Source: Candidatus Zhuqueibacterota bacterium (GTDB lineage: Bacteria; Zhuqueibacterota; Zhuqueibacteria; Oceanimicrobiales; Oceanimicrobiaceae). From it: a stretch of 58,411 nucleotides of DNA. The first letter of the stretch is position 1; each line of letters starts with the position of its first letter. The notes under the pieces are model-generated. The model was given only the letters and a program-made list of their open reading frames with translations. It had not been told where the DNA came from and did no database searches. Position numbers and translations under genes: made by a program. This document shows positions 1-58,411 of this stretch, one piece after another. The stretch covers positions 1-58,411 of the forward strand of contig JAJDAD010000022.1 in assembly GCA_029262055.1 (NCBI GenBank), read 5' to 3'.

Positions 1-194
1 GGACGCATCCGTCGTGTCCACCAAACGTCTTCCGGGGGTCATGCCAGACAGACTGCGGGAGGTCCACAGGTCGAGCCGGCCGTGACCGGGTCGGTCAAAT
101 GGGGCTACAAAACGAAAGCAGCACGGGAAGGCCATCCCGCACTGCTCTCTTGGAAAGTTGACCCGAAGGCCAATTCTAGTGTGATCGTCTATTA
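1..194. other. Window edge, no gene seen
   Basis: Noncoding stretch downstream of the minus-strand nine-heme cytochrome gene. I see no convincing reading frame. The only structure is the imperfect hairpin listed separately as a probable terminator. Confidence 0.5.
107..147 (-). terminator. Probable terminator of the nine-heme cytochrome gene
   Basis: On the minus strand an imperfect hairpin (outer arms GCAG/CTGC, inner arms CGGGA/TCCCG, two mismatched positions between them) is followed by a T-rich tract, TTTCGTTTTG. It lies about 50 bases past the cytochrome stop codon. The internal mismatch keeps the confidence moderate. Confidence 0.5.
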
Positions 195-2945
195 TTACTT
201 CATGAGAATCATCTTCTTAACCGAAGTAAATCCGTTCACCTGAATCCGGTAAAAGTAAACGCCGGAGCTCAGATTGGCAGAACCGACCGTCACTTCGTGT
301 TCACCGGGATCCATCGTCCGGTCGACCAGCGTCAGCACCTGGGCGCCGATGGCGTTGTACACAACCATTTTCACATGGCCGGATTCTTTCAGATCAAATC
401 TTATCCGGGTGGTTGGATTGAACGGGTTCGGATAGTTTTGCTGTAAAGCATAGCTTTCCGGAATCGCCGCACCCGAATGGACGGAAGTAACCAGCAGCGA
501 AAACTCATCTGAAAACTCGCTGCGGTTCTCTGAAAAATCAAACGCTGCGATACGGTAGAAATAGGTGCTTCCGACATCGACATTGTCATCGACAAAGGTG
601 TTTTCCGTCAACTCTGCCACCGGTTCTGTCGCAGTCGGATCAAAGCCGGCTGACGTGCCACGGTAAACTGCGAAGAAATCAAAATCGTCGTCAACCGCTT
701 CGTCCCAACCCAGCGCTATCCCGGCTTCTGTTTCGACACCGGCCAGACTGGTGGGTGCAGCGGGATTAAGATTGTCGATCGAATAGCCGGTGGCTGGTTC
801 GGTGACTGCATAAATCGCCGTGACGTTGGTATGTCCGGAGACCCGGAAAGTCGATAGTTTGACTCCGGACGCAGTGGAATCGTACAGCGTTGGGACAATC
901 GCGCTGTACTCGTCCTGCGTAGCTGCCGGAACTGAGCCAACAAAGTCCCACAACTCACCGTCCATCGCCAAACCTGCGCCAAGCTCGAGTCCCGCTACTT
1001 GCTCAGAACTGATATTTAAAGTCTCAAGCGTGTTCTTGTCGGCAGCAGTCCCAGCATCTTCAACCTTGCGCCAGACAGCGTACCTACGAACCGGATTCTC
1101 GCTGACGCCGTCGCCGCCAAACCTCTCCCAGGTGACACGTACTTGCTTGCCTTGATCATTTGGCACATCATCAACGCCAGTAACCGAGTTGGGAGACAGC
1201 ACACCGTACATGAGCGCTGCTTTGGAGAGCTTGAGTAATGCGACACTGAACTGATAGTTGTGCACGCCATGGCTGTGATCATTAGCCACTGCGAGCCAGT
1301 TAAATCCAGCCAACCGCAATGTCAGGGTCCCGCCCTCGTACCAAAGAGGACTGCGGATGTCGACAAAAGAAGTGTCAAACGGGGGCAGCAGCATACCGAC
1401 ATCATGCAGAAGCCCTTCGACCTCGGTGGTAGCAGCTTCGATGTTGCCGTCACCGTCATGATCCGCGCGTGCCAGGATATCTTCGAATGACGTCATTTCC
1501 GGGTCATGGCAGGCCTGACATGGCTCCACGTTGTCGAAGGTGGTCGTCACACCGTCGACGGTCTCGGTGGTGTGCATAGCCCAACTGTGGTCACCCAGAT
1601 CATCACGATCGTTTTCAGCCATGTGACAGCCGACGCAGGCATTCTCGACAACATCTTTGTGCGTGGAGTTGGGCAGGATCATACCAAATGCGGCAACGTG
1701 CCCACGCACGCCAAACAGCATATCGGTCTGGTTGCTATGGTGCGGGCCCCGGTAGGTTGAATGGAATTCCCTCGCGTATTGCTCAGCGCCCCCTTCACGA
1801 CGGTCTTTGTGGCAGCTCATACACAACTGGCCTGTGCCACCAAGGGTTATCGTTGCTCCGCTTGGCAGTTCGACCTCGCCGGGCAGGCGAAGTTGATGTT
1901 CATTGGTCGCGTCGTGCGGATCATGACACACCGCACAGGAGATGTTCTGATTGCCGGTCTTCAAATCCAGATCACTTGCCGGATCCATTCTGGCGATAAA
2001 TCCCCAACCACTGTGGCAAGGTGCGCAGGTTGAACTCGTGCCCCGCGCAAATGTAGTGCCGGTAGCATGCGCAGAGTTCTTCCATTGCGTGTTCTTGACA
2101 TGGTACGGCGCCTCTTCGTGACATCTGCCGCACGCACCCTCATCCAAGGAAAGCGCTATCTTTGACTTGTCGCCCTTGTGCAAACTGCCCGGGCCATGGC
2201 AGTTCTCGCATTGGATATTCGAGACTGCGGCCAGTGTCGGGAAATTAGTCACAAGATCATCCCAGTTGCCGGTCTGCAGTGTATCGGGGAATGTCCAACC
2301 TACCTGCTGTTGCACGTCCCAGAAGCCACCGTTAAATGTATCTTCGAAATAACCGACCGTATGGCACTCGACACAATTCTCATTGTAATGCGAGCTCTTC
2401 AAACCATCGATAGCTTCGGTAAACATGCTGGCATGCCCGGTCTCGCTCCAGGTCATTTCGTTGCCTGCATGACAGTCACCGCATTGTCCTAGGGGGAAAC
2501 TTATTGGCGTGGCGCCACCAATGGTCCCAACACCAACGTACTTGGCACTGGTGATGGTTACACTCTCGGTTGCCGTACCGCCATCGGTTGTGACCTCAAC
2601 TTGCACCTCAAACTGACCGGATGTATCCGGCTTAAAGGTCGTCCTCTGGGTCGCTGTACTGTCGAGTACAACCGTGGAACCGGTTGGCTGACTGGTAAAA
2701 TTCCAGGCAACAGCGGTTACTGTCGCGCCGGTCCCGTCTTCTGCAAACAAGTAGACCTGCTCGCCGACACCGACGACCTTTAGGCCGGTTGACGGGTGTG
2801 TGGTCCAGCCGAGGTCATGAATCTCTTGCGGACTCCAGGCCTCAACCACAATGGTAGCTACCGGCGGCACGAGTTGTGCCTGGATAGCAAACATACCCAA
2901 CAACAACAGCACCATAACACTAACAACTACTCTCAGATAACGCAT
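195..2945 (-). CDS. Secreted nine-heme cytochrome c with C-terminal sorting domain
   Basis: The 916-residue protein starts with a signal peptide (residues 1-23, ending IQAQ). An Ig/PKD-like beta region follows, then nine CXXCH heme-attachment motifs between about residues 155 and 478, from CGDCH to CQACH. Fibronectin III-like repeats come next, and the last ~85 residues form a FlgD-like/type IX sorting domain with the signature YALQQNYPNPFNP and a final KKMILMK. The heme region resembles cytochrome c554/paired-CXXCH families. The sorting domain suggests export across the outer membrane and attachment at the surface, so an extracellular electron-transfer role is likely (inferred). The start has a strong AGGAGG site six bases upstream. 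It is probably co-transcribed with the receiver gene just upstream and lies near a quinone-linked cytochrome operon. Its substrate cannot be read from sequence; a multiheme oxidoreductase is the alternative. Confidence 0.88.
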   Translation of the reverse strand: MRYLRVVVSVMVLLLLGMFAIQAQLVPPVATIVVEAWSPQEIHDLGWTTHPSTGLKVVGVGEQVYLFAEDGTGATVTAVAWNFTSQPTGSTVVLDSTATQRTTFKPDTSGQFEVQVEVTTDGGTATESVTITSAKYVGVGTIGGATPISFPLGQCGDCHAGNEMTWSETGHASMFTEAIDGLKSSHYNENCVECHTVGYFEDTFNGGFWDVQQQVGWTFPDTLQTGNWDDLVTNFPTLAAVSNIQCENCHGPGSLHKGDKSKIALSLDEGACGRCHEEAPYHVKNTQWKNSAHATGTTFARGTSSTCAPCHSGWGFIARMDPASDLDLKTGNQNISCAVCHDPHDATNEHQLRLPGEVELPSGATITLGGTGQLCMSCHKDRREGGAEQYAREFHSTYRGPHHSNQTDMLFGVRGHVAAFGMILPNSTHKDVVENACVGCHMAENDRDDLGDHSWAMHTTETVDGVTTTFDNVEPCQACHDPEMTSFEDILARADHDGDGNIEAATTEVEGLLHDVGMLLPPFDTSFVDIRSPLWYEGGTLTLRLAGFNWLAVANDHSHGVHNYQFSVALLKLSKAALMYGVLSPNSVTGVDDVPNDQGKQVRVTWERFGGDGVSENPVRRYAVWRKVEDAGTAADKNTLETLNISSEQVAGLELGAGLAMDGELWDFVGSVPAATQDEYSAIVPTLYDSTASGVKLSTFRVSGHTNVTAIYAVTEPATGYSIDNLNPAAPTSLAGVETEAGIALGWDEAVDDDFDFFAVYRGTSAGFDPTATEPVAELTENTFVDDNVDVGSTYFYRIAAFDFSENRSEFSDEFSLLVTSVHSGAAIPESYALQQNYPNPFNPTTRIRFDLKESGHVKMVVYNAIGAQVLTLVDRTMDPGEHEVTVGSANLSSGVYFYRIQVNGFTSVKKMILMK

Positions 2946-2975
2946 GTAGAACCTCCTGTTAATGGGTTTCGCTTT

Positions 2976-3356
2976 TTAGCGTAAAGACTGTGGAAGTTGT
3001 AAAACCGAACAAAAGACCTCTTTCAGCATTTTCTGGTCGATTGGCTTGACACAATAATGCGTCACGCCCTCTTGCAGGACTTTGCCACCGAGTTCCAAAT
3101 CCGTGTTTCTGGAAAGCACAACAATGGCGACTTTCGGCCTGATCATGCGAATAATCCTGACCATCTTGAGGCCGTCGGATCCACAGAATTCCAAATCGTA
3201 AATCACAAGCTGAAAGTCGCCATGCAATAACTCCAGCAGAAGATCGGCATCTTCATGGACCCGGTGGACGGATAGACCCTCTCGACACAGGAATGCTTGC
3301 AGATCAGACCTGCATTCATCATCACGACAAGCCAATAAAATCTTCTCATTCATCAT
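2976..3356 (-). CDS. Stand-alone response-regulator receiver protein
   Basis: A 126-residue single receiver domain with no output domain. Visible key residues are the acidic pair in CRDDE, the phospho-acceptor Asp in IYDLEF, Ser of VVLSRN in the switch position, and the conserved Lys of YCVKPI. The site GAGGAATTT precedes a double ATG. The gene is 30 bases upstream of the nine-heme cytochrome, so the two are likely one transcript, possibly from the -24/-12 sequence at 3457-3472. It probably acts as a phosphorelay intermediate or a protein-interaction switch; its partner kinase is unknown. Confidence 0.82.
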   Translation of the reverse strand: MMNEKILLACRDDECRSDLQAFLCREGLSVHRVHEDADLLLELLHGDFQLVIYDLEFCGSDGLKMVRIIRMIRPKVAIVVLSRNTDLELGGKVLQEGVTHYCVKPIDQKMLKEVFCSVLQLPQSLR

Positions 3357-3456
3357 AAATTCCTCAAATAAGCAACTGACAAACCGTATGCCAGAAACCC
3401 GTTTTTGTCAGAACAAAAACATCGTCATACGCTGCACAGGTAAAACTTAAATAAAC

Positions 3457-3472
3457 AGCTTGTTGCGTGCCA
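3457..3472 (-). promoter_or_regulatory. Candidate sigma-54 promoter for the receiver/cytochrome pair
   Basis: Minus-strand sequence TGGCACG-CAAC-AAGCT. The -24 heptamer is a perfect consensus match, and the -12 GC dinucleotide is at the exact required spacing, but TT is replaced by AA. It lies about 100 bases upstream of the receiver start codon. The window encodes three NtrC-type activators, which makes sigma-54 use plausible. Confidence 0.5.
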
Positions 3473-3811
3473 TGCTATTATGGGTCGATTTCAGTCATAA
3501 TTGTACGCCCCCCGATGATGGAGACATTGATGTCTCACTCATAGAAGTGAAATAAGCATAACAACTTAATTATTCATAGGTTAGCAAAATGAGGTGCGCC
3601 TGCCCCACTGGCGACAGAAAAGTCTCTGTTTTTGTGCATGGAATGGATTAGATCAGGAGGCAAGGCCGCGTTTAAGGGAAACGCAGTGAGCAATATTCTA
3701 GTGGGAGCACCGCCATCTCCTGGCGACAAAAACTTGTTTCAGGCATGAACCGCGTGAGACACGAGAGGCAACGAAAGAACCGTTAAGCCGGCGTCTCGAT
3801 TGAAGTCAAAT

Positions 3812-3829
3812 CCCTGCACGCGTGCAGGG
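3812..3829. repeat. Perfect 18-base palindrome
   Basis: CCCTGCACG followed directly by its reverse complement, 65 bases past the end of the HybB-like gene. No T-run follows on either strand, so it is not a standard terminator. It could be an operator or an RNA hairpin with a CGCG loop. Confidence 0.5.
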
Positions 3830-3893
3830 TCCAGGTCAAGTTTGATAACAACCATCGATCTGGCGCGAGCCGTAGCACCTTCCTTATCGAGCC

Positions 3894-5456
3894 TCACTCC
3901 TGGTGGCAGGCTTCGCATTCCTCCACTGCAAAAGCATCTGTGTCGTTGTGGCATTTTCCGCAGGAGCCGCCCTCGTACATTTCGTCCATTGTCACAGATT
4001 CAGTGTCGGGAACGCCGTCCTTCAGGATATCAAATGTACCAAAGTGGCAGACAGAGCACGCAGCTTCATCCTGTGACAAAACGTGGCTTTCATGGCTGAA
4101 GGTCACCGGACCCGGACTATCCTCACCTACCGGATAGTCAAAAGCCTCGGGCAAAACCAGCTCCGGTTCCACAGGTTCTGCGCGCAAAGGTGTCGCAGCA
4201 ATAGCGTTGCTCATCGAATCCAGTTTGTACCGACCATTCTTGCTCAAACCAAAAGTGATCACTCCAAGAATTACTACGGCCCAGGCGGCCAAAACGATAT
4301 TGCGCGTGAATATCGGCGGCCCGGCATCCTGCAACGCCGCCTTCCCCGATGCAGTTTCTTCGGGCGGGAAAACGTGAAAATGCTTGACCGCAAGTCCGAA
4401 GATCGTAAAGCCCAGCACAACCAGCGCCAGCGTCACCGCGATCTCGGTCCATTTCGGGAAATAGGTTTCCGAGTGCAACATGCCCGTAATGCTGACATTG
4501 AGCCGGTTGACAATAAATCCGATCACCACCAGCAGTGCGGAGAAAAACAGCCCCGATTCCCGCGTTCGAATCCGCTCCACATACAGCAGACACATCGGCA
4601 ACAAAACACCCAGTCCTATCTCGCCCCAGAACAGCACGCTTTCCTGATTGAATCTGAACATCAGCTCAGCTTGTCCGTGCCGAAACAGGTCCTGCACCCG
4701 GAAAACGAAATAGACTGCCAAAAGGACGACAATGACCCTGGCAAGTCCAGTCAGCAACTCCTTCTCCAAACGTTTCCCAAAAGCGCGGGCGCTCAGAAAT
4801 GATTCCACGATGGTCATGGCAATGCCGGCCGTGATAGCAGTAATGAAGAAAAATAGCGGTAAGAACGGCGAGTACCAAAGACCGTACAGCTTGTCCGGAA
4901 CAATAACGTAGAGAGTGCCCAGTGAAGACTGGTGCAAAGTAGAGAGCAGTACGCCTAAAATTACAACCGGCAGATAGATCGATCTAATGATGCGTAAAGG
5001 AGCTTTTAACCCAAACCTCTCAAGCACCATAGGACTGAATTCAAGTGCAAGAACGATTGTGTAAAGCGTCACGCACCAGGCCACCTCGAACATGACGGAG
5101 TGTGGGTTCCACATAATCAACGGGTGCCAAATACGATACGGTCGACCCAAATCAAACAGAATCGCCACCACCACGAGCACGTAGCCCAGAAAAGCAGTCA
5201 GTATCGCCGGACGACTGATGGGCTTATACTTCTCGAGGTTAAAGATGTGGACCGTTGCCGCTATCACGAACCCTCCCGCTGCCAGCCCAACCCCTACCAA
5301 AACATCAAACCCAATCCAAATACCCCAGGGAAATTGGTCGCTGAGATTTGTTGCCGCGCCAAGTCCTTGCGCAAAACGGACGACAGTTGCATACGCACCG
5401 CCGACAAACACCATGCCCGCAACTACTTTCCAAAAACTCAGGTTAGGCTTCTGCAT
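3894..5456 (-). CDS. HybB/NrfD-like quinone-interacting membrane subunit fused to a triheme cytochrome tail
   Basis: This 520-residue protein has two parts. Residues 1 to about 400 contain roughly ten hydrophobic segments of the HybB/NrfD (polysulfide-reductase) family, including the family-typical GRPYRIWHP stretch after the third helix. The last ~80 residues hold three CXXCH motifs (CSVCH, CGKCH, CEACH) and an FSHxxH segment that could give distal His ligands, as in c7-type triheme domains. HybB and NrfD proteins exchange electrons with menaquinone and pair with a four-cluster ferredoxin, here the gene immediately upstream. The fused triheme tail would let electrons pass directly between quinone site, ferredoxin and periplasmic cytochromes. 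Ordinary HybB proteins end after the membrane domain, so the fusion is notable. AAGGAGA lies just upstream of the ATG. Confidence 0.88.
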   Translation of the reverse strand: MQKPNLSFWKVVAGMVFVGGAYATVVRFAQGLGAATNLSDQFPWGIWIGFDVLVGVGLAAGGFVIAATVHIFNLEKYKPISRPAILTAFLGYVLVVVAILFDLGRPYRIWHPLIMWNPHSVMFEVAWCVTLYTIVLALEFSPMVLERFGLKAPLRIIRSIYLPVVILGVLLSTLHQSSLGTLYVIVPDKLYGLWYSPFLPLFFFITAITAGIAMTIVESFLSARAFGKRLEKELLTGLARVIVVLLAVYFVFRVQDLFRHGQAELMFRFNQESVLFWGEIGLGVLLPMCLLYVERIRTRESGLFFSALLVVIGFIVNRLNVSITGMLHSETYFPKWTEIAVTLALVVLGFTIFGLAVKHFHVFPPEETASGKAALQDAGPPIFTRNIVLAAWAVVILGVITFGLSKNGRYKLDSMSNAIAATPLRAEPVEPELVLPEAFDYPVGEDSPGPVTFSHESHVLSQDEAACSVCHFGTFDILKDGVPDTESVTMDEMYEGGSCGKCHNDTDAFAVEECEACHQE

Positions 5457-5540
5457 TCTTCTCCTTCAGAAAATAGAGCAGCAGGACTGGCTACTGTTTG
5501 GTTGGCTTTACGGTCGCAGAGCAGCCCATCGCAGTTGTAT

Positions 5541-6320
5541 TCAATCTGGCTCGGCACCCAAAGCCTCTTCTTCGGTCAGCTCGCCGCTGCGTACCTTGTC
5601 CAGGGTTATTCGGCGATTGATTATCCACCAAATACCGAACATAGTTACTCCCCCGACGCTCACAATATTCGGTATGTGCGAAAGCACATTCCAAGTCAAT
5701 TTCGGATATGCAAGGTCGGCTTGCATATACTTGAAACCCAATTCCTCAAATGGAACATCAGACAGATAAAGCACCGATGTTCCACCAGCCTCGTGGATAC
5801 CGTAAATGTGGTCAAAATACAGGCCCGGGTTTTCTTGAATACGATGTTTGGCCACATCGAGCAGTTCATCCCTTTCTCCGAATATTGTCGCCCCAGCGGG
5901 ACAAACTGAGGTGCAGGCTGGCTGTTCACCTTTCCTTACCCGGTTGTCGTAACACATGATGCATTTTTGGACTTTCGGCAGAACGGAATCCCATTCGTAT
6001 TTCGGGACCTCAAAAGGACAAGCCATGATGCAATAGCGACAGCCCATGCACCTGTCTTCATGGTAGATAACCGGACCTTGTTCGGTTTTCTCGAGCGCAC
6101 CTACCGGGCAGACTGAAACACAGGTCGGATCCAGACAATGCATGCACTGGCGGCGGATGTTAATGCCGCCTTTGCGGTCTATCGCCGTCCAGGTTGTAGA
6201 GGTAAGTTGACTGCCTGGTTTCGATGCCGGTAAATTGTTTATCTCCCTGCATGCAGACACGCAGGCCTCACAACCAATACACCTGGTCAAATCCGTAAGG
6301 ATTCCGACACTCATGCCCAA
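5541..6320 (-). CDS. HybA/NrfC-like four-cluster ferredoxin with membrane anchor
   Basis: A 259-residue iron-sulfur protein with four Cys clusters in the DmsB/NrfC/HybA order: CIGCEACVSAC, CMHCLDPTCVSVCPVGA, CMGCRYCIMACPFEVP, and CIMCYDN...CTSVCPAG. A C-terminal hydrophobic helix (about residues 215-240, IPNIVSVGGVTMFGIWWII) anchors it in the membrane, as in HybA. It would wire the HybB-like subunit downstream (84 bases away) to a redox partner. No Tat signal is evident at the N-terminus, so the side of the membrane is uncertain. GGAG lies nine bases before the start. Confidence 0.88.
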   Translation of the reverse strand: MGMSVGILTDLTRCIGCEACVSACREINNLPASKPGSQLTSTTWTAIDRKGGINIRRQCMHCLDPTCVSVCPVGALEKTEQGPVIYHEDRCMGCRYCIMACPFEVPKYEWDSVLPKVQKCIMCYDNRVRKGEQPACTSVCPAGATIFGERDELLDVAKHRIQENPGLYFDHIYGIHEAGGTSVLYLSDVPFEELGFKYMQADLAYPKLTWNVLSHIPNIVSVGGVTMFGIWWIINRRITLDKVRSGELTEEEALGAEPD

Positions 6321-6343
6321 ATCTCCATTAGTGTGTAGGCCCG

Positions 6344-7510
6344 TTAGTTCTTTTGCAGGAACGATCTCGAAAAGGCTTCCCAGTCGTGGCCATTCACATC
6401 AGCCACTGTCTCTTGTTCGCTGCCATTGCTCTCTTCCCTGGATCCGCGCTCTTCGGCGGAAATGTTCCGGACCGCTTCCATGAATTTGTCGACTTCTTTC
6501 TGATACCAGCTTACCGCGTTCGCACCAATACGCAGGCCGCGTAAATCCGTGGCCAGATCCGCTGCCTCCACACGACAGAGCCACCCAAGTTCATAAGGCT
6601 TCATATTCAGCAACTCGATATGCTCTTTGATTTCAGAATTGACTGTCCGGACTATGCCGCTAATCGGCGAGGGGAAGGGCAAGGTTCGGCCAGCCTGTAC
6701 CAGAGTGAAGACAGGAGCGCCTTTCTTGATCTTTTGCCCGCTCTTGGGCAGGAGAATCTCGTCGATGCTCCCGACCAGCTTTTGCGCCAGATCATCGAGG
6801 CCAATCCGGACGGACCCATCCATTTCGAGGCCAACCCAGGTGTGTTCCGGCGCGATGAACAAGCCCGCCGGCACATTGAAAACGTGCTCAGACTGTGTTT
6901 CGCCTGATGTTGCGGTAATCAGGTGTATCTTCGGCCGTCTCCCTCTTTCAAGTCGATCTTGCCGCCGGATCCATGATTTGTTCACAAACGCCACCAGCTC
7001 ATCTTCGGTGAACGGCTTCTGCACATAGTCCAGAGCACCATATTTCATTGCCTCCACCGCGGATTCAATCGTCGCGTAACCGGTAATCATAATGACATCG
7101 ATATCCGGACGTAAGTGCTTGACAGCCTTGGTCACATCGAGGCCGTCCATTTCGGGCATTTTCAGGTCGGTAAAAACAAAGTCGTAGTCATATTGTTTTA
7201 TCAGATTCAGGGCCTCGGGGCCGGTCTCAACCGTGTCAATCCCGTAGCCGGCGAGGACCAGAATTTTACGAAAACTGTCCAGGACAATCGCCTCATCGTC
7301 GACAGCCAGAATAGTGGCCTTAGGATCTGACACAACCACACGTTTCAGGCTTTTTGCTTCTTCGGCGAAATCCAGCTTCAGGCCAACATCAAGTGCAGCC
7401 GCCCGTTCTCTTCGGGCCTTGTTTTCACGAAACCGGTGAGAAGCAACACGCACCAGGACATCTGCCGTGATGAACACAACGATCATAAAGACAACTAGCA
7501 GCGCAACCAT
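6344..7510 (-). CDS. Membrane-anchored response regulator with GcvH-like output domain
   Basis: A 388-residue protein with an unusual domain order. An N-terminal membrane helix (residues 1-20) is followed by a complete receiver domain (about 66-185; Asp71-Asp72, phospho-acceptor Asp115, Thr143, Lys165) and a glycine-cleavage H-protein-like biotinyl/lipoyl fold (about 215-315). The H-protein hallmark PEHTW (221-225) and a SPISGIV turn are present. The ESVKA segment that carries the lipoyl lysine in GcvH reads LVQAGRTL here, so no lysine is available and classical lipoylation is unlikely. A polar tail ends the protein. It lies between the sensor kinase and HybA genes, 19 bases from the kinase. 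The output mechanism is unknown; it may control the redox complex by protein contact. Confidence 0.85.
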   Translation of the reverse strand: MVALLVVFMIVVFITADVLVRVASHRFRENKARRERAAALDVGLKLDFAEEAKSLKRVVVSDPKATILAVDDEAIVLDSFRKILVLAGYGIDTVETGPEALNLIKQYDYDFVFTDLKMPEMDGLDVTKAVKHLRPDIDVIMITGYATIESAVEAMKYGALDYVQKPFTEDELVAFVNKSWIRRQDRLERGRRPKIHLITATSGETQSEHVFNVPAGLFIAPEHTWVGLEMDGSVRIGLDDLAQKLVGSIDEILLPKSGQKIKKGAPVFTLVQAGRTLPFPSPISGIVRTVNSEIKEHIELLNMKPYELGWLCRVEAADLATDLRGLRIGANAVSWYQKEVDKFMEAVRNISAEERGSREESNGSEQETVADVNGHDWEAFSRSFLQKN

Positions 7511-7529
7511 TTTGCCTACCTCTTAACGT

Positions 7530-9101
7530 TTAAGTTCCGGTTTCGGCCACTGGCTTTCCCGCACCCTGCTGGGAAGCGCAACTCGATGCATCAGACAGGA
7601 CTGCGCCAGTAGCCACTGGTAATCTCAAAGTAAATAGAGTTCCCTCCCCTACTTCGCTCGTCACGTCTATCTTCCCACCGTGTTTTTCGACTATGCCCCA
7701 CACCACTGACAGGCCTAGACCGTTGCCCTTCTGACCTTTGGTGGTGTAAAAGGGCTCGAATATCTTGCTGAGTTCTTCTTTCTTAATGCCGCAGCCGTTA
7801 TCCGACACCTGCGTTATCACATATTGTTTTTCACCGACGTCTTCTGTCCGGGTCGCAATCTTGATACTGCCACCGCTCTTGCCAATTGCGTCCGCAGCGT
7901 TCACCAGGAGATTAATCATCACCTGCTGGATCTGATTTGTATCCGCGTAAATGGGCGGCAACCCCTGCTCGAAGTCCACCTGGACGACAATATCTCTGGC
8001 TTGGAATTGACTGGCGACGATACCGACGGTCCGGCGGAGAGCTTCGTTCAGGTCAATGCTGGCCTTTTCGGGGGAAACAGGTCTGGCAAAATCCAACAGC
8101 CCTTTGACTATTTCGCGGCAACGCTTGGTTTCGCGAACGATCACTTCCAGATCTGCGGTGACTTCAGGATTGTTTGTGTTTCTCTTGAGCAGAAAACTAC
8201 TGTAGCTCAGAACTCCGGTCAGCGGGTTATTGATCTCGTGGGCAACTCCCGCCGCCAACCGGCCGATTGAAGACAGTTTATCGGATTGATATACCTGTCT
8301 TTGTGCTTCCGAGAGCTTGCCCGTCATGTCGTTAAAGGCAGCGGCCAACTGACCTATCTCGTCTCTCCTTTTGACCGGAATCTTGTAGCTGAGATTGCCG
8401 GCGGCGACCCGATTGGTGGCGTCCACAAGCTGCTTTACCGGCTTGCCGACCAGGGTCTGTACCAGATAGGCGAGCAAGAGACTAATGGACAGGATTGCAG
8501 TTATCGCAAAAATGACCATCTCGGCCTTATTCGATGCGATTTGCTGCTCCACTTCCGCGAGAGAAAGCGTTACATCTAAGACGCCCAGTACCCTTTGACT
8601 CGCTTTGTGGGCGTGACAAGGAGCCTGCCAACAACCCGGTTCGTTGTTTATGGGGTTGATGATGCCAAAATCCCTATGTCCCGCCGCAGTCGCAAACGTC
8701 CTGGTGCGTTCATTCATGCTCAGACTTGTCAGAGGCTGGTCCGAAGTGTGGCAGGCATAGCAGGACTCGGCGGCCTTATCCACCATTTGTCCAATCTCGT
8801 CCTTGTCCGAAGAATAGTTGATTCTGCCTTCCTTGTTGAAGATGCGAATCTTCTCAATCCCCTCCTGGCGACCAATGGTGTCGATGATCCTGTGGATATG
8901 GTCTCTCTGATTCAGCATCATTTCATAGCGCGTACTGCTCTTGACAGTCTCGCTAAGCTGATTGGCGTTGTGGTCGATTTGGGTAAGTAAAGCTTTCTGC
9001 TGGGAAGCAGTAGTGATGAAGGCAAACACCAGGATACCGGCGATTGCAACAACTCCCACCGTAAGAATTAACTTGGAGCTAACGCGATACCTGATAGACA
9101 T
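7530..9101 (-). CDS. Sensor histidine kinase with c-type heme sites in its periplasmic domain
   Basis: A 523-residue kinase: helix 1 (about 10-30), periplasmic sensor (31-195), helix 2 (196-215), HAMP (about 215-265), HisKA with phospho-acceptor His288 in AGVAHEINNPL, and HATPase with N-box (NLLVNAADAI), DNGCGI and GLGLS motifs. The sensor contains CYACH (114-118), a standard heme c attachment motif, and CWQAPCH (157-163), a CX4CH variant known from some c3 cytochromes. Two covalently bound hemes would make it a redox or gas sensor. It is followed by the receiver/GcvH protein and preceded by an NtrC-type regulator, probably its cognate partner (inferred). Its place inside the cytochrome operon suggests feedback on electron flux. 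Confidence 0.88.
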   Translation of the reverse strand: MSIRYRVSSKLILTVGVVAIAGILVFAFITTASQQKALLTQIDHNANQLSETVKSSTRYEMMLNQRDHIHRIIDTIGRQEGIEKIRIFNKEGRINYSSDKDEIGQMVDKAAESCYACHTSDQPLTSLSMNERTRTFATAAGHRDFGIINPINNEPGCWQAPCHAHKASQRVLGVLDVTLSLAEVEQQIASNKAEMVIFAITAILSISLLLAYLVQTLVGKPVKQLVDATNRVAAGNLSYKIPVKRRDEIGQLAAAFNDMTGKLSEAQRQVYQSDKLSSIGRLAAGVAHEINNPLTGVLSYSSFLLKRNTNNPEVTADLEVIVRETKRCREIVKGLLDFARPVSPEKASIDLNEALRRTVGIVASQFQARDIVVQVDFEQGLPPIYADTNQIQQVMINLLVNAADAIGKSGGSIKIATRTEDVGEKQYVITQVSDNGCGIKKEELSKIFEPFYTTKGQKGNGLGLSVVWGIVEKHGGKIDVTSEVGEGTLFTLRLPVATGAVLSDASSCASQQGAGKPVAETGT

Positions 9102-9138
9102 GCGTTCTTCCCGAAGGGTCTTTGGCTACCCCTGATCT

Positions 9139-10545
9139 TTACATATCACTGGTTTGCTTCCAATTACGGGAATGGAGGTGGTGTCGGCTGATCAAGCGAT
9201 GGAAAGTCCGGCGGTCTATTCCACTATCTTCTGCCGCTTGCGTGACATTGCCGTTGTGGCGGGACAACATGCGGACAATGTACTCTTTTTCAAAGCGTGA
9301 GACAACGCGGTCTTTGGCTTCTTTCAATGGCAAATCGAGACCGATGACATGGCCGTTTTGCGGCATACAGGTGACGTTCTCCGGTAGGGCTTGCACGCCG
9401 ATCCAGGGTTCGGTGGTGAGTGTTATTGCGCGCTCTACAACGTTTTCGAGCTCCCTGATGTTCCCGGGCCAGTTGTACTTTTCGAGACAGCGAAGAGCAT
9501 TCTCGGTAAATCCGTTGATTGTCTTGGGCGTCAGTTTCGCATATTTGGTGATGAAGTGACGGCACAGGAGGGGCAGATCCTCTTTTCTTTCCCGTAGCGG
9601 TGGCAAATGGATGGAAATGACATTTAAACGATAATAAAGGTCTTCTCTTAAGCTTTGCTCAGTGACAGCCTCTTCGAGATTGCGGTTTGAGGCTGAGATA
9701 ATTCGGACGTCAATATCGATTTCGTCCGTGCCTCCGACCCGCCTGATCCTCCTGTCCTGCAGCATGCGCAGTAACTTGACCTGGAGTGGCAAGGTCAGTT
9801 CGCAGATTTCATCGAGAAAAAAAGTCCCACGGTTCGCAAACTCCAGGAGTCCGGGCTTGCGACGATAAGCGCCGGTAAAAGCGCCTTTTTCGTACCCAAA
9901 CAACTCACTCTCGAACAGATGTTCGGGGAAGGCACCGCAGTTGACCGGTACAAACGGCTTGGCTTTGCGCAGGCTGTGATTGTGGATGGCCCGTGCCACA
10001 AGCTCTTTGCCTGTGCCACTTTCCCCGGTAACAGTGACATTGGTCTCGCCATCTGCCACCCTCGAAATCAACTCAAAGACCGGACGCATGGTTGCGCTCC
10101 GCCCGATGATGTCGTCAAACCCGAAATGGTGCTGGAGCTGATCCTTCAGAAACTTCTTTTCCTTATGCAAGCCGCGATGCTGCAGAGATTTTTCAACGAC
10201 TACCCGTAACCGTTCAGCACGGAAGGGCTTCTCTACAAAGTCGAATGCACCGTCGCGCATGGCAGACACCACGCTTTCCGCATTGCCATAAGCACTGAAG
10301 ATCACAAATGGGGTCTCGGGCGCCTTGGTTCGGGCCTCACGCAACAAATCCATACCGTCGACACCCGGCATGGCTAAGTCACTTATGATCAGGTCGTATT
10401 CCTCGGATTGAATGGTCGTCAAAGCGTGGTTACTGTCACTGAGGGTTTCTACGTCGTAAGTCCCGTTGGAGCGCAGCGCCTTGGCACAACTGAGGAGGAG
10501 GTCGACATCATCATCGACGATTAAGATTCTGTACTTTTCTGTCAT
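9139..10545 (-). CDS. Sigma-54-dependent NtrC-family response regulator
   Basis: A 468-residue protein with an N-terminal receiver (IVDDDVD, phospho-acceptor in IISDLAMPG, Lys in FVEKPF), AAA+ domain with Walker A GESGTGKE, intact sigma-54 contact loop GAFTGA and FFLDEI, and a Fis-type helix-turn-helix at the end (GNVTQAAEDSGIDRRTFHR). It should activate -24/-12 promoters after phosphorylation, most likely by the heme-binding kinase encoded 37 bases downstream. Plausible targets are the sigma-54-like sites ahead of the cytochrome genes in this window (inferred). Confidence 0.93.
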   Translation of the reverse strand: MTEKYRILIVDDDVDLLLSCAKALRSNGTYDVETLSDSNHALTTIQSEEYDLIISDLAMPGVDGMDLLREARTKAPETPFVIFSAYGNAESVVSAMRDGAFDFVEKPFRAERLRVVVEKSLQHRGLHKEKKFLKDQLQHHFGFDDIIGRSATMRPVFELISRVADGETNVTVTGESGTGKELVARAIHNHSLRKAKPFVPVNCGAFPEHLFESELFGYEKGAFTGAYRRKPGLLEFANRGTFFLDEICELTLPLQVKLLRMLQDRRIRRVGGTDEIDIDVRIISASNRNLEEAVTEQSLREDLYYRLNVISIHLPPLRERKEDLPLLCRHFITKYAKLTPKTINGFTENALRCLEKYNWPGNIRELENVVERAITLTTEPWIGVQALPENVTCMPQNGHVIGLDLPLKEAKDRVVSRFEKEYIVRMLSRHNGNVTQAAEDSGIDRRTFHRLISRHHLHSRNWKQTSDM

Positions 10546-10757
10546 AACGCTTCTTCCGAGGCTTGGTTTACAGCAAGACGGAATAGATCGTGATGCGACT
10601 TACAGAGCGGATGCAGCATGTGCCACCCAGCCCTGAAGAGCCGGATAATCAAAGATACTGCAAAGATGAAGCCAAGCCTTACGCATTGCCGTTCAATCTT
10701 GTTTCTTAAAGACTTAGAAGTCGCGACCCACCTAGCGATACGCTCCGGTAGCGCCAT
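10542..10757 (-). CDS. Possible small membrane protein, uncertain
   Basis: A 71-codon frame starting MALPERIARWV, with one hydrophobic stretch (LGFIFAVSLIIRLF). Its stop overlaps the start of the NtrC-type regulator as ATGA, as expected for translational coupling. A longer in-frame start at 10991 would overlap the cytochrome fusion. The ribosome site is weak and no family is recognised. It could equally be chance reading of the 420-base gap between the cytochrome and regulator genes, in which I see nothing else. Confidence 0.22.
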   Translation of the reverse strand: MALPERIARWVATSKSLRNKIERQCVRLGFIFAVSLIIRLFRAGWHMLHPLCKSHHDLFRLAVNQASEEAL

Positions 10758-10965
10758 TCTTTCTATTCTTACGAAAAATGTCACTTCATTTTCCTGAAAC
10801 AGAGATACCGTGTAAATCCGGACATTGGGCGATCGTTGTCTCCTGTGGCTTTTCCCCAGATTGAATCCATATAGTACTAGAGTCAGCAAATTGCCTGACC
10901 GGAGTGTTTCCGGCTGCGGATTCCCGCGCATGGTTTCAGGCGCCGCTTGCGCAAAGATACGTCGC

Positions 10966-13887
10966 TTAGCGATACAGGAATACCATTGCATAAATGACCA
11001 TGATGATCACAAAGATACCGATAGCCAGGCAGCTCAGTCCAAAAACCCTGGCCCCGGTGCGCAACCAGCGCGGCGGCGCAGACACCAGCTTCTTCCGGAT
11101 GCTCTTGTTCTTCAGCAACAAGGCATATTCGCGTGGTCGGTCATACTTGAATTCGTCCAGCGGAACGCTCCCGGTAAAAATAACCGGATCCATTGGAAAT
11201 TTGTCCGGTCGAAAATGGGTGTTGAAGAAGTGCACGGTAAAAATGAAGCCCGTGGCCAGCAGCGCCTCGTCGCTGTGAATGATGGTAGCAACATTGATCA
11301 GCCAGCCGGGCATACCGAGGCCGGTAAAGAACTCCGGAAACCACAGCATGAGCCCGCTGCCGCCGATCACTGCCACGCCCCAAAAAACGGCGAAGTAATC
11401 AAATTTTTCCCAGTAAGTCCAACGCCCGTAATGCGGCCGCGGCCCCATGCCAAAGAACCATTTGAGGGTTTGCCCGAATTCGATGAAGTCCCGCTTGCGC
11501 GGTACAATCGTGTCCTCGCCGGTCAGCATATCCTTGAGCGAAAGTTTATCTTTCCGCTTTTTGTAGATGAGATGACCGATGTGCAGGATAAAATAGAGAA
11601 ACGTAATAAAGGCCGCGTACCGGTGGACATAACCCGTGACCTCGTAACCACCCATGATCTGTGACATACTCTGGAATACGCCCACCCCGGAGAATTTTAT
11701 GGTCATTCCGGTGATGGCAAGGGAAAGAAAGCTTGTGATGACCAGAATGTGAAGAAACCTGGAAAACCCATCAAAGCGCTGAACATGAGCCTGCCTCCTA
11801 CCATTGCCTGCTCCAGACGCTACCGCATCCGCTGCCCGGGCATTCTTAAGATGCTTGCGCCTTTCATAAACCGCGCGCGGCAACCACAAAATCGTGTGCA
11901 AGCCAAAGAACGCGAACGTACTGAGCAGCAACCCGGTCATGGCCCAGAAAGTGTAGTACAAATATGGGTACCGGGACTTATTGTGATGCGTCGCATGCGT
12001 GAGATATCCGACAAACTTACGATTTGACTGAGGATGGCAGCTCTTGCAGGTCTCCACGATGTTGGCGCGGCTCAACGTCGACTTTGGATCCGAAATCGGA
12101 AGGATGTTGTGCGCGCCATGACAATCATAACACTTCGCGGTTTTGATGGCTCCCAGTTTGGATACTTTGCCATGAAATGTCTCGAAGTATGTCTCCGCCA
12201 CATCTACGTGACATTTGCCGCACTGGTCCAGTATGCCCTGCCGGAAGTGGTCGACATCGACTCTCTTGATCGTATGCGACAGGTGGCAATCGTTGCACAC
12301 GGGCAGGGCTTTGTCTGTTTTTGTCACGTCGGGGCTATGAATACTCGTTTTGAACGCTTCATAGATTCCAAGGTGGCACTGCGAGCATGTACCCGCGATG
12401 TTGCCCGGGTTGACAGTTGAGGCAGGTGCATCAGCGGGCAGTTCACGATGCGCAGTGTGACAGTCGACACAGGTTGCGGTGACTGTCAGACCACTTTGCA
12501 GCAGGCCTTTGCCGTGGATGCTCATCGAGTAATTCTCAACAATTTCGTGCTCATTCCCGGTATAAGTCAGCGCTGCCTTCTGCCCCTCTCGGTGGCACTT
12601 ACCACACAAATCAGGTATATTTCTGGCAAAAATCGGTGAATCCAGGTCATCCTTGGCCTGCATGTCATGGATGCCGTGGCAGTCGGTGCAGTACGGAGCG
12701 ACCTCATTGCCCTGGGCATGCTCCGCCGAATGGAAACTCGTGCCGTAGTCCTGCACCTCCTCGGCATGACACATGGAACAATCGACGCGGCCGCTGTCAC
12801 GGCAAATCGGTTTCTGGGTTTCGCTGACGTTGGTGTGACATTTGAAACACGGTTGATTGGAATGGACCGAGTTCCTGGCGGACTCCTGATCGACGTACAG
12901 GGAAACAGCTACACTATCCTTCTGCATGGTCAGAGCCGTGTCAGAATGACAGGCCATACAGCGCGAGTCCGGGAAACTTTCTTCGTAGAAGACGCGGCGG
13001 ACCTGGTGCGGTTGATGACAATCGACACAAATAGGAAGCTCATGTGGCTCCTTTTCCCAAAGCTCGCCCCTGATGACTTTCCGGTGCACCTTTTCAATCT
13101 GTGCGTGGCATTGCATGCAGGTATCGGCTATGTTCCTTCTATTGATGCTGGAGTTGTCATCTTCGTGCGGCAGGATGGCGTGGGATGTATGACAGTTGGT
13201 GCAAACTGCTGTGACGATCAGACCCCTCCTGAACAGCCCATCCCCATGAATAGACTGGGAATAGTCCTCCAGAACATGCCTCTCGGAGACCGTGCGCAAC
13301 CTGGAGACCGGCGTACCTTCCTTGTGGCATGAACCGCAGAGACGCGGGATGTTCATAACGTAGGTCTTCGATGCCTCATCGGATGCGGGCAGGATGTCAT
13401 GGGTCCCGTGGCAGGTTGCGCAGTCCGGGGCCAGATATTTTTTGTGCCGCAGCGCATCTCCATGCAGACTGGCCTCAAACTGCGCGACAGCATCGTCGTG
13501 ACATGAACTGCAATCCACCGCCTCCAGATCATCCTCATGTGGGAATTCATCCACCGCCGCGTCTACGTGGCAGGAAATGCACTCGTTCTCGCCGTGAATG
13601 GACCTCTGGAAGCTCTTACCATTCACATGCAACGAAATTTCCTTGCCGTCTCTTTCGGCCGTCAAGTCGGTATCGTCGTGGCACTCAAGGCATTCGGCGT
13701 CTTCCTGGGCCTGCAGATCAGTTAGCTGCGGCGGTCCGAAGGCCACCATCAGTGACACGGCTGTAGAAACCGCTATATTTGTCAGGTTTGTATTCAAGTG
13801 TGGACCCTTCCCTGTTAGCTTTGCGAACCGCAAACAACTGATAGTAGATACAAGCCGTGATAGTCGCCCGGTCTGAGCCAGGCTCAA
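10966..13887 (-). CDS. 19-heme cytochrome c / cytochrome b fusion, CbcL-like
   Basis: The 973-residue protein has 19 CXXCH motifs between about residues 66 and 650, from CLECH to CKSCH, in repeating CxxCHxxH units with SIHG-type spacers. A membrane domain of about 300 residues follows, resembling cytochrome b561/FdnI: His-bearing helices near SRFLHILVITSF, GYVHRYAAFITFLYFILHIGH and IHSDEALLATGF. Multiheme c plus b-type fusions such as Geobacter CbcL act as menaquinol:cytochrome c oxidoreductases, so the same role is inferred here. CbcL carries fewer hemes. The start shown is TTG overlapping the upstream stop. A second TTG at 13797, after GGGAAGGG, would give a shorter signal peptide (NTNLTNIAV...DLQAQ) and may be the true start. 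Confidence 0.88.
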   Translation of the reverse strand: MSLAQTGRLSRLVSTISCLRFAKLTGKGPHLNTNLTNIAVSTAVSLMVAFGPPQLTDLQAQEDAECLECHDDTDLTAERDGKEISLHVNGKSFQRSIHGENECISCHVDAAVDEFPHEDDLEAVDCSSCHDDAVAQFEASLHGDALRHKKYLAPDCATCHGTHDILPASDEASKTYVMNIPRLCGSCHKEGTPVSRLRTVSERHVLEDYSQSIHGDGLFRRGLIVTAVCTNCHTSHAILPHEDDNSSINRRNIADTCMQCHAQIEKVHRKVIRGELWEKEPHELPICVDCHQPHQVRRVFYEESFPDSRCMACHSDTALTMQKDSVAVSLYVDQESARNSVHSNQPCFKCHTNVSETQKPICRDSGRVDCSMCHAEEVQDYGTSFHSAEHAQGNEVAPYCTDCHGIHDMQAKDDLDSPIFARNIPDLCGKCHREGQKAALTYTGNEHEIVENYSMSIHGKGLLQSGLTVTATCVDCHTAHRELPADAPASTVNPGNIAGTCSQCHLGIYEAFKTSIHSPDVTKTDKALPVCNDCHLSHTIKRVDVDHFRQGILDQCGKCHVDVAETYFETFHGKVSKLGAIKTAKCYDCHGAHNILPISDPKSTLSRANIVETCKSCHPQSNRKFVGYLTHATHHNKSRYPYLYYTFWAMTGLLLSTFAFFGLHTILWLPRAVYERRKHLKNARAADAVASGAGNGRRQAHVQRFDGFSRFLHILVITSFLSLAITGMTIKFSGVGVFQSMSQIMGGYEVTGYVHRYAAFITFLYFILHIGHLIYKKRKDKLSLKDMLTGEDTIVPRKRDFIEFGQTLKWFFGMGPRPHYGRWTYWEKFDYFAVFWGVAVIGGSGLMLWFPEFFTGLGMPGWLINVATIIHSDEALLATGFIFTVHFFNTHFRPDKFPMDPVIFTGSVPLDEFKYDRPREYALLLKNKSIRKKLVSAPPRWLRTGARVFGLSCLAIGIFVIIMVIYAMVFLYR

Positions 13888-14630
13888 ACTGGCTCGTTTT
13901 CAGAACACTTAGTTGGTTCCGTCTCTTCGTGACCCTCCTGCTGCATCTTCTGCCATTCCAGAAAATACTCGTGCCGGAATTCCTTTTCAGATATTCTTCC
14001 GTCGACCATGCTGGTGTTCAGCGGGTAGGTGTCAGGATTAAAAATGACATAATAGAAATGCCACACCACGATGGCCAGCGTTGCCAGCCAGGCTTCATAA
14101 AGATGGACAACCGTCAGCAGGTCGATAGCCCAGACCGGGAAATAGGTGAGGGTGACATTCTCAAACCAAAGCATTACTCCCGAAACGCCCATGATGACGC
14201 CGCCCCAGATGAGCGCGATGTACTCGGCTTTTTCCATATAACTGAAGTGGTCAAACTTGGGCGGGTGTTTCTCCAGTCCGAAGTTGTAGAGCAGGTTTGT
14301 GCCCAGATCGCGCATGTCTTGCAGACCCGGCCGAAAAGCTTGTAACAGGCGCCGGCCTCGTCGGGTGGCGGCCATGTAGTAGGCATGATAGATTCCCAAA
14401 AACACAAACGCCGCTCCGGCGATGCGGTGCAGAATCCCGCGCAGGCTGAACAGCCAATCCAATCCGGCAAAAGGTGCGGCCCACCACGCTTCCGGGTACT
14501 TCAGGGCAAAACCGGTGACAGCCAGCAGAATGAAACTTACCGCAAGCAACCAGTGTTGCACACGCTCGTTCCTGGTCCAGCGGGTGTAGGACTCACTCTG
14601 GCTTCGGTCGATCTCTGTAAGGGAAGTCAT
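13884..14630 (-). CDS. Cytochrome b561/formate dehydrogenase gamma-like subunit
   Basis: A 248-residue membrane protein with four main hydrophobic segments and paired His residues (VQHWLLAVSF, LHRIAGAAFVFLGIYHAYY, VVHLYEAWLATLAIVVWHFYY) expected to hold two b hemes, as in FdnI/HydC. It is clearly related to the C-terminal half of the 19-heme fusion downstream; both share a His-x-x-Glu-Ala helix and an F-x-P-D-x-x-P-x-(N/D) segment. It overlaps the upstream 11-heme cytochrome by ATGA, so the two proteins probably form one quinol-oxidising unit. Confidence 0.88.
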   Translation of the reverse strand: MTSLTEIDRSQSESYTRWTRNERVQHWLLAVSFILLAVTGFALKYPEAWWAAPFAGLDWLFSLRGILHRIAGAAFVFLGIYHAYYMAATRRGRRLLQAFRPGLQDMRDLGTNLLYNFGLEKHPPKFDHFSYMEKAEYIALIWGGVIMGVSGVMLWFENVTLTYFPVWAIDLLTVVHLYEAWLATLAIVVWHFYYVIFNPDTYPLNTSMVDGRISEKEFRHEYFLEWQKMQQEGHEETEPTKCSENEPV

Positions 14631-15889
14631 GCCTCCCTCCTTTGTTTCAACTGTTGCCTGGACTTCTTGATAAAATCAACCCCGTTGTGGACAATCATGC
14701 CACCGATTACGACAACGATAAGCCAGAAATAAGCGATCCTGACGTAGTTGACAATAATGCCCGGCCTGCTTGTGGTGGTCAGATGAATTCTCCCTTGCGC
14801 AAAGTTTGTGGTCGTCTTGGGATGACAACTGCCGCAAGTAGCTTCCAGGTTTGCGGGATTGATGGTTGACTGTGGATCGGAAGACGGCAAGATGTTGTGG
14901 ATACCGTGACAACTAGCGCAATTTGCGGCTTTGAGCGAACCCGCCTTAACTGCCAGACCATGAAAACTATTCTCAAATGTTTCGGCCCTGGACTCGCGCA
15001 TGCCGTACCTTTCCGTGATAAGTTCGGAGGCATGGCAGCGCTCGCATGTTTTATCCGAAACCCGCAATGGATGCACTGGAGATTCCGGGTCATCCGGAGA
15101 CTTCACGCTGTGCTCACCGTGGCAGTCGGTGCAGACCGGGGCGTCGCGTATGCCCTTTTTTGCGGCTCGCCAGTGAACACTCTCAGTATAAGTCTTGTAG
15201 ATATCCTGGTGGCATTGGCCACATGTTTCGGGAACATTCTTCCAAAAGATTGGCGACGCCGGGTCGCCCATGCTACGGATGCTATGTCCCCCGTGGCAGC
15301 TCACGCAGTTAGCCGCAGCAAAGTTGTGCTCGGACAAAACGGCCAAGCCGTGTACGCTTTCCCTGTACGCTGCTAAGGGATCCGAGATGGAGATATCATA
15401 TTTCTTTGCTATTTTCGGATCGGCATGACATTGCGCGCACGTAGCCGCCAGGTTCAACGGATGGATAAGCGACACCACATCTGAAGCGGGAAGAATATTG
15501 TGTTTGCCATGACAGCCACTGCAGGTGGCTGCGTCACCAGAACCGTTCTCTACCGATTGCCCGTGCACACTCAGCAGGTGTGGCTCAACGACGTCTTCGT
15601 GGCAGATGCCGCAATCGACCCCCTCACCCGGTTCCCCCGGATGCTCCTCAATGTCCACGTCTGCATGGCAGTCAGTGCAGTCAAAATCGCCATGAATCGA
15701 ATAGAGGTATTCTTCTTGGTCGACAAAAAGGGAAATCTCCTTGCCAGCGTCATCCTCGCTTGTCAGGTCAGGGTCCGCGTGACACTCAAAGCATTCATCC
15801 TGAGCATAAACTACGACCGGCATCGTGACCTGCCAAGACGCCGCCGAAAGGTAGAGAAGCGCGACTGCTAGTAGATGATTTGTAATCAC
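14627..15889 (-). CDS. 11-heme cytochrome c, membrane anchored
   Basis: A 420-residue protein with a signal peptide (residues 1-30, ending VVYAQ), eleven CXXCH motifs (CFECH to CGSCH) in the same CxxCHxxH repeat style as the 19-heme fusion, and a single C-terminal helix (IAYFWLIVVVIGGMIVHNGVDF) followed by a basic tail. The hemes should sit in the periplasm next to the cytochrome b encoded by the overlapping downstream gene. It heads the operon. The GTG start is supported by AGGAG eight bases upstream and by the signal peptide. A palindromic, sigma-54-like element lies 46-61 bases upstream of the start. Confidence 0.9.
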   Translation of the reverse strand: MITNHLLAVALLYLSAASWQVTMPVVVYAQDECFECHADPDLTSEDDAGKEISLFVDQEEYLYSIHGDFDCTDCHADVDIEEHPGEPGEGVDCGICHEDVVEPHLLSVHGQSVENGSGDAATCSGCHGKHNILPASDVVSLIHPLNLAATCAQCHADPKIAKKYDISISDPLAAYRESVHGLAVLSEHNFAAANCVSCHGGHSIRSMGDPASPIFWKNVPETCGQCHQDIYKTYTESVHWRAAKKGIRDAPVCTDCHGEHSVKSPDDPESPVHPLRVSDKTCERCHASELITERYGMRESRAETFENSFHGLAVKAGSLKAANCASCHGIHNILPSSDPQSTINPANLEATCGSCHPKTTTNFAQGRIHLTTTSRPGIIVNYVRIAYFWLIVVVIGGMIVHNGVDFIKKSRQQLKQRREA

Positions 15890-15925
15890 AATTCACTCTC
15901 CTGAGCATCTTTCCAGAAATACCGC

Positions 15926-15950
15926 TGGCACGATTTCAACAATCGTACCA
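15926..15950 (-). promoter_or_regulatory. Candidate operon promoter/operator ahead of the 11-heme cytochrome
   Basis: Plus-strand arms TGGCACGATT and AATCGTACCA form an inverted repeat (9 of 10 matches, 5-base spacer). Read on the minus strand, 15950-15935 gives TGGTACG-ATTG-TTGAA. This fits the sigma-54 -24 element and the TTG of -12 with correct spacing, but GC is GA. It is 46 bases from the start codon. It could instead be a repressor operator. Confidence 0.4.
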
Positions 15951-16118
15951 GGTAGCATTCTTGCACTTAGTAACAAAACAAGTGTGAAGGGATAGACAGT
16001 AACGCTGTTATTACAATAGGTTACGAATGTCACGCTCGTGTAAGGCCTTCGTTCAAAAATAAGCATCGGGAGCGCAGATTTCGAAAATCTAAGAAAGCAT
16101 TCTCTAAGGTAAGAAGAT

Positions 16119-16155
16119 AAAAAAACGCCGGACGTGTCAGAACGAGCCGGCGTTT
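16119..16155 (-). terminator. Rho-independent terminator after the TPR gene
   Basis: Minus-strand stem of nine base pairs (AAACGCCGG with CCGGCGTTT) followed by a run of seven T. A second perfect nine-base-pair hairpin (GCCTGGTGC/GCACCAGGC, 16161-16192) lies between it and the stop codon at 16208, making a tandem structure. Confidence 0.85.
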
Positions 16156-16207
16156 GCATAGCCTGGTGCCACGGAAGGGCGAAGCACCAGGCGACTTTCC
16201 ACATCGT

Positions 16208-16807
16208 CTACCCAGCCGCTGTTTTGTGCGAACCGTTGTCTTGCTCAAGCCACTTTAGGTGTTTAGCACCCGCCACATCGTCAGGGACCTCCTCCAGGAG
16301 CTTCTCAAACGCTCCTTTGGCTTTTTCTTTTTCGTTCATTTCGAGGTAAATCTCTCCCAGATGAAAATGCGCCATCACATACTCCGGTGTTACAGCAATG
16401 GACTCCAGTAGATGGTGTCTGGCTTTTTCTAAGTTGCCAGCGTGCTTGTAACACAATCCAATCCGATAATGCGCTGCATGGTAATCAGGATCGATAGTCA
16501 GCGCCGTTTTGTATTCGGTGATGGCTTCCTCCGCACGCCCGCGATGATAAAATGCAACCCCCAGGTCGTAATGAGCATCGAGGTATTGCGGATCAAGCGT
16601 GATAGCTTGTTTGTAATAGTCGACGGCCCAGTTCAGCAAACCCATGTGAAAATAGACATTGCCGAGCAGTTTGCAGTACACTGCATTTTCAGGATTCTCG
16701 CTTACCAGCTTTTTCAGTATCTTCATTCCTTCCCAACTTTTCCCTGCGCGCTGGTGATTCAGGGCAGCCATGAGCAGATCATTCGTCTTGGTATCGGTCA
16801 CGGACAT
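16208..16807 (-). CDS. TPR repeat protein
   Basis: A 199-residue soluble protein made almost entirely of about five tetratricopeptide repeats (for example AVYCKLLGNVYFHMGLLNWA and LDAHYDLGVAFYHRGRAEEA). No signal peptide or catalytic motif is seen. TPR arrays bind peptides and act as scaffolds; the partner is unknown. It resembles the TPR region of the protein at 26098-26832. GGAG precedes the ATG, and the gene has its own tandem-hairpin terminator. Confidence 0.85.
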   Translation of the reverse strand: MSVTDTKTNDLLMAALNHQRAGKSWEGMKILKKLVSENPENAVYCKLLGNVYFHMGLLNWAVDYYKQAITLDPQYLDAHYDLGVAFYHRGRAEEAITEYKTALTIDPDYHAAHYRIGLCYKHAGNLEKARHHLLESIAVTPEYVMAHFHLGEIYLEMNEKEKAKGAFEKLLEEVPDDVAGAKHLKWLEQDNGSHKTAAG

Positions 16808-16838
16808 TTTCTTGCTCCGGTGTTAGTCTGGATAGTTC

Positions 16839-16865
16839 AAAAAACGCGGGCGGATTTAGTCCGCC
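16839..16865 (-). terminator. Probable terminator after the DUF2007 gene
   Basis: Minus-strand hairpin GGCGGA-CTAAA-TCCGCC, then four bases and a run of six T. It lies 128 bases past the zinc-ribbon protein stop codon and just ahead of the TPR gene. Confidence 0.6.
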
Positions 16866-16992
16866 AATGCTCAAATCGCCAGGTAAAATGCAGCCTGCCT
16901 ATAAGCGCACTTTATGATTTGAGCACAAAGTCAGCACCTGAATTGGTCCCGCTGTTCCGAAGTCGACCCGATAGCGACGGCAGCGGCGTTCA

Positions 16993-17349
16993 TCACTCAT
17001 CTTCAGGCTCCCCTGCGAACAACATGTACCTCAGATCGACATCAGAGAGTATCTCGGTAGCCTGCGCAACCTGGTCCGCTTGTACCATGAGAACAGTCGG
17101 CTGCACAGCCGGACGAACCGAGAGAAAGTGTTCATCCTTGAAATAAGAATTGATCTTCTCTCCGCTCAGGATACTCTTGATGAATGAAATATCTCCCTGA
17201 TTGTAGGTGGCTAGCAGCGGTACAAACTCAAAATCTTCGTCGTCGGGCTTGCTGTCGTCAGCATGAATTTCTTCGACCAGATCGACCTGGCAATCGGCGC
17301 AAACGGTAAAACCCTCACGGTATTCTGTGTTACAATTCGGACAGAACAT
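16993..17349 (-). CDS. Zinc-ribbon DUF2007 protein
   Basis: A 118-residue protein. An N-terminal zinc ribbon (CPNCNTEYREGFTVCADC) is followed by an acidic linker and a DUF2007-type alpha-beta domain (FVPLLATYNQGDISFIKSIL ... VLMVQADQVAQATEIL). DUF2007 is annotated as a putative signal-transducing domain related to PII-like folds, with no proven function. AAAGGAGTG precedes the ATG. The radical SAM gene lies 48 bases upstream on the same strand. Confidence 0.85.
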   Translation of the reverse strand: MFCPNCNTEYREGFTVCADCQVDLVEEIHADDSKPDDEDFEFVPLLATYNQGDISFIKSILSGEKINSYFKDEHFLSVRPAVQPTVLMVQADQVAQATEILSDVDLRYMLFAGEPEDE

Positions 17350-17396
17350 TTACACTCCTTTCTCCCGCTGTCACCACAAATCGACAGGCGAAGATT

Positions 17397-18287
17397 TTAG
17401 TAAACCTCCACTGCCAGCCCGGCCTGCTTGCGCACCAGGGCGGCGATTTCGTTCAACCGGTTGCGCGGAACCTTGCGCAGACCGCCGCTTGCCGGTTGAC
17501 GGTCAAGGCTGTAAACCTGTACCCCAACCGGAGCGATATCCTGCAAGACAGTAAGCCAACTCGCCACCTCTGCCGGCGCCGAGTTGTCGACTGAACCTGT
17601 TACGAACATCGACTGGATCATACAGTGCTGCAAGGACTGCAGACCTGAGACTATTTCATCAAAGCTAACAGAACTTCTGCAGCGGTTCAGGCGCGCAAAG
17701 CTGTCCTGATTGCCCACATCCAATTTCATGATTGGAAGATGAATTTTGCGCAACGCGTCCCTGACCCCTGGTTTGTTACATGTTGTGCTATTCGACAGGA
17801 TTGCCGTCTTCACGTCCAATCGCAAAAAGGCAATCATGGCAAGAATCAAGTCCACGATGACCGGAAATTCAGGATGGAGAGTCGGCTCACCATTGCCGCA
17901 AAAAGTCAAATAATCAAATTTCTCCGGCCCATTGAGCGCTGCACGGACTGCGAGCATCACCTCCTGTGTAGAAGGAAAATACTGGTTGTAGCCGGTTGCA
18001 GAGTTGGTTTGCACGTCGGTCCAACCGTACTGACAGTAGCAGCAGTCCATCGAGCATATCTTACGGTGCGACGATAGCAGATTCACGCCCAGCGAACGGC
18101 CTAACCGCCGCGAATGCAACGGGCCGTAGATGATGCCATCCTGTAACTCCAGGAGGTCGCCGTTTTTTGATTGAGTCCTGGTCATGTTTGCGTCAACAGT
18201 GTTATCCTTCTGCACTTGTGTATGGCCGGTCAGCGTATCAAACTGTCCCGGAATAGATTCCCAACTATTACCGACATTTCGCGACAT
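17397..18287 (-). CDS. Radical SAM protein (COG0731-like)
   Basis: The protein contains the radical SAM cluster motif CSMDCCYC (CxxxCxxC) after the family-typical YGPLHSRRLGRSLGVNLL, then the SAM-binding region FCGNGEPTLHPEFP. These belong to the group of Fe-S oxidoreductases annotated near wyosine-type tRNA enzymes. The substrate is unknown. The N-terminal ~34 residues before an internal ATG at 18185 look non-conserved. That ATG would give 262 residues but lacks a clear ribosome site, whereas the start shown has GGAAGGA about 13 bases upstream. Confidence 0.82.
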   Translation of the reverse strand: MSRNVGNSWESIPGQFDTLTGHTQVQKDNTVDANMTRTQSKNGDLLELQDGIIYGPLHSRRLGRSLGVNLLSSHRKICSMDCCYCQYGWTDVQTNSATGYNQYFPSTQEVMLAVRAALNGPEKFDYLTFCGNGEPTLHPEFPVIVDLILAMIAFLRLDVKTAILSNSTTCNKPGVRDALRKIHLPIMKLDVGNQDSFARLNRCRSSVSFDEIVSGLQSLQHCMIQSMFVTGSVDNSAPAEVASWLTVLQDIAPVGVQVYSLDRQPASGGLRKVPRNRLNEIAALVRKQAGLAVEVY

Positions 18288-18460
18288 CAGAATGCTATCT
18301 TCCTTCCAACTCCGGCTCTAACGGCTACAATTGTGAGTGCCGCACAGGAAGTTGCATGGGGTAAAGAGACCATGACCATGATGAGAAGGCTATCATCTTT
18401 CTCCGATGCACCCCAGGGGTCGCTGTGAATAACAGTGCCACCTTCCCCGGGACCAGCCGA

Positions 18461-19897
18461 CTATTGGCAGACGGATTCGAATCCCGCGTTGAATGCGGAC
18501 CGATTCAATTCCAGAAACTCGGTCCGTTTGACCTTGGCCTGTAACGAGGCCAGAATGCTCTCTTCCGATAAAAGTTTTGAGCAAGCGACAAAAGCGCCGA
18601 GCATCACCATGTTGGCGGTCTTCGGTTCACCCAGCTTGTCTGCCAACTCCGTGGCCGGCACGTACACAGAACAAACATCATCGCGTGCAACCCGGCGCTC
18701 GATCAATGAAGAATTCACCAGGATCAATCCATCCGTCCGGACGTCCTTTTCAAACTTGTCGAGGGATGGCAAATTCATTGCCATCAACACATCGGTATCG
18801 GTAACCAGGGGCGAGCCAATCCGCTCATTTGAAATAATGACATGGCAATTTGCCGTGCCGCCGCGCATCTCGGGGCCATAGGACGGCAACCAGGTTGCGA
18901 AATAGTCCGACAGCATGGCTCCCTGCGCCAACAGTTGACCCAGTAGAAGAATACCCTGCCCACCAAACCCGGAAACCTTGATACGTGGGTTGTCAAACCC
19001 GCTACTTACGGTAGGCTGCGCAAACCTCCGGTCGGCAGAACTGCCTGCTCCGACGATTTTAAGAATTTCGCTCCGGCTGACGTAGTGGCCATTGGACTGT
19101 TTCCGGGCGCCATCCGGATCGGGATGAACGCCATTTTTGTTTTTCAAGACAGAGAGAGGGAAATAGTCGATCATGCTGCCCCCTAACCATTCTTTGGCTT
19201 CGGACGGCGTCATTTTCCATCCGGTGGGGCAGGACGACAAAATCTCCACAAAAGAAAAGCCGCGACCCTCCATCTGATTCTGAATGCCCTTACGAATGGC
19301 CTTGCGAGCCTTCATCACATGTTTCGCGTCAGTGATTGCCACCCGCTCGATATATACGGGGGCTTCCAAAGTGGCGAGGAGCTCGGATACACGCAGCGGG
19401 TATCCTTCGTTCGCCGCACTACGACCTTCCGGTGTGGTTGTGGTTTTCTGACCCAGCAACGTGGTGGGCGCCATTTGCGAACCGGTCATGCCGTAAATAG
19501 CATTGTTGACAAATATGACCGTTATGTTCTCACCACGATTCGCTGCCTGCAGAATATTGTTACCTCCGATCGCGGCCAGGTCCCCATCGCCCTGGTAGCT
19601 GATGACCACCGAATCCGGCAGCGCCCGCTTGATACCTGTGGCTACTGCCGGCGCCCGACCATGCGGAACCTGAATATTGCCGCAATGAAAATAATAGTAC
19701 CCGAAAACAGCGCAGCCGACGGGACTCACAAACACGGTCCGGTCCTGGATCTCGAAATCATCCATGGTCTCAGCGATAAGCTTGTGCACAACGCCGTGAC
19801 CGCAGCCCGGACAGTAGTGGGTTGAATGAGGGTTGGCGCCGGGCTTGCGCACGAACTCGTCATAAAAGGAGTCTGGCTTTTCCAGGACTTTTTTCAT
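18461..19897 (-). CDS. 2-oxoacid:ferredoxin oxidoreductase, fused beta and gamma subunits
   Basis: A 478-residue fusion. The N-terminal ~290 residues are a thiamine-diphosphate beta subunit (HYCPGCGHG cluster-ligand motif, TPP-binding GDGDLAAIGGNN, NNAIYGMTGSQMAP). The C-terminal ~180 residues are a gamma subunit (VSGFGGQGILLLG and SYGPEMRGGTANCHV). It oxidises a 2-oxoacid to the acyl-CoA and reduces ferredoxin, or runs in reverse. The alpha gene is 3 bases upstream and the ferredoxin (delta) gene is ahead of that. The substrate could be 2-oxoglutarate or branched-chain 2-oxoacids and cannot be decided by eye. In many species beta and gamma are separate genes. Confidence 0.92.
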   Translation of the reverse strand: MKKVLEKPDSFYDEFVRKPGANPHSTHYCPGCGHGVVHKLIAETMDDFEIQDRTVFVSPVGCAVFGYYYFHCGNIQVPHGRAPAVATGIKRALPDSVVISYQGDGDLAAIGGNNILQAANRGENITVIFVNNAIYGMTGSQMAPTTLLGQKTTTTPEGRSAANEGYPLRVSELLATLEAPVYIERVAITDAKHVMKARKAIRKGIQNQMEGRGFSFVEILSSCPTGWKMTPSEAKEWLGGSMIDYFPLSVLKNKNGVHPDPDGARKQSNGHYVSRSEILKIVGAGSSADRRFAQPTVSSGFDNPRIKVSGFGGQGILLLGQLLAQGAMLSDYFATWLPSYGPEMRGGTANCHVIISNERIGSPLVTDTDVLMAMNLPSLDKFEKDVRTDGLILVNSSLIERRVARDDVCSVYVPATELADKLGEPKTANMVMLGAFVACSKLLSEESILASLQAKVKRTEFLELNRSAFNAGFESVCQ

Positions 19898-19900
19898 AGG

Positions 19901-20962
19901 TTAAATCCTCGCTTTTTCGGGCAGGTGCTCTTGTACTTTTGCAAGAATCTCTTGCGTTGTCGGTACCGAACCACCCATACGGCCATAAAACTCAACCGGT
20001 CGCTTGTGCCGCACCGCAAGCCTGATATCATGAACCATCTGACCATTACTCATCTCTACCGCGAAAAACATCTCTGTGGTTTCCGCCAGTTCCGCGATCC
20101 TCGGAGCAGGGAACGGGCACAGCGAAATCGGTCGCAACAAACCCAGCGCCAACCCGCGTTTCCGGCCTTCCTCGACAACCGACTGCAGAATGCGGGACAC
20201 AATGCCATATCCGACCAGGATAATTTCGGCGTCCTCGGTCTCTATTTCCTCCCAGAGAATTTCGCGTTGCTCGATCTTGTCGTACTTTCTCTGCAACTTC
20301 GCGTTATGCTCCTCCAACTCATCGGGATCCATATAAATTGATGAGATCAGGTTGTCACGCGTAGCAGCAGTGCCGTTGACACACCAATCTTTGCTCGGCA
20401 ACTCCGCCACAGGTTCCGGCAACTGTACCGGTTCCATCATCTGGCCGACAAAGCCGTCGGCGAGCACGATTACCGGCGTCCGGTAACGATCCGCCAGTTC
20501 AAAAGCCCGCATGGTCAAGTCACACATTTCCTGAGCGCTATTGGGTGCGAGCACAATCAGCTTGTAGTTCCCGTGTCCACCACCCTTGACCATTTGGTTA
20601 TAGTCGCTCTGCTCGGGCGCGATATTGCCCAGGCCGGGACCGCCGCGCATAATGTCGACGATCACCATCGGCAGCTCGGAACCGGCTGCGTACGAAATTC
20701 CTTCCAGCTTGAGGCTGATACCGGGACTGGAAGATGCAGTCATTGCGCGCTCCCCGGTAGCTGCGGCGCCATATACCATGTTGATTGCACCAATCTCACT
20801 CTCGGCCTGCAGAAAGGTACCTCCGACCTGCGGGAAGAGCACTGCTGCCGTCTCCGCGATTTCGCTCGCCGGCGTAATCGGATATCCGTAAAATGCGCGA
20901 CAGCCGGCCAAAATCGCTCCCCGGACAACGGCCTCGTTGCCCTTTATCAAGACTCTTGACAT
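19901..20962 (-). CDS. 2-oxoacid:ferredoxin oxidoreductase alpha subunit
   Basis: A 353-residue alpha subunit of the KorA/VorB type without a fused gamma domain. Recognisable segments are [47 protein letters not shown] and MRGGPGLGN. It pairs with the beta-gamma fusion 3 bases downstream to form the thiamine-dependent active site. AGAGGAAATC precedes the ATG. Confidence 0.92.
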
Positions 20963-21041
20963 GATTTCCTCTTGTTTAAAGAACTAATGTGGGCGGTAAG
21001 ACCAATCCGCTGGACGTTTGGGTTGCAGACATGCACGCACC

Positions 21042-21344
21042 TCATCCGCGTTTAAAAACCGTAATTGCCGCGGGCTCCGGGCACACATAAAAACAGACAC
21101 CACACCCCGTGCAGCCGTGTCCCTGATATTCCGCGGGCCGGTAACCCATTTGGTTTAACTTTTCCGATGCAGCCAAAACTTCCGGTGGACAAACTTCGAT
21201 ACATAGCAGACACCCTTTGCAAAGGTCTGCATGAATGGCAACCGCACAATCGTCGCTTTTTGCCCGTAGCGGGTGGTTGCCCATCCCCATCTTTACAGGC
21301 TCTACGTGTAAAGGCATTCTACTGCCATTGTGTCGAGTACGCAT
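21042..21344 (-). CDS. Delta-type two-cluster ferredoxin of the 2-oxoacid oxidoreductase
   Basis: A 100-residue protein with two [4Fe-4S] motifs ([15 protein letters not shown] and [15 protein letters not shown]) after an N-terminal extension. This is the usual delta subunit that carries electrons from the alpha-beta core to free ferredoxin. It is the first gene of the delta-alpha-betagamma operon, 79 bases from alpha. An alternative ATG at 21317 would remove nine residues. Confidence 0.9.
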
Positions 21345-21390
21345 CTCTTGAGCTCCATTGGTTTAGAATTCACCTTTGTCGGATATGTAA

Positions 21391-21762
21391 TCAGGCGTGC
21401 ATCGCCCGGTCAGTGTAATTCAGCAGCTTCTGCATCTTGAACGGCTTGCTCATAAAAGCAAAGGCGCCCTGATTCATAGCTGCTTTACATAGGTCCGAAT
21501 CCCCGTCAACGGTTACCATAATCACCTTAGTCGCCGGAGCGGTTTTTCTAATTTTACCTAAGACAGAAAACCCGGACTGATCCGGGAGGTTAACGTCTAG
21601 AAAAACCACAGGGCAGGCGCTTTTCTTGAATTGCCTCAGAGCCTGCTTGCCGCTGGCGGCAGTCTTTACTTGATAGCCCGCGCGATTTAGAATTCTCCTC
21701 AAAGACTGTCGAAACGCGAAATCATCATCGACAATTAGAACTTTACTGCAATCGTCAACCAT
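21391..21762 (-). CDS. Stand-alone response-regulator receiver protein
   Basis: A 123-residue receiver with all key residues: Asp-Asp-Asp in LIVDDDF, phospho-acceptor in FLDVNLPDQ, Thr of MVTVDG and Lys of MSKPFK. It has no output domain. It lies between the 2-oxoacid oxidoreductase operon and the PAS kinase/NtrC pair, behind a terminator, so it is transcribed separately. A poor -24/-12 look-alike (TGGCATG-GTTT-TTTCA) lies about 55 bases upstream. Confidence 0.85.
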   Translation of the reverse strand: MVDDCSKVLIVDDDFAFRQSLRRILNRAGYQVKTAASGKQALRQFKKSACPVVFLDVNLPDQSGFSVLGKIRKTAPATKVIMVTVDGDSDLCKAAMNQGAFAFMSKPFKMQKLLNYTDRAMHA

Positions 21763-21845
21763 GTTTCAATCTCTCCAACAAATGCTACAAAAGAATTGCT
21801 GGCCTACGTCACAGTGTGAAAAAACCATGCCAAAGGCACCGAAAG

Positions 21846-21875
21846 AAAAAGCCCTCTGTCGTTAGGACAGAGGGC
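21846..21875 (-). terminator. Rho-independent terminator after the NtrC-type regulator
   Basis: Ten-base-pair perfect stem (GCCCTCTGTC with GACAGAGGGC, 5-base loop) followed on the minus strand by five T then CTTTC. It ends the kinase/regulator transcript that finishes at 21990. Confidence 0.9.
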
Positions 21876-21989
21876 TTGAAAATAATAGAGTTAGCTTTCG
21901 AACAGAATCAACCAATCACGTAGGAACATTGAGTCGCTTTCCTAGTTCTGGTAATAGGTGGTTTACCATTCGCATTTGTGGTATTTTGC

Positions 21990-23348
21990 TTAAGACCTAA
22001 TATCGATGCCAAGTTCAGCTATTTTACGGTACAGCGAAGAAAGACTCAACCCGAGCAGCCTTGCTGCCTTGGCCTTATCGTGGTCTGCGATTTCCACTGC
22101 CTGGACGATCCGATCTTGCTCGAAGCGTCTGACCGCTGACTTCAGGTCGCCGTCAAATTTCTGGGCGATCTGGTCTTTCGAGACCAGGTGTGTGAAGTGA
22201 CGCATGGTAAGTTGCTCATCATCACACAAAATCATCGCGCGTTCGATGGAGTTTTCAAGCTCTCTGACATTGCCCTTCCATTCGCAATCCACCAGGAACT
22301 GCAGTGTCTTATTGTCGACGCCGTTAACCTGTTTGTTCAGTTGGACATTGTATTGCTTCATGTAGTGTTCGATGAGATCCGGAATGTCTTCGGCACGCTC
22401 CTTTAGCGGCGGAATCATAATCCCCACCACGTTCAGCCTGTAATAAAGATCCTCGCGAAAATTCCCGGCCTCAACTTCATTTGCTAAGTTCTTGTTTGTG
22501 GCTGCGACAATGCGAACATCGATGATTTCCGGATTGGTGCTGCCGACCGCAAGAATCTCTTTTTGTTCGATGGCGCGCAACAGCTTTACTTGCAGGTTAA
22601 TGGGGATGCTGACGATTTCGTCGAGGAAAATCGTCCCACCTTCCGCTACTTTGAACAGTCCTTCTTTGTCGCGCAGGGCCCCGGTAAAGGAACCTTTGAC
22701 GTGGCCAAACAGCTCGCTTTCAATCAAATTTTCCGGAATAGCCGCACAGTTAATGGGAACAAACCGCTTCTCGGCACGCAGGCTCTTTGAATGCAGTGCG
22801 CGGGCGATCAGCTCTTTGCCGGTACCGCTTGCGCCGGTAATCAAAACAGTCGAAACCAGAGGGGCAACTCTAGCAACCATTTCCAGCACGTCGCGCAGAG
22901 CCTGACTCTTTCCTACGATATTGTCATAGGACTTAGTCCGACCCAGTTGTAGTCTCAGGTACTCATTTTCCCGCGATAGGGTTTGCCGGTCCAGCGCGCG
23001 CTCTACGGTCTGCAGGATAATCGCCTTTTTGAAAGGTTTTGTGATGAAGTCATACGCTCCTTCCTTCATCGCCTCTACCGCTCTTTCAACCGTACCGTAA
23101 CCTGTCAGGAGGATGACTTCCACTTTGGAATGCTGCTTCTTGATTTGGCGCAGCAGCTCCAGCCCGTTCATTTCGGGCATTTTTAGATCTGAGAGAACCA
23201 GGTCCACGGGCGCTCGGGCAAGTTGTCCCAGGGCTTCCGTGCCTGAAGCCGCAGTTTTGGTGACGCAACCCGCTTTGCTCAGGACTTTCTCCAGAGACGT
23301 CCTGACGCTGGCTTCATCATCAACAATTAACACTGATTTCCTGTGCAT
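21990..23348 (-). CDS. Sigma-54-dependent NtrC-family response regulator
   Basis: A 452-residue regulator: receiver (LIVDDEAS, phospho-acceptor in VLSDLKMPEMNG, Lys in FITKPF), AAA+ domain with Walker A GASGTGKE, sigma-54 contact loop GSFTGA (Ser replaces the usual Ala) and IFLDEI, and a Fis-type HTH ending KAARLLGLSLSSLYRKI. I place the start at MHRKSVLIVDD because AGGTGA lies five bases upstream. A longer frame would add 24 residues and overlap the kinase gene. The kinase stop is 7 bases upstream, so this is a cognate pair. Confidence 0.93.
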   Translation of the reverse strand: MHRKSVLIVDDEASVRTSLEKVLSKAGCVTKTAASGTEALGQLARAPVDLVLSDLKMPEMNGLELLRQIKKQHSKVEVILLTGYGTVERAVEAMKEGAYDFITKPFKKAIILQTVERALDRQTLSRENEYLRLQLGRTKSYDNIVGKSQALRDVLEMVARVAPLVSTVLITGASGTGKELIARALHSKSLRAEKRFVPINCAAIPENLIESELFGHVKGSFTGALRDKEGLFKVAEGGTIFLDEIVSIPINLQVKLLRAIEQKEILAVGSTNPEIIDVRIVAATNKNLANEVEAGNFREDLYYRLNVVGIMIPPLKERAEDIPDLIEHYMKQYNVQLNKQVNGVDNKTLQFLVDCEWKGNVRELENSIERAMILCDDEQLTMRHFTHLVSKDQIAQKFDGDLKSAVRRFEQDRIVQAVEIADHDKAKAARLLGLSLSSLYRKIAELGIDIRS

Positions 23349-23355
23349 GATCACC

Positions 23356-24933
23356 TCAGGGTTTTGACCGACGTGGGAGCGAGATGCGAAAAACAGTACC
23401 CTCGTCAACCTTGCTTTCACAGCGAATATGGCCGCGGTGCTCCTGTACGATTTGTTGCGAAACCGCTAAACCCAATCCCGTGCCAAAATCTTTGGTAGTG
23501 AAAAACGGGTTGAAAATGTTACCGACCAATTCTGTCGGGATACCAACTCCGGAATCCTGGATCACGATGACGACAAATTCATTGTTCTCCTCTGTCCAGA
23601 TTTTGAGCTTACCGCCTTTCGTCATAGATTCGATGGCATTTCGGACAATGTTCAGCAGCACGCGGCGGAGCTGGGCGCGGTCAAACGGCACGGTGCATGG
23701 CCGATCCAACCCATTTGTTTCGACCACTATTTCCTTCTGGCTTAACTCACTATCGAGGAGCGCAAGCAGCTCTCGGATCAAAGAGTTGACATTCCCTTCC
23801 AGAGGGTGCGAGTCAGGCAGGCGTGAGAACTGCAAGTATTCATCGGTAAGCGATGTGACACGATCGATTTCCCGAATCATAGCCTGCAAAAGGGATTCTG
23901 CCTCGGCGCGGTCAAAGATCTCATTACTACTGATCTCTTCATCAAGCAACTCAGCATTCAGGCTGATGGACGAGAGAGGATTTCTGACCTCATGCGCGAC
24001 TTTAGCAGCCATCTTCCCGATTACGGCAAGTCTCTCGGATTGAATAATCCTCTGTTGCAGCAGTTTTTGTTCGCTAATGTCATGTATCAAAGCAGTGAAC
24101 ATCCTGCGGCCCTGCACAAAAAATTCACTGACCGAGAGTCGGATAGGAAACTCAGTACCGTCTTTGCGCTGACCAATCTCTTCACGTCCAATCCCGATGA
24201 TCTTCTTCTTGCCGGTCTTAATATAATTGGCCACATACTTGTCATGATCCCGACGGTACGGCTCCGGCATTAAGTTTCTGATGGGCGTGCCAATCAGCTC
24301 ATCGGGCCGAAACCCAAAAAGACGCTCAACAGCCGAATTAGCGGATTGGATGATACCTCTTTCATCGCTTGTAATGATGGCGTCCACGGCAGCCTCCACC
24401 ACTGCCCGGAGTTCAGCCTCGCTGTCTCTAAGGGCTTGCCTCGTTTCTGCCTGTCCCGTTATGTCTGCCCCGGAGCTCAGAGTCCCCACGACCTGCCCGT
24501 CATTGTCCCTGAGGAGCGTGTTTTGCCAAATCATCAACCGTTCCTCACCGGACTTCATCATGATTCTGTTTTGATAGCGTTGCTCGGGTTGCAGATTACC
24601 ACGCATCATCTTTTCGAAAACGGACGCGACTTCTTGACGGGCAGAGTCAGGCAAGCAAGTCTCAAACCAGTTCTGTCCCAACAGCTCATCCTCTTTATGG
24701 CCGAGCAATTCACATCCCCTGACGTTGATCATCGTGATGCAGCCGTTGCAGTCGAGCGCCACAAATATTACTTCTGCCAAATCAAAACACTGTTGCGCGA
24801 AATCCGTTTTCATCTGTTTAGACCTTGGCTTGCATTGTATTCGCTGTTTCTGCGTCGTGTTCTCGATCTTATCGTTTTCCGGCAAAGCTCGTACCACGTT
24901 GTCCTCCAATGATTCTATTGTCTCGCTTATCAC
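23356..24933 (-). CDS. PAS-PAS sensor histidine kinase with FixL-like second PAS
   Basis: A cytoplasmic 525-residue kinase with no membrane helix. PAS1 is at about 45-165 and PAS2 at about 180-300, followed by HisKA (AAKVAHEVRNPLSS) and HATPase (NIVRNAIESM, DSGVGIP, GTGLGLA). PAS2 resembles the FixL heme domain: MPEPYRRDHDKYVANY keeps the His that ligates heme in FixL, and IIGIGRE keeps the distal Arg. Many non-heme PAS domains share part of this pattern, so oxygen sensing is only a hypothesis. The start shown is GTG without a clear ribosome site; ATG at 24813 would remove 40 residues and leave both PAS domains intact. Confidence 0.88.
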   Translation of the reverse strand: MISETIESLEDNVVRALPENDKIENTTQKQRIQCKPRSKQMKTDFAQQCFDLAEVIFVALDCNGCITMINVRGCELLGHKEDELLGQNWFETCLPDSARQEVASVFEKMMRGNLQPEQRYQNRIMMKSGEERLMIWQNTLLRDNDGQVVGTLSSGADITGQAETRQALRDSEAELRAVVEAAVDAIITSDERGIIQSANSAVERLFGFRPDELIGTPIRNLMPEPYRRDHDKYVANYIKTGKKKIIGIGREEIGQRKDGTEFPIRLSVSEFFVQGRRMFTALIHDISEQKLLQQRIIQSERLAVIGKMAAKVAHEVRNPLSSISLNAELLDEEISSNEIFDRAEAESLLQAMIREIDRVTSLTDEYLQFSRLPDSHPLEGNVNSLIRELLALLDSELSQKEIVVETNGLDRPCTVPFDRAQLRRVLLNIVRNAIESMTKGGKLKIWTEENNEFVVIVIQDSGVGIPTELVGNIFNPFFTTKDFGTGLGLAVSQQIVQEHRGHIRCESKVDEGTVFRISLPRRSKP

Positions 24934-25034
24934 TTAATAAACTGCATATTATGCTGAACAATAATACGGATGAAAACACCTAATTCGCAAGAACTGTTTC
25001 CTATTTATAAGAATTTCACTGAACACGATTCTTA

Positions 25035-25080
25035 TTATAAAAAGGAAGGCACCAACTTTGTCCAGGGAAAGCTGGTGCCT
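25035..25080 (-). terminator. Rho-independent terminator after the first tonB-like gene
   Basis: Stem AGGCACCA/TGGTGCCT with further inner pairing (CTTTG/CAAAG-like) and a T-rich tail (TTCCTTTTTA) on the minus strand, 62 bases beyond the stop codon. Confidence 0.8.
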
Positions 25081-25141
25081 CAGAAGGGCAGCGGATGCCC
25101 TCGTCCTCGGGGTGAGGTCTCTATGTTAGAAATGAAACCGG

Positions 25142-25819
25142 CTAGCTGGACAAATCACTCGTGCTGCGTAGCTTAAACCTAATTGGCACGGAGATCCAGA
25201 CTTTCACAGCGCGGTCGCGCTGCTTTGCAGGCTTCCATTCTACTTGCATAACTGCTGCTTGGGCCGCCTTTTCAAAGCCGACTAGCGTTCCCGAATCTTG
25301 CAGAATAGTTGTTTTGAGCGTCCGCCCACTCGTGCTGACTAAGGCAGCCACAATCACCGTACCCTCCATCCCGGCTTTGCGAGCAATCTCGGGGTATCTG
25401 AGGAAAGCATTAATGGCCAACATACCACCTATAGGCACTGGCGCCTGGTCATACGGCACAAAAACATAACCATCATCAACATTGTCGCCCGGCGGTGGCG
25501 GAGGAGGCAGTTCACTCAAATCAAGATTTAGGTTCGTACTTTCGATTGTCAGGTCTTCCGGAATATCTTCACTTTCTGAAGGCACGGGAACCACCGGTCT
25601 TGCCGGTGGTGGAGGTATATTCCGGACTTGCTCGGTCACGGGGATATCTTCAACTTCAATTATGATGGCCTTTTCCGTGACATTGGTTGCATTCATCTCA
25701 AAACCCGGAAAGGCACGAAACAGGATAATATGCAAAACCAATGAAGCGATTATGGACACTTCCAAAGTGGCTTTGTATTTCAGTTTCAGGTCCGCCTCAG
25801 ACGCCTTTACGGGGTACAT
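25142..25819 (-). CDS. TonB-family energy transducer
   Basis: A 225-residue protein: N-terminal cytoplasmic tail, one membrane helix (about 20-38, VSIIASLVLHIILF), Pro-rich periplasmic linker (PPPPARPVVPVP, LPPPPPPG) and a C-terminal TonB domain (YPEIARKAGMEGTVIVAALV ... AVMQVEWKPAKQRDRAVKVW). It would couple proton-motive force to outer-membrane transport, or act as a TonB-like linker. No ExbB/ExbD genes are nearby. It is a close paralogue of the protein at 28413-29081, with the same ESEDIPEDLTIE segment. A well-spaced sigma-54 promoter match lies 55 bases upstream. Confidence 0.9.
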   Translation of the reverse strand: MYPVKASEADLKLKYKATLEVSIIASLVLHIILFRAFPGFEMNATNVTEKAIIIEVEDIPVTEQVRNIPPPPARPVVPVPSESEDIPEDLTIESTNLNLDLSELPPPPPPGDNVDDGYVFVPYDQAPVPIGGMLAINAFLRYPEIARKAGMEGTVIVAALVSTSGRTLKTTILQDSGTLVGFEKAAQAAVMQVEWKPAKQRDRAVKVWISVPIRFKLRSTSDLSS

Positions 25820-25873
25820 TCTCTTCTGCTCATTTTCTGCTGTTGTTGCTTCCCTACTTAGTCAGCAGCCACA

Positions 25874-25889
25874 CGCAAAATATGGGCCA
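25874..25889 (-). promoter_or_regulatory. Candidate sigma-54 promoter of the first tonB-like gene
   Basis: Minus-strand TGGCCCA-TATT-TTGCG. The -24 GG and the full TTGC of the -12 element are at exact spacing. The start codon is 55 bases downstream, giving a predicted leader of about 44 bases. Confidence 0.6.
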
Positions 25890-26097
25890 GAGATTACAGG
25901 AAATACCGAGAGAACCCCCATCTACTCAACGACTTAAAAAACAAATAGATAGAAGAATACATCACAAATGGCGACATGCACGACTGTTCCTAATACCGAG
26001 AATTTCCCGTACTCGAATCTCTTTTTCAGGAAGTGGCCATGGAAAAACAGGCGTCACAATACAGAGTATGGCAGGGCAGGCTTGTTCGGAGAAAAAG

Positions 26098-26832
26098 TCA
26101 GGTGAGGTCTTTCGGTAGTTCCTGCTTGAGGCGTTGGTTGTCCGGTTGTAGCTCGATGGCGCGCTCAAAAGCCTTTCTGGCTTTCTTGGGTTCCCCGAGT
26201 TCCTTGTAGGCCAACCCGAGTTGATAATAGGCTGCGGTGTTGTCAGGCGCCTTCAAACACACCGTTTTAAATTCCTGGGCCGCACGCTCCCACTCGCCCT
26301 TGGTGAGGTACGCCACGGCCAAATGATAGCGCGCCATAATGTTGCGGGGAGAGAGCGTAACGCAGCGGGCGAGATTTACGATGCATTCGTCCAGCAGGCC
26401 CAGGTGAAAACAGGCCAAACCGAGACGATAAAGGGCCGCCTTGTACTCCGGCTCAATCCGCAGTAATGTCCTCAGAAATTGAGCAGAATCCTGCAGATCG
26501 CCCCGGTAGTAATGCACAACGCCGAGATCATAGAAGACATCCTTGAAATCCGGGTCCTGCTCAAGGACATTTCTGTAAATCTCCGTTGCCTGGTCGAGGT
26601 TACCCTCGTGGAACAGAACGTTCCCCAATACCTTCAACGCCATGAGATGAGTAGGGTCGGCCCTGACGATTTCTTCTAGCTGTGTGTGAGCGAGCTGGTT
26701 TTCACCTCTTGCCAGATTCTTCAGTGCCATCAGAAGAAGCTCATCAGACGGCCTGGTCCGAAGAGACTGGCTACATGACGGACAGAAATTAAAAGTACTA
26801 TCTACACCGCTTTTGCATACCGGACATTGCAT
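26098..26832 (-). CDS. TPR protein with N-terminal zinc ribbon
   Basis: A 244-residue protein. An N-terminal zinc-ribbon (CPVCKSGVDSTFNFCPSC) is followed by about six tetratricopeptide repeats, such as ALKVLGNVLFHEGNLDQATE and DVFYDLGVVHYYRGDLQDSA. No catalytic motif is seen. It is closely similar in style to the TPR protein at 16208-16807. AGGAGTCC precedes the ATG, the same ribosome-site context as the CBS gene 96 bases upstream. Confidence 0.86.
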   Translation of the reverse strand: MQCPVCKSGVDSTFNFCPSCSQSLRTRPSDELLLMALKNLARGENQLAHTQLEEIVRADPTHLMALKVLGNVLFHEGNLDQATEIYRNVLEQDPDFKDVFYDLGVVHYYRGDLQDSAQFLRTLLRIEPEYKAALYRLGLACFHLGLLDECIVNLARCVTLSPRNIMARYHLAVAYLTKGEWERAAQEFKTVCLKAPDNTAAYYQLGLAYKELGEPKKARKAFERAIELQPDNQRLKQELPKDLT

Positions 26833-26928
26833 TTTGGACTCCTGGACATTTTCTTCTATCTAACGGCTGTTACCCCCTCCTCTGCAAGCCCCCGGACCAT
26901 CATTGGCCTGATCAGTTGACTGTGCAGC

Positions 26929-27411
26929 TTAGACACTATGTGTTCTAATGGCTTTCAACATGTCCAGCGATGTCACAATTCCGACAATCTTGTCCTGGTC
27001 CGTCACAAACAAACGGTGGATCCTGCCATCGATCATGATGTCAGCCATCTCCGCAAGGCTTTCGCTTTCCGGGACCTTGAAGACAAGCGGGGTCATGATG
27101 TCCCTGACAACCAGTCCGTCGTCCTCACGAATCCGCAGTTCCCTGAAATCGTCTTCATCATAGTCATCCTCCCAGCCCTGCAGGTAGTAGTCGGTCTCGC
27201 CGCTCTGATTTACGATTTTGACCCGCTGGCCGTCATGCCGGACAATATCGGAGAGAGAAACCACGCCCGTCAAGTCGCCTTTTTCGTTCACAACTGGCGC
27301 GCCGGAGATCATTTTCTGGGTAAAAAAAGCAGCCAATTCATGGACGGTCATGTCTTCCGGCACCGACTCCACCTCAGTGCTCATAATGTCTTTGGCGGTC
27401 AAATCTTTCAT
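26929..27411 (-). CDS. Two-CBS-domain protein
   Basis: A 160-residue protein made of two CBS domains (TAKDIMSTEVESVPEDMTVH and VRDIMTPLVFKVPESESLAE) with an acidic insert (YDEDDFRELRIREDD) between them. CBS pairs bind adenosine nucleotides and regulate partner proteins according to energy state. The partner is unknown, but the universal stress protein gene immediately upstream suggests an energy or stress response (inferred). AGGAGTCC precedes the ATG. Confidence 0.9.
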   Translation of the reverse strand: MKDLTAKDIMSTEVESVPEDMTVHELAAFFTQKMISGAPVVNEKGDLTGVVSLSDIVRHDGQRVKIVNQSGETDYYLQGWEDDYDEDDFRELRIREDDGLVVRDIMTPLVFKVPESESLAEMADIMIDGRIHRLFVTDQDKIVGIVTSLDMLKAIRTHSV

Positions 27412-27463
27412 CTCTGGACTCCTCTCATGGGGTTAGAAACGGCAAAGGACCTTTGCCCTGCGC

Positions 27464-28369
27464 CTAACTTTCCGCCCGCAACGTCAATACGGGCCGATCA
27501 GCTTTGCGCAGGACTTTTTCTGTGGTCGAGCCAATTAACATTTTCTCCAGACCGCTCATGCCGTGTTTCACCATCAGCACCAAATCAACATCGGCGGCTT
27601 TTGAGAACTGCACAATCTCGGAATGAGGAACACCTTCACAAACATGCATTTCTACGCTGGCGTGGTCGACATTGCTGTCATCGCTGAACTTTTTCAGAGA
27701 ATCCATCGATTTGTCCAGTAAGTCCGGGTAAGCTTCGGTCATAGAACCTTCGCCCATCAAATAATAGGTTGGGTAGACCCGTTTGTCAACCACATGGAGT
27801 AAATGTAATTTCGCCTGAAACTCTTTGCTTAATTCTGCCGCATGCTTCAGAGCCATCTGTGAAAAATCGGAAAAGTCAACCGGGACGAGAATACTACCGA
27901 GAGCCGGCAACACCTCAGCATCCGGCTCCTGGTGCGCCACTGTCATCACCGGACACGTAGCGTGACGGACGATTCTCTCGGCAATGCTGCCCATTAAGAA
28001 ATGAGGGATCGCGGCCCGGCCGTGTGTCCCCATCACAATCAAATCATAGTCATTCTGCTTCTGGTAAAGCGAGATCTCGTCCGCAGGAGAAATCCCACGC
28101 ACCACCACCTCTTCAAACGAGTGCGGCTTGTGCTTTAAATTTAAGTCCTGCATCCTTGACCGCGCACTTGCTTCCAGCTTCTCATAGAGTTTTTCAAGTT
28201 CGGGAAAGTTCTTTTCCACCTGCGAGGTGTCCTCCTGAAACAGAGAGACCACGTGTAGTAAGGTCAGCCGTGAAGCAAACCTCTCAGCCAGGAGCACCGC
28301 ATGCCGCAAAGCCTGACGCGCATGTTTTGAAAAATCTGTGGGCAGCAAGATGTTCTTGTAAGGACGCAT
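27464..28369 (-). CDS. Tandem universal stress protein (UspA)
   Basis: A 301-residue protein with two Usp domains. The first carries the ATP-binding pattern GTHGRAAIPHFLMGSIAE (GxxG-N9-GS). The second has a partly altered copy (KHGMSGLEKMLIGSTTE). Tandem Usp proteins bind ATP and respond to starvation, oxygen or redox stress. It lies 52 bases upstream of the CBS gene in the same direction, with AGGAGTC before the start. Confidence 0.92.
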   Translation of the reverse strand: MRPYKNILLPTDFSKHARQALRHAVLLAERFASRLTLLHVVSLFQEDTSQVEKNFPELEKLYEKLEASARSRMQDLNLKHKPHSFEEVVVRGISPADEISLYQKQNDYDLIVMGTHGRAAIPHFLMGSIAERIVRHATCPVMTVAHQEPDAEVLPALGSILVPVDFSDFSQMALKHAAELSKEFQAKLHLLHVVDKRVYPTYYLMGEGSMTEAYPDLLDKSMDSLKKFSDDSNVDHASVEMHVCEGVPHSEIVQFSKAADVDLVLMVKHGMSGLEKMLIGSTTEKVLRKADRPVLTLRAES

Positions 28370-28412
28370 TTTGACTCCTACTCTTCCGGGAATCGTGTGA
28401 TGTTTTGACTGC

Positions 28413-29081
28413 TCAGGTCCGGTTCTCGTCCAGTCTGAAATTGATCGGAATGGATACCCAGACTTTCACCGGTCTATCTCGTTGCAGAGCAGGCCTCCAC
28501 TTCATCTTCATGAGAGCGCGCTGTGCTGCTTCCTCAAAACCGAATGTCGAGCTGGGCGCGCCCTTCAAAATTTGGGTCCTGATCGAATTGCCCTTTTCAT
28601 CGATCAGGACCCCGACTATCACTCTGGCCTCTATGCCAGCTTTGCGGGCAATTTCAGGATACTTCAGGTTCTTGTGGAGCCTGGAATAACCACCGATGGG
28701 CTCCGGTGGATTGTCATATGGAATAAACTCATATTCCTCGTACCTGCCGTAGTCAGGAGGGGGAGGCGGAGGCGCCGTAATATCAGACAGATCCAGATCG
28801 GTGACCTCGATTGTCATATCTTCGGGGATGTCCTCACTCTCGGTCGGAACCGGAATCGAAGGACGGGGGGGAGGGGGCGGTCGTTTGATTTGTTCGGTGG
28901 GGGGGATATCTTCAACCAGAATTTCGATGTCGGCGCTGGTCGCAGGTCCTGTGGAGACATCGAAAGCGGGAACGACCCTGAAAAGCAACAAGTGAATTAC
29001 AAGGGATCCGATTAGGCCTAATTCAAGCACTTTCCTGTGCTTAAGCTTCAAGTCAACGTTAGGTCTCTTTTTTGAAACCAA
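28413..29081 (-). CDS. TonB-family energy transducer (second paralogue)
   Basis: A 222-residue protein with one N-terminal membrane helix (LIGSLVIHLLLFRV), a Pro-rich linker (RPPPPPRPSIPVP, APPPPPPDYG) and a C-terminal TonB domain (YPEIARKAGIEARVIVGVLI ... MKMKWRPALQRDRPVKVW). It is clearly duplicated from, or with, the gene at 25142-25819. It starts at TTG, supported by a near-perfect AAGGAGGTGG site. A well-spaced sigma-54 promoter match lies 64 bases upstream. No ExbBD is in the window. Confidence 0.9.
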   Translation of the reverse strand: MVSKKRPNVDLKLKHRKVLELGLIGSLVIHLLLFRVVPAFDVSTGPATSADIEILVEDIPPTEQIKRPPPPPRPSIPVPTESEDIPEDMTIEVTDLDLSDITAPPPPPPDYGRYEEYEFIPYDNPPEPIGGYSRLHKNLKYPEIARKAGIEARVIVGVLIDEKGNSIRTQILKGAPSSTFGFEEAAQRALMKMKWRPALQRDRPVKVWVSIPINFRLDENRT

Positions 29082-29460
29082 AATAGTTCCACCTCCTTAA
29101 GATGTTAGAGAATACCCGGAGGAGTGACAGCTGCCGGAGTAAACCGCAAAGCATATACCAAATAGCCAACCGGCAGTTGCTGATCTATTAAGGCGATAAT
29201 TTCTTTGAGTTTAAATTCGTTGGCCAGGTATTCCGTGCCGGCTCAGGTTTTATCATAATTGGGAATTTGCGGATAATATTTCAGGAGCCTAGGAATAAGC
29301 CATCACAAGGCTCTCGGCAGCAAGTGGATTAAGAAAAACCGCGGCGATCAAAGCTTCGAAACAAATGAGATCCGGGAAAGTTAGATTTCAGTAGACTTTG
29401 GAAGTCGAACTTTATTTCTTCCTTAAACTCAACTCCTACAACGGTCACGGCTCACTCCAA
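29082..29460. other. Divergent intergenic region
   Basis: Separates the minus-strand tonB paralogue from the plus-strand lipoprotein operon. It contains the -24/-12 element at 29145-29160 and a pair of CTGCCGG/CCGGCAG half-sites flanking it (about 29130 and 29173). I see no obvious promoter for the plus-strand operon and no gene. Confidence 0.55.
29145..29160 (-). promoter_or_regulatory. Candidate sigma-54 promoter of the second tonB-like gene
   Basis: Minus-strand TGGTATA-TGCT-TTGCG. GG and GC are at the required distance and the -12 TTGCG is identical to that of the other tonB promoter. It lies 64 bases upstream of the TTG start. Confidence 0.6.
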
Positions 29461-32082
29461 ATGACATTCGGGCGTCGCAACACCTATTTTTCCCTTGTCC
29501 TGCTGCTCTATTGCTGCAGTGCCTGTGCGCCCAACAAGTACCGGTCTCATTCTCAGACAAAACACGACTCCGGCAATATCCTCACGGTGAGCGATAGCGC
29601 CCTGACCCGGGCCACTTTGGAACTGCTTGCCCGGGAAGGTTCCCCAGACAGTGAAGACTACAAAACCCTGAGACAGGCCTTTGACCACGCCCTGGCGACC
29701 TACCTTGCCCGGTCAGGCAGACAATTGCCGACAGAGCTTAGAGTCCGGCATGATGGCATGACCTTCGTCTTTCCCCTGCAAATCATACGCTCTGGCTCGG
29801 ACAGACATCCGGTGACGCCACAACCGGCACAAGCGTGGCGGACAGTCACCAACACGCTCCGCGGAGACCTTCTGGATCTCGTACCGTATCCCGACGGCTC
29901 AAAAAAACCTGGAAAATTCCTCGCCTTGTTCGCGGACTCCCTGGTCGTCATCACCTGGTCAGGCTCGAAGGTGCGAACCAAGAGCCACTGGTTCCACCCT
30001 GTTCAGTTTCGCAATGTCAAACCGTCGTTTCCCACCGGTATGATAAATTTGTCGAATCATGGCGGCCGCAAAACAGTGGAGTTAGTGTCCTCGTCATTGC
30101 GGCAGGGGATCGCCTTCGAGGTGCGCGGAAAAAACCTGCAGGCACTCATGGAAACGCCCGGGCCAGCCACAAACACAGCGCCGGCTAATTGGAACCTGAA
30201 TGAAGAAACCGGCGCTTACACCGATCCCGGAATTGCCCCGGGGCAGTTTTTGAGCTACCTGCGATTACCACGGAAGCGTTACCTCACATTGGACGAAAGT
30301 GGTTTTATCAATGTGTACCAATCTGACAGCTCGGAGCCGATTTGGCGATCGCAGCGAGCCTGGGGCGACCGCCTGTTCGCCGTGCAAAAACAAACTGTCG
30401 TTGTGTGCGACAGCCGGCAAACCTCCTTCGTCGCGTTCGCCACCGAAGGCCGGGGCCTGAGGCTTTTGGGACAATCTCCGAGATTTCCCGGAACGGTCTC
30501 AGCCGTAACCAGGGCACGCGACGGCCGGAAAGATGGCTATCTGGTGGCCACCAAAATACCGACAGGACCCTTTCAAACTGCGCAGCACTTGCTTTTCATT
30601 ACGAATGACAACATCGGGTGGCAGTTACCGGTGACAGTTGCGCCGCCTCAATTTCCTGATTTCGGAGCATCCTTGTCAGTATTGGTGGACGCACCGTTGC
30701 CTGAAATTCAAGATCATGCATGGCGCCGGTTACCGCGGATTGTTTTTCGCAGCTTGTATGAAACACCGTATGAACTTGATGACCGCCAGAAGCTAAAGCC
30801 TGTGCTGGTGGCGGAGGCATCGCCGGATGAACATTTTCGGATTTGGGATATTGAACTGCGCTCCGACGTCAACTTTGCGGATGGGACGGCGCTGACCGGC
30901 AAAACTCTTCTCTCAAGCTGGCGGACCAATTGGTTGCAGTGTGCCCGGGCTCGCTGCCCTTTGCGCCCACTCTGGTCGAACATTCTCGGCGCTGAAGAGT
31001 TCATCGCTGGTGCCCGGGATTCCATTTCGGGCATACAAACCATCGGTAGCCGGCAACTCAGAATTTTCCTCAAACAACCCCGCCCGGATTTTCTGCGCGA
31101 GTTAACTGTGCGTTGTTTTGCGCCCAGCAAGACTGCTGGCAACAAAATATATCCAATCGGCACCGGTGCGTTTTTGGCGGAAGAGTTAGTTCAAGACGGT
31201 CGCCTCACCCGGCTTGTTTGCCGCAGAAATTCCTACTACCGCCACGGTCAACCTCCCTTGCAGGAAATCAGGTTTTCCTTCCGTGGCGAAGAAACGCTTG
31301 ACTACCTGGCCGAAGCCACTTCTGCCGCAACTCAGATCAAACGAAAACACCAGCTCGATTTTCTAAAGAAAACGGGCACCCACGTAGTCCGAAAACTCGC
31401 GCAAGAGACTACCTACTTCGCGGCGCTAAACCCGGGCGGCCCAGGTCTCGCGACAGCAGACCGCCGAAACGCCATCATCACGGAAACGAACCAGCGCAAC
31501 CTGATCGCCAACATCATGACCGAAGCCGAGGCCGAACCGGCCGGCTCTTTTTTCGGCATCGAATCGACAATTTTACCGGCGGGGGAAGCCGGGCAGTCAG
31601 GCCGGACCTCCACGCTTTTGCTTGTCTCCTGCAAACAACAAGATCCGGTGGCGGTTCAAATAGCGGAACGAATGGTCGCGCGCCTAAATCAAACCGGCAG
31701 GCCCGCGCGGCTGCAGAAAATGACCGGCACGGCATTTGGCACATTGTTGAGAAGCGGACGCTACCATATCGCCATCGACGCATTTAACTCTACATTCGGC
31801 GTATCACCTCTGAGTTTACTTGCTCTCAACTGGCAGGGATATGTCTTTTATCCTGATCTGACCCGCCGTTTGGAAGAGAGTCAGCAATCTCCCGGCAAAG
31901 GCAGCGCCGCCGAAATGGAAAGAACGCTTATTTCTGAAGGCCTGCTCGCACCCATAGTCCGAATCAGAGAGTATGCGGTCTTGCCGCCGGCCCTCCGGAA
32001 CTTTGACCCGGCCGGTGTTGGTCAACTGAATCTCGCCAGGGCATGGCGACCAGCTAAATATGGAAATTTTGAAAAGAAATAG
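29461..32082 (+). CDS. Large lipoprotein with peptide-binding (SBP family 5)-like domain
   Basis: An 873-residue lipoprotein: signal sequence with lipobox (LLYCCSAC; Cys followed by APNK). The first ~400 residues look beta-rich and could be propeller-like; I do not recognise the fold. The second half resembles the extracellular solute-binding family 5 of oligopeptide transporters (IVFRSLYETPYELDD, WDIELRSDVNFADGTALTG, PIGTGAFLAEELVQDGRLTRLVCRRNSYY). No permease or ATPase genes follow; instead the gene overlaps a sensor kinase by 23 bases. That suggests a ligand-sensing subunit rather than a transport receptor (inferred). A TTG at 29398 would add 21 residues before the signal peptide, so I prefer the ATG. 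Confidence 0.78.
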   Translation: MTFGRRNTYFSLVLLLYCCSACAPNKYRSHSQTKHDSGNILTVSDSALTRATLELLAREGSPDSEDYKTLRQAFDHALATYLARSGRQLPTELRVRHDGMTFVFPLQIIRSGSDRHPVTPQPAQAWRTVTNTLRGDLLDLVPYPDGSKKPGKFLALFADSLVVITWSGSKVRTKSHWFHPVQFRNVKPSFPTGMINLSNHGGRKTVELVSSSLRQGIAFEVRGKNLQALMETPGPATNTAPANWNLNEETGAYTDPGIAPGQFLSYLRLPRKRYLTLDESGFINVYQSDSSEPIWRSQRAWGDRLFAVQKQTVVVCDSRQTSFVAFATEGRGLRLLGQSPRFPGTVSAVTRARDGRKDGYLVATKIPTGPFQTAQHLLFITNDNIGWQLPVTVAPPQFPDFGASLSVLVDAPLPEIQDHAWRRLPRIVFRSLYETPYELDDRQKLKPVLVAEASPDEHFRIWDIELRSDVNFADGTALTGKTLLSSWRTNWLQCARARCPLRPLWSNILGAEEFIAGARDSISGIQTIGSRQLRIFLKQPRPDFLRELTVRCFAPSKTAGNKIYPIGTGAFLAEELVQDGRLTRLVCRRNSYYRHGQPPLQEIRFSFRGEETLDYLAEATSAATQIKRKHQLDFLKKTGTHVVRKLAQETTYFAALNPGGPGLATADRRNAIITETNQRNLIANIMTEAEAEPAGSFFGIESTILPAGEAGQSGRTSTLLLVSCKQQDPVAVQIAERMVARLNQTGRPARLQKMTGTAFGTLLRSGRYHIAIDAFNSTFGVSPLSLLALNWQGYVFYPDLTRRLEESQQSPGKGSAAEMERTLISEGLLAPIVRIREYAVLPPALRNFDPAGVGQLNLARAWRPAKYGNFEKK

Positions 32083-33826
32083 CCTCTCAAAGAAAATCGC
32101 TGCCGCCACTATCGCGCTGGTCGTGATTACAGTGGGCCTGGTCACTCTGGCAGTGAGGCAGTCCGTAATTTCCCAGTTCAAATCGCAATACGCCGACCAG
32201 GTGGCAGCATCGTTGCACGCGGTCGAAGACAAGCTCGCGACCGAACAAAGTGCAATCAGTGCGCGCCTGTCAGAGTTTGGCAGGCAGATGCGCACCGACA
32301 GCGATCTGCGCTTGCATCTGGGAGAGAGCGAGATCAATTCCTTCGTGGTCGATTACGCGTCGTCTTATATGGCAACACTCGGCCTGCAGGTGCTCACGCT
32401 TGTGGATGCCGGTCACCAGGTGGTAAGCTCGGGCCACGCGCGCAACGACTTCGGGAGCGACATGTACTGGCTGGTCCGCGCACTGCGTGAGTCGGCAGGG
32501 CGGCCCGTTCTGGCCCACCTTACAAACAGTGGTGAAAACCTGGTCGTCCTCGCCAGGATGGACTCTCTGGTCCTGCACAGAAGGCCTTTTTACCTGGTCG
32601 GCGGCAAAAAGATCGACCGGAAACTGCTCACAAGCTTCACTGACATCAAGGGACAGTTTTGTCTTTTGAAACTCCCCGGGCTGGCCATTGCTCCTGAATC
32701 AGCAGAGGCCGGTGCGCTTCTAAAAAACCTGCAAGCAACAAAATCCGTGCAGCTCTGGCAGTATGAAATCTCGGAAGAATACACGCTCGGACAAATCCAC
32801 ATTGCACTGAACACACCGGCAGGCACGGACGATGCAACCCTCTTCCTGCTTCATCCAAAAACAAACTTGAATCAACTGCTTCGGCGAATGAACCGGAGCG
32901 TGCTGTTTATCAGCTCTGCCGGAATCATTCTGGCAGTCCTGTTATCGCTCTGGTTGGGCCGCTCGGTTTCGAAGCCTCTGCGCAGCCTGGCAACCGCCGC
33001 AAAAAACCTTAAGCTAAACACGCTGGAAGCTGACTTCGATGTGGATACCAATGACGAAGTAGGTACGCTTAACGAAGCTCTGAATGACATGCTAACGAGG
33101 TTACGGGTAAATCGGGTGCACCTTGCCGCGGCCGAAAAAAAGGCCAGTTTCGCGGAAATCGCACGCCAGGTCAACCATGACATCAAGAACGGGTTTATCC
33201 CGATTCGTAATATCATGCAGCATTGGCAGGAAGTAGCACAGGACAACAAAGAGAACCTGGCCCGGGTTTTTGAAGAGCGTAAAGCAACTGTACTCGACAG
33301 CTTATCTTACCTGGAAGGCCTGGCCCGCGATTATTCGCGCCTGCGCCCGCAGAGCAAACAGACCTCCGTGAACGTAAATGAAATTGTGGCGAACCTGGTC
33401 CGCAGCTACACTGGAGTTGGGAATGGCGCTCTGCATATTGAGTTTCACCCACAAGCCGAGGCTTCGGTGCTTGCCGACGCTGTTCAGCTACGGCGCGCAT
33501 TTGAAAACTTGCTGCAAAACGCAATCGAAGCGATCACGGGCAAAGGAAGCATTCTAATCAAGACTTCCTTGCAAGAAAAATTTCTCCTGCTCACGGTTAG
33601 TGACACCGGATCAGGCATTCCTCCCGATGTCAGGTCGCGACTGTTTGAAGCCCATTTTACGACCAAATCCCAAGGAACGGGACTCGGCTTGGTCAATGTT
33701 AAGAGAATTATCGAAGAGGCTGGCGGCACGATATCGATTGACAGCCAGGTGAGCAAGGGCACCACGGTCTCGGTAACCTTGCCGGTCAGTGCATCAAGGC
33801 AATCTAAGACCGATGGCACCGATTGA
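32060..33826 (+). CDS. NtrY-like membrane sensor histidine kinase
   Basis: A 588-residue kinase: helix 1 (about 12-32), a ~240-residue periplasmic sensor, helix 2 (about 283-303, VLFISSAGIILAVLLSLWLG), HAMP, a HisKA whose His lies in IARQVNHDIKNGFIPI (NtrY has IARRIAHEIKNPLTPI), and HATPase (NLLQNAIEAI, DTGSGIP, GTGLGLV). Its start lies inside the end of the lipoprotein gene, so translation is coupled and the lipoprotein probably feeds its periplasmic domain. The regulator gene downstream is the likely partner. Confidence 0.9.
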   Translation: MEILKRNSLSKKIAAATIALVVITVGLVTLAVRQSVISQFKSQYADQVAASLHAVEDKLATEQSAISARLSEFGRQMRTDSDLRLHLGESEINSFVVDYASSYMATLGLQVLTLVDAGHQVVSSGHARNDFGSDMYWLVRALRESAGRPVLAHLTNSGENLVVLARMDSLVLHRRPFYLVGGKKIDRKLLTSFTDIKGQFCLLKLPGLAIAPESAEAGALLKNLQATKSVQLWQYEISEEYTLGQIHIALNTPAGTDDATLFLLHPKTNLNQLLRRMNRSVLFISSAGIILAVLLSLWLGRSVSKPLRSLATAAKNLKLNTLEADFDVDTNDEVGTLNEALNDMLTRLRVNRVHLAAAEKKASFAEIARQVNHDIKNGFIPIRNIMQHWQEVAQDNKENLARVFEERKATVLDSLSYLEGLARDYSRLRPQSKQTSVNVNEIVANLVRSYTGVGNGALHIEFHPQAEASVLADAVQLRRAFENLLQNAIEAITGKGSILIKTSLQEKFLLLTVSDTGSGIPPDVRSRLFEAHFTTKSQGTGLGLVNVKRIIEEAGGTISIDSQVSKGTTVSVTLPVSASRQSKTDGTD

Positions 33827-33921
33827 GCGGTCTTGTGACGTAATGCTGCAAATCCCAACTTGGGGTCCACCGTGTCCTCCTATGCCAGTAAACGAACGCG
33901 GTCAAAATACTCAGGAATCAG

Positions 33922-35292
33922 ATGGGTACTATTCTATTAGTCGATGACGTCAAAACAGTAAGAGAACAGTTTGCCTATGACCTTAAGCGCAAAACGAATT
34001 CTGAACTCTTAACCGCCGAAAACGGCCGTGAGGCTCTGCAGAAACTGCAGGAACATGACGTCGATGTTATAGTCCTGGATCTCGAAATGCCGATGATGGA
34101 CGGCCTGGAAATGTTGGAGCAACTCCACAAGCAGGGGCCTGGTGAAATTCCGGTAATTGTGTACACCGCGGCGGGCAACTTTCAAAGATGCGTGCGGGCC
34201 GTGCAACTGGGCGCATACAATTTTTTCGACAAGAATGAAGTCAGCCTGGAGCAACTGGCACAGGCGGTCGAGAACGCGCTCGCGCACCGGCTGCTGTTTC
34301 TCGAAAACCTGGCTCTCCGGCGTGCGGCGCGGCAGGATTCGCCCATCATCGGGGCCAGTAGCGCTACTGTGAAGCTGCAGGAGCAAATCCGGCAGGTCGC
34401 GGAAGTGCCGAGCAACGTGCTCATATTCGGTGAAAGCGGAACCGGCAAGGAGCTCGTGGCCAGAGAAATCCATCGCAACAGCCCGCGCAGCCGGAATCCT
34501 TTTGTAGCGCTCAACTGTGCGGCCATTCCCGAAAACCTGGTGGAGAGCGAATTGTTCGGCTTCGAAAAAGGCGCGTTTTCCGGAGCAGGACGTACCACCA
34601 AAGGCAAGTTCGAGTCTGCTAACGGCGGCACGCTTTTCCTGGATGAAATCGGGGATATGCCAATTTCGGTCCAGGCGAAGCTGCTCAGAGTTCTGCAGGA
34701 GGGAGAAGTCACTCGCCTCGGAGGCGAAAGCCGGATCCACAAAGTCGACGTACGTGTAGTCGCGGCCACGCATCGCGACCTCGAGTCCGCAGTCGAAACC
34801 GGAGCCTTCCGCAGCGACCTCTTCTTCCGGATCTGCACGCATTTGATCGATGTTCCGCCGCTGCGCGACCGGCTGCAAGACATCGACTCGCTCACAGTCC
34901 ACTTCGTGGAACGCACCTGCGAACGCTTTGGGAGAGGCGTTAAGAAAGTGAACCGGGAGACCTTGCAGCTACTCCGGACCTACGACTGGCATCGCAACAA
35001 TATTCGAGAATTAGAGAACATTGTGGAGCGCATGATCATTCAGTGTCCGGGTGAGGAGCTATTGCCCGAACATGTTCCGGCGGACATTCTCGGCCCAAAC
35101 TCACAGCCGGACCTGAACTCGGGCAAGACCCTGCAGCAACTGAAGGAAGACGCAGAACGCAATATCCTGGAGCAGGCGCTGGCAGCAAACGACTGGCACA
35201 TCTCGAATACCGCCAAAGCGCTCGGCGTTGCCAACCACTCAAACCTGCTAAAGATGATGCGGCGGTTGCAGATTAAGCGGCCAGAGAAGTAG
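33922..35292 (+). CDS. Sigma-54-dependent NtrC-family response regulator with altered motifs
   Basis: A 456-residue protein with receiver (LLVDDVKT, phospho-acceptor in IVLDLEMPMMDG), AAA+ domain (Walker A GESGTGKE, LFLDEI) and Fis-type HTH. Deviations from family consensus: the sigma-54 contact loop reads GAFSGA, the receiver Lys is followed by Asn (FDKNEV) not Pro, and the usual PGNVRELEN reads HRNNIRELEN. Thr-to-Ser in the loop may keep function, but the combination suggests specialised activity. It is 95 bases from the NtrY-like kinase, with AGGA before the start. Confidence 0.9.
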   Translation: MGTILLVDDVKTVREQFAYDLKRKTNSELLTAENGREALQKLQEHDVDVIVLDLEMPMMDGLEMLEQLHKQGPGEIPVIVYTAAGNFQRCVRAVQLGAYNFFDKNEVSLEQLAQAVENALAHRLLFLENLALRRAARQDSPIIGASSATVKLQEQIRQVAEVPSNVLIFGESGTGKELVAREIHRNSPRSRNPFVALNCAAIPENLVESELFGFEKGAFSGAGRTTKGKFESANGGTLFLDEIGDMPISVQAKLLRVLQEGEVTRLGGESRIHKVDVRVVAATHRDLESAVETGAFRSDLFFRICTHLIDVPPLRDRLQDIDSLTVHFVERTCERFGRGVKKVNRETLQLLRTYDWHRNNIRELENIVERMIIQCPGEELLPEHVPADILGPNSQPDLNSGKTLQQLKEDAERNILEQALAANDWHISNTAKALGVANHSNLLKMMRRLQIKRPEK

Positions 35293-35352
35293 AAATCCGC
35301 CAATCCTCGTCGTGACGCGCGAAGGGTTTCCGGTGACCTCCCAGTCCACGAC

Positions 35353-36057
35353 TTACTGGGGATTCGTCGCAAACACCGTCAACTCCGTAATAAACCCCCG
35401 ATCCTCCATCTCCAGGACGGCACAAATGGCATGCGCGATATCTGTGCCCTGCAACTTGGTGGGATTAAATGGTCGAGCCTCACGACCGGAATTAGCAGCA
35501 AAGTTGGTTTGTACTTCGCTGGGATTAATAAGCGTCACGCGTACATTGTATTTTCTCAGTTCTGCCTGCCAGCACTGCGTCATCGCTTTCAAAGCAAATT
35601 TGGTCCCGCAATAAGCAGTTCCGCCGGCAAATCCTTTGGTGCCCGCCGTCGAACTGATGTTGATGATGTTCCCAGAATTCTGTTTCTTGAAAATCGGTAC
35701 GGCCTCATGCGCCATCATCATGGCGCCCGTCACATTCGTTGCAAACACATCCCGGAACTCCGTGACATCAATGTCTTCCAGAAGATCGAAACAGCCGAAG
35801 CCGGCGTTGTTAACCAGCGCGTCCAGTTTGCCATATCGCTCCAGGATGAACGAATAGATTTGCTTCACATCCGATTCGCTGGCGACGTCGCCGGCGATGG
35901 GTACCAGGCCGTGCTCCTCGCCCGCGGAGTTTAGGCGCTCCTTGTTGCGAGCACTGATGATCACCTCGGCGCCCCTTGACTTGAGCAGAGTTGCCGTGTC
36001 CAGGCCGATGCCCTGGCTGCCGCCGGTGATGAGGATGATTTTGCTACTTAGTTTCAT
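35353..36057 (-). CDS. Short-chain dehydrogenase/reductase
   Basis: A 234-residue classical SDR: cofactor-binding ITGGSQGIGLDTA, the NNAG motif (LVNNAGFG), catalytic Ser in INISSTAG and the YxxxK pair in YCGTK. It oxidises or reduces a carbonyl/alcohol using NAD(P)(H); residues SARNKER after strand 2 hint at NADPH. The substrate is unknown. The AGGAG site is clear. It is convergent with the regulator at 33922 and immediately downstream of the KaiC-like gene, but differs from it in base composition. Confidence 0.9.
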   Translation of the reverse strand: MKLSSKIILITGGSQGIGLDTATLLKSRGAEVIISARNKERLNSAGEEHGLVPIAGDVASESDVKQIYSFILERYGKLDALVNNAGFGCFDLLEDIDVTEFRDVFATNVTGAMMMAHEAVPIFKKQNSGNIINISSTAGTKGFAGGTAYCGTKFALKAMTQCWQAELRKYNVRVTLINPSEVQTNFAANSGREARPFNPTKLQGTDIAHAICAVLEMEDRGFITELTVFATNPQ

Positions 36058-36096
36058 TTGACTCTCCTAAGCTCCCAATTCATGCATTCTAAAGGC

Positions 36097-38403
36097 TTAT
36101 GCGTCTACTATGTGTTTTTCCTGCTCCGTAGAAATGAATTGCACTTTCTTGCAATATTTGCTTTCGATTTCAGCGTTCAAAATCAGCAACTCATTCTCTC
36201 CGCTATCATTCTTGTCGACTGCGATGGCGTGAGGCAATCGAGAATATTTCTTACCCCTAACATTGACTGCGTCGAGCTGGCTCCAAACCATGCCGGACCT
36301 GTTTTCTTCAATCCTAGTGCGCCATTCCTCGTCAAATTCAGCGGATGACGGATTTCTCAACTTTATCCTGTCACTCAAGGCCAGCTCAAACGGGCTAATT
36401 GTTAACAGGTAATCCGCTAGTGAGGCCAAACCGAAAGACCGTTCCTTACTGGAACCCTCATCTTCTACATCAACAAAAATTGACATGATGTTCCTGGACT
36501 TAAAAATGTCAATCAAAAGCCTGAAGAGCAACTTCTCTCTAGAAAGCAGCGGGAATCCAGTCTGCATATGTGCGGTGGAGGCAAATAAAACACGGGAAGG
36601 CTTTGTCTCTTCAAGTAGTCTAACAACATAAGCAATGAATTCTTCTGGAGGCAAGAAACCAGGTCTAAAGGCAGCAACCACAACCCGCATGCAGTGATCA
36701 GATCCCTTTATGCTGCAGCACCACTTGTTCATTAGCAACTTTTTTCCTGCCGCACTGTGCTTCATCAGATCATCGTATCCAGAACAGTGCTCATCGTCAA
36801 TCCATTCTAGCCAAGTTCCATTGTCTAAAGAACTCGGATTACACTGCATCCTGGTCATGAGGTGAGTTCTTCTCGCGATAGCGACTCGATTCATAAATAT
36901 ATTGGGTTCTTCATCCAACTGCAAGATGAGTACATCACCATTGCCGACAACAGCAGCTTCCTTTCCTCTCTCTGCACCGCTGCTCTCAATTCTCCAAAGT
37001 CCACCCATTAGGACATTTAATCCCAAAGCCAATTTGTGTCCTCCCTTTTTCCCTCGAATTACGATACCTGCATCCCTGGGCATTGTCTTCCCATCGAGTA
37101 TGCGGAATTTGTTTTCTGGTGCCAATATAGAGTCAAGATGCGTTATGCCAGTGTGGGCAACTTCTTCTCCTCTTTCCCTGGATAGCTCCGTCTCCTCGAT
37201 CGCTTTTGAGAAATACCAGTGAATCGAAGGGAAAATAACGAAGCCCGTTTTGTCGATTATATTCGAAAAGGAATGATTTGGTGGACAAATCTTATACAGA
37301 TGCTTTCCAAGAACTTGAATCCCATAGTGTTTCTTCTTAATCTCAATATGTCGCGTCTGGTACTCGGGTTCACTCCCCTCGGATAGTTCGATGACAACAT
37401 CAGACAAAAACTCACAATCAGCGATTAATTCCCGAGATTTTTCGCTGCCCTCTTTGCCATAGTCCTCTAACAAGAAAAATGTTAGAAGATTCTGTTCCTT
37501 GTATCTTTTGAAAAGCTCCCACAGGATTTTCCGGTTGGCACCTTCAATTTGAGAGACATTTAGGGAGTCCACAAATAACACATCTCTATCCTCAAGGTCC
37601 TTATTACCTTTCTTTTGGCGAAGATAATCGAGGTACTTCAGTCCAACGTCAGCAACTGCGATTCGGTTCTTCTCCATGCTAAGCGTATTGAAGCCTTCAA
37701 TATCGATAAACTCAAATGAAACTGCCATTTTGCGAACAGAGTTGTAGGTTTCGCTGATGCACCAGTATGAGCAGTTGATTTTCTTCTTAGCCATCCCCAC
37801 CATCAATTGAATTGCCAGGGTTGTCTTACCAGAACCTGGAGTGCCCTTGATTAAGATTATCCTCGGCACGACCGCACTGTGGCCCGGTTTCCTAAACCCG
37901 ACATCATTCTTTTGCGGAAAGAGCAAGTGATTCAGGCCTTCGTTGCAAACTGGTATTAAGTCTGTTGCGTTGGTTTCACGCGGTGTGATCTTTCTGCAAA
38001 TGAAGACCGGTGTAATGTACACTCTGCTGTCCTTTTCTGACCTATGCTCCTGCCCATATAGGTAAGTGCTCGCGAGGATTGCTTCACTCTTACCAATTTT
38101 TGAGAGCAAATGTGTCTTTGCCTCCCCTTCAATTACGAGTTCACTATGATCCATATCAATAAACGTCACTTCGTCTGACTCTCCATCAGAATGGAATCTC
38201 AAAGTACCATAGTATTCGCCTGAGCGCTTTTTAAGTGCATCAAGAATATCGCTGATGGGTGCGCGTCGATCTTGTTTGTTGCCCTTTTTTATCTTAAGTG
38301 GTCCTCCGCCCACTGTAGTTTCTGTTGATACTGTGTTCTTTTCGACGATTCCATTTTGCACGAGAAAATCTACATTTTGATAGTACACATAGAAATCAGC
38401 CAT
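36097..38403 (-). CDS. Double KaiC-like ATPase with unknown N-terminal domain
   Basis: A 768-residue protein. Residues 1 to about 170 are not recognised. Next is a KaiC/RecA-like ATPase with Walker A GTPGSGKT (187-194), ISETYNSV where KaiC has catalytic FEETP, and Walker B DVLFVDS (274-280). A second KaiC-like unit starts near TGITHLDSIL (about 428), but its P-loop is degenerate (GKKGGHKL, 451-458), while LQLDEEPN keeps the EE pair. This resembles the CI/CII layout of KaiC with an inactive second half. No KaiA/KaiB, phage or nuclease gene is adjacent. The gene is visibly more AT-rich than its neighbours, suggesting acquisition. It has a good GAGGGGTGAT site. The role is unknown; signalling, clock-like or conflict functions are possible. 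Confidence 0.75.
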   Translation of the reverse strand: MADFYVYYQNVDFLVQNGIVEKNTVSTETTVGGGPLKIKKGNKQDRRAPISDILDALKKRSGEYYGTLRFHSDGESDEVTFIDMDHSELVIEGEAKTHLLSKIGKSEAILASTYLYGQEHRSEKDSRVYITPVFICRKITPRETNATDLIPVCNEGLNHLLFPQKNDVGFRKPGHSAVVPRIILIKGTPGSGKTTLAIQLMVGMAKKKINCSYWCISETYNSVRKMAVSFEFIDIEGFNTLSMEKNRIAVADVGLKYLDYLRQKKGNKDLEDRDVLFVDSLNVSQIEGANRKILWELFKRYKEQNLLTFFLLEDYGKEGSEKSRELIADCEFLSDVVIELSEGSEPEYQTRHIEIKKKHYGIQVLGKHLYKICPPNHSFSNIIDKTGFVIFPSIHWYFSKAIEETELSRERGEEVAHTGITHLDSILAPENKFRILDGKTMPRDAGIVIRGKKGGHKLALGLNVLMGGLWRIESSGAERGKEAAVVGNGDVLILQLDEEPNIFMNRVAIARRTHLMTRMQCNPSSLDNGTWLEWIDDEHCSGYDDLMKHSAAGKKLLMNKWCCSIKGSDHCMRVVVAAFRPGFLPPEEFIAYVVRLLEETKPSRVLFASTAHMQTGFPLLSREKLLFRLLIDIFKSRNIMSIFVDVEDEGSSKERSFGLASLADYLLTISPFELALSDRIKLRNPSSAEFDEEWRTRIEENRSGMVWSQLDAVNVRGKKYSRLPHAIAVDKNDSGENELLILNAEIESKYCKKVQFISTEQEKHIVDA

Positions 38404-38497
38404 ATCACCCCTCGCTTGTTAACGTGGCAATCTCGAATTCCGTCCAAGATAAGATCCGCTCACCAGGTCACAATCCGGTGCCTTTCGAGCAGGTCTA

Positions 38498-39622
38498 TTA
38501 AGTCTCCCCACTCCCAGAACCCAACTCCGCCTTCTGCGCGATATCCAAAGTCGATTTAAACTCGATGCTGTAAATATCCAAAATGGTGAGAAAGAAGACC
38601 GCAATGACCGGCCCGATGATGAATCCCATGATACCGAACACACTGATCCCGCCCAGTGTAGAAAAGAATATCATCAAATCGTGCATGCCCGCATCGCGGC
38701 CAACGAATCGTGGCCTGAGAAAATTGTCGATATTTCCGATCACTACGATGGTTACGACCAGGATGGCAATTCCCTGCCAATAATGCCCGAGCAGGATTTG
38801 AATGAGGGCGGCAGGATACAGCACCAGCCACACACCCACCAGAGGGATGACTGAAAGCACCACCATGACAACACCCCACAGAATCGGTGAATCAACGTCA
38901 CAAATCCACAAGGTTAACGCACCCAACGAACCCTGCACAATTCCAATCAGAACGGTGCCTTTGATGGTCGCCCGTGAAACCGAGACAAAGCGATGGATTA
39001 GGCCTTCCTCGTAAATGTCATCCAGGGGGCTGAGATACTTGACCCTGTCGATCAGCTTATCCCCGTCCCGGAAGAAGTAGAACATGGTGAAAAGGGTGAT
39101 AAACAGGTCGGTAATAACCTGAAACGTGCCGCGAGATGTTTTATTTACAACATTTGTGACGACAGCGCCGACGTTTTTGGCGATGTCTTTGATGGATGCA
39201 TTCCAATCGAAGGTATCAAGCCCAAGCATTTGCACGATAGCATTATTCTGAATATCACCCAATACGCCATCATCTCCCTGCTCGATTATTTCCTGAATTT
39301 TAGGGCCGGCAGTACGGAACAAGTCGATGCCTTCCAGCGCCACCATGTGGCCAACCGAGTAGACCGGCGCCAGAAGAAGCAGCAAAAGTAGGAGACAACA
39401 ACAGATCGCACTAAGCGATTTCCTGCCACCGAAACGTTTCAACAGAAAATCGTAAGTGGGATAGAAAAGAGCGGTGAACACGGTGGCCAGAAGTACCGGA
39501 ATAAGAAAAATTTGGACGATATTAAAAAACAAGATTGCCGTAAGTAAAAGCAAAAGCAACAGATAGTTGCGGCTGAACTTGCGGGCGAAATTTTTGGGTG
39601 TTTCTTGAGTCGGTGTGTTCAT
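38498..39622 (-). CDS. AI-2E/PerM family membrane permease
   Basis: A 374-residue protein with about eight hydrophobic segments, including LLLLLLLTAILFFNIVQIFLIPV, and the family's conserved C-terminal region (FLRPRFVGRDAGMHDLMIFFSTLGGISVFGIMGFIIGPVIAVFF). Members of this family export autoinducer-2 or exchange ions; substrates are usually unproven. No linked lux genes. The ribosome site is weak. Two strong hairpins lie upstream in the gap toward the aldolase gene. Confidence 0.9.
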   Translation of the reverse strand: MNTPTQETPKNFARKFSRNYLLLLLLLTAILFFNIVQIFLIPVLLATVFTALFYPTYDFLLKRFGGRKSLSAICCCLLLLLLLLAPVYSVGHMVALEGIDLFRTAGPKIQEIIEQGDDGVLGDIQNNAIVQMLGLDTFDWNASIKDIAKNVGAVVTNVVNKTSRGTFQVITDLFITLFTMFYFFRDGDKLIDRVKYLSPLDDIYEEGLIHRFVSVSRATIKGTVLIGIVQGSLGALTLWICDVDSPILWGVVMVVLSVIPLVGVWLVLYPAALIQILLGHYWQGIAILVVTIVVIGNIDNFLRPRFVGRDAGMHDLMIFFSTLGGISVFGIMGFIIGPVIAVFFLTILDIYSIEFKSTLDIAQKAELGSGSGET

Positions 39623-39670
39623 GTTGTTTTCGCTTTAGAACACGAATGACACGGATTATCTCTTTGGAGT

Positions 39671-39715
39671 GAATTAACTGTGTTAATTCACGTGCAGCAA
39701 AACATTTGCTGCACG
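39671..39715. repeat. Tandem palindromes, REP-like
   Basis: Two adjacent near-perfect hairpins: GAATTAAC/GTTAATTC with a 3-base loop (39671-39689) and an 11-base-pair stem CGTGCAGCAAA/TTTGCTGCACG with loop ACA (39691-39715). There is no T-run on either side and no gene. They resemble dispersed REP elements and differ in sequence from the palindrome near the RAYT gene. Confidence 0.6.
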
Positions 39716-39800
39716 CCAAGATTGCCGCCGGCCGCTATACGATGTTTGTCTGTGTCATCCGCGAAATCCACGCTCCCCTTTTTCGTATAGAAACATGACA

Positions 39801-39835
39801 AAAAGAAAAAGCCTCATTCGTCAGAATGAAGCTTT
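39801..39835 (-). terminator. Rho-independent terminator of the aldolase gene
   Basis: Twelve-position stem with one mismatch (AAAGCCTCATTC with GAATGAAGCTTT, loop GTCA) followed on the minus strand by TTTTTCTTTTT, 26 bases past the stop codon. Confidence 0.9.
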
Positions 39836-39860
39836 CTCAAATGATAATGACTATTCGCCC

Positions 39861-40916
39861 CTAAGCAATGGTCACATCCTTGCTCAGGAAAACATCCTGA
39901 ATCGCATTCAGTAAAGCGACACCGTCGGCCATAGGCTTTTGGAATGCCTTGCGACCGGAGATAATTCCGACGCCGCCCGCGCGCTTGTTAATGACGGCGG
40001 TTTGCACTGCTTGTTGCAAGTCATCTTCCCCGGAAGCGCCGCCGGAGTTGAGCAAACCGATACGGCCCATATAGCAATTGGCCACCTGGTAGCGCGTCAA
40101 GTCGATGGGATTGTCCGATGAAAGTTTTTCATAAACCAGCGGATGCGTCTTACCGAAATTGATCGCGGTATAACCGCCATTCTTGGTGGGCTGTTTCTGC
40201 TTAATTATGTCAGCCTGAATTGTTACGCCCATGTGGTTGGCCTGCCCGGTGAGGTCCGCGGCGTCATGATAATCCGTCCCATCTTTCTTGAAACCAGAAT
40301 TTCTGAGATAAGTCCAAAGAACCGTGTACATTCCGAGTTGGTGCGCGCGCTCAAACGCTTCTGAAATCTCAAGTATTTGCCGCCGCGACTCATGTGAGCC
40401 ATAGTAAATGGTGGCGCCTACCGCAGCAGCTCCCATGTCATAAGCCTGATCAACGCTGGCATAGAGCGTTTGATCATAAGCAGCGGGATAGGTCAAAAGG
40501 TCGTTGTGATTGATTTTGACCATGAATGGAATTTTGTGAGCATATTTTCTCGAAACCATCCCAAGAACGCCCAAAGTTGAGGCGACTGCATTGCATCCGC
40601 CTTCGATCGCAAGCTTGACGATATTCTCAGGATCAAAGTAAATGGGATTTGGCGCGAAAGAGGCGCCACCGGAGTGCTCGATCCCCTGGTCCACCGGAAG
40701 GATGGAAACGTAGCCGGTACCACCGAGGCGTCCGTGGTTAAATGTGTCCTGCAGATTGCGCAAAACCCGGTTGGAGCGATCCGAGTGCGCATAGACGCGG
40801 TCGACAAAGTCCGGACCGGGGATATGGAGTTGTTCTTTGGGTATGGTCGTGCTTTTGTGCTCTAATAGAGCCCGGGCGTCGGCTCCGAGCAGGTCAGCAA
40901 TACTTGTTCCAGGCAT
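39861..40916 (-). CDS. fbaB: Class I fructose-bisphosphate aldolase, FbaB type
   Basis: The 351-residue protein aligns along its whole length with E. coli FbaB as I recall it ([29 protein letters not shown]-like [52 protein letters not shown]). It cleaves fructose-1,6-bisphosphate to triose phosphates via a Schiff-base lysine, probably in DIIKQK. It acts in glycolysis/gluconeogenesis next to the glycogen synthase gene. It has its own near-consensus sigma-70 promoter, a good AAGGGAG ribosome site and a strong terminator, so it is a monocistronic gene. Confidence 0.96.
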
Positions 40917-41020
40917 GTGGGTTTCTCCCTTTTGAAGGTTACAGAAAATATCGTTGCGGCCGCTTCATCCGTGACACGGGTGCCTATTTTCGGAAGTCAG
41001 ACTGAAGTCGCGTAGTCCCG

Positions 41021-41049
41021 ATTATAACAATTTCCACTTATCGAGTCAA
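41021..41049 (-). promoter_or_regulatory. Near-consensus sigma-70 promoter of fbaB
   Basis: On the minus strand TTGACT (-35), a 17-base spacer and TATAAT (-10). It lies about 105 bases upstream of the fbaB start and just past the glycogen synthase stop codon. Confidence 0.8.
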
Positions 41050-41090
41050 GAGAATAGAACGCAGGTTACGGATAAACCGTCAAAGATTCG

Positions 41091-42551
41091 TCACAATTCA
41101 GCATGCCGGTTTTTTGCCGTTTTGTAGAGTTCGAGATAGTGCCGAGCCGAACTTTCCCACGAAAAATCCGTGGTCATACCGCGCTTCATGATTCCCTTCC
41201 ACGCCTTCTTGTCGTTATACATATCAAGTGCGCGCAGGATAGTAAGGTGAAGTGCATACGGGGAATAGTCGTTAAAGGAAAAACCGTTGCCCTGCTCGTA
41301 GTATTCGTGGTAGTCTTTGACAGTGTCAGCGAGTCCCCCGGTCTTACGGACAATGGGCACTGTGCCGTAGCTCAGGCTGTACATCTGGTTCAGGCCGCAC
41401 GGTTCGTAGCGGGACGGCATCAAAAAGATGTCTGCGCCGGCAGTGATCTGATGGGCTAGTTCATTGTCATACCCGACATGCGCTGAAAAGCTGTCTTTGT
41501 AAGTGCTCGCTGCCCAACGCAGGAAGCCTTCAAGTCCGTGGTCACCGCTGCCCAACGCTACGATTTGCAGCGGCAATTGCATGACCTCATTTATGATGGG
41601 CTGTAGTAACTCTATTCCTTTTTGGCTGGTCAGCCGGGAGACGATTCCCAAAACCGGGACATCTTCGTCAAAAGGCAACCGGGCGGTTTTGAGCAGCGCT
41701 TTCTTGTTTTTCTTCTTGTTGGCGAGCGCACGGGCAGAGTAGCGGTATGGGATGAACGCATCCTTCTGCGGATTCCAATCCTCGGAATCAATGCCATTCA
41801 CGATGCCATACAGATCCGTGCTGCGCGCAGCCAGCTCACCTTCCAGGCCGTTGCCGTAGGTGGCAGTCTGGATCTCATGTGCGTAAGTCTCACTGACCGT
41901 GGAAATGATTTCTGAGTAAGCGATTCCTGCCTTCATAAAAGAAAAAGAATCGTCAAACTCCAACGGACCTCCCGGGTAGTACAGATCGAACGAGAATCCC
42001 GCCTTTTGCACGGTGGGTCGCCCGAAGCGTCCCTGGAAAGCGATATTGTGGATCGAAAAAAGGCTGGCGGTGTCATCAAACAGATGGTCCCAGTTGTAGG
42101 TCAGTTTGAGCATAGCCGGCATCAGGCCGGCTTGCCAGTCATTACAGTGCAACACGTCGGGCGCCCAGTTGTAACGCTGCATGATCATGATGGCGGCGTG
42201 CTGCAGCAGGATGAACCGTTCGTCCTCATCCCAGTCATTCGTGTAAATTGTCGGACGGTGGTAATAAGTCGGACAATCGACCAGATAGACCTCGGCCTCG
42301 GAGTCCGGCAATTTGCCGTACCAGACATCAAACAAAATATCTTTGTCTCCAATCCGGACGAGAATGCTCTTCAGTTCCGCAGCCGCAATCAGGCCGTGCT
42401 GCGCCACATCGATCGACGAATAAAGGGGCAGGAAGACTTTGACTTCGCAGTCAAGCCTGGCTAGCGCTTTCGGCAGGGCTCCGGCAACGTCGGCCAGCCC
42501 GCCAGTCTTAACATACGGGAAACACTCGCTGGAGACAAAAGCTATTCGCAT
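41091..42551 (-). CDS. glgA: Glycogen (starch) synthase
   Basis: A 486-residue GT5 glycosyltransferase of standard length. The ADP-glucose-binding motif KTGGLADV is near the N-terminus. The C-terminal donor domain has GIVSRLTSQKG, the SRYEPCGLNQ motif and GTVPIVRKTGGLADTV. It extends alpha-1,4-glucan chains. The esterase gene upstream is 17 bases away and probably in the same transcript. Confidence 0.96.
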   Translation of the reverse strand: MRIAFVSSECFPYVKTGGLADVAGALPKALARLDCEVKVFLPLYSSIDVAQHGLIAAAELKSILVRIGDKDILFDVWYGKLPDSEAEVYLVDCPTYYHRPTIYTNDWDEDERFILLQHAAIMIMQRYNWAPDVLHCNDWQAGLMPAMLKLTYNWDHLFDDTASLFSIHNIAFQGRFGRPTVQKAGFSFDLYYPGGPLEFDDSFSFMKAGIAYSEIISTVSETYAHEIQTATYGNGLEGELAARSTDLYGIVNGIDSEDWNPQKDAFIPYRYSARALANKKKNKKALLKTARLPFDEDVPVLGIVSRLTSQKGIELLQPIINEVMQLPLQIVALGSGDHGLEGFLRWAASTYKDSFSAHVGYDNELAHQITAGADIFLMPSRYEPCGLNQMYSLSYGTVPIVRKTGGLADTVKDYHEYYEQGNGFSFNDYSPYALHLTILRALDMYNDKKAWKGIMKRGMTTDFSWESSARHYLELYKTAKNRHAEL

Positions 42552-42568
42552 TATTTCTCAGGTTTGAA

Positions 42569-43300
42569 TCAGAATCGACTCTCAAGAAAGTGGGGCAACA
42601 TCCGCCGCCAGGTCGGCCAGTCGTGGTCCATATCGGAGCCCCACAAGTCCAACTCGTGTGGGATACCTTTGGCATGCAGAATCTCAGAAATCTGACGCGA
42701 TGCACCCGGAGACTCGTACGCTCCCTGACCGGTAACAATGTACACGTGTCTTTTGCTCCTGAGTGTGTTCAGAATCTCCTCATCGTGCCAGTTGGGCAGG
42801 TAGTCGACCGGAGAATTGAAATAGCAGTTCTCATCGTAGTAGCCTTTGGTGTAGTCTTTCAAGTCGTAGCAGCCACTCATGGCGATGACCCCGTCAAAAA
42901 GATCGGGCCTGCGGAAAAAATTGTTAGCTGCGTGCAGTGCCCCTAGCGAAGCGCCGGCAGAAATGATCGGCACCGGGCCCTGGCACGCGCCATAGATGAA
43001 CGGCACCACTTCATCCGCGACATAGTGGTTGAACTGCTGGTGACGCAGCGCTTTGTCCTGCGGAGACATCCAGTGGTTTAGCCAGCTTTCATTGTTGATG
43101 CTATTGATTGAAAACACCCGGCATTTCCCGCTTTCGATGTGCGGCTTGATAGAATCGATGAGCAGGAACCGTTCATATTCCAGAAAGTCAGCGGCTGCTG
43201 TGGGAAAGAGAAGCAGAGCAAATCCCCAGTCACCATAGGCGGCGACTTCCATGTCTTTGCCGAGGTTAGAGCTCCAGCTCTTGAAAATCTCGCGCCGCAT
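42569..43300 (-). CDS. Esterase-family alpha/beta hydrolase
   Basis: A 243-residue protein of the putative esterase (D-like) family: nucleophile elbow SAGASLGALHA, a probable acid residue in VIAMSGCYDLKDY/VTGQGAYE, and the final His in SDMDHDWPTWRRMLPHFL. Members hydrolyse diverse esters, and some act on siderophores or S-formylglutathione. The substrate is unknown here. It sits 17 bases upstream of glgA, with a clear AAGGAGA site. Confidence 0.85.
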   Translation of the reverse strand: MRREIFKSWSSNLGKDMEVAAYGDWGFALLLFPTAAADFLEYERFLLIDSIKPHIESGKCRVFSINSINNESWLNHWMSPQDKALRHQQFNHYVADEVVPFIYGACQGPVPIISAGASLGALHAANNFFRRPDLFDGVIAMSGCYDLKDYTKGYYDENCYFNSPVDYLPNWHDEEILNTLRSKRHVYIVTGQGAYESPGASRQISEILHAKGIPHELDLWGSDMDHDWPTWRRMLPHFLESRF

Positions 43301-43406
43301 TGAGTATCTCCTTAAGATTCGCTACCATGGTTTTGAGCCACAGGCGCTAATCTACTGAAGCCGTCGCCGGGACGCAAAGGAATTTTTGGCCGTACGTCGA
43401 CTCGGT

Positions 43407-44231
43407 TCACCACAGTCCATCAGCCGCCGGCAAGTTCTCCAAATCGTCAATCATCCCGTTGATGATACCCGGCAATTCGTCCACGTGCTTGAGCGCCATG
43501 GCCGAAATGAGCCGAGCAATATCCGCCTCCAGATTTGACGGAACGTCCGGGCAGATAAGTTTCACGATCTCAACCAGCCGCTTTTCTCCGGGATGTGGCC
43601 GGCGATTCAGTGCCAACAGGATATCAAAATAACTTGCCAGAAAGGCCGCCACACGATGATTCACGCTCACCAGATCGTTTCGCTTAACGGCTTTGTTGAT
43701 TTGCACGAAATACGAAGATATGGTTTGCCGCAAGATAGGGAAGTTCTTCGCGATGATCGCTCTTCTCAAATCCTCAGGATAAGAGCAATCAGCCCTGCTT
43801 TGCAATTGATTAAACCACCCTTGCTCATCGTATAAAACCTGTGAGTTGAGTACATTGTACCAGATGCAGGTCGAGTAGCCAACTGACGCCTGGTGTTTTA
43901 CCAGCACGCGATCCAATTCAAGCTCAACCCAATCCTTGCGCCGGTACATGATGTCCACATTTCTTCCAGGCGCCTGGCATTGCCACTCGTCACCCGTCTC
44001 CCAAAACTGATTATTGACTTCGAAGCGATTTGCGTACTTCCGCGCAATTGCTCGCCTTGCTGCAACGGAAATGTCTGTTTCGCTGTAAACATAGAGATCG
44101 TAGTCAGAGAGATTGTCGTGGGCAGGGCCGGTGATGGAGCCAGCCAGTGTGATGGCCTCTACTTCAGCAACCCTCTGAAAGTCTGAAACGATGGATTCAA
44201 GTCGTACTTCTTGCCGGGAGTCATTCGTCAT
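43407..44231 (-). CDS. DUF4037-like nucleotidyltransferase
   Basis: A 274-residue protein with a nucleotidyltransferase-fold signature: LAGSITGPAHDNLSDYDLYVY (GS-x-D-x-D type) and a third acidic residue in RNVDIMYRR. The C-terminal helical part matches DUF4037-type proteins. Small-molecule nucleotidylation or a toxin/antitoxin-like role is possible, but nothing decides the substrate. It starts 3 bases after the YCII lipoprotein gene stop and is probably in its operon. Confidence 0.8.
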   Translation of the reverse strand: MTNDSRQEVRLESIVSDFQRVAEVEAITLAGSITGPAHDNLSDYDLYVYSETDISVAARRAIARKYANRFEVNNQFWETGDEWQCQAPGRNVDIMYRRKDWVELELDRVLVKHQASVGYSTCIWYNVLNSQVLYDEQGWFNQLQSRADCSYPEDLRRAIIAKNFPILRQTISSYFVQINKAVKRNDLVSVNHRVAAFLASYFDILLALNRRPHPGEKRLVEIVKLICPDVPSNLEADIARLISAMALKHVDELPGIINGMIDDLENLPAADGLW

Positions 44232-44234
44232 TTT

Positions 44235-44705
44235 TCAAAATTTGGTCTTTGCTAATCTCTGGTGCAACTCGTTCACTTCCAGCAATGCAGCGGAACCGTA
44301 CCAGGGATGCAGCTCCATGACCAAACGGCCGGCCTTGATCGCCGGGTCGCTGGCGGCAAGCTCACGTGCCTGGGCAACCGTTTCAACCTTGAAGATGTAA
44401 ATGCCCCGTACCTCGCCATCGTCCATAAACGGTCCGGCCAGCACCAACTTCCCCTCATCCGCCAATCGAGTAATATTGTCGAGGTGTGCCCTCTGCAAGC
44501 GCTCTGCTTCGGCGGCGTCCTGGTCACGATTCGGACCTGCCTTCAGAAACGCCATGACGTAGCGCCGCATTCCATATTCATCGGCTCCGAGTTTTTCGGC
44601 CAGCGCTGCATCGTATACCGTAGCTGAAGGTGTCGCTAGGTTGGATGGTTCTTGATTATTCGAACATGCCGCTACGAGAACAACAAAAAGCAAGATAACA
44701 CGCAT
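44235..44705 (-). CDS. YCII-domain lipoprotein
   Basis: A 156-residue protein with a lipoprotein signal (MRVILLFVVLVAACS) followed by a YCII domain (HLDNITRLADEGKLVLAGPF ... AASDPAIKAGRLVMELHPW). YCII proteins are usually cytosolic dimers of unknown enzymatic role, so an exported form is unusual. I start at 44705 because GGGAG lies six bases upstream and the signal peptide begins there. A longer frame to 44822 has no support. Confidence 0.85.
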   Translation of the reverse strand: MRVILLFVVLVAACSNNQEPSNLATPSATVYDAALAEKLGADEYGMRRYVMAFLKAGPNRDQDAAEAERLQRAHLDNITRLADEGKLVLAGPFMDDGEVRGIYIFKVETVAQARELAASDPAIKAGRLVMELHPWYGSAALLEVNELHQRLAKTKF

Positions 44706-44858
44706 AGTCTCTCCCTCGTTTTGATGGACGGCCCGAAAATTGGGCTTCACCGAAAACAACATTGCGTCACAGCTCCGGACAAGTCCTCGGTCGGCGCTCT
44801 CAAACTCACAGCCACTTTGCATAGAGTGCCACCGCTCCCGTGGACAGCTTCACGGTTC

Positions 44859-44874
44859 GTGTCCAATAGGACAC
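44859..44874. promoter_or_regulatory. Activator-site palindrome 1 (GTGT-N8-ACAC)
   Basis: GTGTCCAATAGGACAC, a perfect inverted repeat, followed by AG. First of three equal-length sites upstream of a sigma-54-like promoter; 22 bases (two helical turns) from site 2. Confidence 0.65.
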
Positions 44875-44880
44875 AGCCCT

Positions 44881-44896
44881 GTGTCTGCCAGTACAC
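44881..44896. promoter_or_regulatory. Activator-site palindrome 2 (GTGT-N8-ACAC)
   Basis: GTGTCTGCCAGTACAC followed by AG, exactly 22 bases after site 1. Confidence 0.6.
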
Positions 44897-44936
44897 AGCC
44901 GCATAAACATAGTTCTTAATAGGAAATGATGCAAGC

Positions 44937-44952
44937 GTGTCCTCTCGAACAC
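44937..44952. promoter_or_regulatory. Activator-site palindrome 3 (GTGT-N8-ACAC)
   Basis: GTGTCCTCTCGAACAC followed by AG, 56 bases after site 2 and about 90 bases ahead of the -24 element. Confidence 0.6.
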
Positions 44953-45042
44953 AGTGCCCGCAAAAGTATCAGTTTCAAATCACAAGCATATCGCATCCTA
45001 ACAATTTGTTTTCACATAGTTTATTCAGGAGTCATTCATAGC

Positions 45043-45058
45043 TGGCACGGCCTTTGAC
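45043..45058 (+). promoter_or_regulatory. Candidate sigma-54 promoter of the TPR gene
   Basis: TGGCACG-GCCT-TTGAC: perfect -24 heptamer, correct spacing and TTG at -12 (GA instead of GC). It is 55 bases upstream of the ATG. The three upstream palindromes strengthen the call. Confidence 0.55.
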
Positions 45059-45112
45059 TAAACAAAGGGCAAACGACGCTCTGAATCACTCACTTAAACC
45101 AGGAGGTTTAAA

Positions 45113-46096
45113 ATGCAAGAATCACGAAGCTCCAACCGCAATCGTTCCGGACACCAGGCCGTGTTTGCAACCAGCGCCCTGATCATGGCAGCGACCCTTT
45201 ACGCCGGCGTATCCTGGCTGCGCGCCAAATCCGAACTCACGGTTCCAACACCCGAACCGGCTGTCATGACGCAACCTCTTGCGCTGCCACAACCGTTTAC
45301 AGAAGACAATGCGATCGAAGAAGCCGTCTTTGTGCAACCGGCAACTGCAGAGGAAATCGACCAGAAAGAAACTTCACCAGCCCCTGAAGTGCGGTCAGTC
45401 GCGGAGATTTACACTTCAGGCCTGACCCATCTCCGCAGCGGCAACAGCACGGACGCTGTCGAGGAGTTTGAGGAGATTCTGGACCGCAAGCCCGGACACG
45501 TAAGAACGCTGGTCAATCTCGGCCGCGCGCAGATCGCGCTGAGAGAATTCGAAGATGCTCTGAATTCCGTCGATCGCGCAATTCAAATCGACTCGACAGA
45601 TTCTCAGGCATGGCGTGTGCGCGGCCGGGCTTTGCATAGCTGGAATGAAATCGACGGGGCGGTTTCTGCATACGAAAAATCCATCGCGTTGAACCCGGAG
45701 AACCCGTACGCTTACAACAATCTCGGCCTTATTTATATCGAGCGCAGCCGGTTTGGGGACGCCGTCCCGGTCCTGGAAAAGGCAATCGCACAGTTGGACA
45801 ACGTCGCGTTTTTCTACAACAATCTCGGCATCGCCTATGAAACAACCGGCAGGCTGGCGGAAGCCGCTGAAGCGTTTCAAACCGCTGTGGAACTCGATCC
45901 TGAGTCCGAGAAGGCAAGCACCAGCCTGGCACGAGTCCAGCAGCTCGTAGACAGCAAGCCGGTCGAAGACATTGCCGAAAAGGCCTCAGACGAAGATCCC
46001 GGACCCGACGCGGTAACCGGAGACAGCACCGCCATCAGCACCAACAGCAGCTCGCCACTGCAAGAGGATACGGAAACAGTGGAATTGCGGAAGTAA
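45113..46096 (+). CDS. Membrane-anchored TPR protein
   Basis: A 327-residue protein. Short basic N-terminus, one membrane helix (about 17-36, VFATSALIMAATLYAGVSWL), a Pro/Glu-rich linker, then about five tetratricopeptide repeats (VRTLVNLGRAQIALREFEDA; NPYAYNNLGLIYIERSRFGDA; VAFFYNNLGIAYETTGRLAEA) and an acidic Ser-rich tail. It probably scaffolds envelope proteins. CAGGAGG lies seven bases before the ATG, and the upstream region looks sigma-54 controlled. A strong terminator follows. Confidence 0.88.
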   Translation: MQESRSSNRNRSGHQAVFATSALIMAATLYAGVSWLRAKSELTVPTPEPAVMTQPLALPQPFTEDNAIEEAVFVQPATAEEIDQKETSPAPEVRSVAEIYTSGLTHLRSGNSTDAVEEFEEILDRKPGHVRTLVNLGRAQIALREFEDALNSVDRAIQIDSTDSQAWRVRGRALHSWNEIDGAVSAYEKSIALNPENPYAYNNLGLIYIERSRFGDAVPVLEKAIAQLDNVAFFYNNLGIAYETTGRLAEAAEAFQTAVELDPESEKASTSLARVQQLVDSKPVEDIAEKASDEDPGPDAVTGDSTAISTNSSSPLQEDTETVELRK

Positions 46097-46112
46097 GCGC
46101 TCCGCTACCGGG

Positions 46113-46148
46113 CGGCCCGGCCATCGGAAGGCCGGGCCGTTCTTTTTT
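46113..46148 (+). terminator. Rho-independent terminator after the TPR gene
   Basis: Ten-base-pair GC-rich stem (CGGCCCGGCC with GGCCGGGCCG) followed by TTCTTTTTT. Confidence 0.92.
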
Positions 46149-46174
46149 GGGACTACCTACGCGCAGAGGCCAAT

Positions 46175-46369
46175 ATGAAGACCAGCGACCTTCTTTCAGA
46201 AATAATCAATGACCTGACCCGGCTGTGGAACAACGGTAGTTTGTTCGGCACCGCGCCTGCCTTTGCATTAACCCTGCTGCCAGACAATTCAGCCGGGCTG
46301 AACGACCGCCGGAATGCGGTGGCCTCAAATCCGGTCGACGGCCCTGACAGTAGACAAAACCGGAGGTGA
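46175..46369 (+). CDS. Possible small protein ahead of the secreted protein gene
   Basis: A 64-residue frame (MKTSDLLSEIINDLTRLWN...) with AGAGG five bases before the ATG. Its stop codon lies inside the ribosome site of the next gene, which would allow translational coupling. No family is recognised and the length is near chance. Confidence 0.3.
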   Translation: MKTSDLLSEIINDLTRLWNNGSLFGTAPAFALTLLPDNSAGLNDRRNAVASNPVDGPDSRQNRR

Positions 46370-46372
46370 ATC

Positions 46373-46723
46373 ATGAAACCCGCCGTCCTGCTTTGCCTGC
46401 CTTTTCTGGTGCTGAGCGTGGCACAATTGAACAAAGGCGCCATCGGAGAACACGAACGAATGGCGCAAACAGCGAAACAGAAGAAGGCGTACGCCTGCAT
46501 GATCCGGTCACGCATCACAACCATTGACCGGCAGATTGAACGACTGGCCCCCTCACAAAACAGACCCGTTACACCGAGAGCGCAAGACCTGTTGAACAGG
46601 GTCAGACAAGCGCTGCATCATGACCTCAGAATGCTCGAGGGCGACGGCGCTTTGAACTGGCCGCAGGTACGCTTAAGAATCGAGAAAGCGATTGCGGATG
46701 CGGACATTGCGGCGGGCGAATAG
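46373..46723 (+). CDS. Small secreted protein of unknown function
   Basis: A 116-residue protein with a likely signal peptide (MKPAVLLCLPFLVLSVAQ) and a basic, helical remainder (RSRITTIDRQIERLAP, RIEKAIADADIAAGE). No family is recognised. A perfect GGAGGTG lies six bases before the ATG, which makes it a real gene in my view. Confidence 0.65.
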   Translation: MKPAVLLCLPFLVLSVAQLNKGAIGEHERMAQTAKQKKAYACMIRSRITTIDRQIERLAPSQNRPVTPRAQDLLNRVRQALHHDLRMLEGDGALNWPQVRLRIEKAIADADIAAGE

Positions 46724-46833
46724 CCGCCAAAAGTTTTGACAACAAAGCAACGAATGTCTATCTTCTCAAAAATAGTTTTCGCGGATGTCGCAAGTGTGCT
46801 TGTGCCGATTTGCCATAATCTCAGGAAGAAAAT

Positions 46834-47487
46834 TTGGTTGAAGAATTCCCGCCAGTCACTTTCGCCGACCCGGACTCCGGTCTGTTGGCCATTGGCGGAG
46901 ACCTTGAAGTCGGCACTCTGGAACTGGCCTACCGCAGCGGTATTTTCCCCTGGCCGCACGAGGATGGTGAACCGGTTTGCTGGTTCGCCCCGCCGCAAAG
47001 GGCGGTTCTTAGGTTTTCCGACCTTAAGGTCCCGAGGCGCTTGCCCAGGTCATTGCGCCGGGCGCGTTTCACATTCGCCGTCGATCGCGATTTTCCAGCA
47101 GTCATCCAGGCCTGCGCCGAAAGCAAAAACAGAGGGGAACAAGCCGGCACATGGATTACTACGGAGATGATCGGCGCCTATGTGGACCTGCACCGGGCCG
47201 GTTGTGCCCGCAGCTTCGAGACCTATGACCAAACCGGCAACCTCGTGGGAGGCATGTACGGCGTACAATTCGACCAGTACTTTGCCGGTGAAAGCATGTT
47301 CTTCAAACAAACCGATGCATCGAAATTCGCGCTTTTGCAAGGGATCGAGTATTTGAAGAGTCTCGGCCTGAGCTGGATGGATATCCAGATGCTCACCCCG
47401 CTCCTGCAAAATTTTGGCGCAAAAGAGATTCCCCGCAACCAGTTCATGCAAATGCTTGCCACAGCGGTAAGCAAAGAAGTACGTTGA
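46834..47487 (+). CDS. aat: Leucyl/phenylalanyl-tRNA--protein transferase
   Basis: A 217-residue enzyme with the family hallmarks LLAIGGDLEVGTLELAYRSGIFPW, WFAPPQRAVL and GGMYGVQFDQYFAGESMF. It adds Leu or Phe to N-terminal Arg/Lys of proteins and so marks them for ClpS/ClpAP degradation (N-end rule). It starts at TTG, with AGGAAG six bases upstream. Confidence 0.95.
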   Translation: MVEEFPPVTFADPDSGLLAIGGDLEVGTLELAYRSGIFPWPHEDGEPVCWFAPPQRAVLRFSDLKVPRRLPRSLRRARFTFAVDRDFPAVIQACAESKNRGEQAGTWITTEMIGAYVDLHRAGCARSFETYDQTGNLVGGMYGVQFDQYFAGESMFFKQTDASKFALLQGIEYLKSLGLSWMDIQMLTPLLQNFGAKEIPRNQFMQMLATAVSKEVR

Positions 47488-47824
47488 GTCAACGTTATAG
47501 CCAGCACGATTCATCAACTGTCTTTTCCTGTCATCCTGGAAGGATCTTTTTTGATAAAACCCGTACCCGTTGCGCGCTACCGGGCCTGTCTCAAAAAAAT
47601 TCCTCCTGAACGACTGTTTTCTTTGATCTGTGCACAACAGAAGATTTATGAATTGTTCAGGCTAGAGTTCGCCACTTGCAGGACGTTTTGCAGCAGCGTT
47701 CTCATTCGACAAAAAGGCCACATTTGACGCAGCGCCTCGAGCCCCGGCCGATAAAAGCCGCCCGCTTTTTTTGAAGCCTCCATGCTAAAATTTCTTTGCT
47801 TGCATCCTTTCAAATGTCTACCTT
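47488..47824. other. Intergenic stretch with a weak terminator-like repeat
   Basis: No convincing gene in these 337 bases. CTGTCATCCTGGAAGGATC followed by six T (47520-47550) forms a 5-base-pair hairpin and could terminate aat. The text resembles dispersed repeats common in FCB genomes. The rest shows no clear structure. Confidence 0.4.
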
Positions 47825-47833
47825 TTGCCAATC

Positions 47834-48607
47834 ATGGGTGGCACTGACAACCAACAACTCGTGCAGCTCCTGGCGGCCAGCGAGCAAATCCTTATCTTCA
47901 CTGGCGCCGGAATCTCTACCGGTAGCGGCATACCGGACTATCGTGGACCGCAGGGCATCTGGAAACAACGCCAACCGGTCTACTATCAGGATTTCATGAG
48001 ATCGGAGGCGGCACGGATTGAGTACTGGGATTACAAACTGCAGGGATGGGAAGGCTTCCGTGATGCCAGGCCAAACGCAGTGCACCAGGCAATTGTCGAG
48101 CTCGAACAGGCCCACAAGATCTGCGCTGTGATCACGCAAAACATCGACGGCTTGCACACGAAGGCGGGAACAACAGCCGAACGGCTCATTGAGCTACACG
48201 GTACCAACCTGGCGGTCGAGTGCCAGTCCTGTTGGAAAAGGACGCCACCCGCGGCTCATTTCGAATCATTCAAACACACCGGCACCGTACCGGTGTGCAA
48301 AAAATGCGGCGGATTTCTGAAGCCTGCGACCATCAGTTTCGGGCAGAATCTGCGGCAAGAAGACCTGACCCGGGCCAGCGAAGCAGCGGCGGCAACGGAT
48401 CTCGTGATCGCCCTCGGCTCAACCCTATTGATACATCCGGCCGCGTCCCTGCCGCTAATGGCGGCCAATCGTGGGGTTCCATACGTGATCATAAATCGCG
48501 GCGCAACTGAACACGACGGTCACTGCGATTTGACATTGAGGATGGATGGCGACGTCGTCTCCTTATTTCCGCCGGCGGTTAAACAGGCTTTGGAGCCCGG
48601 CAACTAA
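47834..48607 (+). CDS. Sir2-family NAD-dependent protein deacylase
   Basis: A 257-residue sirtuin: NAD-binding FTGAGISTGSGIPDYRG, active-site TQNIDGLH and ELHGT, a four-Cys zinc site (CQSC ... CKKCGG), and GSTLLIHPAASLP. It removes acetyl or other acyl groups from lysines. An in-frame TTG at 47825 would add three residues; no strong ribosome site marks either start. It is followed closely by the thioesterase gene. Confidence 0.93.
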   Translation: MGGTDNQQLVQLLAASEQILIFTGAGISTGSGIPDYRGPQGIWKQRQPVYYQDFMRSEAARIEYWDYKLQGWEGFRDARPNAVHQAIVELEQAHKICAVITQNIDGLHTKAGTTAERLIELHGTNLAVECQSCWKRTPPAAHFESFKHTGTVPVCKKCGGFLKPATISFGQNLRQEDLTRASEAAAATDLVIALGSTLLIHPAASLPLMAANRGVPYVIINRGATEHDGHCDLTLRMDGDVVSLFPPAVKQALEPGN

Positions 48608-48620
48608 CGACAGTACAAGC

Positions 48621-49094
48621 ATGACTAACAATCAATCAAATAACGACGACGCACTGATCAATCGGGTAAAGGAGGTTTTCGGGCGCAATGTCCCTTTCCA
48701 CGACTTGCTCAATCTGCAGGTCGCAGAACTCACCTTCGACAGCGTGAGCATGAAATTAGACATGCGAGAGCAACTGGTGGGCAACTCCATCCACGGCATT
48801 TTGCACGGCGGGGTGATTTCGGCGGTGCTGGACGTAACGGGTGGCCTGGGCGCCTTCATGAGTTTGCTCGGAAAAATGTCAGATATTCCCGACAGCGAAA
48901 AATTACGCCGTTTAGCGAAGTTCAGCACCATCAACCTGCGCATCGACTACCTGACTCCCGGACGAGGAGAGCATTTTGTCAGTCGCGCAAAAGTCTTGCG
49001 CACCGGCAACCGGGTGACCACCGCCCAGATGGAATTGCATAACGATCAGGGTGACCTTATCGCGGTCGGGACCGGAACCTATTCATCCGTGTGA
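48621..49094 (+). CDS. YigI-like acyl-CoA thioesterase
   Basis: A 157-residue hotdog-fold thioesterase. It matches E. coli YigI as I recall it: VGNSIHGILHGGVISAVLDVTGGLG and TINLRIDYLTPGRGEHF, ending LIAVGTGTYS. It hydrolyses medium/long-chain acyl-CoA. The start at 48621 is 13 bases after the Sir2 stop and fits the family length; an upstream in-frame ATG overlapping Sir2 would add 25 unrelated residues. Confidence 0.9.
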   Translation: MTNNQSNNDDALINRVKEVFGRNVPFHDLLNLQVAELTFDSVSMKLDMREQLVGNSIHGILHGGVISAVLDVTGGLGAFMSLLGKMSDIPDSEKLRRLAKFSTINLRIDYLTPGRGEHFVSRAKVLRTGNRVTTAQMELHNDQGDLIAVGTGTYSSV

Positions 49095-49136
49095 GCAACT
49101 CCGACAAAGCAAACCCTATACAACCCGGAACATCCC

Positions 49137-50054
49137 ATGACCGCCAACAGCTTTGGATTACGTGGACTGCTCACCGCAAGCCTGACGCCGCTAGAATCCA
49201 ATCTCGCCATAGATGCGGACAAAATGGTCAGCCATTGCCGCTGGCTGCTGGACAACGGCTGTGACGGGCTGGTGATTTGGGGCACCACCGGAGAAGCCAA
49301 TTCCTTCTCGTTGGAGGAACGCACGAACCTGCTCGACACGCTGATCGCCGCGGGAATCGATCCGCAAAAACTGCTGGTCGGCACCGGATGCTGTGCCTTG
49401 CCCGACACGCTTCGACTATCCCGGCATGCAGCAGCGCACGATGTTGCCGGTCTGCTTCTTCTACCCCCATTCTACTATAAAAACGTCAGCGATCGAGGGC
49501 TTTTCCAGGCTATCGAGCAGCTCTTGAAGCAACTTGTTGAGTGCGAGGCCAGGATCTACTTGTATCATTTTCCGAAGATGGCAGCAGTATCTTTTTCGCG
49601 CCCGCTGGTCAGCAGCCTGGTGGACGCTTTCCCGGAACGGATCATCGGAATCAAAGATTCGAGTGGCGATTGGCAGAACGTAAAAGCACTGCATGAAACG
49701 CTTCCGGGGTTTCAGGTTTTCTCCGGGAATGAACTGATTCTGAGTGAAATTCTGGGACTGGGAGCGGCCGGCTGTATCTCGGCCACCACCAATCTAACCT
49801 GTAGACTCGCAGCAAATGTGAAAGACTCATTTCCGGGAACTGCCGCCGCGCAAAGCCAGGCAACGCTTAATGCCATCCGAAAGGAGATTCAAAAATACCC
49901 CATGATTCCTGCGTTAAAATACCTGATGGCGCAAAAAACCGGCGACCCGGCCTGGCAATATATGCGGCCGCCGCTCACACCTCTTTCCGAACCAGAAACC
50001 GGCGCACTTCTGCGTACATTGCAGGAGTTGCAATTGCTGCAATTCTGCACCTGA
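49137..50054 (+). CDS. Dihydrodipicolinate synthase/N-acetylneuraminate lyase family aldolase
   Basis: A 305-residue TIM-barrel aldolase. It has WGTTGEANSFSLEE near the N-terminus (family GTTGE), a Tyr in YLYHFPK and the Schiff-base Lys in IGIKDSSGDW. Family members condense or cleave pyruvate with an aldehyde. Replacement of the usual YNVP by YHFP and the lack of nearby lysine genes argue against a true DapA, so the substrate is open. Confidence 0.88.
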   Translation: MTANSFGLRGLLTASLTPLESNLAIDADKMVSHCRWLLDNGCDGLVIWGTTGEANSFSLEERTNLLDTLIAAGIDPQKLLVGTGCCALPDTLRLSRHAAAHDVAGLLLLPPFYYKNVSDRGLFQAIEQLLKQLVECEARIYLYHFPKMAAVSFSRPLVSSLVDAFPERIIGIKDSSGDWQNVKALHETLPGFQVFSGNELILSEILGLGAAGCISATTNLTCRLAANVKDSFPGTAAAQSQATLNAIRKEIQKYPMIPALKYLMAQKTGDPAWQYMRPPLTPLSEPETGALLRTLQELQLLQFCT

Positions 50055-50118
50055 CTTCTCCCAAAACACACTCTAAAGAATGATTTGACTTAGCGCCTGC
50101 TTTTGCTAAATTGCGGCT

Positions 50119-50895
50119 ATGGTTGACGACTCCGAAACTCCGGCCTGGTACGAAGACTGGTTCGGCCAGGATTACCTCAAAGTCTATCCGCACCGTGACG
50201 AGCAGGAAGCAATAGCGCAGGTACGCTTTGTGGAACAAGCCCTGCCGCTCGCTCCCGGCAGCAAAGTCCTCGATCTCGGCTGCGGTGGCGGCAGACATGC
50301 CCGCGAACTGGTACGCCGCGGCCTGCAGGTAACCTGTCTCGACCTCTCCGTTGTCCTGCTGCGCCTCGCGCAAAAACAGGCAAACGAAGAAACTTGCTGT
50401 TTAAACTACGTAAAAGCCGACATGCGCTACCTGCCGTTCGTACAATCTTTTGACGCAGTTGTGAGTTTCTTCACCACGTTCGGGTATTTCGAAAGCGATG
50501 AAGAGAACGGCAAAACCCTGCGGAGTATCGCGCAGGTCCTCAAGCCCGGCGGAAAGTTTCTGCAGGATTATCTCAACAAGGAAGCCGTAATCGCCAACAT
50601 TATCCCGCTCGACAAGCGCACTGAAAAGGACATCGAGATCATTCAGGAACGTGAATACGACCGGACTTCAGAACGCATCAATAAGAAAATCACCTTGAAG
50701 CGAGACGGCCAGGTTCGCGAGTACTTCGAATCCGTTCGGCTTTATGCTTTGGATGAAATGCTCGGTTTACTGGCTAAAACCAGCCTGAAACCAGATCAAG
50801 TTTATGGTGATTTTGATGGCAGGCCTTTTACCGAACAAAGTCCTCGCCTCATTTTAACCGGACACAAGGACAGGAATGAAAACAGCAAGCAGTAG
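50119..50895 (+). CDS. SAM-dependent methyltransferase, coupled to bshC
   Basis: A 258-residue class I methyltransferase. SAM-binding motif I is VLDLGCGGGRHA, and motif IV is near AVVSFFTTFGYF. It overlaps the bshC start by 20 bases, so the two are translated together. Because it heads the bacillithiol genes, it may methylate bacillithiol; Chlorobiaceae make N-methyl-bacillithiol with a SAM methyltransferase (NmbA). This assignment is inferred from position only. Confidence 0.85.
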   Translation: MVDDSETPAWYEDWFGQDYLKVYPHRDEQEAIAQVRFVEQALPLAPGSKVLDLGCGGGRHARELVRRGLQVTCLDLSVVLLRLAQKQANEETCCLNYVKADMRYLPFVQSFDAVVSFFTTFGYFESDEENGKTLRSIAQVLKPGGKFLQDYLNKEAVIANIIPLDKRTEKDIEIIQEREYDRTSERINKKITLKRDGQVREYFESVRLYALDEMLGLLAKTSLKPDQVYGDFDGRPFTEQSPRLILTGHKDRNENSKQ

Positions 50896-52495
50896 CCTGC
50901 CGGGCATGAGCACGCTGGCTCGCGACTATTTCGACAACTTCGAACGAGTGGCGGATTTCTATGATGGGGATTACCGCAAACCGGAGAACTTCCTGGATCG
51001 AGCGGGAAAAATCAAAGAACGCGAGCTGCCTTTGACTCAACTTGTGCCGATCCTGAAAGAACAGAATCAGAAGTTCGGCTGCAGCTTGCCAACCCTCGAA
51101 AGAATCGATTGGCTACTGGAACGGCGGGCTTGTACGGTCGTCACCGGCCAGCAAACGGGCTTATTCGGAGGCCCCCTGTTTACGCTGTACAAGGCTCTGA
51201 CCGCCATCAAACTGGCGGAACGCCTGGGACGTACCTGCGAAGGATGCTACGTACCGGTTTTCTGGCTCGCCTCTGACGATCACGACTTTCGCGAAGTCAA
51301 TCACGTCGACATTCTCAACAAAGGCAACGAACCATCTCGTATCACCTACCAGGGGCACCCGGCAGACTCCAAAGTTCCGGTATCAAGAATCGTCTTGCAG
51401 GCGCAGATTCAGGAGGCAATCGCGCACCTGGATGAACAAACACATCCATCCGATTTTAAGCAGGAAATGCTCACGTACCTGGCCGAGGCGTACGCGCCCG
51501 GCAACACTTTTTCACAGGCTTTCGGTCAGTGGTTGATGACGCTGCTGAAACCGTTTGGGCTGGTCATGATCGACGCCAGCGACCAACGGATCAAAGCGCT
51601 GGCAACTTCTCTCTTCGGTCAGGAAATCAGGAAACGCTCACCGTCATCGCAGGCGGCGCTGGGCGCCTCGCAAGAATTGCTCGACCGCGGATATCACAAC
51701 CAGGTACAATTGCACGACGGTATGCTCAACCTGTTTTATGCGAAAGACGACAGAAGCGCACTGCAAAAAACCGATTCAGGTTTCACAATCCGCAGTACAG
51801 GTGAGCGCGAAACGGAGGCAGGACTGCTCGCGCGCCTGGCCGAAAATCCCGGCGATTTCAGTCCAAATGTTTTGCTGCGCCCCCTGTATCAGGATGTCCT
51901 GCTGCCGACCATCGCCTACATCGCGGGGACTGCCGAAACCGCCTATTATGCGCAGATGAAGGGGATCTACACCGCTTTCAAGATCCCGATGCCCGTGATT
52001 TATCCACGTAAAAGCCTGACTCTGCTGGAACCCAAAATCGAGAAAGTCCTGGACAACTATGCGCTGGCAGTGCCACAACTTTGGTCCAATATCGACAGCC
52101 TGATCAGTAAGATCGCCAGAGAGCAGCTTCCCGACGAATTGGAAGACAAAATCGGCGCAGTCACGCGCAGTGTAAATGACAACATCGCAGAGCTGCAAAA
52201 AATTGTGTCTGAATTTGACCCAACCCTGGCAGACTTTGTGAAAAACTCCGGCGGCCGTATCGAAGGCCAGATAGAAGGCATGGAAAAAAAGATCTTGCAG
52301 GCCTTCAAAAAGCGCAATGAGATAATCAGGCAACAGCTGAAAAAAGCCGGAAACAGCCTGTACCCAAATAACACGCTGCAGGAAAGGTCCTTAAGCGTGC
52401 TACCTTACCTGTTCAAACATGGTCCTGGTTTCATCGACCAGATTTACGAAGCCATGGACATCTCGAACTTTGACCATCAGATCGTTAGGATCTGA
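50876..52495 (+). CDS. bshC: Bacillithiol synthase, cysteine-adding enzyme
   Basis: A 539-residue protein matching BshC: VVTGQQTGLFGGPLFTLYKALTAIKLAERL, PVFWLASDDHDFREVNHV and a C-terminal coiled-coil region (about 400-490). It joins cysteine to glucosaminyl-malate, the last step of bacillithiol synthesis. The start overlaps the methyltransferase; a second ATG at 50906 is possible. bshB1 follows 21 bases later. Confidence 0.95.
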   Translation: MKTASSSLPGMSTLARDYFDNFERVADFYDGDYRKPENFLDRAGKIKERELPLTQLVPILKEQNQKFGCSLPTLERIDWLLERRACTVVTGQQTGLFGGPLFTLYKALTAIKLAERLGRTCEGCYVPVFWLASDDHDFREVNHVDILNKGNEPSRITYQGHPADSKVPVSRIVLQAQIQEAIAHLDEQTHPSDFKQEMLTYLAEAYAPGNTFSQAFGQWLMTLLKPFGLVMIDASDQRIKALATSLFGQEIRKRSPSSQAALGASQELLDRGYHNQVQLHDGMLNLFYAKDDRSALQKTDSGFTIRSTGERETEAGLLARLAENPGDFSPNVLLRPLYQDVLLPTIAYIAGTAETAYYAQMKGIYTAFKIPMPVIYPRKSLTLLEPKIEKVLDNYALAVPQLWSNIDSLISKIAREQLPDELEDKIGAVTRSVNDNIAELQKIVSEFDPTLADFVKNSGGRIEGQIEGMEKKILQAFKKRNEIIRQQLKKAGNSLYPNNTLQERSLSVLPYLFKHGPGFIDQIYEAMDISNFDHQIVRI

Positions 52496-52516
52496 CCGAG
52501 AGACGAATTACCGACG

Positions 52517-53254
52517 ATGAAACTTGACCTGCTTGCATTTGGAGCCCACCCTGACGACGTCGAGCTAACCTGCGCCGGCACAATAATCCGGCTGGGCGCG
52601 CAGGGCTACAAAACCGGGGTGGTGGCGCTGACTCAGGGTGAACTCGGGACCCGAGGTGCACCTGAAATCCGCAAACAGGAATTTGAAGCAGCGGGGAAAA
52701 TCCTGGGGCTAAGCATCCACAAAATGCTCGATATTCCCGACGGCCAGGTTGCCGTGACTGAAGAAAACAAGCTTGAAGTCATCCGCGTGATCAGGGAGTA
52801 TCGTCCGAACATTGTCATTGCACCGTATTGGCACGACCGGCATCCCGACCATGGCCACGCATCAAACCTGGTGCGCGAGGCTGCGTTCTTTTCCGGTCTA
52901 AAACAAATCGAAACCGGACAGCAGGCCTACCGCCCGTACCGGGTAATTTACTATCCCGGCCGGGTCGAGTTCAAACCGTCCTTTATCGTGGATGTTTCCG
53001 ACTTTCACGAACAAAAAATCCGGGCGATCCAGGCGTACAAGTCACAGTTTCACAACCCGGAAAAGGCAAGTTTCGGCAAAGAAGAAACCAACATCAGCAG
53101 TCCTGAGTTTCTTGAGGCAGTCATCAGCCGTGCGCGGCAATACGGTTCTTATATAGGCGTGAAGTATGGTGAGCCGTTCCTGGTGCGTGAGCCCATGCGG
53201 CTGGACGACCCGGTCAGTTTTTTTGGTCCACAATATTTAACCGCTTTTTTGTAG
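52517..53254 (+). CDS. bshB1: Bacillithiol biosynthesis deacetylase
   Basis: A 245-residue LmbE-family zinc deacetylase with the metal motif AFGAHPDDVEL and the HDRHPDHGH segment. It deacetylates N-acetylglucosaminyl-malate, the second step of bacillithiol synthesis. It lies between bshC and bshA. Confidence 0.95.
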   Translation: MKLDLLAFGAHPDDVELTCAGTIIRLGAQGYKTGVVALTQGELGTRGAPEIRKQEFEAAGKILGLSIHKMLDIPDGQVAVTEENKLEVIRVIREYRPNIVIAPYWHDRHPDHGHASNLVREAAFFSGLKQIETGQQAYRPYRVIYYPGRVEFKPSFIVDVSDFHEQKIRAIQAYKSQFHNPEKASFGKEETNISSPEFLEAVISRARQYGSYIGVKYGEPFLVREPMRLDDPVSFFGPQYLTAFL

Positions 53255-53306
53255 CACCCGCCTGCTTTAATCAAAGTGAGACGGCTAACCGAAAACCAGA
53301 GGAATT

Positions 53307-54428
53307 ATGAAAATAGCAATTGTCTGTTATCCCACCCACGGCGGCAGTGGCGTAGTTGCTTCTGAACTCGCCCTCGGGCTTGCCGAGCGTGGTCACGAAA
53401 TCCACATCGTCAGCTATGCAACGCCGTTTCGTCTACGGCAATTTAGCCAAAACGTTTTTATTCATGAAGTTGAGGTCGCCTCGTATCCCCTGTTCAAATA
53501 TCCGCCGTACGCCTTATCGCTTGCCACCAAACTGGCGGATATTCACGAGGAGTACAATCTCGACATCGTGCATGCCCATTATGCCGTGCCGCACGCGGCC
53601 AGCGCGTTTCTGGCAAAACAGGTGCTGCGCTGCAGCAAGCTCAAAATCATCACCACATTGCACGGAACAGATATCACCCTGGTCGGGGCTGACAAGTCAT
53701 TTCACCGTGTCATCAAATTCAGTATCGAAGAGTCGGACGGCGTCACCGCGGTGTCCAACTACTTGCGCCAAAAGACGATGGACGAGTTTGAGCTGCAAAA
53801 CAACATCGAAGTGATTTACAACTTCATCGACACGGAACGCTGCCGGGGTGCCGGCCGTGAATGCGCGCGTGAGAAGTACGCCCCCAACGGTGAAAAAATC
53901 CTCATGCACGCCTCCAACTTCCGGCCGGTAAAACGGGTCAGCGACGTGATACGTATCTTTGCCAGGGTGCGCGATCAGATTCCCGCTAAGCTCCTGTTGG
54001 TCGGTGAAGGGCCGGAACGGTTGTTTGTGCAACAACTGACCAAAGAGCTGCAACTGACGGAAGATGTCTGGTTTCTGGGTGAGCAGGATTACATCGAAAA
54101 CCTGATGAACTGCGCTGACCTGTTCCTGCTGCCGACAGAGCAGGAAAGCTTTGGCCTGGTGGCGCTCGAGGCGCACTCGTGCGGCGTTCCGGTGGTCGGC
54201 ACACGAACCGGCGGCTTGCCCGAACTGGTGATAGACGGCGAGACCGGCTTCCTGCGGCCTGTGGGTGAAATCACGGCCATGGCCGACTCCGCCCTGACCC
54301 TGCTCACCGACGATGTCCTCAATCGGAAGTTCCGCAAGAACGCCCGCGAACGCGCCGTCAATTGCTTTGATCATCAACTCATTCTGCCGCAGTACGAAGC
54401 ATTTTACGACAACGTTCTTGGACAGTAG
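53307..54428 (+). CDS. bshA: N-acetyl-alpha-D-glucosaminyl L-malate synthase
   Basis: A 373-residue GT4 glycosyltransferase: N-terminal [31 protein letters not shown], central HGTDITLVG, and the C-terminal donor site [22 protein letters not shown]. It makes GlcNAc-malate, the first bacillithiol step. AGAGGAATT precedes the ATG. The sensor kinase gene starts 15 bases downstream. Confidence 0.95.
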
Positions 54429-54443
54429 ATCGCAGGATTTGGT

Positions 54444-55844
54444 ATGTGGGGCCTCTCGATTCGAACCCGCCTGATCCTTCTCTTTACGCTGCAGGCGGTG
54501 CTCATTCTTGGAATCGGCGGCTTCTATCTGGACTGGCGGCTGCGCCAGGCTCTCGAAGAGGAGCTGTCACACAAACTACAGAACCTCGCCGGCGCCGCGG
54601 CCCTGCAGGTAGACGGCGAGCTGCTGGCCAACCTTGCCACCGGCGACGAACAATCACGCACCTACCGTAACCTGCGGACGCAACTGCTGGCTTTCCAGCA
54701 GAGCACGCATGTACGACGCGTTTACATTTTCTCCCCCGAAAAGAAAAGCTACATCGACACCAGAGAAAATATGCGCATTGGGGTCGGCTACGTCTTTCTG
54801 GCCATCACTGACGCGGAGTTGCGCAACGTCCTGTCCGGCGCAACTGTGGCCTCACCCCTGTTCGAGGGCGAAGACGGCAGTCTGTACAAAACCGGCTTCG
54901 CACCGGTCAGAGCAAACGCAGAGACGGTAGCCGCGGTGGCCGTAGAAGGTAGCGCTACCACGCTGGAGGCGGTGCAAACCGTTCGTGGTTACATCGTGTT
55001 GCTGGGATTGTTTGTCCTGCTGGGCTCCATTGCCCTGGGCGCCTTCTTTGCAGAACGCATCACGACGCCGATCAACCGACTAAAATCCGCTGCCGGAAAA
55101 ATTGCGGAAGGAGACTATGAAACCGGCCTCGACCTGAGCGCCGGTGACGAAATCGGTTTTCTGGCGCAGACCATGGAGGAAATGCGACACGCCATCGTAA
55201 ATCGCGACCTGCGCCAAAAAGCCATGGTGGCGGGCGTAGCACATGAAATCCGCAACCCGTTGGGCGGCATCGAGCTGTTTGCCGGCCTGCTGGCCGATGA
55301 GGTCAGTGACCCGGACACCAAGAAGCAGGCAGAAAAAATCAAGCAGGAAGTCCGCAACCTCAACCGGATCGTCACCGACTTTCTCGACTATGCACGACCG
55401 CAGAAATCACAAAAGCGCCCAACGCCAATTCTCCCTGTGTTCGAAGAGGTCACGCAGTTGATGGCGCAGGAATTGGAGAAACACGAGATCAGCACACAGG
55501 AAACACACGCCGAGACTACGGCCCTGGTCGACCCGGACCACCTCAAGCAGATTCTTCTCAACCTGGTGCGTAACTCGGTGCAGGCCATGCCCACAAGCGG
55601 CGGCCTTACCCTGACCGTAGAGTCCTACGAAAAATCCGCCCGAGTTACCCTGGCTGACTCCGGCACCGGCATCCCCGCGGAAATCCGTGAACGCATTTTT
55701 GATCCGTTCTGCACCGCCCGCCAGACCGGCACCGGCCTGGGTCTGGCCATTGTCAAAAGCCTGGTGGAAGAAAACGGCGGGCAGGTCAGCCTGCTGGAGT
55801 CTGGGGATAAGGGCACGCATTTTGAGCTGATTTTCCCGGCCTAG
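54444..55844 (+). CDS. Membrane sensor histidine kinase
   Basis: A 466-residue kinase: helix 1 (about 8-28), periplasmic sensor with a Cache-like look, helix 2 (about 176-200, GYIVLLGLFVLLGSIALGAFF), HAMP, HisKA with His in VAGVAHEIRNPLGG, and HATPase (NLVRNSVQAM, DSGTGIP, GTGLGLA). Co-directional and 15 bases from bshA. No regulator follows; a transposase and its repeats occupy that place, so the partner may be elsewhere or lost (inferred). Confidence 0.92.
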   Translation: MWGLSIRTRLILLFTLQAVLILGIGGFYLDWRLRQALEEELSHKLQNLAGAAALQVDGELLANLATGDEQSRTYRNLRTQLLAFQQSTHVRRVYIFSPEKKSYIDTRENMRIGVGYVFLAITDAELRNVLSGATVASPLFEGEDGSLYKTGFAPVRANAETVAAVAVEGSATTLEAVQTVRGYIVLLGLFVLLGSIALGAFFAERITTPINRLKSAAGKIAEGDYETGLDLSAGDEIGFLAQTMEEMRHAIVNRDLRQKAMVAGVAHEIRNPLGGIELFAGLLADEVSDPDTKKQAEKIKQEVRNLNRIVTDFLDYARPQKSQKRPTPILPVFEEVTQLMAQELEKHEISTQETHAETTALVDPDHLKQILLNLVRNSVQAMPTSGGLTLTVESYEKSARVTLADSGTGIPAEIRERIFDPFCTARQTGTGLGLAIVKSLVEENGGQVSLLESGDKGTHFELIFPA

Positions 55845-56094
55845 CACTGTCAGTTGTTTGGGCCGGATGACTGTTTGTTTTGCATGATCTTGCATAATTT
55901 TGCATGAACCTCACAACCGCGATGACCGCAATGCCCGGAGGACGTGATGCGGAGGCACTTCTCACAGAGCCTGGACGGCCAGATACACGATGACTAACCG
56001 ACCCACACGTCCCGAACTGCGGGCGGGAAGAACCGCACATGCGGGAGAACGGAGAACCTGGCAAAGTGTTGAATGAACTCCGGTAGGTGTATCA
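55845..56094. other. Intergenic region with iterated TTGCATRA motif
   Basis: Three copies of TTGCATGA or TTGCATAA occur about ten bases apart at 55877-55905. Several GC-rich partial inverted repeats follow before the transposase gene. No gene is seen. Confidence 0.5.
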
Positions 56095-56688
56095 ATGAGT
56101 GATAGATTCAGAAACAAATACAGAATCGCATCCACCCGGTTGCAAGCCTGGAATTATGGCTGGAATGCGCCATACTTCATCACAATTTGCACCCGGGGCA
56201 AGGAATGTTTTTTCGGGACAATCGAAGATGGCAGGATGACTTTATCGGAAATCGGTAGCATTGTTCAGTTGGAATGGTTGAAGACACCGGAACTACGACC
56301 GGATATGAATATTAAATTGGGCGCATTTGTAGTCATGCCAAATCATTTTCACAGCATCGTTCTTATCGGGAAAAATGTCTTTAATAAGCCGGGGAAAGAT
56401 GTTCGGCCAGCGTGTAGAGACGCAATGCATTGCGTCTCTACACCAAAAACATCCACCAAAACCACCACGCCCCAAAACCAATTCGGACCGCAACGAAAGA
56501 ACCTGGCATCAATCGTTCGTGGATTCAAATCCGCCGTAACCAAACAGGCGCGGATCATAGACCCTGCTTTCGGGTGGCAACCACGCTACCATGACCACAT
56601 TATTCGCAATGAAAAATCATACAACCGTATAAAGCAATACATCCTGAACAATCCCGCGCTATGGCGTAATGACAAACACAATACATAG
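56095..56688 (+). mobile_element. RAYT (REP-associated tyrosine transposase), Y1_Tnp type
   Basis: A 197-residue HUH-type transposase. NYGWNAPYFITICTRGKECFFG opens the Y1 fold, and VVMPNHFHSIVLIG carries the HUH metal motif. QPRYHDHIIRNEKSYNRIKQYILNNPALW supplies the nucleophilic Tyr. RAYTs act on dispersed palindromic REP elements. The loop between these parts contains a 32-base perfect palindrome read as RDAMHCVST in frame, and a diverged copy lies just downstream. AGGTG precedes the ATG. Intact reading frame. Confidence 0.9.
56412..56443. repeat. 32-base perfect palindrome inside the RAYT gene
   Basis: Half-site GTGTAGAGACGCAATG directly followed by its reverse complement. It is read in frame as part of the transposase loop. 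A second copy with one mismatched pair lies at 56750-56777. Confidence 0.95.
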
Positions 56689-56988
56689 GAAGACCGCGAA
56701 TCGGTTGTCCCTGGGTCCGATGGACATTCTTGCCGACAGACGCCTGGACGTAGAGACGCAATGCATTGTGTCTCTACACCAGAACATCCCCCAATGCCAC
56801 CACGCCCAAAATAAATTCGGGCCACACTGGAATTCATGGTTTTGCGCTTGCGTGACATGCACGATTGTCCTTGACATGAAGAATGGGCTTGGTTATCATG
56901 TCTGTTAAACCAACCCCACCACTAAAATCAAATACAACAAAATGCCCGTAGAAGATATCAAAGACAGATTTCGACAACAGCAACTCTC
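56689..56988. other. Intergenic region holding a diverged RAYT-loop repeat
   Basis: These 300 bases contain the second palindrome plus about 55 bases that match the transposase loop DNA, then a possible 16-codon leader frame at 56942-56992 (MPVEDIKDRFRQQQLS) whose stop overlaps the TTG start of the transporter. No larger gene is seen. Confidence 0.6.
56750..56825. repeat. Second REP-like copy with shared flank
   Basis: GTAGAGACGCAATG, then its complement with one altered pair, followed by text that aligns with 56434-56495 in the RAYT gene (TCTCTACACCA, AACATCC, CCACCACGCCC, AATTCGG in the same order). The copy is therefore an imperfect direct repeat of about 75 bases, not only a short palindrome. 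Confidence 0.8.
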
Positions 56989-58233
56989 TTGAATAAGATT
57001 AAAGAAATTCTAAGCGTCCTCGGGCCGGGTGTTGCAATTGCCGCTACCGGCATCGGTGCGGGCGACATGGTCACCGCGGCTGTTGCCGGCTCACAATTTG
57101 GCTTTGCGTTGATTTGGGCAGCAGTCGTGGGCGCTATCTTCAAGTTTGTCCTGAACGAAGGGTTAGCGCGCTGGCAGTTGGCGACGGGCACGACCCTCCT
57201 AGAGGGTTGGGTGACTAAACTGGGCCGTTGGGTCCAGGTCTACTTTCTGGTTTATCTGGTTCTGTGGTCTTTCATTGTGGGTGGTGCGCTTATTTCGGCC
57301 TGCGGGCTCGCCGCTTATTCAATTGCCCCCGCTATCTCAAAGGAAGCATGGGGTGTGCTCCATTCCCTGGTCGCTGCCGGTATCGTCCTTGTGGGCAGTT
57401 ATGGCCACTTCGAACGCCTCATGAAAATCTTCATCGCCGCCATGTTTCTGGCGATGCTCGGTTGTGCGCTCTGGGTCGCCCCGCCCACGCTGACCGCTGT
57501 CCGTATTTTCTCGGAAGCAGCTATTCCGGTGGGAAGTCCAAAACTGATCCTGGGCGTAATCGGCGGCGTCGGCGGCAGCCTGACGCTTCTGGCTTACGGA
57601 TATTGGATTCGTGAACGAAAGTGGGAGGGGAAAAAGTGGCTGCCGGCCGTGCGCTATGACCTTGCCGTGTCATACCTTTTAACCGGCTTTTTTGGCGTCG
57701 CGATCATGGTTCTGGCTGCCCGGGTGCTGCATACCCAGGACGTTACGATCGCAGGCAGCAATGGTCTAATAAAGATGGCCGGTATTCTGGGGCAGGTGAT
57801 TGGGCCCTTGGGCACCTGGGCTTTCCTGATCGGTTTCTGGGGTGCTGTGTTTACCTCTATGCTCGGCGTCTGGCAAGGCGTGCCCTACATGTTCTGTGAC
57901 TTTGTCGCTTTGACCCGGCGTCTTGCGCACGATCAGTCTGCCCGCATCATAAGCTCAAAATCGTGGTGGTACCGCGGTTTCCTGTTTTGGCTTGCAGTGC
58001 CACCGCTGGCATTGCTTCTGTTGGACAAACCCGTCGGCCTGATCGTGCTGTACTCGATTGTCGGCGCGCTCTTCATGCCGTTTTTGTCGGGGACGCTTTT
58101 GTATATGAACTCCAAGCGCGACTGGGTCGGCTCCGAATTCAAGAATGGCCGGCTTGTTAACCTGGTGCTTTTCTTGTGTCTGCTCCTGTTCGGATATCTG
58201 CTTTTTGACGAAGTCATGACTCGCCTGTGGTAA
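56989..58233 (+). CDS. Divergent Nramp-family transporter
   Basis: A 414-residue membrane protein with about eleven hydrophobic segments and Nramp-like start LGPGVAIAATGIGAGDMVTA. Canonical Nramp metal ligands are in DPGN (helix 1) and MPH (helix 6). Here helix 1 reads GAGD and the helix 6 region reads GGVGGSLTLLAYG, so the usual Mn/Fe site is not conserved. It may carry another ion, or a related divalent metal by a changed site. The start is TTG; no ATG gives a better N-terminus. No terminator is seen in the remaining 178 bases. Confidence 0.85.
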   Translation: MNKIKEILSVLGPGVAIAATGIGAGDMVTAAVAGSQFGFALIWAAVVGAIFKFVLNEGLARWQLATGTTLLEGWVTKLGRWVQVYFLVYLVLWSFIVGGALISACGLAAYSIAPAISKEAWGVLHSLVAAGIVLVGSYGHFERLMKIFIAAMFLAMLGCALWVAPPTLTAVRIFSEAAIPVGSPKLILGVIGGVGGSLTLLAYGYWIRERKWEGKKWLPAVRYDLAVSYLLTGFFGVAIMVLAARVLHTQDVTIAGSNGLIKMAGILGQVIGPLGTWAFLIGFWGAVFTSMLGVWQGVPYMFCDFVALTRRLAHDQSARIISSKSWWYRGFLFWLAVPPLALLLLDKPVGLIVLYSIVGALFMPFLSGTLLYMNSKRDWVGSEFKNGRLVNLVLFLCLLLFGYLLFDEVMTRLW

Positions 58234-58411
58234 CCCCCAAAATTTGTCGACCTGTAAATTCTCAAATAAGTAGGGCATACTGAAAAACTATCATAAAGCA
58301 TGTATAAACAATTGATTAAGTTGTAGTATCTTCGTATTTTTAGCCACCGAGTTGCACGCTTTTTCTACGAACTCGCTCAAGAACCGTGCATTTTTACAAA
58401 GAGAATAGGTG
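58234..58411. other. Window edge, no gene seen
   Basis: AT-rich noncoding end of the window downstream of the transporter. No hairpin with a T-run and no supported reading frame. Confidence 0.4.

Follow-up and report, generated by a model that had tools for sequence, protein, structure and literature searches.

The gene at positions 6344..7510 of the DNA analyzed here encodes a membrane-anchored response regulator whose output half is an H-protein fold that has lost its lipoyl lysine. This DNA, the window, is a stretch of 58,411 nucleotides from a Candidatus Zhuqueibacterota bacterium (contig JAJDAD010000022.1 of assembly GCA_029262055.1). We give about an even chance to the reading that this fold, no longer lipoylated, now serves as a docking module for NrfD-type (HybAB/Hmc-like) quinone-redox complexes and is controlled by phosphorylation. 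The genes lie beside those for a kinase with heme motifs and for a membrane electron-transfer complex, so the regulator probably lets the cell adjust this complex by phosphorylation. Its output domain is apparently undescribed among response regulators and comes from a likewise undescribed family of lysine-less H-folds.

Table 1. Features of the regulator and its gene cluster in the window.
Feature	Position	Strand	Evidence
TM-REC-GcvH-like response regulator, 388 aa	6344..7510	-	ORF; Pfam; AlphaFold2/Foldseek
N-terminal transmembrane (TM) helix, residues 1-22, near-invariant Asp17 and Arg21	7445..7510	-	column counts
Receiver (REC), residues 67-176, phospho-acceptor Asp115	6983..7312	-	Pfam Response_reg 6.9e-30
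H-protein-like (GCV_H) domain, residues 221-324	6539..6850	-	Pfam 1.4e-20; Foldseek TM 0.89
Hairpin VQAGRT, residues 271-276, at the lipoyl-Lys site of GcvH	6683..6700	-	alignment with the same genome's canonical GcvH
Gly274, the lipoyl-Lys position	6689-6691	-	alignment with the same genome's canonical GcvH
C-terminal helix plus tail (residues 329-388), with homology to the end of receiver-less TM-GcvH	6347..6526	-	hhalign
Sensor histidine kinase; periplasmic CXXCH (CYACH) and CX4CH (CWQAPCH), HAMP, HisKA, HATPase	7530..9101	-	Pfam
HybA/HmcB-like 4Fe-4S subunit without Tat signal	5541..6320	-	NCBIfam HmcB 2e-71, HybA 3e-64, both below cut-off
HybB/HmcC-like NrfD membrane subunit with C-terminal c7-type triheme domain	3894..5456	-	Pfam NrfD 1e-29, Cytochrome_C7 4e-13
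NtrC-type sigma-54 activator response regulator	9139..10545	-	Pfam Sigma54_activat 4e-69, Response_reg, HTH_8
Stand-alone receiver, 126 aa, cluster end	2976..3356	-	Pfam 3.4e-13
Multiheme cytochrome with secretion-sorting tail	195..2945	-	Pfam

The receiver is intact and tethered to the membrane

Only Response_reg and GCV_H scored above the Pfam cut-offs in the regulator, and no helix-turn-helix or other DNA-binding output domain was found at these cut-offs. The hydrophobic N-terminal helix is followed by basic residues, from which we read the C-terminal part as cytoplasmic. Within the helix, D17 is kept in 80 of the 81 first-aligned homologues and R21 in all of them. The acidic pair of the receiver (D71 and D72) and residues D115, T143 and K165 are invariant in the same 81 proteins, and the receiver is therefore chemically intact throughout the aligned family. 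This complete active site and a kinase gene 19 nt upstream mark the window protein as part of a two-component system. The original prediction of a membrane-tethered receiver was thus confirmed.

The H-protein fold is kept and its lipoyl lysine is lost

An AlphaFold2 model of the whole regulator was built on 41 homologues. Its mean pLDDT was 83, with the blocks of the H-domain mostly at 87-95, while the pTM of 0.53 leaves the placement of the domains relative to one another uncertain. The best Foldseek matches for the H-domain were Escherichia coli H-protein structures (3a8i_E, TM score by target 0.89, 1.7 Å, 29% identity), and CheY-like chains were matched by the receiver part. The fold proposed from the letters was therefore obtained by structure prediction. 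The motifs are also where they had been read: PEHTW occupies residues 221-225, SPISG residues 281-285 and the altered lysine segment VQAGRTL residues 271-277. The lipoyl-lysine position was placed eight residues before the conserved Pro282 of SPISG, which gives Gly274.

This position is unconstrained. Among the 81 first-aligned proteins it holds N, S, T, G, D, K, Q, E, A and others, and of the 95 proteins with the full architecture only 8 have a lysine here and none has E-x-V-K. The loss claimed for a single protein is thus family-wide. Elsewhere in the H-fold conservation is strict: no variation was seen at H223, W225, G232, G237, D239, D240, K244, P255, P282 or G285, and almost none at N291, W310 or C312. 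A simple pseudogene or decay was rejected, because many core positions, like the receiver, do not change from phylum to phylum. On the NCBIfam GcvH model NF002270 the regulator scored 66.9 bits, below the cut-off of 117, and the best matches listed included no NCBIfam model for the TM-REC-GcvH family. The near-invariant Cys312 (about 6575-6577, minus strand; 93 of 95) was seen in TM-REC-GcvH proteins only.

Could the cofactor sit on another lysine? Lys244 is invariant in 95 of 95 proteins and a lysine stands at residue 271 in 49 of 81, so the domain might still be a lipoyl carrier. Lipoylating enzymes need their target lysine at the hairpin tip. In the model Lys244 would lie on a helix and residue 271 inside a strand, neither of them at the tip; position 274 varies freely, and residue 271 of the window protein is a valine. 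Lipoylation at either residue was rejected, since on the model both are in the wrong place in the fold, and we consider a retained carrier function very improbable. Lysine-less forms often carry Lys or Arg at position 244, and lysine-bearing GcvH carries neither there, its top residues being S, G, N and E. Position 244 is therefore a candidate for a new contact surface.

The architecture forms a family that spans several phyla

A search of GTDB genomes gave 157 confirmed relatives. The best 80 of these, which are those most similar to the query, come mostly from metagenome-assembled genomes (MAGs) that span, by their record titles, KSB1, Gemmatimonadota, Cloacimonadota, Spirochaetota, Pseudomonadota, Acidobacteriota, Bacteroidota/Ignavibacteriota, Desulfobacterota and Elusimicrobiota. 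The cultured Stygiobacter electus is also among their sources. Altogether 95 TM-REC-GcvH proteins from about nine phyla were recovered, a few of them from one genome counted twice. The homologues are thus not independent, and several loci represent one genome from two collections (for example L004/L106, L006/L108 and L007/L111). In its own phylum the regulator is present in 17 of 82 genomes. The search for the same architecture and its neighbors therefore revealed a large multi-phylum family, for which no characterization was found in the open literature searched. The protein is thus no lone oddity: it has this family, a soluble paralogue and receiver-less membrane kin.

The genes are linked to a kinase, HybA and NrfD

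In the direction of transcription the window cluster encodes the NtrC-type regulator, the kinase, TM-REC-GcvH, the HybA-like subunit, the HybB/NrfD-c7 subunit, the 126-aa receiver and the multiheme cytochrome. The gap from the regulator gene to the HybA-like gene is 23 nt. In NCBIfam the HybB/NrfD-c7 product matched HmcC below cut-off (4e-95) and nanowire_3heme above it. For 42 homologue loci the flanks reach 7 kb or more on either side. In these, NrfD was found within 7 kb on the same strand in 39, HybA in 38 and a kinase in 41, which leaves three loci without such an NrfD gene. Of the six NrfD loci and three GcvH loci in the window's own genome, only the window pair coincide. The NtrC-type regulator is probably the second partner of the kinase, and it is absent from the clusters of most relatives. 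A sigma-54 promoter scan gave 38 matches against 37.9 expected and thus carries no information.

This linkage, and the homology of the output half to receiver-less TM-GcvH proteins, suggest that the H-fold may dock on the NrfD complex; the linkage could also mean shared regulation only. Of the phosphorylation-controlled docking module of the original prediction, the idea of a phosphorylation-controlled module is well supported by the invariant receiver, the family-wide loss of the lysine and the linked kinase, HybA and NrfD genes, and docking is suggested by linkage and homology.

The retained GcvH fold, with several core residues, would also suit a GcvH mimic, a lysine-less domain that docks on and regulates enzymes of lipoate or 2-oxoacid metabolism (GcvP/GcvT, dihydrolipoamide dehydrogenase, lipoate ligase). 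Among the annotated neighbors, which are redox membrane complexes or hydrogenase, no genes for glycine cleavage or lipoate were found, and a separate canonical GcvH is encoded in the same genome. We think this reading improbable. The third GcvH-like protein of that genome (L003:1429-1887, G000 contig C109) keeps a lysine (VEGFKAL), and its gene lies between genes that we read from their sequences as cysteine-desulfurase-like and CobW-like GTPase genes.

The output half resembles receiver-less membrane proteins

Receiver-less relatives were found by a GCV_H search in 40 related genomes and subsequent reading of the loci. These TM-GcvH proteins have 208-236 aa and are often encoded as two in tandem beside HybA and NrfD/HybB. 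HybA and NrfD genes lie near 15 of the 18 receiver-less TM-GcvH genes versus none of the 22 lysine-bearing GcvH-type genes, most of which are on short stretches, with full flanks in 2. E-x-V-K is absent from the receiver-less NrfD-adjacent GcvH-like proteins, and a bare K occurs at the aligned site in 2 of the 18 TM-GcvH proteins. Their loci (L092-L097, L116-L118) are mostly beside HybA/NrfD, and an invariant DGG was seen in the C-terminal tail.

The window family aligned to receiver-less TM-GcvH by hhalign (100%, E 2e-47) from the H-fold through the long helix to the C-terminus. This result supersedes the weak matches of a tail-only HMM to the receiver-less relatives (E 0.008 and 0.03). These proteins are the closest relatives of the output half. 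Their N-terminal helices also resemble that of the regulator (MV.LFVV..I..FI..D....R). Both likenesses make the regulator look like a TM-GcvH protein that has gained a receiver between its anchor and its H-fold.

A maximum-likelihood tree was computed from 108 H-domains over 134 columns, and its resolution is accordingly limited. The TM-REC H-domains formed a 99/92 clade (27 rows plus the long ORF L073, which had been binned as soluble), inside a larger group (96/98) that also contains the receiver-less proteins linked to NrfD. The lysine-bearing GcvH/LbpA-like proteins and a clade of soluble REC-GcvH proteins fell on the other side. Receivers may thus have been acquired by fusion on two occasions.

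A third GcvH-like type has a Cys-rich N-terminus before the GcvH domain and is encoded after HybB or in Qrc-like clusters, where QrcD scored above and a QrcB-like protein below the NCBIfam cut-off. Its loci are L094:7565-8383, L093:9471-10247, L092:6601-7437 and L098:6534-7538. The Cys-rich segment (C..MxAGI...KLCDR...C..CP) is without a Pfam match and may be a metal site. In the receiver-less TM-GcvH clusters the gene after NtrC encodes a metalloprotease-like protein of the archaemetzincin family (L094:11681-12217, L092, L093, L096).

These relatives bear on two further explanations. The regulator might serve signaling only: tethered to the membrane, it would drain phosphate or act as a branch point and so tune the kinase-NtrC pathway. 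The H-fold would then bind the kinase or keep the protein in a signaling cluster, and the HybA/NrfD link would be regulatory only, with the kinase controlling their transcription. The nearly constant kinase, the NtrC-type gene that immediately precedes it in the window and the lack of a DNA-binding domain in the regulator all fit. NtrC is missing from most relatives' clusters, however, and the nearest kin stay beside HybA/NrfD even without a receiver, so that the H-fold has a role there that is independent of phosphotransfer. We consider signaling alone unlikely. Slightly less likely still is an assembly factor, an H-fold protein that builds or inserts a HybAB/Qrc-like complex, with phosphorylation setting the amount assembled and not its turnover. 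Tandem TM-GcvH genes directly before HybA and Cys-rich GcvH-like genes after HybB in the receiver-less clusters agree with this, as does the conserved Asp in the membrane segment, but an invariant receiver and a dedicated redox-type kinase suit dynamic control better, and most NrfD complexes, including five others in the same genome, do without such a protein.

A soluble REC-GcvH paralogue accompanies most relatives

In most relatives a second protein is encoded between the kinase and the TM-REC-GcvH gene. It is soluble, has 245-297 aa and carries Response_reg and GCV_H by Pfam; examples are L043:9127-9912, L024:9180-9965 and L035:9135-9941, with 66 others. A lysine is at the lipoyl position in 1 of these 69 proteins, and E-x-V-K in none. 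The direct upstream neighbor of the TM-REC-GcvH gene is soluble REC-GcvH in 59 loci and the kinase in 11. The window and its own genome have no soluble REC-GcvH, as a paralogue search found both domains in the window protein only.

No NrfD gene was found in genomes G008, G013 and G018, which carry soluble REC-GcvH, and the same holds for the genus g8. In these three genomes the protein adjoins a Cache-domain kinase and a hydrogenase/sulfhydrogenase operon of group-3-type [NiFe] hydrogenase, with large, small, FeS and flavin subunits and a maturation protease (loci L114:7956-15178 and L115). The tie of lysine-less REC-GcvH to redox enzymes is thus broader than NrfD alone.

The kinase sensor and the candidate partner subunit

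The first 260 aa of the relatives' kinases contain exactly one CXXCH and one CX4CH motif in 79 of 79 cases, and the kinase may bind heme through these c-type motifs. The sensor weakly resembles, below cut-off, the Mcp40H-20 family, which is named after a methyl-accepting chemotaxis transducer. The kinases of Ignavibacteria loci (L043:7259-9130) exceed the window kinase by about 100 aa and have a CxxC...CxxC zinc-ribbon-like insert in the ATPase domain.

HybA and HybB had both been named as proteins to test for binding. A Tat signal is present on HybA in 58 of 76 relatives and absent from 18, including the window. HybA is thus periplasmic in most relatives, where a cytoplasmic H-fold cannot touch it. 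This weakens HybA as a universal partner and makes NrfD/HybB the better candidate. Because the side of HybA varies, a single fixed partner surface is not assured. The window HybA-like protein (5541-6320) lacks the signal, so that in this lineage the iron-sulfur domain may be on the cytoplasmic side.

Proposed mechanism and its meaning

In the docking model that we favor, the neighboring kinase would read the redox state of the periplasmic cytochrome chain through its periplasmic sensor with c-type heme motifs, and would phosphorylate Asp115 of the receiver. As the receiver sits between the TM helix and the H-fold, phosphorylation would move the H-fold and tail, or change how accessible they are, at the cytoplasmic face of the NrfD membrane subunit, and electron or proton flow through the complex would be raised or lowered without new transcription. 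More tentatively, and with rather more doubt than belief, we suggest that lysine-less H-fold proteins are cytoplasmic accessory subunits of NrfD-type quinone-redox complexes and that the receiver inserted in this branch lets a redox-sensing kinase switch the complex post-translationally, which would be an undescribed class of respiratory control.

Two-component systems are nearly always taken to lead to transcription, second messengers or motility, and the H-protein fold is known as a lipoyl carrier. Direct action of a widespread regulator on a membrane respiratory complex would, if true, give bacteria a rapid redox control of quinone and extracellular electron transfer, in lineages whose wiring of this kind is poorly known. 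The family, with its several architectures, also shows an exaptation of the H-protein fold as a protein module, and annotations of 'glycine cleavage H' are misleading in genomes with lysine-less H-folds.

Comparison with known systems

No protein with a receiver and GcvH was found in the open literature searched, a scope outside which the Galperin 2006/2010 output-domain reviews lie, and a term search of signaling surveys gave no mention of an H-fold output domain. The claim that this output domain is undescribed thus holds within that literature, with priority unproven.

The neighbors of the regulator are HybA- and HybB/HmcC-like, as in HybAB/HmcBC/Qrc-type NrfD complexes, and Qrc-like clusters also carry GcvH-like genes; we know of no described HybAB, Hmc or Qrc complex with a GcvH-like or receiver subunit. 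With the contact-acting response regulators of the CheY/CheV type the regulator shares an intact receiver and the lack of a DNA-binding domain, and it differs from them by its membrane anchor and H-fold output domain. It shares with GcvH (PF01597) the fold and the HxW, SPxSG and GW motifs, whereas it lacks the lipoyl lysine and E-x-V-K, carries a fused TM helix and receiver and falls below the NCBIfam cut-off. LbpA, the lipoate-binding H-like protein of sHdr sulfur oxidation, has a strictly conserved lipoyl lysine (PMC6067878). Like LbpA, the regulator is an H-like protein that would serve a redox enzyme system instead of glycine cleavage. Unlike LbpA, it is without the lysine, and in place of an hdr-like cluster its neighbors are the kinase, HybA, NrfD and multiheme cytochromes.
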